Below are positions 1-39,321 of a stretch of 39,321 nt of DNA, in pieces. Position 1 is the stretch's first letter. Each line of letters opens with the position of its first letter. The DNA is from Methanonatronarchaeales archaeon (lineage in GTDB: Archaea; Halobacteriota; Methanonatronarchaeia; JAANXF01), in the NCBI GenBank assembly GCA_018263395.1, contig JAANXF010000020.1:7114-46434 (forward strand), written 5' to 3'. The position numbers and the translations under genes are program-made. The notes under the pieces were generated by a model. It was not told the DNA's origin, ran no database searches, and worked only from the letters and a program-made list of their open reading frames with translations.

Positions 1-852
1 GGCGACCGGTACGGCGATTATGGCGAGGTAGATTATGGCCTGGACTGTTCGGAAGAGTAGCTCGATTCCTCCGGCGAAGGTCTCTATGGCAATGGTGACG
101 AGGTTGTCGAGCATCCGCTTAACGCGCTCCTTCACGCGGTTCCAGACGTTGTCGGGCGTGACGGCGACGGACTTTCGCTGCCTTATCCGGACCTCGACCG
201 TGGCGTAGTCGCTCATCTGTTGCTTCGAGGAGAGCTCGCGCTGGTACTGCCTCTGCAGCTCCTTCTCCGTCAGCTCCATACGCAGCTCCGCCTTCTCCCT
301 CCCCGCCTCCATGCCGCGGACCTCCTCCCTGAGGTCCTCGTAGTCCGCCAGGGTGCTGTTCAGTATATCCAGCTCGTCCAGCTCCTCCTGCACCGGGAGC
401 CTGTAGGTTCCTCACGTCGTGGCTCTCCACTTCCAGCCCCTCCCTGACCACCTCCATGAAGCCCTCGAAGTCGTCCGACGGGACCCTTGCGACGAGTTCG
501 ACGGTGCGGTACGGGTCGGTTCGTGTTTGCTGCTGTGCTCCACGTAGCCGCCGTACCCGGACGCCAGGTCACGTACCCGGGATGCGTCGGCCTCGGCGTC
601 GTCGGCCTCCGCGCGTATCCGCGCCTCCTTCACCTGCACGAACTCTCCGCCGCCCACATCGGTGGTCTCCGGGGCGTCCCTGAACTCGTCCGGGGCTACA
701 GACGGCTCGGTGATGCCGTGCTGGGCCTGGAACCCGAAGCTGGAGAGGAGAACCCCAATAGTACCCAGTACGAGGATGGCTCCAATTAGTACCAGAAGCG
801 CGAGGCCCGGGTTTCTCTTCACCCAGTTCCGGAGGTCGTCGACCGGAGGCAT
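1..852 (-). pseudogene. DUF4349-like membrane-anchored coiled-coil protein, interrupted by two apparent frameshifts (truncated at window edge)
   Basis: N-terminal TM segment (NPGLALLVLIGAILVLGTIGVLL), then YGGYVEHSS in one frame, YRTVELVARVPSDDFEGFMEVVREGLEVESHDV in a second, and TYRLPVQEELDELDILNSTLADYEDLREEVRGMEAGREKAELRMELTEKELQRQYQ...IIYLAIIAVPV in a third. Together they give the DUF4349 architecture. Confidence 0.6.
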
Positions 853-1004
853 AGTTCAGGCTTCAGCAGCTCCGCATAAAAGGGTTACTTAAGCTGAACT
901 GAGTATTTTATAGTGATTGTCGTAACTTTCCTGAAAATTTATTTCAGCGATTCCTGTCCTGTCCCCGACGACGAGAGGAGGATTATCATCTTAAAGAAGT
1001 TTCG

Positions 1005-1826
1005 TCAAACACTATAGCTACCTTCCCGGCCGGACCTCAGCCACTCCTCGAACCAGTCCACCGCCGCGTCCAGCATCTCCTCCTCGTGTTCCTGCTGTTT
1101 GAAGAGGTGGTCGGCTCCCTCGACGAGGTGGAGGTCCTTGGGTTCGTTGGCGGCGTCGTACATCCGTTTCGAGTTCTCGACGGGGACGATGGTGTCCTCG
1201 GTGCCGTGGATGAACCGTATCGGTGCGTGAATTCCTGGCAGGAGTTCGAGGGCGTCGTACCGCTGCAGGTCCTCGTAGAATCCGTACCCTATCTTCACCT
1301 CGCCGCGCCTGTAGGTCTGGAAGTGTATGTGTCCGGCGTCGCGCCAGCGCTCCACCTCGTTCTCCCCGAACAGGTTTCCCCCTGTGGCGTCGGCGGCGGA
1401 GGCTACGGGAACGAGCGCGGCGGGTCGGTCGTCCCGGGAGGCGGCGACGATGGAGGTGAGGCCGCCGAGGCTGTGGCCCGCGAGCCCGACCCGTTCGGAG
1501 TCGACGGGGTCCTTTCCGTCGACGAAGTCCAGTACGTCGAGCAGGTCGTCCACCTGGTGGATGAGACGCATCTCCTCGCAGGTTCCCTCGGATTCCCCGA
1601 TGCAGTCGGAGAAGTCGAATCGGAAGGCGAAGAATCCGCTCTTCACGAGGGCAGCGGAGAGGTGGGTGAGGTGTTTGATCTCCTTAAATCCGGTGAAGGA
1701 GTGGCTCAGAACCACAGCGGGGTACGTCTTTCCGGCGGTGACCTTCGCGGGGTACTCCACTATCCCGGCGAGCTCCATCCCTCGGCCGTTTCGTATGGAG
1801 ACCTTTCGGGACTCCTTCTGTGCCAT
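1005..1826 (-). CDS. alpha/beta hydrolase (dienelactone hydrolase/prolyl oligopeptidase-like)
   Basis: ORF with GHSLGG nucleophile elbow, FIHGTEDTIVP acid loop and GADHLF histidine motif; start at MAQKESRK. Confidence 0.85.
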   Translation of the reverse strand: MAQKESRKVSIRNGRGMELAGIVEYPAKVTAGKTYPAVVLSHSFTGFKEIKHLTHLSAALVKSGFFAFRFDFSDCIGESEGTCEEMRLIHQVDDLLDVLDFVDGKDPVDSERVGLAGHSLGGLTSIVAASRDDRPAALVPVASAADATGGNLFGENEVERWRDAGHIHFQTYRRGEVKIGYGFYEDLQRYDALELLPGIHAPIRFIHGTEDTIVPVENSKRMYDAANEPKDLHLVEGADHLFKQQEHEEEMLDAAVDWFEEWLRSGREGSYSV

Positions 1827-1867
1827 GTCGAAGAGTCGATTCCGGGTCCGTAATAATCTTCCATCCC

Positions 1868-1977
1868 GCACCGCTCCTGCGGAGCGATGCTTAAACAGGC
1901 CTCTCCAGAGGGAGGGGACCTGTGACCCGCACCGCTTCGAAGAAGCGTGTGCTCGAACACCTTTCCCTGGAAGGGTG
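1868..1977. other. cluster of four consecutive inverted repeats between divergent genes
   Basis: gcaccgctcc-tgc-ggagcgatgc (1868-1890), acagg...cctgt (1895-1923), gcaccgcttc-gaa-gaagcgtgtgc (1929-1952), cacctttcc-ct-ggaagggtg (1958-1977). Confidence 0.5.
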
Positions 1978-2015
1978 GGAGTGGGAGTTATTACGCGGCT
2001 GGCCTATTTCGGTCC

Positions 2016-2217
2016 GTGCACGTAGAGGCACTGGCATGCACGGCGTGCGGCGAGCGGTATCCGCCGGACGAGGTCAGGTACCGGTGCGGGGAATGCGGCG
2101 GCTCGCTGGACGTGGTGTACGACTACTCAGAGAGAGAGAGAGAGGGCTCCGTCTCGTGGGAACTCCTGAGGGGCAGGGACTTCTCACATCTGAGGTACCG
2201 CGAGTTCCTCCCGGTTT
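2016..2217 (+). pseudogene. thrC: threonine synthase, N-terminal fragment only
   Basis: VHVEALACTACGERYPPDEVRYRCGECGGSLDVVYDYSE...SWELLRGRDFSHLRYREFLPV: N-terminal zinc-ribbon region typical of ThrC; homology ends abruptly and the PLP domain is absent. Confidence 0.65.
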
Positions 2218-2724
2218 CGGAGAGCGGCCGCGAGGCACGCCGACGAGGGCGACAGAGGTGACGCTCCGGAGAAGGAGGTCGAGCGCCTAGTCGAGGTCGC
2301 CAGGACCCCTCTCTCAGGGGACGGGGAGGGCGACCCGTACGGCCTGAGGGCTGAGCTCCAGGGACTGATGTGGCGCCGCATGGGCGTAGTCAGGGAGGGG
2401 GACGGGCTGGAGGGCGCCCTCGACGTCTTAGCGGGGCTCGCCGAGGAGGCCGAGAGCCTCTCCGTCGGTGGCCGCTCAAGATACAACCCGGAGTGGGTGG
2501 AGGTCTCGAACCTGAGAAACATGGTCCAGGTGTGTGAGGCGGCGGTGCGCAGCGCCCTCCTGAGACGGGAGAGCCGGGGCGCGCACCAGAGGCTGGACCA
2601 CCCTGACCTCGACGATGAGTGGAGGGCGAACGTGCACTGCCGGGCGGAGGACGGCCGCCTGGAGGTATGGAGGGGGGCGGCGCACGAGGTCCCGGAGGGG
2701 CTGAGGGGGGAGACGGATGGTTGA
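2218..2724 (+). pseudogene. fumarate reductase/succinate dehydrogenase flavoprotein subunit, C-terminal fragment
   Basis: RAARHADEGDRGDAPEKEVERL...LRAELQGLMWRRMGVVREGDGLEGAL...RYNPEWVEVSNLRNMVQVCEAAVRSALLRRESRGAHQRLDHPDLDDEWRANV: SdhA/FrdA C-terminal signature; the FAD domain is missing. Confidence 0.75.
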
Positions 2725-3454
2725 CGTCGGGGAAGAAGAGGTGCTGCTCAGAGTCCACAGGTCCGGCTCCGGCTGGAAGCTGGGTAGACTGGTGCCGTAC
2801 AGGGTGCCGTGGCGGGAGGGGATGACGGTGCTGGACGGCCTGGTCCACGTCCAGGAGAACCAGGAGCCGGGTCTGGCGTTCAGGCGCAACTGCGGGGCCG
2901 GGCGGTGCGGTTCCTGCGGTGCCGAGGTGGACGGAAGACCTGTCCTGACGTGCAGTACTCGGCTTCCGCGAGGCGGGGACGTGACCGTGGAGCCGATGCG
3001 GACGTTCCCGGTAATCAGGGACCTCGTCGTCGACCTCTCGGGTCAGTGGGTCACGGCGGGACGGGTACCGCTCTTCGAGGCCGTCGATGACGGCGACGAC
3101 TTCTGGAGGATTCCGCGGGAGGACGTCTCCGACGTGGCCGAGTTCAGGCGCTGCATAGAGTGCTTCCTGTGTCAGGACGTCTGCCACGTGCTCAGGGAGC
3201 ACGGACAGGACTTCGTCGGGCCCCGTTTCGTAACCCTGCTGGCGTCGCTCGATATGCATCCGCGGGACGCAGGCGACAGGTCCGGGTTCTCTGCTGAGAG
3301 CGGGCTGGAGCTTTGCAACGTCACCAGGTGCTGCCAGGAGACCTGCCCCGAGGAGATACGCATAACCGACGAGGCCATCATCCCGGAGAAGGAGCGTCTG
3401 ATCTCTCGGAAGGACCCGGTGGCGAGGCTGCTGAAAAGGGTCCTCGGGCGCTAA
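2717..3454 (+). CDS. succinate dehydrogenase/fumarate reductase iron-sulfur subunit
   Basis: Plant-type 2Fe-2S motif RRNCGAGRCGSCGAEVDGRPVLTC and ferredoxin-type cysteines CIECFLCQDVC / CNVTRCCQETCP; overlaps the flavoprotein stop. Confidence 0.9.
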   Translation: MVDVGEEEVLLRVHRSGSGWKLGRLVPYRVPWREGMTVLDGLVHVQENQEPGLAFRRNCGAGRCGSCGAEVDGRPVLTCSTRLPRGGDVTVEPMRTFPVIRDLVVDLSGQWVTAGRVPLFEAVDDGDDFWRIPREDVSDVAEFRRCIECFLCQDVCHVLREHGQDFVGPRFVTLLASLDMHPRDAGDRSGFSAESGLELCNVTRCCQETCPEEIRITDEAIIPEKERLISRKDPVARLLKRVLGR

Positions 3455-3532
3455 ATCGCACGTCTCTACGCTCCCCGGGACCGGCAGGAGAAACCCGGGC
3501 GTCGAGCGCCCTGTCGACCCCTGCGCCTGCGG

Positions 3533-3569
3533 GGACGTCTCTCCCGGAACCGGGAGGACCGGGACGTCC
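3533..3569. terminator. nested hairpin followed by TTT, downstream of the iron-sulfur subunit gene
   Basis: ggacgtc...gacgtcc outer arms with inner ctcccgg-aa-ccgggag, followed by tttaa. Confidence 0.4.
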
Positions 3570-3703
3570 TTTAACCGAAGATCCATCAGCGGCATCGACC
3601 CGGTTCCGGCCGGGACGATGTCGGGGACACACGGGCCCTGTGGAGAGTGCGTTTCTACGCCAACGGTGGAAAGCTTAAGTTCCGAGGGTGCGACGCCGAT
3701 TGT

Positions 3704-3928
3704 ATGGAACTCAGGGAGGAGGTCGAGCGATACTTTCAGGAGGCCGCGCCGGACGGAGTCGCCACCGATAGCGACGTTGCGAAGGGTCTTCGCGAGCTGT
3801 ACGACGTAGGGGCCAGTCCGGGGGATGTGAGTGAGGCAGCCGACGAACTCATCAGGAAGGACGTAATACACGTGGTCGACGAGGAGGAGGGCGTCGAGGG
3901 GGAGAGGACCTACGAGTACCACAGGTGA
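3704..3928 (+). CDS. small acidic winged-helix-like hypothetical protein
   Basis: MELREEVERYFQEAAPDGVATDSDVAKGLRELYDVGASPGDVSEAADELIRKDVIHVVDEEEG...; ATG plus acidic composition. Confidence 0.5.
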   Translation: MELREEVERYFQEAAPDGVATDSDVAKGLRELYDVGASPGDVSEAADELIRKDVIHVVDEEEGVEGERTYEYHR

Positions 3929-4270
3929 CTCCGGTCCCCACAAGCTCCCCGCGCCGGACACGGACAGGCATTAGACCTTCGGGACGTGGCGTATTCCGGT
4001 CCGCGGGGTCTCCTCGGGAGTTACGCATGGGGATGGCCTCGAAAGGGGGGCTCCTCGAATCCTCGACCCGTCCGGCTCTGAGCCTTGAGTGACCCCCCTC
4101 TTCCCCGGGGAGCACGGGGTAGCAACCCGTCCGGTCGGCCGCCCCTGCTAGAGCGGTTTAGGTTTTAGGCCGTCCGGCGACCTGACACCTCTCCGGTATA
4201 TATATCTGCGTGATTACCCAACTGGAACTCTTATTGAACTCTTCTAATAACGTGACCCACGGTTCACTTC

Positions 4271-4552
4271 ATGCCAGCGGGCCTCACCATCGTCGTTATG
4301 CTCTACGCCCTGGCCATGTGGCTCGTCTCTATGCACAACATCTACAGGTCCCCTCCCCCGGCCGGATACAGGAACCACCTGCTCTCCTTCGTCATCCTGA
4401 CCATGGCGGGCATATCGATCGAAACGTTCTCCGAGATAGGGCTGCTGCACGAGAGCCTCGACGTCCTGGGCGACGCACTCTACCTGACCGAGGCCGCAGT
4501 GTTCCTCTACGTCGCGTACAACCTGAATATCCAGACGAGGGAGGCGTTCTGA
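4271..4552 (+). CDS. small membrane protein (about 3 TM)
   Basis: Hydrophobic segments; stop codon abuts the next ATG (tgaatg). Confidence 0.6.
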   Translation: MPAGLTIVVMLYALAMWLVSMHNIYRSPPPAGYRNHLLSFVILTMAGISIETFSEIGLLHESLDVLGDALYLTEAAVFLYVAYNLNIQTREAF

Positions 4553-4831
4553 ATGCCGGGCGTGGCCTCCTCACTTCTGCACATCATAGTGATTGGGCTC
4601 TCCACCGCTTCCCTGTATTACTGGGTAAAGATTTACCTGAGGGTGGGGAGCGCATCTGTCCACCTAGCCCTGACGTCGCTCTTCCTCACGGTGGCCGTGG
4701 TGCTCCACGCAGCGGAGGCGGTCAACGTGTATGTATCGGCTGCTTCCGAATCGGTATTCTTGGTCGCAATCATAGCGACGCTGACGACGTGGCTCTCCGC
4801 GTCCTTCGAGATAAGCGCGGGCCGCCTGTAG
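4553..4831 (+). CDS. small membrane protein (about 3 TM), partner of upstream ORF
   Basis: MPGVASSLLHIIVIGLSTASLYYWVKIYLRVG...; directly adjacent to the previous ORF. Confidence 0.6.
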   Translation: MPGVASSLLHIIVIGLSTASLYYWVKIYLRVGSASVHLALTSLFLTVAVVLHAAEAVNVYVSAASESVFLVAIIATLTTWLSASFEISAGRL

Positions 4832-4899
4832 GGCCCTGTAGGGCCAGAACCGGCCCTCAGAAGAAGCGACCGGCAACCGACGACGAGCCGGGGAAGGTC

Positions 4900-4913
4900 A
4901 TGCGCCGACCGGG
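4900..4913 (-). repeat. 14-bp duplicate of the tRNA-Gly 3' end (atgcgccgaccggg)
   Basis: Identical 14-mer at 4978-4991, inside the tRNA-Gly 3' end. Confidence 0.5.
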
Positions 4914-4978
4914 GGTTTGGCACCGGATTTACGGGCAAATTTCTGTGGCCCAATTCCCGGTGAAAGCAGCCGACAGTA

Positions 4979-5049
4979 TGCGCCGACCGGGATTTGAACC
5001 CGGGCTACAGCCTTGGCAAGGCTGAGTCATACCGCTAGACCATCGGCGC
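4979..5049 (-). tRNA. tRNA-Gly(GCC)
   Basis: Reverse complement GCGCCGA TG GTCTAGCGGTATGAC T CAGCC TTGCCAA GGCTG TAGC CCGGG TTCAAAT CCCGG TCGGCGC A folds as a cloverleaf. Confidence 0.93.
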
Positions 5050-5107
5050 CACCGGCCTGCCTGTTGGTAAGCGGTAAACATTAGTCTTTCCCGAGGCATT
5101 TTCCCCC

Positions 5108-5551
5108 ATGGCAGAGGGTGGAGAGGAGCTACAGGAGGTCATCCGTGAGCTGGAGCTCAGGGGGGCCCGCGTCGAGGGCCTGCAGACAGTCTATCGGTCG
5201 CTGGTTCAGGGGGTGGAGGACAGCACGTCGGGCATCGAGACCCTCAACTCGTTGAGGGAGAGGGGTGAGGACTCGGAGATTCTGCTTCCGCTCAGAGGTG
5301 GTGCCTTCGTGAGGGCGTCGCTGGAGAGCGTGGACGAGGTCCTCGTATCGATGGACGACGTAGTCGTCGAGGGTTCGCTGGACGAGGCCGTGGGGGATCT
5401 GGAGAACAGGAGGGACGAACTGAGAGAGCGCATGGAGGAGGTGCAGTCCTCCCTGCAGGAGGAGCGACGGATGCTTCAGGCTCTTCAGGTGCGTGCGCAG
5501 TCGCTCGCCTCCAGCGGCTCCGGCCAGGGGCCGGGGTTCACCGCCGGTTGA
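5108..5551 (+). CDS. pfdA: prefoldin subunit alpha
   Basis: Coiled-coil / beta-hairpin / coiled-coil layout, with ILLPLRGGAFVRASLESVDEVLVSMDD in the centre. Confidence 0.85.
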   Translation: MAEGGEELQEVIRELELRGARVEGLQTVYRSLVQGVEDSTSGIETLNSLRERGEDSEILLPLRGGAFVRASLESVDEVLVSMDDVVVEGSLDEAVGDLENRRDELRERMEEVQSSLQEERRMLQALQVRAQSLASSGSGQGPGFTAG

Positions 5552-5557
5552 ACGGGC

Positions 5558-5758
5558 CTATAACAGGTCGTCCAGAGAGTGCTCGGTCCACCTCTTGCTG
5601 GGCGGCGAGTCCTCGAAGAGCGACTCCGCCTCCAGGTCCTCTATCGAGCAGCTCTCCTCGCAGTGTATGGCGTCTCCCTTGTGGACGTATATGGAGCCAC
5701 ACGCCTCGCAGGCGTACCTGCTGGTGACGAGGTCCGTCGAGTCCAGTTTCTCGACCAT
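5558..5758 (-). CDS. small zinc-ribbon protein
   Basis: CEACGSIYVHKGDAIHCEESC cysteine pairs. Confidence 0.65.
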   Translation of the reverse strand: MVEKLDSTDLVTSRYACEACGSIYVHKGDAIHCEESCSIEDLEAESLFEDSPPSKRWTEHSLDDLL

Positions 5759-5802
5759 TTCGATGGCCCCGCGTCTACCTTTCCATCGAGATTACCTAAG
5801 CT

Positions 5803-6303
5803 TTACCCAGGGGTCCCGGCCCCGGAACTTTCCACCTTTTTCTCCACCTCGTCCAGCCTGGACAGCACCAGGCGGAACGCCTCGTAGTCCAGCTTCTGCC
5901 CGGGGTTCTGTCTCTGGTTGATGAGCATCTGGTGCCTCTTGGAGCCGCCGTAGAGCAGCAGCGTCACGCCGAAAGCCAGCAGTAGGACCATCACCACCAC
6001 GGACGCCAGGGCGAGTTCCACTGTCTCCAGTCTAATCGAAATCCCTATCAACTCGAAGGTCCCGTTCAGCACCTCCGTCACGTTCGGGAGCAGCCCCAGA
6101 AACAGCCAGAACGCCTGGAAGAGCACCATGAACTGCCACGTCTCCTGGAAGCCCTGCCTAAGTAGAATCAACGCGTCTATCATCCGGCCGAGCCCCCTCC
6201 TGTGTATCCTGCCGCTGGACCTCAGGTCGATCGTGTTGCTGACCCTCTCGAGGGCCTGGTCGAAATCCAGCTCGGCGAAGTCTTTCCTCTGCATGGCAAA
6301 CAC
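5803..6303 (-). CDS. membrane protein with two TM helices and cytosolic flanks
   Basis: ORF with hydrophobic segments MVLFQAFWLFLGLL and VELALASVVVMVLLLAFGVTLLLYG. Confidence 0.6.
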   Translation of the reverse strand: MFAMQRKDFAELDFDQALERVSNTIDLRSSGRIHRRGLGRMIDALILLRQGFQETWQFMVLFQAFWLFLGLLPNVTEVLNGTFELIGISIRLETVELALASVVVMVLLLAFGVTLLLYGGSKRHQMLINQRQNPGQKLDYEAFRLVLSRLDEVEKKVESSGAGTPG

Positions 6304-6400
6304 TCCTCAACGCGGACGTAAAACAGTGACGGCGTGTGAGGCGTACGTGTCCACTGAAGTCGAGACGAGTGCGCATCTGCACGGACGCTCGGTGACCGGA

Positions 6401-6474
6401 TGCCGCGGCCCGGATTCGAACCGGGGACAACCGCCTCTTCAGGGCGGCGCTCTCCCGGACTGAGCTACCGCGGC
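6401..6474 (-). tRNA. tRNA-Phe(GAA)
   Basis: Reverse complement GCCGCGGTAGCTCAGTCCGGGAGAGCGCCGCCCTGAAGAGGCGGTTGTCCCCGGTTCGAATCCGGGCCGCGGCA; anticodon loop CTGAAGA. Confidence 0.93.
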
Positions 6475-6564
6475 CTGTCCCCTGAAGTGGTCCGTTGATT
6501 TATTAAAACACGCGGTGGAGCAAGCCTCGCTGGTTTTTTCACAGTCGGCGTAGAGTCGTGAGCA

Positions 6565-7320
6565 GTGAATCTCGATAGAGACGGCTGGTACCGGAGGGCG
6601 AAACGCGAGGGTTACAGGGCGAGGTCCGCCTACAAGCTGAAGCAGATCCAGGATCGTTTCCACGTAATCGACGACCAAGACGACGTGCTGGACCTCGGCG
6701 CCGCCCCGGGCGGCTGGCTGCAGGTGGCCAGGGACCTCACTGACGGAGGGGTGGTGGGATTCGACCTTCGACCGATCGAACCCCTCGAAGACGTGGAGAC
6801 GGTCCGGGCCGACTTCACGAGGAAGGGGGTCCTCGAAGAGGCCCTCGGCCCGCTGGGGGGCAGGGCGGACGTGGTGCTCTGTGACGCCTCTCCGGACCTC
6901 TCCGGGAACTGGAGCGTCGACCACGCCCGCAGCGTCTCCCTGGCACGCTCAGCCCTCTCCGTCTGCGAAGAGGCCCTGGAGCCGGGCGGAAACCTCGTGG
7001 TCAAGGTGTTCCAGGGAGAGGGGTTCCCCGGCTTCCTCGACGAGGTGAAGCGGAGCTTCAGCCGGGTCAACGGTTTCTCCCCGGAGGCCTCCCGGAAGAG
7101 GAGCGCCGAGATGTACGTCGTCGCGAGGGGCTACGTGACCGCACCGGTCCGGGAGGGCGACGTACTGAGGGTCGAAATCGTCGATACCGGCAGTGAGGGC
7201 GACGGCGTCGCGAGGGTGGACGACTTCGTGCTGTTCGTGCCCGGGACCGATGTGGGCGAAGAGTTAGAGGTGGAGGTGATAGAGGTGAGGGCCAGGTTCG
7301 GGTTCGCGGAGGAGCTGTGA
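6565..7320 (+). CDS. rlmE: 23S rRNA (uridine-2'-O-)-methyltransferase RlmE/FtsJ with C-terminal TRAM domain
   Basis: YRARSAYKLKQI, DLGAAPGGWLQVA, CDASPDLSGN; C-terminal TRAM-like VREGDVLRVEIVDTGSEGDGVARVDDFVLFVPG. Confidence 0.9.
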   Translation: MNLDRDGWYRRAKREGYRARSAYKLKQIQDRFHVIDDQDDVLDLGAAPGGWLQVARDLTDGGVVGFDLRPIEPLEDVETVRADFTRKGVLEEALGPLGGRADVVLCDASPDLSGNWSVDHARSVSLARSALSVCEEALEPGGNLVVKVFQGEGFPGFLDEVKRSFSRVNGFSPEASRKRSAEMYVVARGYVTAPVREGDVLRVEIVDTGSEGDGVARVDDFVLFVPGTDVGEELEVEVIEVRARFGFAEEL

Positions 7321-7431
7321 GCCGCTAGCTGTAAGGATTTCTGTGCGCCGTAAAGGTCTGGGTCCCCTGCTGATTCATGTGTTTCCTCTCAGCGGAGGAG
7401 CTACCGGTATCCCACCGTCTCTTCCGAACAC

Positions 7432-8568
7432 CTACCTCGACATCTCTGCCATGACCTCCTCATAGACGCTCGGCGGCGCGTCGGTCTTGACGGCCTCGGG
7501 GTCGAAGTGCGTCCTCGTGGCCACGTAACCCCTGCCCTGCAGCTCGTCGAGGAAGTCGCGCATCGGCGGGGGGCTCGCCCCGGCGCGGGAGGCGGTGAGG
7601 TGGAAGTCGCGGTAGAGCGGCGGTCCGCCGGCCTCTCGCCGCGTCAGGTCCAGCAGCCCCTCGACCTCTCCGGGGCACGGTGCCCGGGTCTCCCCGCCGA
7701 TGCGCTTCAAATCGTCGAGGAACTCGGCGTCGTGTATGTCGCCGGTCCAGAGGGGTCCGGCGTAAATCCTGTTCTCTCCACATCCACAGGTTTCGTCGTT
7801 GAACACGTCCCGTGCGAACTCGTCCCTCCGGCATGACGGGCAGTGGAGCAGGTAGCCCACGTTCTCCAGCGACGCGTCGCTCCTCCCTGCGCCCCTCTCT
7901 GCCTCCAGGAACAGCCGGAAGTAGTGCCTCCTGTACAGCGTCAGGAGCGGTGCGGCGGCCCTGTCGTACCTCGCGAGCGTCCTGGCTACGAATCCGAGGA
8001 GCAAACGGGCCCCGACCTCCTTCTCGTGCTCGCCGTTCAGGGGCCGGGCGTCGTACCGCCTCCTTCCCGCCGAGGGGTGGGCTCCGCAGAGCGGAGCCGT
8101 GTCGGTGGCGGTGACGCAGAGCGTGCCGTGCATGTGGACGGAGCGTGCGGCGGAGTCGAGGAAGGGGGCCGGGGAGCCGAAGGGGTCCACGTCGATGAGG
8201 TCGAACCCCCTCTCAGACATGAGGGCGTTGGCGTCCCGCCTGGTGACCTCCGCCTCGAGGCCGGCGTGGCCGAGGTTCCTCCTCACGAGTTCGACGGCCT
8301 CCCGGCTCCTGTCGTTCAGGACCACGTTCGGCCCGGCCTCTTTCGCTACCCGGACGCCGCGTGCACCGGTGCCAGCCGTGGCGTCGAGGTAAGTTACTTC
8401 CCCTCCCCACCGCTCCACGTGCCGCCTGACGGCGAGCACCGTAAGGTCCCGGTTGAGCCGCATCTCCGGGTTGTAGAACACCCCCTCACCGGCCCTCGGA
8501 ACCCCTTCGAGCGAGTTCTCCGGGACCAGGAAGGACGTGGCTCCCTCAGACACCTCGACGAGCCTCAC
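7432..8568 (-). CDS. trm1: tRNA (guanine(26)-N2)-dimethyltransferase Trm1
   Basis: VFYNPEMRLNRDL, DPFGSPAPFLDSA, GTLCVTATDTAPLCG signatures. Confidence 0.93.
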   Translation of the reverse strand: MRLVEVSEGATSFLVPENSLEGVPRAGEGVFYNPEMRLNRDLTVLAVRRHVERWGGEVTYLDATAGTGARGVRVAKEAGPNVVLNDRSREAVELVRRNLGHAGLEAEVTRRDANALMSERGFDLIDVDPFGSPAPFLDSAARSVHMHGTLCVTATDTAPLCGAHPSAGRRRYDARPLNGEHEKEVGARLLLGFVARTLARYDRAAAPLLTLYRRHYFRLFLEAERGAGRSDASLENVGYLLHCPSCRRDEFARDVFNDETCGCGENRIYAGPLWTGDIHDAEFLDDLKRIGGETRAPCPGEVEGLLDLTRREAGGPPLYRDFHLTASRAGASPPPMRDFLDELQGRGYVATRTHFDPEAVKTDAPPSVYEEVMAEMSR

Positions 8569-9068
8569 CCGAAAGCCTCCAGGATTTCGCCGGGCAGCCC
8601 GTCCCTGTTCCCCCGGGTCACCTCGATCGGCCGGGCCTCCTCCCGGACCCGTTTCGCAAGGGGGTGACGGGAGCGTCCGTGCACCACGAAAAGCGCGTCC
8701 CCGTCGTGTTCAAGTGCGTCCTCGACCGCCTCCACGAAGCGGTCCGACGTGAACTCCATGGGGCCGACCTCGTCCACGACCACGAGGTCCGCAGATTCGA
8801 GTGCTCCCCGGATCGCGGACACGCCGACGCGCTCCAGGTCGTCGACGTCGACGCCGTAGCTCCCCACCCTCGGTCCCGGTCCGTCCCTCCTCGCGAGCCA
8901 GCCGGTCTCCCCGGTGGACAGGTCTTCCACCCGGAAACCCGTCCTCCCGCCGTCCCTCCGCACCTCGCCGGACAGCATTCCGCCCACGGAGCCGCCGTAT
9001 CGCTCGGCCACCTCTCTGCACACGGTCGTCTTGCCCACGCCGGGTCCCCCGGTCAGCGCGACCTTCAC
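8565..9068 (-). CDS. nucleoside-triphosphatase (THEP1 family)
   Basis: GGPGVGKTT P-loop, VVVDEVGPMEF; 4-bp overlap with trm1. Confidence 0.88.
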   Translation of the reverse strand: MKVALTGGPGVGKTTVCREVAERYGGSVGGMLSGEVRRDGGRTGFRVEDLSTGETGWLARRDGPGPRVGSYGVDVDDLERVGVSAIRGALESADLVVVDEVGPMEFTSDRFVEAVEDALEHDGDALFVVHGRSRHPLAKRVREEARPIEVTRGNRDGLPGEILEAFG

Positions 9069-9126
9069 GGCGAGTTAATGGTCGGCGCTCCGTGAAGAAG
9101 TTCCGGAACCCGGGGCACGGTGCGGG

Positions 9127-10692
9127 TTATTCCTCTCGATCAGTCCCCATCGCCAGGATGCGGTTCACCGCTGTGACGAGCGCCTCTACGCTGGCTATGA
9201 CGATGTCCTCGGACGCGGAGCCGGCCGCGGCCTGGTCGCCCTCCGGGTTCTCCACCTCGACCAGCACCTCGGCCACGGCGTCGCTTCCGCCCGTGATGGC
9301 CTCCAGTCGGTAGCTGGTTAGCGTGATCTCGGGGAAGCCGTTCATGATTGACTGCACCGCCTTTATCGCGGCGTCCACGGGCCCGACTCCCGTCGCGGAG
9401 GCGACGAGCTCATCTCCCTCCACCACGGCCTTCACGGAGGCGGTGGGGGCTATCCGGTTCCCGGTCATGACGGCGAGGTCCACGAGCTCCAGGACCTTCT
9501 CCTCCTCCGGGAGGCCGCCCATGACGGCTCCAGCGATGGCGTAGAGGTCCGCCCCGGTGACGCGCTTACCTTTGTCCCCGAGGTCCTTCACGCGCTCCGT
9601 GATTTCCGAGACCTGTTCGTCAGTGGGTTCGAGGCCCGCCCTGCCGAGCAGCTCCTCCACGGCGTGCCTGCCGACGTGCTTCCCGAGCACGAGGCGGCGC
9701 CTGTGCCCCACCATCTCCGGGGTCATCACGCCGGGCTCGAAGGTCTGGCTCTCCTCGATGACGCCGTGGGAGTGTATGCCGGACTCGTGCGAGAAGACGT
9801 TGTCACCCACGACGGGCATGTTCACCGGAACCTGCACACCGGTGAGGCGCTCCACGAGGCGCGAGGTCTCGTAGAGCTCCTCGGTCTCGATGGAGTGGTC
9901 GACGTCCATCAGGGCCCCCAGGACCATGGCCACCGAGGCCAGGTCGGCGTTTCCGGCGCGCTCCCCTATGCCGTTCACCGCGACCTGGACCTGCTGCGCC
10001 CCGGCTGAGACGCTGGTCACCGAGTTTGCGACCGCGAGGTTGAAGTCGTTGTGGCAGTGGACGTCCAGCGGCAGGTCCGTGGCGCTCCTCACGCTCGACA
10101 CTATACGGTGCATGAGGGCGGGCGTCGCTATCCCGACTGTGTCGGGTACGTTGAAGGTGTCGGCCCCGGCCTCCTCTGCTGCCTCCACGATCTCCACGAG
10201 GAAGTCCTCGTCGGTGCGCGTGGCGTCCATCGCCGAGAAGAGGCAGGTGAGCCCGGCGTCCTTCACGCGTTCGATTCCGGCCACGGCTGCGTCCATGACC
10301 TCCTCCCGACTCATTTTGAGCGCGTGCTCCATCTGGACGTCGCTGGTGGATATGAAGACGTGGACAAGGTCGACGTCGGCGTCGATTGCAGCGTCTATGT
10401 CACGGTCGACGCACCTCGCGAGTGCACAGACCTCTGCCCCCAGTCCGAGCTCGGCGACGCGGGCCACGGAATCCATCTCGCCCTTCGATGACGAGGGAAA
10501 GCCGGCCTCCACGACGTCCACGCCCAGGGAGTCGAGCTGCCGGGCTATCTCGACCTTTTCGTCGATAGTGAGGGAGACGCCCGGTGTCTGCTCGCCGTCC
10601 CTCAGAGTGGTGTCGAAGAAACGGACCTTCTCAGGAGCTCGGGCCTCCTCTTCGGGTAGGAACATCCCGTCACCATTCGTGGGGGGGGACAA
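9127..10692 (-). CDS. leuA: 2-isopropylmalate synthase (or (R)-citramalate synthase; substrate not resolved)
   Basis: [49 protein letters not shown] and a C-terminal regulatory domain. Confidence 0.85.
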
Positions 10693-10705
10693 TCCGTTTT
10701 CCGGT

Positions 10706-10918
10706 TCAGCCGATGCCGAGTTTGTCCTCGGCGAGCTCCACGTCGGACCTCTTCAAAGTCTTTCTTCCAGCGTGCTTCGCAAGCTTTCCTCCCTCTATTC
10801 CGAGGTCCCTCGTGACCCTCTCGAGTACCTTCACGGCCTCGTCCACGGCGTCGTCGCTCACCCGCGGGTTGTTCTCCTTTAACAGCCTCTTGACGGGGGC
10901 GTTGGGGATGACGGACAT
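10706..10918 (-). CDS. archaeal histone
   Basis: Histone fold: [60 protein letters not shown]. Confidence 0.93.
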
Positions 10919-11394
10919 TTCCAGCCTCTCCGAGGGAGTGATTCGCTCTTCCCATAAAGCTTCCGAACGAGGGTAACGGGGCGGGGAGCGCCCCCCGGGG
11001 CGTTCTGTTGGCCTCCACGGAGCGCGAACTCCTCCGAGAACTAGCTAAAGCGAAACTCCCGTAGAACGGGTGTGCCGGTTGCGGCGGCTGTGACCCTTCC
11101 CTCGCGGCGTCCGGTCTCCTAAGCGACGGGTTTCCCGCGTGGAGACTGATCCCTGTCGCCGCGGCCGCGGCCCGCATCGGGCCGCTGTACCCGTCGACGA
11201 TTGTGGCCCTCGCGGGCGTCACCGCTCACCCGTGGGTCGTTCTCCCTCGGGATTCTTTTCACAGGAGCTTTCGGAACGATGGGCATATTTTCTCCTCCGG
11301 CCCCTTATTTGCCTCAGAAATAAAAACGTTTCATGTCTGTAGCTTTGGGGGCCGAGCGAGCGAAAGGAACCCGAACCTACCAGTTTTACGCCCG

Positions 11395-13277
11395 TCAGCG
11401 CCTGAGCTTAGTCGGAATGTGGTCGTAGGCCTTCAGCACGTCGCTCCTCGTGACGATGCCCACCAGGCAGCCCTCCTCGTCGACTATCGGAATCCTGCCG
11501 ATGTCGTTGTTTTCCATCCTGTCCACGATGGAGAGAAGGTGCGTCCCCGGATTCGCAACGACCGGGTCCCTCGTCCCTATCAACTCTACGGGCGTGTCTA
11601 TCTTCACCTGCCCATCGCTTGGAAAGACCTCATCGAAGGACCTGCCCCTTATGGCCCGTGGGAGGTCGGAGAGCGAGAGGATGGCTACGGGGCTCCCCTC
11701 CGGGTCCACCACCGGCAACCCGTTTGTGCCCGGTCTTCCTGAAGACCTCTAAGGCGTCACCTAGGGTGGTTCCCTCCGGAAGTCTGTCCACATCCCTGGT
11801 CATCACGTCCTTCGCAACCAGGTCCTCTAGGCTGCCTATACGGCGCTCCTGGATGGTTATGCCCTTGTCCCTGAGTTCCTCGGTGTAAATGGTTCCCCGG
11901 TCCAGCAGGTGGTTGGAGCCTTCGCTCCCCAGCACGCATACGACCAGAACAGGCAAAATAATGCTGTACTGCCCCGTCAGCTCGAAGATCATAAGGGTGG
12001 CCGTTAGGGGGGCGCTGGCGGCGGCCGCGAAGACCCCCGCTATCCCGACGAGCGCGTAGGCACCCGCCGGAGCGGTTCCCGGCACCAGCGCGTGCACGGC
12101 GACTCCGAAGGCTCCGCCAGCCATCGCCCCGATGTAGAGCGAGGGCGAGAATATTCCGCCGGAGCTCCCGCTGCCCACGGTCATAGAGAAGCCGACTACC
12201 TTCATTATCGCCAGAATAACCATGATGGCGATGGCCAGCTCACCCGAGATGCTCGACCTGACGGTATCGTAACCGACTCCCATCAGCCAGGTTGTGGAGG
12301 TGTGGCCACTTTCGCCAGTTATGTAGGAGGTCGCCAGGATGGTACCGCCCAGGAGGGCGCCACCTATCGCGGGCTTGGTGAACCCGGGAACGTCGAGCCT
12401 TTCGAAAAAGTGTTCCATCCCGTAGAGGACCTTGACCACCAGTACGCCGACGATGGCGACCACGACCCCGAGGACCATGTAGAGGGGAAGCTCCACGATT
12501 GGAGTGACCATCTGGTACTGCACGGGCACCAGAAAGTCCCTGATACCTAGGTTCGGTGTCAGCTGCAGCAGGGACCTCGCCACGGCGGTGGCCATTACCG
12601 CGCTCAGCACCACGGAGATAACGTGGCGCAGGTAGTACTCCGCCAGCAGTACCTCAAGGGCGAACATCACCCCCGATAGGGGTGCGTTGAACGTGCCCGC
12701 GATCCCCCCCGGCTGCACCGGCGGCCACCAGCGTCCTGGCGTGCTTGGAGTCTATGAATCTGCTGAAGTAGGAACCCGCAGTGCTGCCTATCTGGACGAT
12801 TGGGCCCTCGCGGCCCAGGGACCCTCCACTCGCGATCGCTATGCTCGACGCGACCGTCTTGTAGAGCGCTATAAGGGGGTTTATCCTCCCGCCTCGGATC
12901 AGCATAGATTCCAGGACCCTGGGCACGCCGTGCCCCTTAACCTCCGGCGTGGTAAAGTGGATTATCCCTCCCACGACGAGGCCCCCCACAGCCGGTATCG
13001 CGATGTACCGCAGGTCTCCGAAGGCCCCCAGCAGGTCGAACAGGTTGCTGAACGGGGTTAGCGTGAACTCGACGTTACCCGGGTTCAGGTTGTCTCCGAA
13101 GAAAACCTCCTGAAAAATCCATATGGTCGCCCTGAACCAGACCGCGCCGAGCCCGGCTATGATTCCCACGACTATCGCTATAAGGCTGAGCTCGAGCTCC
13201 TCCCTGCGCGATGTTGTCCTTGACCAGCTCTCGTCATCCTGAGCTCGGCCGGTATCTGATGGCTCTGCTGCTCTCAA
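11395..13277 (-). pseudogene. ClC-family chloride channel/transporter with C-terminal CBS pair, split by two apparent +1 frameshifts
   Basis: GGSLGREGPIVQIG, FNAPLSGVMFALE, GSGSSGGIFSPSLYIGAMAGGAFG, then the CBS segment VVDPEGSPVAILSLSDLPRAI...GIVTRSDVLKAYD, spread over three frames. The breaks are at a C7 run (12704-12710) and near 11730. Confidence 0.85.
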
Positions 13278-13677
13278 CGGCTATCTCCTGCTGTGGGAAG
13301 CATCTGCCGGATCCGGGCCGGTTGTACTGGATGGCCCTCCTTCGTATTCTCACCTACGGAAATAACGTTTTTCTACCGGGGCATTCTAATCAGACCGTAG
13401 AGGGATTGAAATTATCTCGGCTTTGTTGCGATCCTTCCCAAAAATACTTAACTACTTAAACCCAGAAAGGTTTCTGGGATGGGAAGATGGGAAATTCGAA
13501 GAAACCAAAGGTGTCTTCCCCATACAGAAAATTCCCGTTTTTCGAAAGAACCAAACTAAGAACTCGTTTCGAAAAGGACTGAGAGGATAAACCCCAGGCA
13601 TCCTCCTCGCCTGACCTGAGGGACCGTACCCGCGATCCCCGTGGTTTTTGAAACGGCCTCTAAAAATAAAAAAAAAC

Positions 13678-14647
13678 GGCTATATTGCAACCCTTTGTTT
13701 GTAAGGCTTGGTGGCGTGGTACAGCAGGTTTAGGAGGGTGCGTAAGGAGGCTGTTTCTAGGTTGTGTAGTGTGCATTTGATTATTTGTTCTTTGTACTGG
13801 TTGAACCATTTGTGGGAGTAGACTCCTGCGCCGTAGTTGTTCTTTAAGCAAAAGTTGACGGTTTCGTTCATGTTTCTCTGGTTGTACTCCTCTTCATTGA
13901 TTTGTTCGTTAAGTTTTTCCTGTTTTTCGGTGAATTCTCTGTAAAGTATTACGGGGTCGATGTCGTTGTTCAGGCAGAGGTCTCTTAGGTCTTGGTCGTC
14001 GAATCCTTTGTCTCCCAGTAGTTGTTCGATGAGTTCGAGGTTTCGTTTGATGAGGGAGGGAGCGATTTTGGTGTCGTGTTTCCTGGTTGTGGTTAGGTAT
14101 ATGTCTAGGATTGCGAGGGTTTCGGGGTCGACGAGTAAAGTGTTTTTGAGGCTGCTGATTTTTAGCCCGGTTCTCTGTGTATAGTGGCGGGAGGCGTGGC
14201 TTCGGTCGAACCCTGTGGAGTCTATGGCTACGGTTCCGCTTGTGTCCAGCTTCTTCAGAGTCATAGCCAGGATGGCTCTCCAGACCTGGGTAGCTATCTT
14301 GTTGAAGACTCTGCAAAGGGTTGAAGGATCGGGTACACGATTCAGGCCGATGTTTTTTCTGACACGGATCCATTCGACCAGTTTTTCAACAATTTCTTCG
14401 TAACCGGCATCTTCCTTTATTTTTAGACAGATACAGACGGCGTGTTGACGTAAAGTGTAGTCTTTTCTGGAGTATTTTGAGGAATACTTCGGCAACACGC
14501 GGCTCGCTAACTGGTGCAGATCGTTTGACAATTTCGAAAACTCTGTCTCCGGCAACTCTTCAATACTGAATTCAACCAAGTCCATCCCCTCCAGGAGATT
14601 AAGCCATCTATAGGTTTAGGCAATAATTAAAGGGTCGCAATAAGGCC
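13678..14647 (-). mobile_element. IS5-family insertion sequence, 970 bp, with TIRs and candidate 8-bp target duplication
   Basis: TIRs GGCTATATTGCAACCCTTTG / GGCCTTATTGCGACCCTTTA; flanking direct repeat AAAAAAAC at 13670-13677 and 14648-14655. Confidence 0.85.
13680..14585 (-). CDS. IS5-family DDE transposase
   Basis: AIDSTGFDRSHASRHYTQRTG, LLGDKGFDDQDLR, YREF...RNMNETVNFCLKNNYGAGV; the stop codon lies inside the TIR. Confidence 0.9.
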   Translation of the reverse strand: MDLVEFSIEELPETEFSKLSNDLHQLASRVLPKYSSKYSRKDYTLRQHAVCICLKIKEDAGYEEIVEKLVEWIRVRKNIGLNRVPDPSTLCRVFNKIATQVWRAILAMTLKKLDTSGTVAIDSTGFDRSHASRHYTQRTGLKISSLKNTLLVDPETLAILDIYLTTTRKHDTKIAPSLIKRNLELIEQLLGDKGFDDQDLRDLCLNNDIDPVILYREFTEKQEKLNEQINEEEYNQRNMNETVNFCLKNNYGAGVYSHKWFNQYKEQIIKCTLHNLETASLRTLLNLLYHATKPYKQRVAI

Positions 14648-14940
14648 AAAAAAACAAAACAACTTATATAAAACCAATCCTCAAAGGGGTTGCAACAAAG
14701 CTGTTATTACCAAACCCCAATAAGGTGGTGGATGCCATCAGCGGCTGAAGCGGGCTCGTCATTGGTGGCGGGGGCAGGGCTTGGAGCAGCTTCACCCGGA
14801 ACCGGGTCGATTTTGTCTCCCTCCCTCTGCAGGACACCCGCCGGTTTCCCGTGCGCCACTGAACGACGGCCTCACTCCGAACGGTCCGAAGGGCGGTTTG
14901 CCCGGCCCGGCGCCCCGGGGGTCCCGTCCATACGTCGGGG

Positions 14941-15990
14941 GTGGTCGAGGTAGCTTCGAAGAGGGTCCTCGTACCGGTTTCGGAGTCTCCGAGCCTCAGG
15001 AACACGGTCGCGTACGTGGTCCAGAGGGCGGTCGAGGGCTTCCAGGACGGCGGAAGACCCACCGAGGTCCACTTCGTGTACCCGGTCTCCCAGCGGGTGA
15101 CCTTCGGAGAGGAGTCCGCCGAGTCCATCGCTGCAGGCGAACTCCTGGACATCGTCTCCGTCTGGGCCGAGGAGGACGTGGGTGAGAACGCCGACGCAGT
15201 CGAAGTCAAGACCTCACTCATTCGCTCGCGGGATTACCTTTTCAGCCACAGGGACTACGCGAACGCACTGGAGGTTTACGCCCGCTCGAACGATATCGGG
15301 CTGGTGGTGTTCGATCCGGAGTATTACCCCGCAGGAACGACTCCGCTGCTTCCCACGCTCGAGGCGGAGGTCAGGCGCGCAGGCGTGGAGGTAGAGGAGG
15401 CACCGGTCCAGCGCGAGCGCCGGGGCCCGGTCCTGGTCCGCAGGGGTAACGTGGGGCAGTTCCTGGCCCTCTTCGGGCTCTCTTTCCTCTTCTACGTGTT
15501 ACTGTCGGGGTCCGTGGAACCCACCGGGGTCGTCACAGGCGCCATAACTGGCGCAGTCGTGGCCGTCTCCCTCTGGCGCGTGTCGCTGACCGCGCCGATA
15601 CACCCGGTCCGGACGGCTAGGCGGCTCTGGCGAATGCTTTTTTACGTCCCCTACCTCCTCTGGGAAATCTTCAAGGCCAACCTCGAGATTGCGTACATCG
15701 TTCTTCACCCGGACCTGCCCATCGACCCGCAGGTCGTAGATTTCGACGCCGCGGTGTGGTCCCCACTGGCGGCCACCGCCCTGGCCAACAGCATCACGCT
15801 TACCCCGGGAACCCTCACGGTGGACATAACGCCGCAACACTTTACCATCCACACCCTCACCCGTAAAGCCCGGACGGGCCTCATGGCCGGGGGTCTCGAG
15901 CGCGGAGTCCGTTTCGTCTTTTACGGCCTGGCTGCCTCCCGTACTGCCAGCCCGGCGGAACGGTTGGAGCAGCGGGGTGAGGATTCGTGA
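14941..15990 (+). CDS. mrpE: Mrp antiporter subunit E with N-terminal universal-stress-like domain
   Basis: N-terminal SKRVLVPVSESPSLRNTVAYVV; C-terminal MrpE: YVPYLLWEIFKANLEIAYIVL...LANSITLTPGTLTVDI. Confidence 0.85.
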   Translation: MVEVASKRVLVPVSESPSLRNTVAYVVQRAVEGFQDGGRPTEVHFVYPVSQRVTFGEESAESIAAGELLDIVSVWAEEDVGENADAVEVKTSLIRSRDYLFSHRDYANALEVYARSNDIGLVVFDPEYYPAGTTPLLPTLEAEVRRAGVEVEEAPVQRERRGPVLVRRGNVGQFLALFGLSFLFYVLLSGSVEPTGVVTGAITGAVVAVSLWRVSLTAPIHPVRTARRLWRMLFYVPYLLWEIFKANLEIAYIVLHPDLPIDPQVVDFDAAVWSPLAATALANSITLTPGTLTVDITPQHFTIHTLTRKARTGLMAGGLERGVRFVFYGLAASRTASPAERLEQRGEDS

Positions 15991-16262
15991 CGCTCGCAGC
16001 GGACATCCTGATAGCTGCTGCGGCCCCGTTCCTAATCGCGTCCTTTGTCGCCTTCTACCGCGTTTTCAAGGGGCCCACGATGCCGGACAGGGTTATCGGG
16101 TTCAACGTCGTCGGCTCCAACGTGGTCGTCCTCATTGCGCTTCTGGCCGGGGCCTTCGATGAACCGGGGGCCCTGGACATAGCCATCGTGTACGCGCTTC
16201 TGAATTTTCTGCTGAGCATAGCGATATCGAAGTTCACGGTCGAACGGGGAGGCGTGCTCTGA
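15987..16262 (+). CDS. mrpF: Mrp antiporter subunit F
   Basis: FYRVFKGPTMPDRVIGFNVV...DIAIVYALLNFLLSIAISKF. Confidence 0.88.
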   Translation: MTLAADILIAAAAPFLIASFVAFYRVFKGPTMPDRVIGFNVVGSNVVVLIALLAGAFDEPGALDIAIVYALLNFLLSIAISKFTVERGGVL

Positions 16263-16573
16263 TGGCACTGCGCGAAATCGCGGTGCTCCTGTTCGCCACG
16301 GGTGGCTCGTTCTTCGCACTCTCCGCCGCGGTGGGGCTGGTGCGGCTCCCGGACCTCTATACCCGGGCCCACAGCGCCTCGAAGGGCGATACTTTAGGCG
16401 GGTTGCTCACGCTTACCGCTGTGGCGATAGCCTTCGGCGGTGGACTGTCGACGTTCAAAACGTTTCTCCTCATAGTTTTCATGTTCCTCACAAACCCCAC
16501 CGCCGTCCACGCCATCGTTCGGGCGGCCCACGACCAGGGCATCGAGCCCTGGACCGCGGAGGAGGAACCATGA
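16262..16573 (+). CDS. mrpG: Mrp antiporter subunit G
   Basis: GLVRLPDLYTRAHSASKGDTLGGLL...FLTNPTAVHAIVRAAH. Confidence 0.9.
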   Translation: MALREIAVLLFATGGSFFALSAAVGLVRLPDLYTRAHSASKGDTLGGLLTLTAVAIAFGGGLSTFKTFLLIVFMFLTNPTAVHAIVRAAHDQGIEPWTAEEEP

Positions 16574-17106
16574 CCGTGGGTCTCGACTACGCACTCCTCG
16601 CCTTCGTCCTGGTATCCGCAGTTGTAACGGCGCTGTTGAGGGATATCCTGGGATCGATCATAGCCTTCGGTGCTTACAGTCTGGGCATGGCCGTGGTGTG
16701 GGTCTTCCTGAGGGCCCCCGACGTCGGCCTCACGGAGGCCGCAGTCGGCGCAGGGGTGATGACGGTCCTGCTGCTCTTGACCATCACCAAGACTGTTAGA
16801 CCACCCGGAGAGGCCAACGTCGGACGGATCGACGTCCCGTCGGCCGTGGTGGCGCTCCTCCTCGTCGCGGCCCTCTCGACCACGCTCGTGGCGCTGCCGC
16901 CCGTCGGAACGGGGGACTCCCCTCCGGCGAATGACGGGGTGACGAGATACTACATCGAGAACAGCCACGAGGAGACCGGTGTAAAGAACATCGTTACGGC
17001 GGTTCTCGCGGCCTACCGGGGATTCGACACGATGGGGGAGGCGGTTGTCGTATTCTCGGCCGGTGTCGGCATACTCCTGGTGCTCGGGAGGGAGGCGTTC
17101 GGATGA
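16570..17106 (+). CDS. DUF4040 domain/Mrp-associated membrane subunit
   Basis: FLRAPDVGLTEAAVGAGVMTVLLLLTI, plus overlap with neighbouring subunits. Confidence 0.75.
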   Translation: MTVGLDYALLAFVLVSAVVTALLRDILGSIIAFGAYSLGMAVVWVFLRAPDVGLTEAAVGAGVMTVLLLLTITKTVRPPGEANVGRIDVPSAVVALLLVAALSTTLVALPPVGTGDSPPANDGVTRYYIENSHEETGVKNIVTAVLAAYRGFDTMGEAVVVFSAGVGILLVLGREAFG

Positions 17107-17570
17107 GTGTCGAAAACGAGGGGGAGGTCGAAGCCGGTTTTCGCTCCCCCTACGTCGAGAGCCCGGTAATAATGGCGACTGTACGTGTCCTGTCGCCCTT
17201 CGTGTTCACGTTCGGCCTGTACGTGATGTTCCACGGTGCGGACTCGCCGGGCGGAGGGTTCCAGGGGGGCGTCATCGTGGGAACGGTGATTCTCCTGCTC
17301 GGCATAGCCTTCGGCATCGAGACCACGCGCAACTGGATGGGGCCGGAGGTGCCCGTCGCACTCGTCAGCGTCGGCGTCCTGGCGTTCCTGCTGGCCGGGA
17401 TGGGCTCGGTCCTCCTCGGCGGTGCTTTCCTCGAGTATAGCGCGTACGGCGCACACCACGCCAGCAGGTACGGAATCGAGTTCGTTGAGCTGTCAATCGG
17501 CTTCATCGTCTCCGGGGTGGTGGCGGGCCTGTTCTTCGTCATCGACTCCGGGCAGAGGGAGGGTGCCTGA
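17103..17570 (+). CDS. mrpB: Mrp antiporter subunit B
   Basis: FGLYVMFHGADSPGGGFQGGVIVGTVILLLGIAFG. Confidence 0.88.
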   Translation: MSVENEGEVEAGFRSPYVESPVIMATVRVLSPFVFTFGLYVMFHGADSPGGGFQGGVIVGTVILLLGIAFGIETTRNWMGPEVPVALVSVGVLAFLLAGMGSVLLGGAFLEYSAYGAHHASRYGIEFVELSIGFIVSGVVAGLFFVIDSGQREGA

Positions 17571-17923
17571 TGGACCTCTTGGTTTCGCGCTTCCACTACC
17601 TCGTTGCCTTCTTCCTGATGGGGGTGGGGACTTTCGTGATGATAGGCGACAGGAACCTCGTGAAAAAGGTGATAGGGTTGAACGTCTTCCAGACGGGAAT
17701 CTTTCTCTTCTTCATAGTGTCCGGTTACGTCGAGGGGGCGAGCCCGCCGCTGCTCACCGCACCTTCGCCCTACGTCAGCCCGGTTCCACACGTCCTGATC
17801 CTCACCGCCATAGTCGTCGGTGTGAGCCTGACGGCCGTCTCGCTGGGCCTCATCGTTCGGATATACAGGGTGTACGGTACCCTGGACGAGGCCCTCATAA
17901 GGGAGGTCCGCGGCGATGAGTGA
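17570..17923 (+). CDS. mrpC: Mrp antiporter subunit C
   Basis: NuoK-like: VGTFVMIGDRNLVKKVIGLNVFQTGIFLFFI...PVPHVLILTAIVVGVSLTAVSLGL. Confidence 0.88.
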   Translation: MDLLVSRFHYLVAFFLMGVGTFVMIGDRNLVKKVIGLNVFQTGIFLFFIVSGYVEGASPPLLTAPSPYVSPVPHVLILTAIVVGVSLTAVSLGLIVRIYRVYGTLDEALIREVRGDE

Positions 17924-19430
17924 CCTCCCGCCGATGCTGGTGGCGCTCCCGATACTGGGGGCAGTGGCTACGATGCTCGTCGGGCTGGTCAGGTCGGAGA
18001 CGGGGTGGCCGGTGGCCGTTCTGACGTCCGTCCTGCAGGTAGGTGCCGCCGGCGTGCTCGCCCGGGGAGCCCTCCGGCACGGCCCCGTCAGGTACGCAGT
18101 AGGCGGATTCGCTGCACCCTACGGGATAGAACTCGTGGTCGACGGGCTTTCCGCCACCATGGCGCTACTCGTCGCCTCAGTGGCCCTGGGCGTCCTGGCG
18201 TACGCGCGGAAGGCGGGGCCACGCTCAAACCCGTTCTACGCTACCTACCTCCTGCTGGTCGGCGGCCTGACGGGAATCAGCGTGACAGGAGACGTGTTCA
18301 ACATGTACGTCTTCCTCGAGATCTCCGGCCTGGCGACGTACGCACTCGTGGCGAGCGGCGATCGCGGCGAGTCCGCCCTCGCCGCACTGAAGTACCTCCT
18401 CGTAGGCACCTTCGGTGCGTCCCTGTTCCTGCTGGGGATCGGTTACGCCTACGTCGCCACGGGAACGCTCAACATGGCCGACCTCTCGGCCCAGCTCGCC
18501 GAGGCCGGCCACACCACGCCCCTCGTCGTGGCCGCTTTCTCCCTGATGGTCGTCGGTCTCTTCGTCAAGGTCGCGGTCTTTCCCCTCCACGCGTGGCAGC
18601 CGACCGCCTACGCGGGGGCACCCGACACTGTCAGCGGCCTCATCTCGGCCCTGGTGTCAACGGTCGCCGCTTACGCGCTCATCAGGATAGTGTTCACCGT
18701 CTTCACCGTGGACTTCCTCCACGCAAACCCCTCCGCCTGGAGGGTCTTGGTCGCAGGCTCCGTCGCGAGCATCGTTACCGGGAGCCTCTTGGCAGTTTCC
18801 CAGAGCGAGATAAAGCGGATGCTCGCGTACTCGTCGGTCTCGCAGTTCGGGCTGATCGTGGGTGCGGTAGCGGTCGCCAACGTGACGGCGCTCACCGGTG
18901 CCGCGATACACCTCGTGGGTCACGCCGTGATGAAGGGGGGACTCTTCCTGACCACGGGAACCGTTGCCGGGGAGACGGGCGCCCGCACCGTGGACGATTA
19001 CGGCGGCCTCGCGAAACGATTCCCGGCGGGTTCGGGGGTCTTCGGAATTCTCGCCTTCGCCCTGGTGGGCGTCCCGCCGGCGGTCGGGTTCGTCGGCAAG
19101 CTCTACATCGTGCTGGGCGCCATCGAGGCAGGGGCCTGGCTGCTGGCGTCCGTCATCGTGGGGAGCACATTGCTGACGCTAGCGTACGTCGCCAGGCTCG
19201 TGGAGAGGATGTTTTTCTGGGAACCGGAGGGAGAGGGTCGGGGTGACGGAGGGGACGGGGCGAAGTCCGCTTCGGTGCTCGATGAGGCGACCGGGGGAGA
19301 GCCGGGGGGGGCGTCCCGCGGGATGAAGGCCGCGGTCCTGGCCGCGGCCGTCGTCGCGGTGGTCCTCGGTGCAGCCGCCTTCGGGTACGGACAGCTGATC
19401 GAACCAACGATACTGCGGCTCGTATCATGA
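17916..19430 (+). CDS. mrpD: Mrp antiporter subunit D (NuoN/L-type)
   Basis: TGDVFNMYVFLEISGLATYALVA, KVAVFPLHAWQPTAYAGAPDTVSGLIS, SQSEIKRMLAYSSVSQFG. Confidence 0.9.
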   Translation: MSDLPPMLVALPILGAVATMLVGLVRSETGWPVAVLTSVLQVGAAGVLARGALRHGPVRYAVGGFAAPYGIELVVDGLSATMALLVASVALGVLAYARKAGPRSNPFYATYLLLVGGLTGISVTGDVFNMYVFLEISGLATYALVASGDRGESALAALKYLLVGTFGASLFLLGIGYAYVATGTLNMADLSAQLAEAGHTTPLVVAAFSLMVVGLFVKVAVFPLHAWQPTAYAGAPDTVSGLISALVSTVAAYALIRIVFTVFTVDFLHANPSAWRVLVAGSVASIVTGSLLAVSQSEIKRMLAYSSVSQFGLIVGAVAVANVTALTGAAIHLVGHAVMKGGLFLTTGTVAGETGARTVDDYGGLAKRFPAGSGVFGILAFALVGVPPAVGFVGKLYIVLGAIEAGAWLLASVIVGSTLLTLAYVARLVERMFFWEPEGEGRGDGGDGAKSASVLDEATGGEPGGASRGMKAAVLAAAVVAVVLGAAAFGYGQLIEPTILRLVS

Positions 19431-21037
19431 TTCATGTCGCATCCGTGAGGCCCCTCGGAGCGGTCCTCGTTTCTGCGATAGCTGTGGCCCTGATACTCGC
19501 CTCTCGAGGGCGACCCGACGTCCGGGAGTCGTGGACGCTGCTGGCGTCCGTCGCCAAGTTCGGAACAGTGGCGAGCATGGTCCCCGGCGTGCTGGCGGGA
19601 CAGGTGTACGTCACCGATCTGGGCCCGTTCCTCCCGGGTGTCGAGTTCTCGCTCCGCGCCGACCCGCTCGGCCTGCTGTTCGGCCTTGTGGCAAGCGGGC
19701 TGTGGCTCGTCACGAGCCTCTACAGCATCGGTTACATGCGGGGGCTTGACGAGGGCTCCCAGACCCGTTACTTCGCGGCCTTCGCCGGCAGCCTCTCCGC
19801 CGCAGTCGGAGTCGCGTTCGCCTCCAACCTCGTCGTCATGTTCGTGTTCTACGAGCTTCTGGCGGTGGCGACCTATCCCCTCGTGGCACACGACGGGACC
19901 GGTGAGGCCCGCGCCGCCGGTAGAAAGTACCTGGCCTACACCTTCGGGGGCGGCGTGGCCGTCCTGACCGGGTCGTTAATCGTGCTATGGGCTACCGGCA
20001 CCACGGCCTTCTCCCCCGGCGGGATATCCGGGCTCGCGGCGGCGGACCCCGTAGTGGCCCGCGGGGCGTTCGCACTGCTCGCCGCGGGCTTCGGGGTGAA
20101 GGCCGCGCTGATGCCGCTCCACTCGTGGCTGCCGGACGCGATGGTGGCACCCACACCCGTCTCCGCCCTCCTCCACGCCGTGGCCGTCGTCAAGGCGGGG
20201 GTCTTCGGGATAGCCCGCCTGGTCCTGGACGTGTTCGGGCCCGACCTGATGACGGACCTCGGGATGGGTCTTCCCCTGGCGGGGGTCGCGGCCTTCACGC
20301 TCCTCGCGGCGAGCTTAATCGCGCTTCGACAGGACAACCTCAAACGGCGCCTGGCCTACTCCACGGTCAGCCAGCTGTCGTACATAGTTCTGGGGCTCGC
20401 CGTCCTCAGCCCGGTTTCGCTGGCGGGAGCGCTCCTGCACATCCCCGCTCACGCCTTCATGAAGATAACCATGTTCTTCTGTGCCGGCGCCATCCACGTC
20501 GAGACCCACACCGACAATATCTCGGAGATGGGCGGAATCGGCGCGAGGATGCCGCTGACCATGGCAGCGTTCGCCGTGGCCGCCGCCGGGATGGCGGGCA
20601 TCCCGCTGGTCGCGGGGTTCGTCAGCAAGTACTTCCTCTTGATAGGGACCTTGACGGCGGGCCGGGCCGTTTTCACGGTGGCTCTACTCGTCTCGGGCGT
20701 GCTGAACATCGCATACTTCTGGCCCGTCGTCTACGCGGCCTTCTTCGAGTCCAGGGGGAAGGCTGACCATAAGCCGGTCGTCGAGGGAGAGCCGGGGGGT
20801 CGCTTCTCCGGCTCCGTGGCGACCACCTCTTTCGAGGGCGGCCACGGGTACAGGCGGGCGCAGCGAGAGGACTGGGGGCGCCGGGCGCCGACGGGGGCCG
20901 AGTCGACTTGGCTAATGCTCGGACCGATATTAGCGGCGGCGGCCGGTGCCATAGTCCTGGGCGTCGTCCCCGACGCCGCGGTCTTCCTGAGGATAGTGAG
21001 GTTGATCGTGGCCGGAGTGACGGGGGTGGCCATCTGA
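19427..21037 (+). CDS. second MrpD/NuoL-type proton-translocating subunit
   Basis: FVFYELLAVATYPLVAH, KAALMPLHSWLPDAMVAPTPVSALLHAVAVVKAG, LRQDNLKRRLAYSTVSQLSY. Confidence 0.88.
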   Translation: MIHVASVRPLGAVLVSAIAVALILASRGRPDVRESWTLLASVAKFGTVASMVPGVLAGQVYVTDLGPFLPGVEFSLRADPLGLLFGLVASGLWLVTSLYSIGYMRGLDEGSQTRYFAAFAGSLSAAVGVAFASNLVVMFVFYELLAVATYPLVAHDGTGEARAAGRKYLAYTFGGGVAVLTGSLIVLWATGTTAFSPGGISGLAAADPVVARGAFALLAAGFGVKAALMPLHSWLPDAMVAPTPVSALLHAVAVVKAGVFGIARLVLDVFGPDLMTDLGMGLPLAGVAAFTLLAASLIALRQDNLKRRLAYSTVSQLSYIVLGLAVLSPVSLAGALLHIPAHAFMKITMFFCAGAIHVETHTDNISEMGGIGARMPLTMAAFAVAAAGMAGIPLVAGFVSKYFLLIGTLTAGRAVFTVALLVSGVLNIAYFWPVVYAAFFESRGKADHKPVVEGEPGGRFSGSVATTSFEGGHGYRRAQREDWGRRAPTGAESTWLMLGPILAAAAGAIVLGVVPDAAVFLRIVRLIVAGVTGVAI

Positions 21038-22749
21038 TGGTGGACCCGGTCGTGCCGCCCTTCGTGCCCGTCCTGCTTGCGGCGCTCCTGATGCCCCTCG
21101 TGGGTCGAAGGATCGGACACGCGGTTGGGGTCGCTGCGACCGGGGCAATTGTCCCTTACGCCTGGCTGGCGTCCCAGGGGCAGTTCCTGCAGGTGAAGCT
21201 CTTCGGTTTCGACGCCGTGCTGGTGAACGTCGACCCGTTCTCGACGCTGATGGGCGTCATCTTCGGCTTCATCGGCGCCGCCGCCGTGCTCTACTCCCTG
21301 TACACCGAGGCGGAGCCGATGCAGACCGCGTTCGCCCTCGGTTACGTCGGTACCAGCCTGGGCGCGGTCTACGGCGGCGATTGGCTGACGCTCGTATTCT
21401 TCTGGGAGCTGATGGCGGTCACCAGCACCCTCCTGATCTGGCACCACGGGGGTCGTGCGGTGAGGGCGGGGTTCAGGTACGCCATGATCCACGGCGTGGG
21501 TGGAACCCTCCTCCTCGCCGCCATCGTGTGGCACTACGCCGAGGTCGGGTCGTTCCTGTTCAGCGCGGCCGACGGCGGGATGGCTGGAACCGTTGCGCCC
21601 GTGCTGGCCGCGGTCGGGATAGGGATAAACGTCGGGTTCGTCGGCCTACACGCCTGGCTGCCGGACACCTACCCCGCGCCCCACGTCGCTGCGAGCGTCT
21701 TCCTGTGCGTCTTCACCACGAAGACCGGCGTGTACGGCATGTACAGGGCCTTTCCCGACGGACACCTGGCGCTGGCCTACATGGGCGGCCTGATGGCGGT
21801 GTTCGGGGCCGGGATGGCCCTCATGCAGACCGACATGCGCCGCCTCCTGTCCTACCACATACAGTCCCAGGTCGGATACATGGTCGCCGGCGTCGGCATA
21901 GGGGGGGCGCTCGCGACGGGCGGCGCGTTCGGGCACGTTTTCAACCATATACTCTACAAGAGCCTTCTCTTCATGGCCGTCGGCGTCGTGATTTACCGGA
22001 CGGGGGAGCAGAGCCTGAATAGGGTCGGGGGGCTCGGGAGGAGGATGCCGATAACGGCGGTCACCTTTGCGGTGGCGGCCCTCTCCATCTCCGGGTTTCC
22101 GGGCTTCAACGGGTTCGTGTCGAAGGGGATGGTGATAGTCGCCGCGCACGAGGAGCACCTGGAGCTGCTGTGGTACCTCCTGCTGGCCGGGGGCGTCGGG
22201 ACCTTCCTCTCCTTCATGAAGCTGGGCTATAGCGTCTTCGTCGAGGGCGAGTACGAGGGACCGGTCCGGGACTCGAACGCGGGTCAATCGGTGGCTATGG
22301 CGGTGGTCGCGGGCCTCTGCGTGATATACGGGTTGTACCCTCCGCTCCTCTTCGCGATACTTCCGACCGAGGGGTTCCACTTCTCGACCTACAGCCCGGG
22401 GCACGTGGGAGAGGGGCTGCTGCTGGCGGCCATCGCCGCCGTGGGATTCGCGCTCCTCAGGGACCCGTTGAAGCGCGTCGGCCGGGTTCCGGACGTCGAC
22501 AGGCTCTACAACCCGTTAACGTTCTACGGGACCCGCGGCCTCGTCTTCGAATTGACGGACCTCTACGCCGCGGTCGACCGGTTTGTGGTGAACCTCTCGG
22601 GGGCGACCGTGGCCGCGGTCATGGACCCCGGGGGGACGGCCGCGCGGCTCCTCGGGCTCGAGACGGTCGATCTCCGGGCCGGAATTGGGAGGAGCGTGCT
22701 CCTGGTCACGTCCGTCCTGGTGGCGGTGATCGCGTTCCTGCTGCTATGA
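21037..22749 (+). CDS. third MrpD/NuoL-type subunit
   Basis: WELMAVTSTLLIWHH, NVGFVGLHAWLPDTYPAPHVAASVFLCVFTTKTGVY, MQTDMRRLLSYHIQSQVGYM; ATG overlaps the preceding TGA. Confidence 0.88.
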   Translation: MVDPVVPPFVPVLLAALLMPLVGRRIGHAVGVAATGAIVPYAWLASQGQFLQVKLFGFDAVLVNVDPFSTLMGVIFGFIGAAAVLYSLYTEAEPMQTAFALGYVGTSLGAVYGGDWLTLVFFWELMAVTSTLLIWHHGGRAVRAGFRYAMIHGVGGTLLLAAIVWHYAEVGSFLFSAADGGMAGTVAPVLAAVGIGINVGFVGLHAWLPDTYPAPHVAASVFLCVFTTKTGVYGMYRAFPDGHLALAYMGGLMAVFGAGMALMQTDMRRLLSYHIQSQVGYMVAGVGIGGALATGGAFGHVFNHILYKSLLFMAVGVVIYRTGEQSLNRVGGLGRRMPITAVTFAVAALSISGFPGFNGFVSKGMVIVAAHEEHLELLWYLLLAGGVGTFLSFMKLGYSVFVEGEYEGPVRDSNAGQSVAMAVVAGLCVIYGLYPPLLFAILPTEGFHFSTYSPGHVGEGLLLAAIAAVGFALLRDPLKRVGRVPDVDRLYNPLTFYGTRGLVFELTDLYAAVDRFVVNLSGATVAAVMDPGGTAARLLGLETVDLRAGIGRSVLLVTSVLVAVIAFLLL

Positions 22750-22919
22750 GGGCCCCCGCCGATGTTTCCAAGGGGCCCATGGCTGGCCGGGGCCGATTTT
22801 GCGATGTTTTTAGGGTGCGCCGCGCGATTTTGGTGCGATGGGCTGCCGCGAACGACAGGGGCCGGGGGGAAGAGCCTTGACCGGGCCAAGACATATATGT
22901 CCACCCGGACATACCAGAA

Positions 22920-22939
22920 ACCGGAAACTGGTTTCCGGT
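22920..22939. promoter_or_regulatory. candidate NrpR operator (GGAA-N6-TTCC inside accggaaac-tg-gtttccggt) upstream of glnA
   Basis: GGAA at 22923-22926, 6-bp spacer, TTCC at 22933-22936; upstream A/T-rich acatatatg TATA-like element at about 22890. Confidence 0.6.
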
Positions 22940-22946
22940 GATTGAA

Positions 22947-24266
22947 ATGAGGGAGCAGGTCCTCGACGAGGCGAGGGAGAGGAACGTCAGGTTCGTGAGG
23001 CTGCAGTTCACCGACATACTCGGCACGGTCAAGAACGTGGCCATCCCGGCGGAGCAGCTGGAGAAGGCACTGGACGAGGGGATAGCATTCGACGGGTCGT
23101 CGATAGAGGGCTTCGTGCGGATACAGGAGTCGGACATGAGGCTGGAGCCCGATCCCGCGACCTTCACCGCGCTGCCGTGGAGGCCGGAGCAGTCCGTCGC
23201 CAGGCTCATTTGCGACGTGACGCTGCCCGATGGCAGCCCGTTCGAGGGGGACCCGAGGTACGTCCTCAAGCAGGTCATCGCGGAGGCCGAGGAGATGGGC
23301 TACGTGATGAACGCCGGGCCGGAGCCCGAGTTCTTCGTGTTCGAGACCGACGCGAAGGGGGACTCGACGACCGTCCCGCACGACAGCGGCGGTTACTTCG
23401 ACTTCGACCCGAAGGACACCGCACCGGATATACGGAGGGAGATAGTCCTCGCACTCGACGCGATGGGGTTCGACGTGGAGGCGAGCCACCACGAGGTCGC
23501 GGAGGGGCAGCACGAGATCGACTTCAGGTACGGGGACGCGCTGTCCACGGCGGACAACGTGGCGACCTTCAAGACCGTAGTCAGGTCCATCGTGCAGCAG
23601 TGCGGCTTCCACGCGACCTTCATGCCCAAACCGATAGCCGGAATCAACGGCTCCGGCATGCATGTGCACCAGAGCCTCTTCACGCTGGACGGCGAGAATG
23701 CCTTCGCGGACGAGGAGGACGAGTTCGGCCTCAGCGAGGTGGCGTACGGCTACGTGGGGGGTCTGCTGGAGCACGCGCCGGCGATCACGGCGGTAACTAA
23801 CCCGATAGTCAACAGCTACAAGAGGCTGGTCCCCGGCTACGAGGCGCCGATAAACGTCGCGTGGAGCGACGTGAACCGGAGCGCACTCATAAGGAGGCCC
23901 GCCGGCTCCGGCGTATCCACCCGGGTGGAGTACCGCAGCCCCGATCCGTCCTGCAACCCGTACCTGGCCTTCGCCGCGATGCTCGCCGCCGGGCTGGACG
24001 GCGTAAAGAACGGGACGGAGCCACCCGCCGCGGTGCGCGAAAACATCTACGAGTTCGACGAGGCCAGGAGGAGGGAGCACGGCGTGGAGCAGCTGCCGGG
24101 CTCCCTGAAGGAGGCCGTGGAGGCCCTAGAGAGGGACTCGGTCATCCGGGACGCGCTCGGGACCCACGCGTACGAGAAGTTCGTGCAGGCCAAGAGGGCC
24201 GAGTGGGACGAGTACATAGCCGTGGTGCACGGCTGGGAGCTCGACCGCTACCTGGAGACGTACTGA
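22947..24266 (+). CDS. glnA: glutamine synthetase type I
   Basis: [77 protein letters not shown]. Confidence 0.95.
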
Positions 24267-24412
24267 GACTAGCGAGCATTCACCCGGCCGGTACCTGTAG
24301 ACGTACTCGAAAAACGGCCAAAAAAAACACCCCACTCTTTTTCCCTCTCCCCACCCAAGTCCCCCCGGGGTGCACCGCACACCCGGAAAGACACTCAAGA
24401 GGAGGCCATGAG

Positions 24413-25450
24413 TTGAACAGGGACACGCTGAACTCGATATTTTTCTTCGTCTTCGTCGCCGCGATCGGGATAGTCAGCCTGATAGTGCTTCGGCCGCTGC
24501 TCACCTACCTGATAGCCGCGGCGATGCTCGTGTTCGTCACGTATCCCCTCTACGAGGCGGTGGAACGCAGAACGGGCAGGCCCCGGCTTAGCTCCGCGCT
24601 GGTGGTGTTCGCCCTGATAGTGGCGGTAATTACGCCTTCTGCAATCGTGACCAGCACGGCGATAAACGAGTCGGGACAGGTCGTCAGCGCGGTGATGTCC
24701 ACCGGTATCGACGGCTTTTTCGACATCGGCAGGGCCGAGGCGTTCCTGGAGGAGGCTACCGGGAGGCCGTTGAGCCTTGAGGAACGGGTCGATGGCTGGC
24801 TGAGGGAAATCGGGCAGGGATTCACCGAGAGGCTTACGGAGCTGGTCGAGGCGGTGACGAGCTTCATCGTCGGGGTCTTCGTGATGGTGTTCGCCATGTT
24901 CTACCTGTACCGGGACGGCCCGGCGGCGGTCTCGATGACCCGTGACATCCTCCCGATGGACGAGGGGCGGAAGGACGCCATGTTTCAGGAGGTCCGGACG
25001 GTGACCTGGGCGATGGTGGCGGGACACCTCTTCACCTCGATCGTACAGGGAGCCGTGGGGGCCGTGGGCTTCTTCCTGTTCGGGGTCGGGAACGCGGCGT
25101 TCTGGGGATTCGTTATGATTATACTCGCACTGATACCCGTGATAGGCCCACTGCTCCTCTACATCCCCGCCGCCGCCGTAATGTTGCTGAACGGGGAGAC
25201 CGTGCAGGGAACCGGCCTGCTGGTCTACGGAGTGGTGGTGGTCAGCATGGTGGACAACCTCGTCAGGCCCCTCCTGGTCGAGAAGCGCGCCCACGTACAC
25301 CCGGTCATTACCCTCGTAGGGGTTCTCGGGGGCCTCAGCGTTTTCGGGATAATGGGGCTCTTCATAGGTCCCGTCATACTGGCCGTGTTCATGGGAACCC
25401 TTCGGACCTACCTGAGGGAGAGGGAGGGAGCGCCGGTGAGGGAGGCCTGA
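24413..25450 (+). CDS. AI-2E family transporter/permease (PF01594-like), TTG start
   Basis: PLLTYLIAAAMLVFVTYPLYEAV...LIPVIGPLLLYIPAAAVMLLNG...NLVRPLLVEKRAHVHPVITLVGVLGGLSVFGIMGLFIGPVILAV; ggaggcc SD upstream. Confidence 0.88.
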   Translation: MNRDTLNSIFFFVFVAAIGIVSLIVLRPLLTYLIAAAMLVFVTYPLYEAVERRTGRPRLSSALVVFALIVAVITPSAIVTSTAINESGQVVSAVMSTGIDGFFDIGRAEAFLEEATGRPLSLEERVDGWLREIGQGFTERLTELVEAVTSFIVGVFVMVFAMFYLYRDGPAAVSMTRDILPMDEGRKDAMFQEVRTVTWAMVAGHLFTSIVQGAVGAVGFFLFGVGNAAFWGFVMIILALIPVIGPLLLYIPAAAVMLLNGETVQGTGLLVYGVVVVSMVDNLVRPLLVEKRAHVHPVITLVGVLGGLSVFGIMGLFIGPVILAVFMGTLRTYLREREGAPVREA

Positions 25451-25491
25451 CCGCCAAAGCTTTTACCGGCTGGCCCACCAGTTAGGTCACC

Positions 25492-25683
25492 GTGAGGCTC
25501 GACAGGGAGTGGGCGATGGTGGCCGTCTGGGTGGTTTCCGGGGCGATTTACGCCCTGTGGATAGCGCTCAGCGGCGAGAGAGGCGTCGCCGGGATGGTGG
25601 GTCTGATGGTTTTCGTACTCGTGGTCCTCCTCTCACCAAGAATAGTCGACCTGCTCGAGAGGAGGGGGGCGCTCGGGGACTAG
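25492..25683 (+). CDS. small membrane protein
   Basis: Two hydrophobic helices; GTG start. Confidence 0.5.
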   Translation: MRLDREWAMVAVWVVSGAIYALWIALSGERGVAGMVGLMVFVLVVLLSPRIVDLLERRGALGD

Positions 25684-26039
25684 TCAGCGAGTTTCTCCTC
25701 CACCTCGTTCACCGCACGCCTCAGCTGGTCGTACCACTCGTCCAGGCACTCCTCGGCTATCTCCTTCAGGCTGCCGGGCTCGACACCGCGGTATATATAG
25801 AAGTATCCGCCCTCCTCGATGGTCCTGGTCTCCTTCGTGGCGATACCGCACCCGACCAGCCTCTGGAGCGAGCGGTAGGCCGTGCTGCGCTCCCTGTCCA
25901 GAAGGTCCCCCATCTCGTCGGCGGTCAGGCCGCCCTCCGACTCGAGCAGCCCCCGGTAGGTCCGCATGTCGATGTCCTTCAGCCCCAGCAGACACCTTAT
26001 GAGTTCCTGGCACGAGGAGCCCTCCCTCGGAATCTCCAT
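25680..26039 (-). CDS. TrmB-like/wHTH transcriptional regulator
   Basis: MRTYRGLLESEGGLTADEMGDLLDRERSTAYRSLQRLVGCGIATKET helix-turn-helix. Confidence 0.75.
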   Translation of the reverse strand: MEIPREGSSCQELIRCLLGLKDIDMRTYRGLLESEGGLTADEMGDLLDRERSTAYRSLQRLVGCGIATKETRTIEEGGYFYIYRGVEPGSLKEIAEECLDEWYDQLRRAVNEVEEKLAD

Positions 26040-26119
26040 GGCCCAACCTTCGGGCCCGTTCTTTAACCCTTTTCTGCGTCAACAGGATTAAGTCGGGCTA
26101 CTCACATTCTATCCGCCCG

Positions 26120-26695
26120 ATGAGCAGCGGACAGGAACCCGGCGGAGAGGGAGGCGGGGACCCCACGGCCAGGCCGGGGTCTTCGGAGGACGGGGCGCGG
26201 AGCCTCGAAGAGTACGTCGGGAAGCTGGAGGACGCGCTCGCCCATCGAGAGGAAAAAATCGACGAACTGGAGAGCCGGGTCAGGCACCTGATGGCCGACT
26301 TCCAGAACTACAAGAAGAGGGCGAAGCGCCGCGTGGAGGAGGCGGAGAGGCGGGGCCGCGAGGACGTAATTGAGAGCATGCTGAGGGTCCGGGACGACCT
26401 GGAGCGGGCCCTGGAGACCGGGGGCGACCTCGGGGCGGTCGAGGGGGGGCTGAAGATGACGCTCAGGAGGTTCGACTCTCTCCTGGACGGGGAGGGCGTT
26501 CGCGAGATAGACGTCTCTGGATTTGATCCGGAGAAACACGAGGTCGTGGCCCTCGTAGAGAGGTCCGACTTCGAGGACGACGAGATAGTCGAGGTCCACC
26601 GGGCGGGATTCGAATCTGAGGAGTCGGTCCTGCGCCCGGCCAGGGTGACCGTGGCCCGGAAACCGGGGGACGAAAGGGGGGAGGGAGAGCCGTAA
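26120..26695 (+). CDS. grpE: GrpE nucleotide exchange factor
   Basis: LMADFQNYKKRAKRR...IESMLRVRDDLERALE; located immediately before dnaK. Confidence 0.9.
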   Translation: MSSGQEPGGEGGGDPTARPGSSEDGARSLEEYVGKLEDALAHREEKIDELESRVRHLMADFQNYKKRAKRRVEEAERRGREDVIESMLRVRDDLERALETGGDLGAVEGGLKMTLRRFDSLLDGEGVREIDVSGFDPEKHEVVALVERSDFEDDEIVEVHRAGFESEESVLRPARVTVARKPGDERGEGEP

Positions 26696-26745
26696 ATTTT
26701 TTTACTGAGAACTAACAAGGAAAAGCACTGTTTTGAGGCTTTAAC

Positions 26746-28608
26746 ATGAGCGGCGAAAAGATACTCGGCATCGACCTCGGGACGACGAACAGCGCTATGG
26801 CCATCATGGAGGGGGGCGACCCCGAAATCATAGAGAACGCGGAGGGGGAACGCACGACGCCCTCAGTGGTCGCCTTCGGCGATGACGAACTGATAGTGGG
26901 GAAGGCGGCCAAGAACCAGGCCATCAAGAACCCGGGCCGCACCGTCCAGTCCATCAAGCGCCACATGGGCGACGACGGCTACGGGGTGGACGTGGGGGAC
27001 GACTCCTACATGCCGGAGCAGATATCGGCCTTCATCCTCCAGAAGCTGAAGCGGGACGCCGGGGAGTACCTCGGAGAGGAGGTCGAGAGGGCAGTGATAA
27101 CTGTCCCGGCCTACTTCAACGACAAGCAGAGGAACGCCACGAAGAACGCCGGCAGGATAGCTGGGCTCGACGTCGCCAGGATAGTCAACGAGCCCACCGC
27201 CGCCTCCATGGCCTACGGCTACGGAGACGAGGAGGACCAGACGCTGCTCGTCTACGACCTGGGAGGCGGCACATTCGACGTCTCGGTACTCCAGCTCGGA
27301 GGAGGGGTCTACGACGTCGTGGCCACCAGCGGCGACAACGAGCTGGGTGGCGACGACTGGGACAGCGCAGTTCAGGAGTACCTGGCCGAAAAATTCGGAC
27401 AAGAGCACGGCGTGGACCTGATGCAGGACAGGGACGCACACCAGCGCCTCAGGGAGGCGGCGGAGTCGGCAAAGATAGAGCTCTCGTCCGTAAAGCAGAC
27501 CACGATAAACGAGCCCTACGTATACCACGACGACAACGGCCCTCTGCACCTCGAGGAGACCCTGACGAGGGCGAAGTTCGAGAGCCTCACCGCGGACCTC
27601 GTCGAGAGGACGATGGGGCCGATGGAGGAGGCCCTCGACGATGCCGGCATATCGAAGGAGGACGTGGACGACGTCATACTGGTGGGCGGAGCCACGAGAA
27701 TGCCACGGGTCCGGGAGGCGGTCGAGGAGAAGCTCGGTATGGAGCCGAGGAAGGACGTCAACCCGGACGAGGCGGTTGCCCTCGGCGCCGCGATCCAGGG
27801 CGGCGTACTGAGCGGCGAGGTGGACGACATAGTGCTCCTCGACGTAACCCCCCTCTCCCTGGGTCTGGAGACGAAGGGCGGAATCTTCACCCGGCTGATA
27901 GATAGAAACACGACGATCCCCACCGAGGAGACGCAGGTATTCACGACCGCTGCCGACGGTCAGACCCAGGTCGACATCCACGTCCTGCAGGGAGAGCGCG
28001 AGATGGCTGGGGGCAATGAGACCCTCGGCCGCTTCCAGCTCACCGGAGTCCCGCCCGCGCCGGCGGGTACCCCGCAGATAGAGGTCACCTTCTCGCTGAA
28101 CGCGGACGGCATACTGGAGGTCGAGGCCGAGGACACGGGGAGCGGGAATACGGAGTCCGTCACCATCGAGGGCGGCGTAGGCCTCAGCGACGAGGAGGTC
28201 GAGGAGATGGTGGAGGAGGCCGAGGAGCACGCCGAGGAGGACGAGAAGCGCAGGGAGCACGTCGAGGCCAGAAACGAGGCCGAGGCCACGGTCCACCGCG
28301 CCGAGCAGCTGCTCGACGAGCACGAGGAGAACCTGGACGACGACCTCCGGAGCGACATCGAGGACGACGTGGAGAGCGTCAGGGAGACCGTCGAGGAGGA
28401 CGCCGACACCGAGACCCTGGGGGAGAGGACCGAGAGGCTCTCCAGGACCCTCATGGAGATAGGGAAGCAGGTGTACGAGGGCGCCGAGGGAGCCGCCGGC
28501 CAGGGAATGGGTGGCGTGGGCGGAGCAGGCGCCGGAGGCCCCGAAGGGGCAGGTGCAGAGGCCGAGGAGGAGTACGTCGACGCCGACTACGAGGAAGCAG
28601 AGACGTAG
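26746..28608 (+). CDS. dnaK: chaperone DnaK (Hsp70)
   Basis: [41 protein letters not shown]. Confidence 0.97.
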
Positions 28609-28611
28609 GGG

Positions 28612-29784
28612 ATGGAGGACTACTACTCCGTCCTCGGGGTCGCACGGGACGCCTCGCAGGAGGAGATCCAGGACGCCTACCGGGAGAAGGCCAAGGAGTA
28701 CCACCCCGACATCTCCGACCACGACGACGCCGAGGAGCGGTTCAAGCGGGTCAAGAAGGCCTACGAGACCCTGAGCGACGGCTCCAATAGGAGGCAGTAC
28801 GACCGCCTGGGGCACCGGAACTACGAGCAGGCCGACAAGCACGGAGCCACCGGAGACGGCGGCCCCGGCGGAGCAGGTATGGGCGGATTCGGAGGAGACT
28901 TCTCCGGCGTGGGCGGATTCGGCGGGATGGAGGATGTCTTCGACGCCTTCTTCGGGGGCGGAATGGGGCGCGGAGGCAGGGGCAGGGGGGTTAGCCGCGG
29001 CCGCGACCTCCGCACTTCGACCACGATAGACCTGGAGGACGCCTACCGCGGCACCGAGACCCGGGTCACCTACATAAGGACCACGAGCTGCCCGGAGTGC
29101 GGAGGTAGCGGTGCAGCCTCCGAGGACGCGGTGTCGACCTGCCCGGAGTGCAGCGGCTCTGGGCAGCAGCGCAGGATACGCAACACGCCGCAGGGCCGCG
29201 TCATGACGCAGAGGACCTGCACCCGATGCCGCGGAGAGGGACGGATAGTCGAGGAGAGCTGCGAGGAGTGCGGCGGCGAGGGCAGGGTCGACAGCCGCGA
29301 GTCCGTCGAGGTCGATATACCTCCCGGCGTGGGGGACGGACAGGTCGTCCGTATCCGCGGAAAGGGCCAGGCCGGGGAGAGGGGAGGCCCCAGCGGCGAC
29401 CTGCACGTCGAGATCCGGGTACGGAACCGGACCGACCTCGCGCGGGACGGGGACGACCTGCTCTACGAACACGAGATAACGTTTCCCCGGGCCGTGTTCG
29501 GCGACACCGTCGAGGTACCGCACTTCGACGGAGCGCTGAACGTGGAGGTCCCGCCCGGAACACGGTCCGGGGACACTCTGCGCCTCCGCGGCAAGGGAAT
29601 GCCGAGGCTGCGGGGCCACGGCAGCGGCGACCTGCACGTGAAGGTCCAGGTCGTGACGCCGGACCCGGGCGAGCTCGACGGGGACGCCCTCGAAGCACTC
29701 CAACAGTTCTCCGAATCCACCGACCACGATTTCCAGCCCGATCAGGGCCTCCTGGACAGGTTCAGGGAAAAGGTGCTGAGGTGA
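28612..29784 (+). CDS. dnaJ: chaperone DnaJ (Hsp40)
   Basis: J-domain with HPD (EYHPDIS), Gly-rich region, four CxxCxGxG zinc repeats. Confidence 0.95.
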   Translation: MEDYYSVLGVARDASQEEIQDAYREKAKEYHPDISDHDDAEERFKRVKKAYETLSDGSNRRQYDRLGHRNYEQADKHGATGDGGPGGAGMGGFGGDFSGVGGFGGMEDVFDAFFGGGMGRGGRGRGVSRGRDLRTSTTIDLEDAYRGTETRVTYIRTTSCPECGGSGAASEDAVSTCPECSGSGQQRRIRNTPQGRVMTQRTCTRCRGEGRIVEESCEECGGEGRVDSRESVEVDIPPGVGDGQVVRIRGKGQAGERGGPSGDLHVEIRVRNRTDLARDGDDLLYEHEITFPRAVFGDTVEVPHFDGALNVEVPPGTRSGDTLRLRGKGMPRLRGHGSGDLHVKVQVVTPDPGELDGDALEALQQFSESTDHDFQPDQGLLDRFREKVLR

Positions 29785-29818
29785 CGAACGACATAACCTA
29801 CGCGACAACTCAAAAGCG

Positions 29819-29877
29819 TCGAAGAACCTAGTTGAAGAGGTCTAAGCCTTCAAGTTAAGACTCGACAGGTTCTTCGA
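29819..29877. repeat. nested inverted repeat downstream of dnaJ
   Basis: tcgaagaacct (29819-29829) pairs with aggttcttcga (29867-29877); inner ttgaag/cttcaa. Confidence 0.5.
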
Positions 29878-29977
29878 ACAGGAGGTGACCGGCTCCACGT
29901 TCGGCCCACTTCTCTGGCATGATCGACTGCGTCTAAACATCCGCTATCCAAATAACTTATCGCAATCAGCGTTCAGA

Positions 29978-30397
29978 TCATTCATTTAAAAATTTTTCTG
30001 CGCTTTCCACGAATATGTAGAAATCCTTCACACCTTCTCTAAAGTTTTTGTAGGCCTGTTCGTCATCGATTTTCGCGTATCTGTGAACCAATAGGTCCCT
30101 AAACCCCACCATATCCTTCAGCCTGTCGGCGACTGTCCTTTCGAGTATAGAGTTCTCCGCCAGTTTCTCTACGGAATCCCTATTATCAACCGGTTTACCG
30201 AGGCTCTTTCCCGCAATAACCATGTTACAGGCATCCAAAAGAACTTCACAGGCAAGTTAGAAGTCCCTCTCGACCGCCCTTCTGGTTCTCCTGTCCTCAA
30301 CGTAGCCATCAGGCTCCTCGGGAAGGTCCTCTTCGAGTTCCGATAAGTAGGTGAACAACTCGTCGAGCTTCCCCCTTAACCTCTCGGAGTCTATCAC
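29978..30397 (-). pseudogene. hepT: HepT-like HEPN (DUF86) toxin with one in-frame stop
   Basis: MIDSERLRGKLDELFTYLSELEEDLPEEPDGYVEDRRTRRAVERDF*LACEVLLDACNMVIAGKS...FRDLLVHRYAKID: RX4HXY motif present; TAA at 30257-30259. Confidence 0.75.
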
Positions 30398-30806
30398 GAC
30401 TTCGCCCTCCGCCGCACCTTTTCCATAACCTCATCGTGGTACTCGTCGAGGAACTTCTTGTACCTCGGGTACTCAAAGTCAGTTATTTTTACTAGTTCGA
30501 AAACGTGCTCTTTATCCCTCGAATAAACGCCATCCCCCTCCCTAAGCACCCTCCTCCGCACGTTTAGAGGCAACTCATCAAATATGACAGATCGATTCTC
30601 CCCGGGAGCTCCGATTCGAGCCTGAGCCTCTCCCGGAGAGCCAGTTCAACTCCCGGTTCAGTCACTACGCAGAGGTCCAGGTCACTCCCAGGACCGACTT
30701 CCCCTCTGGCCTGAGACCCAAAAAGGATGACGGAGTGGACAAAGTCTCTGGAGCGCAGAAGCTCCAAGGCATCCTTCAGAGCACTCACGGACTCCTGCTT
30801 CCGCAT
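30394..30806 (-). pseudogene. mntA: MntA-like minimal nucleotidyltransferase antitoxin with one frameshift
   Basis: GSQARGEVGPGSDLDL (GSX10DXD) then, in the next frame, VIFDELPLNVRRRVLREGDGVYSRD...; its TGA overlaps the hepT GTG. Confidence 0.75.
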
Positions 30807-31090
30807 ACACCCAAATCGAACCCACACGCCTTAAACGAGGCGGAGAAAAACCTGAAAGATTACGCCAGACCTCTTGTAGGATACTGATACAGAAGATAAC
30901 TTCGGGCCCGCCGGTTCTTTCTTGATATCTACCAAATAAATTATCAAAAGTGATAACTAAAGGTGTAGAAAATAAGAACCATAATGGTGGCTCTCGAGGA
31001 CTGCACGCCCATTCGGCTCCCCCAATGACGAACTTGCATAGGCGGAGCGACATCACCGACCCAACTGGTTCTATGGAGACCGACGCCGAC

Positions 31091-31347
31091 CTAGCCGTTT
31101 TCCAATCCGAAGGAATCGTGCTCTGCTACGGTGTCGACTTTATCTTTGGATTCACCTGGCCGGAAGTTGTCGAAAACTCCCCGGCGCCGGTGCACGACTT
31201 CGACCTCTAGTTCACCGTCGACCACTTTCCACCTCGCGACGTCTCCGTCCCGAATATCGAGCCACTGTCCCTCAACTCCAAGGCCGACAGCAAATCGAGG
31301 TTAACAGCCACGTTTCTATAATAACTCATAGTACGTACATCCCCCAT
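31091..31347 (-). pseudogene. AbrB/SpoVT-like antitoxin, apparent frameshift
   Basis: MGDVRTMSYYRNVAVNL / RFAVGLGVEGQWLDIRDGDVARWKVVDGELEVEVVHRRRGVFDNFRPGESKDKVDTVAEHDSFGLENG* across two frames. Confidence 0.5.
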
Positions 31348-31522
31348 ATCACCTGGCCCCGGACCCCCCCAAATATCCGTCATCTAAAGTGATGTCCAGA
31401 TAATCACTATCTAGATAATGAAATATGTCTTTCCGAAATCGAGAAAACACCTTTCTACGCCCTAAAACCGCGGCCTTTCCGGCACGGAAAAGATAAGTAG
31501 AAAAGCGGCAATCTAACCCGGA

Positions 31523-33727
31523 ATGCACGAGTGCCCGTGGCCGAGCTGCGAATACGAGGGAAGAGAGGAGGAGCACCTCGAACAGCACCTCGACGCGAAG
31601 CACGGCGGGGACAGCCCTCCGGGGCGGCCCGCCGCCCCCTCCCGTGAGCGGCAGACCGGTGCCCTCTCATCGTCGGTCTCCCTGCTGCTCGTCGGCGTGG
31701 CGGTCCTGGTGGGGAGCTACCAGCGGGTCCAGATGGGGACCCTCGATATGCTTCAGAAGTTCGACCCCTACGAACACTTTCACCTCGCCAGGTACTGGTT
31801 TAACGAGGGGGAGTACATGGTCCGGGACGCGCTGCTGTTCCCTGCCCGCAGCGGCCAGCACCCGGGCGTGGGTTACCCGCCGCTGACGCACTTCGAGCCC
31901 GCTGCGCTGACCAGGATCCTGAACTCGATAGGTTACGACGCCAGCCTCGTAGAGGTAATGGCCTTCCTCCCCGTCGTGCTGATGGCCCTGACCACCGTGG
32001 CGATGTACTTCTTGGGCAGGGAGGTCTACGACGCAAAGGTCGGCGTCATCGCCGCCCTGCTCACCGCCACGTTTCCGCCCTTCATCGAGGTCGGGCGCGC
32101 CGGGGCCTACGACACCAACCTCTACCTGTTCCTCTTCACCACCCTGACCCTGGCACTGTTCGCCAGGTCCCTCAACCAGACCGTTCGGCGGGACCGGCTG
32201 TACTGGGGCGCACTCGCCGGCATCTCTCTCGGCCTCTACGCCCTGCACTGGCGGGGGTACGTCATGTTCGCAGGATTCCTCGGCCTCGGCATCATCCTGT
32301 ACACCGGCATCGCCTCCATCACCGATAAACTGGAGCCCGACACCACGTATTCTTTCATCGGGATACTGGCCGCCGTCCCCATCATGTCGTTCTGGTATCT
32401 CCCCATGCATCACGTACGGGATATCTACGCCGTCACGGCAGTCGGTCTCCTCGGCCTCCTCCCCATCATCGCGTACAGATTCTCCGACTTCGTGGAGGAA
32501 AGGTTCGGGATACGGAACGGCAGAAACGTTCGGCATTACGTCTCGGCCGTCGCACTTATCACAGCAGCACTTACGGTGTACTACGCCGTTCAGTTCGGCC
32601 GCCTACCGGGCGGACTCAGCGTTCCAGGAATTGGAATGTTCGACACGTCGGGCAGTTACCTGACGACCATCGCCGAACTCCAGTCCGCATTCGAGGGAGG
32701 GAATCCGCTGAAGCGCTCCTTCGGTATGCTGGGGGAGCTCGTGCTTCCCGTGGCCGGCCTCCCGGTTCTCTTCGTCGGATACAAGATCTGGAGGGATTTC
32801 CACCCCAGACGGTTCCTCGAGCTCACGTTCGTCATGCTGACGTTCCTCATGATGTTCGAGGCGGCCCGGTTCCTGGAGCCGTACGTGGCCGTGGTCACCC
32901 TGACCCTCGGAGGCATGTTCGGGTGGGCGCTTGACGCAGCCGGCATCGAGGAACTCGGAGAGACCGTGGAGGCCATCCCCTTCGCTAGGGTTACCGCCGT
33001 AGCCGTGGTTCTGGTATTTCTCTCTACCTCAGCGATGCCCATAGTAGCCGCAAACGGGAATCTGGGGAGGTCCATGCCCGCGGTTTACTGGGAGTCGAAC
33101 GGGGCGTGGGTCTCGACGTATGGCCACATGGCGCAGTCGCCGGAGTTCGACGGGTCCACCGCCGTCATGTCGTGGTGGGACTACGGGTTCCCGGCGAAGG
33201 CCCTCTCGGAGGTGCAGTACGTCAGCGACAACACTCAGGTAAACATAGATGTACCTGCGAAGTTCTACGTCATGCAGAATCTTACTGAGGGACGCCTCTA
33301 CCTCACCGAGGAGCTCAAACGGGAGAGGGGGGAGGACGTGGACTACGTCGTGGGCAACAAGTACCTCGCGTTCGGCAAGTGGCACGCCGTCGTCACCGTC
33401 GCCTCAGTTGAGACCGAAATGGACACCCCGAACTTGTTCGACGATAAACGTGAGCAGGGGGAGGAGCAATGGATCATGTCTAACCGGGGCGTCGGCAGCG
33501 AGGCCGGGAAGAGCAACTACTACAGGCTCTCCTTCTACAACGCGTCGAGGTACGGCGTCGGCGACGAACCGTTCCCGGGGTACACCATCGCGTACCAGTC
33601 CCCGCAGTGGTACATCGAGACCGACGAGGGCCTCAGGGTGGCCATGAAGGGCAGGATAGACGAAGCCGGCTACCCGGGGTCCAGAGTGGTGGGGCCCGCC
33701 ATAACGATTTACGAGCTGGAGAAGTGA
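31523..33727 (+). CDS. aglB: oligosaccharyltransferase AglB (STT3 family) with N-terminal C2H2-like zinc finger
   Basis: FDPYEHFHLARYW, GAYDTNLYLF, STAVMSWWDYGFPAKALSEVQYVSDN (WWDYG). N-terminus MHECPWPSCEYEGREEEHLEQHLDAKHGG. Confidence 0.9.
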   Translation: MHECPWPSCEYEGREEEHLEQHLDAKHGGDSPPGRPAAPSRERQTGALSSSVSLLLVGVAVLVGSYQRVQMGTLDMLQKFDPYEHFHLARYWFNEGEYMVRDALLFPARSGQHPGVGYPPLTHFEPAALTRILNSIGYDASLVEVMAFLPVVLMALTTVAMYFLGREVYDAKVGVIAALLTATFPPFIEVGRAGAYDTNLYLFLFTTLTLALFARSLNQTVRRDRLYWGALAGISLGLYALHWRGYVMFAGFLGLGIILYTGIASITDKLEPDTTYSFIGILAAVPIMSFWYLPMHHVRDIYAVTAVGLLGLLPIIAYRFSDFVEERFGIRNGRNVRHYVSAVALITAALTVYYAVQFGRLPGGLSVPGIGMFDTSGSYLTTIAELQSAFEGGNPLKRSFGMLGELVLPVAGLPVLFVGYKIWRDFHPRRFLELTFVMLTFLMMFEAARFLEPYVAVVTLTLGGMFGWALDAAGIEELGETVEAIPFARVTAVAVVLVFLSTSAMPIVAANGNLGRSMPAVYWESNGAWVSTYGHMAQSPEFDGSTAVMSWWDYGFPAKALSEVQYVSDNTQVNIDVPAKFYVMQNLTEGRLYLTEELKRERGEDVDYVVGNKYLAFGKWHAVVTVASVETEMDTPNLFDDKREQGEEQWIMSNRGVGSEAGKSNYYRLSFYNASRYGVGDEPFPGYTIAYQSPQWYIETDEGLRVAMKGRIDEAGYPGSRVVGPAITIYELEK

Positions 33728-33768
33728 CGGGACCGTCGCTGAATCCCCGCGACGACCGGGGCCCACCG

Positions 33769-33875
33769 GGCCTCCACGGACTCCGCACCGAGACACTCCG
33801 GTCCTTCAAAAAATCTGGGTCACCGTCCTTACAGAACCCACGCAGGTGACCGGGCACGGCGAGGAACGGGTCCCC
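33769..33875 (-). repeat. repeat copy 1 of deacetylase-like C-terminal coding segment (degenerate)
   Basis: DNA alignable by eye to 37928-38053: cctccacg-a--ccgcaccg-g...ggtgaccg-gca-cggcgaggaacgggtc; peptide traces DPFLAVPGH and FFEGPECLGAESVEA. Confidence 0.5.
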
Positions 33876-34012
33876 ACCTCCATAGCGCCCTCCACCACAG
33901 ATCGGAGGCTCCTTGGGCACCCCGGAAAGCGTCAGGTCAAAACTCGAGGAGGATGTCGGTTCGAAGCCTGCACGAAAACAGTTTTACCTCGGACCGCAGA
34001 ACTGGTACCGTA

Positions 34013-34288
34013 ATGGAGTGGATCGTGGAGACAGAGGACGTGATGGGGGGAGCTCCGAGGATAAAGGGTCGCCGCATCTCTGTCCTTCAGGTTTACGAAA
34101 TGGTGTACGAGGGCGACCTGGAGCCCGAGGAGGTCGCCGAAAAGTACGACCTGGACATGAGCGCCGTCTATGCCGCACTCCAGTACTACTTCGAAAACGT
34201 GGTGGAGATGGAGGCTCTACGGGAGAGGTACGCCGAAATCGAGAGAGAGGCCAGAAGGGACGGAGTAACTTCTCCGAAACCGGCCTGA
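34013..34288 (+). CDS. DUF433 antitoxin (module 1)
   Basis: MEWIVETEDVMGGAPRIKGRRISVLQVYEMVYEGDLEPEEVAEKYDLDMSAVYAALQYYFEN. Confidence 0.85.
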   Translation: MEWIVETEDVMGGAPRIKGRRISVLQVYEMVYEGDLEPEEVAEKYDLDMSAVYAALQYYFENVVEMEALRERYAEIEREARRDGVTSPKPA

Positions 34289-34291
34289 CCT

Positions 34292-34623
34292 ATGGAGAAA
34301 ACGGCTCTCCTCTGTGATGAACACGTCGACACCGTCCTCGTCTCTCTGCTCCGAAACTCCGGGTACGACGTGGAAACGGTGGAGGAGGACCTGGGTAAGG
34401 GCCTGAACGACGAAAGGATCGAGACCTACCTCGGAAGCACGGGAAGAGTCCTGGTGACCAACGACAGAGACCTGAAAACGCCCCCTCTACGGGGCTACTG
34501 TTCTACCACGATCAGAACGAGGAACCGAGAACGCTTTTCAGGGCAATAGAGTCCATAAACAGATACATCGATCCCGACGAGATCTCGGGAAAAGTATTCT
34601 TCATCCCTGGCGGATGGGTATAA
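34292..34623 (+). pseudogene. DUF5615 PIN-like toxin (module 1), one apparent -1 frameshift
   Basis: LLCDEHVDTVLVSLLRNSGYDVETVEEDLGKGLNDERIETYLGSTGRVLVTNDRD / frame change near 34472 / APSTGLLFYHDQNEEPRTLFRAIESINRYIDPDEISGKVFFIPGGWV*. Confidence 0.75.
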
Positions 34624-34691
34624 ACCGGCGTCAACTTTCCCTCCTCCCTTTGAACCCGTAAGGACCTGGTTAAGAGCAAACCGTCCCTCCA

Positions 34692-34839
34692 CTACCAGCC
34701 AGCCAGCATCTCCACCTCCCGCACCTCCACGAACCCCGCCCCGCGGCCCTTCATCTCCCCGAAGAACCTCTCCAGCACCACCAAATCCTCGTCACTCCCA
34801 AACTCCCACTGGTGCCCAAACATCGCGAGGAACGGCTCC
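34692..34839 (-). repeat. repeat copy 2 of deacetylase-like C-terminal coding segment
   Basis: REPFLAMFGHQWEFGSDEDLVVLERFFGEMKGRGAGFVEVREVEMLAGW*, closely similar to copy 5. Confidence 0.75.
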
Positions 34840-34848
34840 CGGACACCG

Positions 34849-34965
34849 AGAGAATGGGACGAAAACACGGCCATACTCAGGGGAGAAATCAGGTTCATCG
34901 ACGGAGTTAGGCTCTCGTTCACGGAGTTCTACAGGAGGGAGAGACGGATCAGGGTGAAGGATTTA
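34849..34965 (+). pseudogene. possible TumE/DUF6516-like toxin fragment
   Basis: REWDENTAILRGEIRFIDGVRLSFTEFYRRERRIRVKDL, reminiscent of TumE; no complete ORF. Confidence 0.25.
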
Positions 34966-34994
34966 AGGGTACCGATGACTCATACCTATTCACC

Positions 34995-35432
34995 GTGCCT
35001 GCTTCCACGTACAGCGTAACGTTTACAGGAAGGGTTCAGGACATCGGTTTCCGTGACCTCGTCGAGAAGGAGGCTCAGACCCTCGGCATACGAGGTATCG
35101 TCTATAACCGTGGGAGGGACAGGGTCCAGGTGCTCTGCCAGGGCATAGGTGAATCCGTCCAGGAACTCGTCGAGGGCGTCGAGAAGAAGGCACCGAACCT
35201 CGACGCAGATGTGGGGGACATCGAGATGCAGGAGATAGCGGCGGATGTCCCGGACCTGCCCACGTTTACCAAGGTCCAGAGTGAAACCCTCGGAGACATC
35301 GGTCGAAAGCTGGACGACGGCGTCGACGTACTCAGGAGCCTCGACGAGGGACAGGGAGAGCTCGTGGAAGGACAAAGGGAACTCGTGGAGGGGCAGAGAG
35401 AGATGATCGACGTCCTGAAAGAGAGGCTCTAA
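34995..35432 (+). CDS. acylphosphatase domain with C-terminal coiled-coil extension
   Basis: YSVTFTGRVQDIGFRDLVEKEAQTLGIRGIVYNRGRDRVQV, followed by heptad-like GQGELVEGQRELVEGQREMIDVLKERL. Confidence 0.85.
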   Translation: MPASTYSVTFTGRVQDIGFRDLVEKEAQTLGIRGIVYNRGRDRVQVLCQGIGESVQELVEGVEKKAPNLDADVGDIEMQEIAADVPDLPTFTKVQSETLGDIGRKLDDGVDVLRSLDEGQGELVEGQRELVEGQREMIDVLKERL

Positions 35433-35525
35433 GGTTAAGCACCGGTCCAGGAGAGGCCGCGGACCTACTTCCCGCACCCACCATCGGCGCCACCCTTCGT
35501 ACGGATACACAGCGCCATGGCCAGG

Positions 35526-35680
35526 TGCCCCTCGCCCTGGAACTCCCACCGGTGACCGAACATGGCGAGAACGGTTCCACTCCCACCTTCACGGCCGCCT
35601 CACAACACAACCCCAGGAACCCGTCCAGACCCACCTCCCTCAACGTGTAGGTATCTAAGAAGGGGATCTCGAAGTGAGGC
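35526..35680 (-). repeat. repeat copy 3 of deacetylase-like C-terminal coding segment (frameshifted)
   Basis: PHFEIPFLDTYTLREVGLDGFLGLCCEAAVKVGVEPF, then LAMFGHRWEFQGEGHLAMAL in the +1 frame. Confidence 0.65.
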
Positions 35681-35851
35681 ATCTGTGTCCCCTCAGTTAG
35701 GGGGCAGAACATGAAGAAGCTCACAAATACCCCGGAGTCCAAGGCCACATTTCTGCTATCGCTCCCTGGACCGAACGTTCGAGACCGTTCCCGTATCTCG
35801 GGAGGAATCTGGCAAGGAAGAGTTATTACCTGTTACAGATAATTCATAGTC

Positions 35852-36370
35852 ATGTGTGCTCCCGCGGAATCGACCAGGCACCCTATCGACCGGGCAACGG
35901 CCCTGACCGATGTGCTGGAAACCCCGGCGCTCGCCAAGATGTATACCTACGTCCGGCGAAACAGGTCCTCCACGGTCCGGCAGATCGTGGACGAACTCGG
36001 CGTTCCACAGGGAACAGCCTACGACTACGTTAAGAGACTGGAGAGCACCGGCTTTATCGCTAAGACAGGGGAGGAGCGCCCCTACGAGTACAAAGCGAAG
36101 GACGTAACCCTTACCCTCTCCGCCGACGACGAGAGCCGCACAATCACTCCGCAGCTCGTCGCAGCAGCAGCCCTTCGCGAAGAAAACGGCGACATCGAGC
36201 TCTTCGTGGAGCGCCACGGCCTGGACGGCCTCGCGACGGCCCTGGAATACGCCGAGGAATACGTGAAAGGTGAGATAAACCACCGGATCGCGGCCCGCGA
36301 ACTCGGAATCTCTCCCCTGGAGGCCGAAATCATCCTGCAGGCCCTGGAACCGGTAGTCCCCGAGGAATAG
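35852..36370 (+). CDS. wHTH transcriptional regulator/antitoxin
   Basis: MYTYVRRNRSSTVRQIVDELGVPQGTAYDYVKRLESTGFIAKTGEERPYEYKAKDVTLTL. Confidence 0.8.
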   Translation: MCAPAESTRHPIDRATALTDVLETPALAKMYTYVRRNRSSTVRQIVDELGVPQGTAYDYVKRLESTGFIAKTGEERPYEYKAKDVTLTLSADDESRTITPQLVAAAALREENGDIELFVERHGLDGLATALEYAEEYVKGEINHRIAARELGISPLEAEIILQALEPVVPEE

Positions 36371-36375
36371 TCCGG

Positions 36376-36901
36376 ATGGGCACGGCGTACGTGGCGGACA
36401 CCGGGTATTCGTCCGGTGCGGCGATCCGGACAACGAGAAGCACTGCCTCCTCCGGAAGGCCCTGCAGGAGACCGGGACAAAACTCCTGATCCCCAACAAG
36501 TATACGAGGAACTCGGTGGCGACCCATCGGCCGAGGGATACCCGTCCGGCGAAACCCGGTGGAAGCAGGGACTCGAGGAGGGATGGATCGAGGTCAGAAC
36601 CCTCGACTACAGCGCCCCTGTGGTCGCCAGAACGATGGACGCCACCACCCGCTTCATAGCCAGCTAGACGAACCGGAAGCTCGACGAAATCGAGAAGGCC
36701 GACGGGGCACTCGTAGGCCTCGCGGCCCAGCTCCTCGACACGGGCGAGGCCGACACCGTCGTCCTCCTCACCACCGACAAACCCGCCGGACACGCCGCCG
36801 AAACGGTCCTGCCTCGACACGGATTCAGGGACCGAATCGAGTACCGACACGTCGGCCCCGGGTACACCGAAAACCTGTCGAAGGAGGACTTCACCCGATA
36901 A
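36376..36901 (+). pseudogene. PIN-domain ribonuclease-like toxin, two frameshifts plus one in-frame stop
   Basis: MGTAYVADTG / VFVRCGDPDNEKHCLLRKALQETGTKLLIP / VYEELGGDPSAEGY...FIAS*TNRKLDEIEKADGALVGLAAQLLDTGEADTVVLLTTDKPAGHAAETVL...FTR*; TAG at 36665-36667. Confidence 0.65.
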
Positions 36902-36943
36902 CTCCCCTTAACTCGAAGAAACCTCGCTACCCAACGGTAACCG

Positions 36944-37085
36944 AAGCCAGTCCCGGCACCTCCCTCACCTCCACGAACCCCGCACCGAGACCCACCAGCT
37001 CATCGAAGAATCCATTCAGGGTATTCGAATCATCGGAGCCGGGGCTGCTCAGAGTATACGTCTCCAGAAGACGGAGCCTGAAGTG
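36944..37085 (-). repeat. repeat copy 4 (internally deleted)
   Basis: FFDELVGLGAGFVEVREVPGLASV end is retained; the other end (gctcagagtatacgtctccagaagacggagcctgaagtg) aligns with copy 3; the middle is lost. Confidence 0.6.
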
Positions 37086-37203
37086 GACAAACAGATCTTT
37101 CGGCCCCGTATAAACTTCTCATCAAATGAAGACCCTCATACTTCCGGTGGACGAGTCAGCAAACAAACTTAAGCAAAAAGGGAGAGATACCGTACTCAAG
37201 AAA

Positions 37204-37482
37204 ATGGCGGAGATAGTGAAAACGGAAGGGGTGCTGAGCGGAAAGGCCCGCATAGAGGGAAAAAGGATCTCCGTATACCAAATAGGGGAGATGGTCCTCG
37301 AAGCAGGGTTCTCACCCGAGCGCGTGGCCGACCAGCTCGACCTTTCCCTCGGAGAGGTGTACTCCGCCCTGGCCTACTACTACGAGCACCTCGACGAGAT
37401 GGAGGAAATACGGAAACGATGGGCCAAAATCGAGGAGGACCTGAAGAGGGACTCTAAAGCTCCGAGAAAGGTGGAGCATTAA
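37204..37482 (+). CDS. DUF433 antitoxin (module 2); an upstream start at 37126 is possible
   Basis: MAEIVKTEGVLSGKARIEGKRISVYQIGEMVLEAGFSPERVADQLDLSLGEVYSALAYYYEH. Confidence 0.85.
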   Translation: MAEIVKTEGVLSGKARIEGKRISVYQIGEMVLEAGFSPERVADQLDLSLGEVYSALAYYYEHLDEMEEIRKRWAKIEEDLKRDSKAPRKVEH

Positions 37483-37485
37483 TCC

Positions 37486-37824
37486 GTGGCCCTGGCCTTC
37501 TTGGCGGATGAAAACGTCAACTTTGAGTACGTTAATGCCCTCCGCATGAATGGGTACGAGGTCGTCTCCACGGAAGAATACGGAAAAGGGGAGAAGGACG
37601 AGAACGTTCTCGAAAGGGCAGCCGATGAAGAGTTGGTGCTCATCACGAACGACCTCGACTTCCGAAGCAAAGCAGAGGAAATGGAGCACTCCGGCGTTGT
37701 TCTCTACCGGGACCAGAGAATCGATCCCGGAAGATTTGTAACGGGAGTAAAGGCTATTGAGAGGGCCTACACCGAATCGGGGCTACATAACAGGTTGGAG
37801 TGGCTGGAGCAATGGATACGATGA
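37486..37824 (+). CDS. DUF5615 PIN-like toxin (module 2), intact
   Basis: LAFLADENVNFEYVNALRMNGYEVVSTEEYGKGEKDENVLERAADEELVLITNDLDFRSKAEEMEHSGVVLYRDQ. Confidence 0.88.
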   Translation: MALAFLADENVNFEYVNALRMNGYEVVSTEEYGKGEKDENVLERAADEELVLITNDLDFRSKAEEMEHSGVVLYRDQRIDPGRFVTGVKAIERAYTESGLHNRLEWLEQWIR

Positions 37825-37892
37825 GCCTCCGGACAGAAAACACCGAACCGTCGGAGCCACACCACACGGCCGTCTCAGCCTGAAGATCAATC

Positions 37893-38165
37893 ACCAGGCC
37901 TCCGCCCTAACCCCGGCCAACCCCGGCACCGCCCGTACCTCCACGAACACCGCACCGCGGCCCTCCAGCTCCTCGAAAAACCTCTCCAGCAGCACCAGGT
38001 CCTCGTCCGCCCCGAACTCCCACTGGTGACCGAACGCCGCGAGGAACGGGTCGGTGGAGAGTTCGGTGGAGATCTCACGACACAGTTCCACGAACCCGTC
38101 CAGACCCGTCCCCCTCAGCGTGCAGGTGTCCAGGAACGGGAACTCGAAACGGTTAGCGGCCCTAC
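37893..38165 (-). repeat. repeat copy 5, longest copy of the deacetylase-like C-terminal coding segment
   Basis: NRFEFPFLDTCTLRGTGLDGFVELCREISTELSTDPFLAAFGHQWEFGADEDLVLLERFFEELEGRGAVFVEVRAVPGLAGV. Confidence 0.7.
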
Positions 38166-38356
38166 GTCTGACTCTGCCGGACTCTCCGGATAAGGAGTTC
38201 TCAACGATTACATCCGTCGCGCCGAAAGGACGCTGAACAATAAAAAGTTGAAACGCTTCAGACAGATCGCAGAACTCCCGACCCATTGAGAGACACCATT
38301 CAGGAACCCGAAGAGATTCAAAAAGACCTTTTGCCCTCAACGATTATCAAAGCAGA

Positions 38357-39321
38357 GTGAAGGCCCTCCACACCCCGGCGCGGTTCCACCCCTTCACGGG
38401 TGGCGTCGAGAACCACGTCCGGGACCTCGGGAAGGAACTCGTAGAACTAGGCGTGGAGGTCGAGGTGCTCTGCGCGAGGGAGCCGAAGGACCTGCCGAGG
38501 AGGGACGTCGTGAATGGCGTCAAGGTCGAGAGGCTGACGTATCGCGGAAAAATCGCCAACACCAACATAATTCCCGCACTCCTTCCGGAACTCCTCAGCG
38601 AAGAGGCAGACATAATCCACACCCACGTACCCACGCCCTGGAGCGCCTCCTGCAGCTCCATCGCCTCCCGTATAAAAGACGTACCGCTCGTCGTGACGTA
38701 CCACAACGACGTAACCGGGGAGGGCCTCGCATCCCCCATCGCCAGGGCGTACAACGCCACCCTCCTGAAGGAGACCCTGGACGCCGCCGACCGCATCGTC
38801 ATCACGCAGCCGTCCTACCTCGACTACTCGGACCACCTGAAGCCCTACGGGGAGAAGGTGGAGGTAATCCCCAACGGCGTTGACGCGGAGAGGTTCCACC
38901 CGCCTGAGGACGCTGACACGGGAGAAGGGGTCTTCTTCCTCGGCGTCCTAGACAGGTATCACCGCTACAAGGGCCTCGACGTGCTGCTCGAGGCCTTCAA
39001 GATCGTGCTGGAAGGGGTGACGAATCTGGTGATCGGCGGCTCAGGCGAGCTCGTGGAGGAGTACAGGGAACTCGCCGAGGACCTCGACATCTCAGAAAGC
39101 GTCGAATTCGTAGGATTCATCCCAGAAGACGAGTTGCCTGAGTACTACCGGAACTGCGAGGCCTTCGCCCTCCCCTCCCTCTCCTCGGAGCAGGAGGGCT
39201 TCGGCATAGTTCTGCTGGAGGCCATGGCCTCGGGCAAACCCGTAATCACCACCGCGGTGGCCGGAGTATCGAGCGACGTGGAGGAGCGCGGAGCCGGCAT
39301 CGTGGTGGAGAAGGGGGACCC
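38357..39321 (+). CDS. GT4-family glycosyltransferase (truncated at window end)
   Basis: HPFTGGVENHVRDLGKEL, VIPNGVDAERFHP, YKGLDVLLEAF, LSSEQEGFGIVLLEAMASGKPVITT. Confidence 0.9.
   Translation, partial: MKALHTPARFHPFTGGVENHVRDLGKELVELGVEVEVLCAREPKDLPRRDVVNGVKVERLTYRGKIANTNIIPALLPELLSEEADIIHTHVPTPWSASCSSIASRIKDVPLVVTYHNDVTGEGLASPIARAYNATLLKETLDAADRIVITQPSYLDYSDHLKPYGEKVEVIPNGVDAERFHPPEDADTGEGVFFLGVLDRYHRYKGLDVLLEAFKIVLEGVTNLVIGGSGELVEEYRELAEDLDISESVEFVGFIPEDELPEYYRNCEAFALPSLSSEQEGFGIVLLEAMASGKPVITTAVAGVSSDVEERGAGIVVEKGD

What the first reader, a model, noticed from the sequence alone, without database searches (positions are those of the whole stretch)
33735..38190. Cassette-array-like layout: five minus-strand copies of one coding repeat alternate with plus-strand TA/accessory modules
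Seen directly: degenerate copies of the same segment (peptide core 'PFLDTxTLRxxGLDGF...PFLAxFGHQWEF...LERFFEELxGRGAxFVEVRxV') occur at about 33769-33875, 34692-34839, 35526-35680, 36944-37085 and 37893-38165, all on the minus strand. Between consecutive copies sit DUF433/DUF5615 #1, an acylphosphatase (plus a possible TumE scrap), HTH/PIN, and DUF433/DUF5615 #2, all on the plus strand. Strict alternation, uniform orientation and TA-rich cargo resemble integron or superintegron cassette arrays or repeat-mediated capture. Here, however, the repeat is a decayed gene end rather than a known attC. Whether the repeat is a recombination substrate or only the residue of a tandem gene family interrupted by insertions is inference.
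Basis: partly seen in the sequence, partly recalled or inferred. Interest (0 to 1): 0.75.

Follow-up and report, generated by a model that had tools for sequence, protein, structure and literature searches.

The report
Gene-end scars between stacked toxin–antitoxin modules
In this archaeal genome, small toxin–antitoxin gene pairs have been stacked side by side, and each is separated from the next by a leftover end of the same neighbouring gene; the pattern recurs at about seven places with a different repeat each time, which suggests repeated one-sided DNA uptake rather than an integron.

Summary
Five minus-strand copies of one coding segment alternate with plus-strand modules at 33.7–38.2 kb. 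It is not an integron: no attC consensus, hairpin excess, integron integrase or shared recombination core was found. The 'deacetylase' identity of the repeat is not supported, and the repeat has no relative in the collections searched. The main result lies outside the window. The same layout recurs in this genome at C17 (two loci), C18, C7, C20 and C22. Each locus has its own repeat, usually the 3' or 5' end of a local gene, around or between toxin–antitoxin or other accessory modules. At C7 an intact gene and its displaced 3' fragment differ over 128 codons with dN/dS about 0.16 and no frameshift, so they diverged as working genes before being joined. Best explanation: stepwise accretion. Incoming DNA carrying a module plus an allelic neighbour joins by homology on one side and illegitimately on the other, leaving the resident gene's end as a scar. 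Closest precedent: orphan-immunity arrays of Vibrio T6SS clusters (PMC5361080). The recombination route is inferred, not shown.

The parts
33745..33875 (-). repeat copy c1, decayed 3' end of gene X (two frames)
   Evidence: blastn to c5 and c4, E 6e-6 and 2e-5; two collinear profile pieces of 7.9 and 7.1 bits
33953..34288 (+). DUF433 gene #1 (antitoxin-type)
   Evidence: Pfam PF04255, 1.3e-13
34292..34623 (+). DUF5615 gene #1 (PIN-like), frameshifted; first 85 codons open to 34549
   Evidence: Pfam PF18480, 3.1e-9; ORF list
34695..34838 (-). repeat copy c2, keeps the natural 3' end, 5' part lost
   Evidence: 84% DNA identity to c5 over 126 nt, E 7e-36; 103.3 bits
34995..35432 (+). acylphosphatase with a C-terminal extension
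   Evidence: Pfam PF00708, 1.4e-16
35516..35679 (-). repeat copy c3, frameshifted; starts MPHFEIPFLDTYTLR, 3' end lost
   Evidence: 71% DNA identity to c5 over 154 nt, E 8e-16; 64.1 and 32.3 bits
35852..36370 (+). TrmB-type HTH protein with DUF7437
   Evidence: Pfam PF24218, 1.3e-31; PF01978, 5.5e-11; distant relative in the C18 array
   Evidence: frameshifts and an internal stop; no Pfam match to the 83-aa frame
36939..37085 (-). repeat copy c4, both ends kept, middle deleted
   Evidence: 81% DNA identity to c5 over 73 nt, E 2e-15; 27.8 and 4.5 bits
37126..37482 (+). DUF433 gene #2
   Evidence: Pfam PF04255, 2.1e-12; 71% aa to the C17 copy
37486..37824 (+). DUF5615 gene #2, intact
   Evidence: Pfam PF18480, 2.8e-16
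37891..38154 (-). repeat copy c5, longest copy, open frame, no remaining 5' part of gene X
   Evidence: reference copy; 163.6 bits; glycosyltransferase gene starts at 38357
31523..33727 (+). left flank, AglB-type oligosaccharyltransferase (name by eye; conserved in both same-class genomes)
   Evidence: search of the two same-class genomes, E 6.6e-155 and 2.4e-133
38357..39319 (+). right flank, GT4 glycosyltransferase, cut by the contig end
   Evidence: Pfam PF00534, 1.3e-33; contig C13 ends at 46434 = window end

Best explanation
The array is a stack of small accessory modules (mostly toxin-antitoxin type) built by successive additive insertions next to gene X, a minus-strand gene of unknown function. 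In each event, incoming DNA from a divergent relative carried a module next to its own version of X. It recombined by homology on the X side and joined illegitimately inside the resident X on the other side. The resident 3' end of X was left as a scar, and the new module plus a fresh X was placed beyond it. Repetition gives scar-module-scar-module with uniform orientation. Shown: the five scars; the same layout at other loci with different genes; the divergence of an intact gene and its displaced fragment under coding constraint (C7). Inferred: the one-sided recombination step, the donor, and that X was once full length. Whether each module works as a toxin-antitoxin pair is inferred from family names only.
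For: (1) Five copies confirmed. (2) The layout recurs with unrelated repeats: C17:58.7-64.3 kb (upstream region plus 5' end of a DUF2283 gene; DUF433/DUF5615, MazE/PIN, TumE and NTase/HEPN modules), C18:35.7-39.5 kb (C-terminus of a protein ending in a membrane segment, four copies; PIN and HTH modules, TumE modules beside it), C17:1.8-3.1 kb (PIN), C7:13.0-15.5 kb (AbrB-like/PIN), C20:7.1-9.5 kb (helicase-like ORF), C22:37.8-41.2 kb (HicA/HicB-like). (3) Close same-contig repeat pairs are 19 direct against 2 inverted in 507 kb, intragenic domain repeats included. (4) 4 of 10 PIN-type loci are bracketed, against 3.5% of sampled sequence (P about 3e-4; in the part of the sample not chosen by PIN, 3 of 4, P about 2e-4). 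(5) C7: 128 codons, dS 1.31, dN 0.21, no stop or frameshift, Fisher 1e-14; c2-c5 dS 0.49, dN 0.16, Fisher 0.009. (6) In C18 all four copies keep the natural stop-codon end while their upstream ends differ. (7) Module and repeat histories are decoupled. (8) A mechanism of this kind has been proposed for T6SS immunity arrays (PMC5361080).
Against: In C13 the 5' truncation points cluster (c1 and c2 at PFLA; c3, c4 and c5 within a few codons of FEFPFLD), which random joining does not predict and which would also fit a short standalone gene starting there. c4-c2 and part of c3-c5 show no coding constraint. No empty or intermediate locus exists in the genomes held: the nearest relatives belong to another family and the flanking synteny was not found there. 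One-sided recombination is not directly seen, and the donor is unknown. The genome is a fragmented assembly (22 contigs, 78% complete), so local mis-assembly is not excluded by reads.
Confidence: 0.6

Rival explanations
1. Residue of a tandem family of gene X (or of a short ~90-aa gene) into which accessory modules were inserted independently; the copies then decayed.
For: All copies have one orientation; c3 has an ATG exactly where homology to c5 and c4 begins; three copies start within a few codons of each other; c2-c5 shows coding constraint.
Against: Does not explain six other loci with other repeats around accessory modules, nor why mainly one gene end persists in each array, nor the single intact gene plus one fragment at C7 and C20.
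Confidence: 0.2
2. Site-specific cassette array: integron-like or integrase-driven insertion at gene ends, with the repeat as recombination site.
For: Alternation, uniform orientation, toxin-antitoxin cargo; integrons are reported in archaeal MAGs (PMC9668308); the C17:1.8 kb and C20 copies share tracts of about 60-75 nt that are near-identical.
Against: No attC consensus in three arrays; no hairpin excess in c1-c5 (z from -0.4 to 1.1); the repeat differs at every locus; no shared identical core at the truncated side; one tyrosine recombinase gene in the held genome, on contig C6, 22 bits to the integron integrase model against a cut-off of 265; no integrase seen among the modules.
Confidence: 0.08
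3. Segmental tandem duplication of a [DUF433-DUF5615-X end] unit followed by replacement of the cargo in the other units.
For: c2 and c5, the closest copies (84% DNA), both follow a DUF433/DUF5615 module.
Against: Modules #1 and #2 are only 51% identical in DUF433, while #2 is 71% identical to a copy on contig C17 beside an unrelated repeat.
Confidence: 0.07
4. Assembly artefact: alternative strain haplotypes of one variable locus joined in series.
For: The genome is a fragmented, incomplete assembly, and diverged copies are what strain haplotypes would give.
Against: No runs of N at the joins read; c1, c3 and c4 carry decay (frameshifts, internal deletion); seven loci would have to be affected.
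Confidence: 0.05

Closest known systems
Orphan immunity gene arrays of Vibrio cholerae T6SS clusters (PMC5361080)
   Same: Successive addition of horizontally acquired modules at one locus; the resident gene is displaced and its 3' part can be left behind; one-sided homology (homology-facilitated illegitimate recombination) proposed, no integrase known.
   Different: There the modules are effector-immunity pairs at secretion clusters in a bacterium and the displaced gene is the effector itself. Here the scar is the end of an unrelated neighbouring gene, the cargo is toxin-antitoxin or other accessory genes, several loci are affected, and the host is an archaeon.
Rhs loci with strings of orphaned 3' regions (as cited in PMC5361080)
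   Same: Arrays of displaced 3' gene regions.
   Different: Rhs tips are the variable part of one toxin gene; here the repeated part is the constant one and the cargo varies.
Integron and superintegron cassette arrays, including archaeal ones (PMC9668308)
   Same: Alternation of a repeated element with diverse cargo, uniform orientation; toxin-antitoxin cassettes are known from Vibrio superintegrons.
   Different: No attC or integron integrase found; the repeat is coding, locus-specific and truncated at different points.
Small variable segments flanked by direct repeats in bacterial species (PMC2884548)
   Same: Short variable segments; 10-18% of them flanked by direct repeats; illegitimate recombination invoked.
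   Different: Those repeats were detected from 11 bp up at segment borders in strain comparisons; here they are diverged repeats of about 70-360 nt, mostly gene ends, partly in multi-copy arrays.

Membership tests
Integron / superintegron | attC sites (R'' RYYYAAC ... R' GTTRRRY) between cassettes | tested here: not met
   zero matches in the C13, C18 and C17 arrays, both strands; no hairpin excess in c1-c5
Integron / superintegron | integron-type tyrosine integrase | tested here: not met
   one PF00589 gene in the held 78%-complete genome, on C6; integron integrase model 22 bits against cut-off 265
Integron / superintegron | mobile single-cassette circles | not testable with these tools
   needs reads or PCR
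Integrase-targeted islands at gene ends | constant crossover core at the truncated side of every displaced end | tested here: not met
   flat identity profile in C13 and C7, no common core across loci; truncation points vary
Accretion by homology-facilitated illegitimate recombination (T6SS-type arrays) | displaced partial copies of a neighbour gene between modules | tested here: met
   C13, C18 (57, 58), C17 (51, 52), C7 and C20 (56)
Accretion by homology-facilitated illegitimate recombination (T6SS-type arrays) | copies come from different lineages, not from local duplication | tested here: inconclusive
   met at C7, dN/dS about 0.16 over 128 codons; c2-c5 about 0.33 on few sites; no signal for c4-c2 and queD
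Accretion by homology-facilitated illegitimate recombination (T6SS-type arrays) | intermediate and empty states in related strains | not testable with these tools
   no close relative in the held genomes; only two other genomes of the class
Polysaccharide deacetylase C-terminus (identity of gene X) | detectable homology to NodB-type deacetylases | tested here: not met
   no Pfam match, no PF01522 in the genome, hhalign probability 6% over 13 columns

The most novel reading that the evidence does not exclude
The organism has a dedicated, still active way of capturing toxin-antitoxin modules that uses the end of whichever gene lies next to the landing site as a homology anchor, so that each locus grows its own repeat family and becomes a progressively better target for more modules: an integron-like array without an integrase-specific site.
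Probability: 0.12. Interest if true: 0.85.

Novelty: new variant of a known kind. Interest (0 to 1): 0.6.

Why it matters
How toxin–antitoxin modules spread between chromosomes without an integrase or transposase is an open question. Here one genome holds several loci in which the scars of insertion are still readable, most of them preserving a piece of the displaced neighbour gene. The scars give orientation, order and a way to date events. If strain data confirm it, this would extend to archaea and to toxin–antitoxin modules a stacking process so far described for T6SS and Rhs effector loci in bacteria, and it offers a simple signature (diverged direct repeats of a neighbouring gene end bracketing a small module) to search for elsewhere.

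Tried and rejected
Searches for relatives of the repeat: own genome (copies c2-c5 only), 40 relatives (one insignificant hit), 393 genomes of the phylum by profile (none outside this genome), GTDB r220 by profile patterns and by the FGHQWEF motif (only chance matches), viral contigs, plasmids and phages, solved structures. Deacetylase hypothesis: collected NodB loci and compared C-termini; only the GHxWE motif is shared. Other same-class genome G002: many short direct repeats, but the ones read are not gene ends, so generality in the class is not shown. Synteny with G001 and G002: AglB is present but the flanking glycosyltransferase was not found near it. Some repeat pairs from the survey were excluded as intragenic or paralogous, for example ATPase-domain repeats at C17:20.5 kb, nucleotidyltransferase paralogues at C17:54.8 kb and the carB halves at C22:29.7 kb. 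Literature: no description of interleaved gene ends in toxin-antitoxin arrays was found in the library searched.
Full report
The finding. The window is G000:C13:7114-46434 and ends at the end of its contig; the genome held is 1.17 Mb in 22 contigs, 78% complete. Only two other genomes of the same class were among the relatives, in another family, with about 40% identity in AglB.

Check of the observation. Self-comparison of the region recovers five copies on the minus strand. Extents are c1 33745-33875, c2 34695-34838, c3 35516-35679, c4 36939-37085 and c5 37891-38154. DNA identities to c5 are 84% (c2, 126 nt), 81% (c4, 73 nt) and 71% (c3, 154 nt); c1 pairs are 66-78%. A profile from c2, c3 and c5 gives 163.6, 103.3, 64.1 + 32.3 and 27.8 + 4.5 bits for c5, c2, c3 and c4, and two adjacent pieces of 7.9 and 7.1 bits for c1; the best of 300 shuffled regions reaches 10.0.

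Anatomy. Each copy lies tail-to-tail with the preceding plus-strand gene and head-to-head with the next. c2, c4 and c5 share the same end (VEVRxVxxLA, then a stop within a few codons). The upstream sides differ: c1 and c2 begin at PFLA, c3-c5 at FEFPFLD; c4 lost the middle, c3 lost the end and is frameshifted. No copy continues into a longer gene: beyond c5 only about 200 bases remain before the glycosyltransferase. The family of X is unknown. No relative of X was found elsewhere.

The pattern is genome-wide. Other DUF5615 loci of this genome were read, and two of the three stretches also carried direct repeats around or between modules. A wider sample (507 kb, most of it the first 20 kb of each contig plus whole C13 and C17), seven PIN loci and a further 176 kb gave seven loci in all. 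C13 is the finding. C17:58.7-64.3 kb has a repeat of about 180 nt made of the upstream region and the first codons of a DUF2283 gene, in five degenerate copies between DUF433/DUF5615, MazE/PIN, a TumE pair, NTase/HEPN and the intact DUF2283 gene. C18:35.7-39.5 kb has four copies of the C-terminus of a protein ending in a membrane segment (PENGATFLxAALAGLLVLGGVYAWRRG), between a PIN, a MazE/PIN and an HTH module, with two TumE modules beside it. C17:1.8-3.1 kb has two copies of a coding end around a PIN gene and its upstream partner (the glycosyltransferase reading of that end and the RHH name of the partner are by eye). C7:13.0-15.5 kb has an intact 260-aa gene and its 3' fragment around an AbrB-like/PIN pair and an RHH-like ORF. 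C20:7.1-9.5 kb has an intact queD-like gene and its 5' fragment around a helicase-like gene (both names by eye). C22:37.8-41.2 kb has a 108-nt repeat, not a gene end but lying just upstream of an hsdR-like start, around a HicA/HicB-like pair and a DprA-like gene (names by eye). Of ten PIN-type loci (one 614-aa hit, also present in both same-class genomes, left out), four are bracketed by such repeats, while bracketed sequence is 3.5% of the sample (P about 3e-4; restricted to the part of the sample not chosen by PIN, 3 of 4, P about 2e-4). These P values treat loci as independent, and the bracketed set was defined after looking.

What made the copies. At C7 the intact gene and its fragment differ at 35, 19 and 58 first, second and third codon positions over 128 codons, dS 1.31, dN 0.21, without stop or frameshift (Fisher 1e-14). 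A local duplicate decaying in place would accumulate amino-acid changes freely; these two copies diverged as working genes and were joined later. c2 and c5 show the same tendency (dS 0.49, dN 0.16, Fisher 0.009); c4-c2 and queD do not. Module and repeat histories are separate: DUF433 #1 and #2 are 51% identical, and #2 is 71% identical to a copy on C17 next to an unrelated repeat, while c2 and c5 are 77% identical in protein. So the units are not simple duplicates, and the cargo does not travel with the repeat.

Mechanism. These facts fit stepwise addition: donor DNA carrying a module and an allelic neighbour gene recombines by homology on the gene side and joins illegitimately inside the resident gene on the other side, which keeps the resident end as a scar. 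The natural end is shared and the cut end varies, as seen most clearly in C18. A site-specific enzyme predicts the reverse, a constant cut end with an identical core; none common to the loci is seen. Kirchberger et al. proposed this mechanism for orphan immunity arrays in V. cholerae and noted the parallel with strings of orphan Rhs 3' regions (PMC5361080). Shown here: the scars, the recurrence, the coding-constrained divergence at C7. Inferred: the recombination route, the donors, the former full length of X.

Against an integron. No attC consensus in three arrays, no folding excess in c1-c5 (one C17 copy has z -3.0), no Rfam match, and one tyrosine recombinase gene in the held genome, on another contig, far below the integron integrase cut-off. 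Archaeal integrons exist (PMC9668308), so this was a fair test.

Limits. The clustering of truncation points in C13, and the ATG at the start of c3, leave room for X being a short gene of its own and the array a decayed tandem family. No strain variants were available. The assembly is fragmented; a read-level check was not possible. The same-class genome G002 also has many short direct repeats, but those read are not gene ends, so the phenomenon is shown for one genome only.

Noticed in passing
G000:C17:58686-64306 (L075 3687-9001 and beyond): A larger parallel array: five toxin-antitoxin-type modules separated by degenerate copies of the upstream region and 5' end of a DUF2283 gene.
   Followed up: partly
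G000:C18:33659-39458 (L109 3660-9459): Third array: PIN, MazE/PIN and HTH modules separated by four copies of the C-terminus of a protein ending in a membrane segment, with two TumE modules next to it.
   Followed up: partly
G000:C7:13025-15512 (L089): Intact 260-aa gene and its displaced 3' fragment (74% DNA, dN/dS about 0.16) around an AbrB-like/PIN module, next to a dapB-like gene.
   Followed up: yes
G000:C20:7118-9480 (L100): Intact queD-like gene and its 5' fragment around a helicase-like gene.
   Followed up: partly
G000:C22:37840-41171 (L122): 108-nt direct repeat around a HicA/HicB-like pair, a DprA-like gene and a phosphoribosyltransferase-like gene, next to an hsdR-like gene.
   Followed up: partly
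window 31107-31263 (-): Stretch 82% identical to the MazE-type antitoxin gene of the C17 array, apparently a decayed antitoxin upstream of aglB.
   Followed up: partly
window 11630-13277 (-): Chloride-channel-like gene split over two overlapping frames (11630-12718 and 12654-13277), so probably frameshifted (name by eye).
   Followed up: no
window 13680-14585 (-): Intact-looking 301-aa ORF resembling a DDE transposase (by eye).
   Followed up: no
G000:C13:3939-5273 and G000:C5:6518-7852: Inverted 82-nt repeats with the same spacing on two contigs, perhaps one duplicated element.
   Followed up: no
G000:C18:47748-47957 (L110): Near-perfect tandem duplication with a period of about 94 bases (99% over 116 nt) close to another PIN gene.
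   Followed up: no
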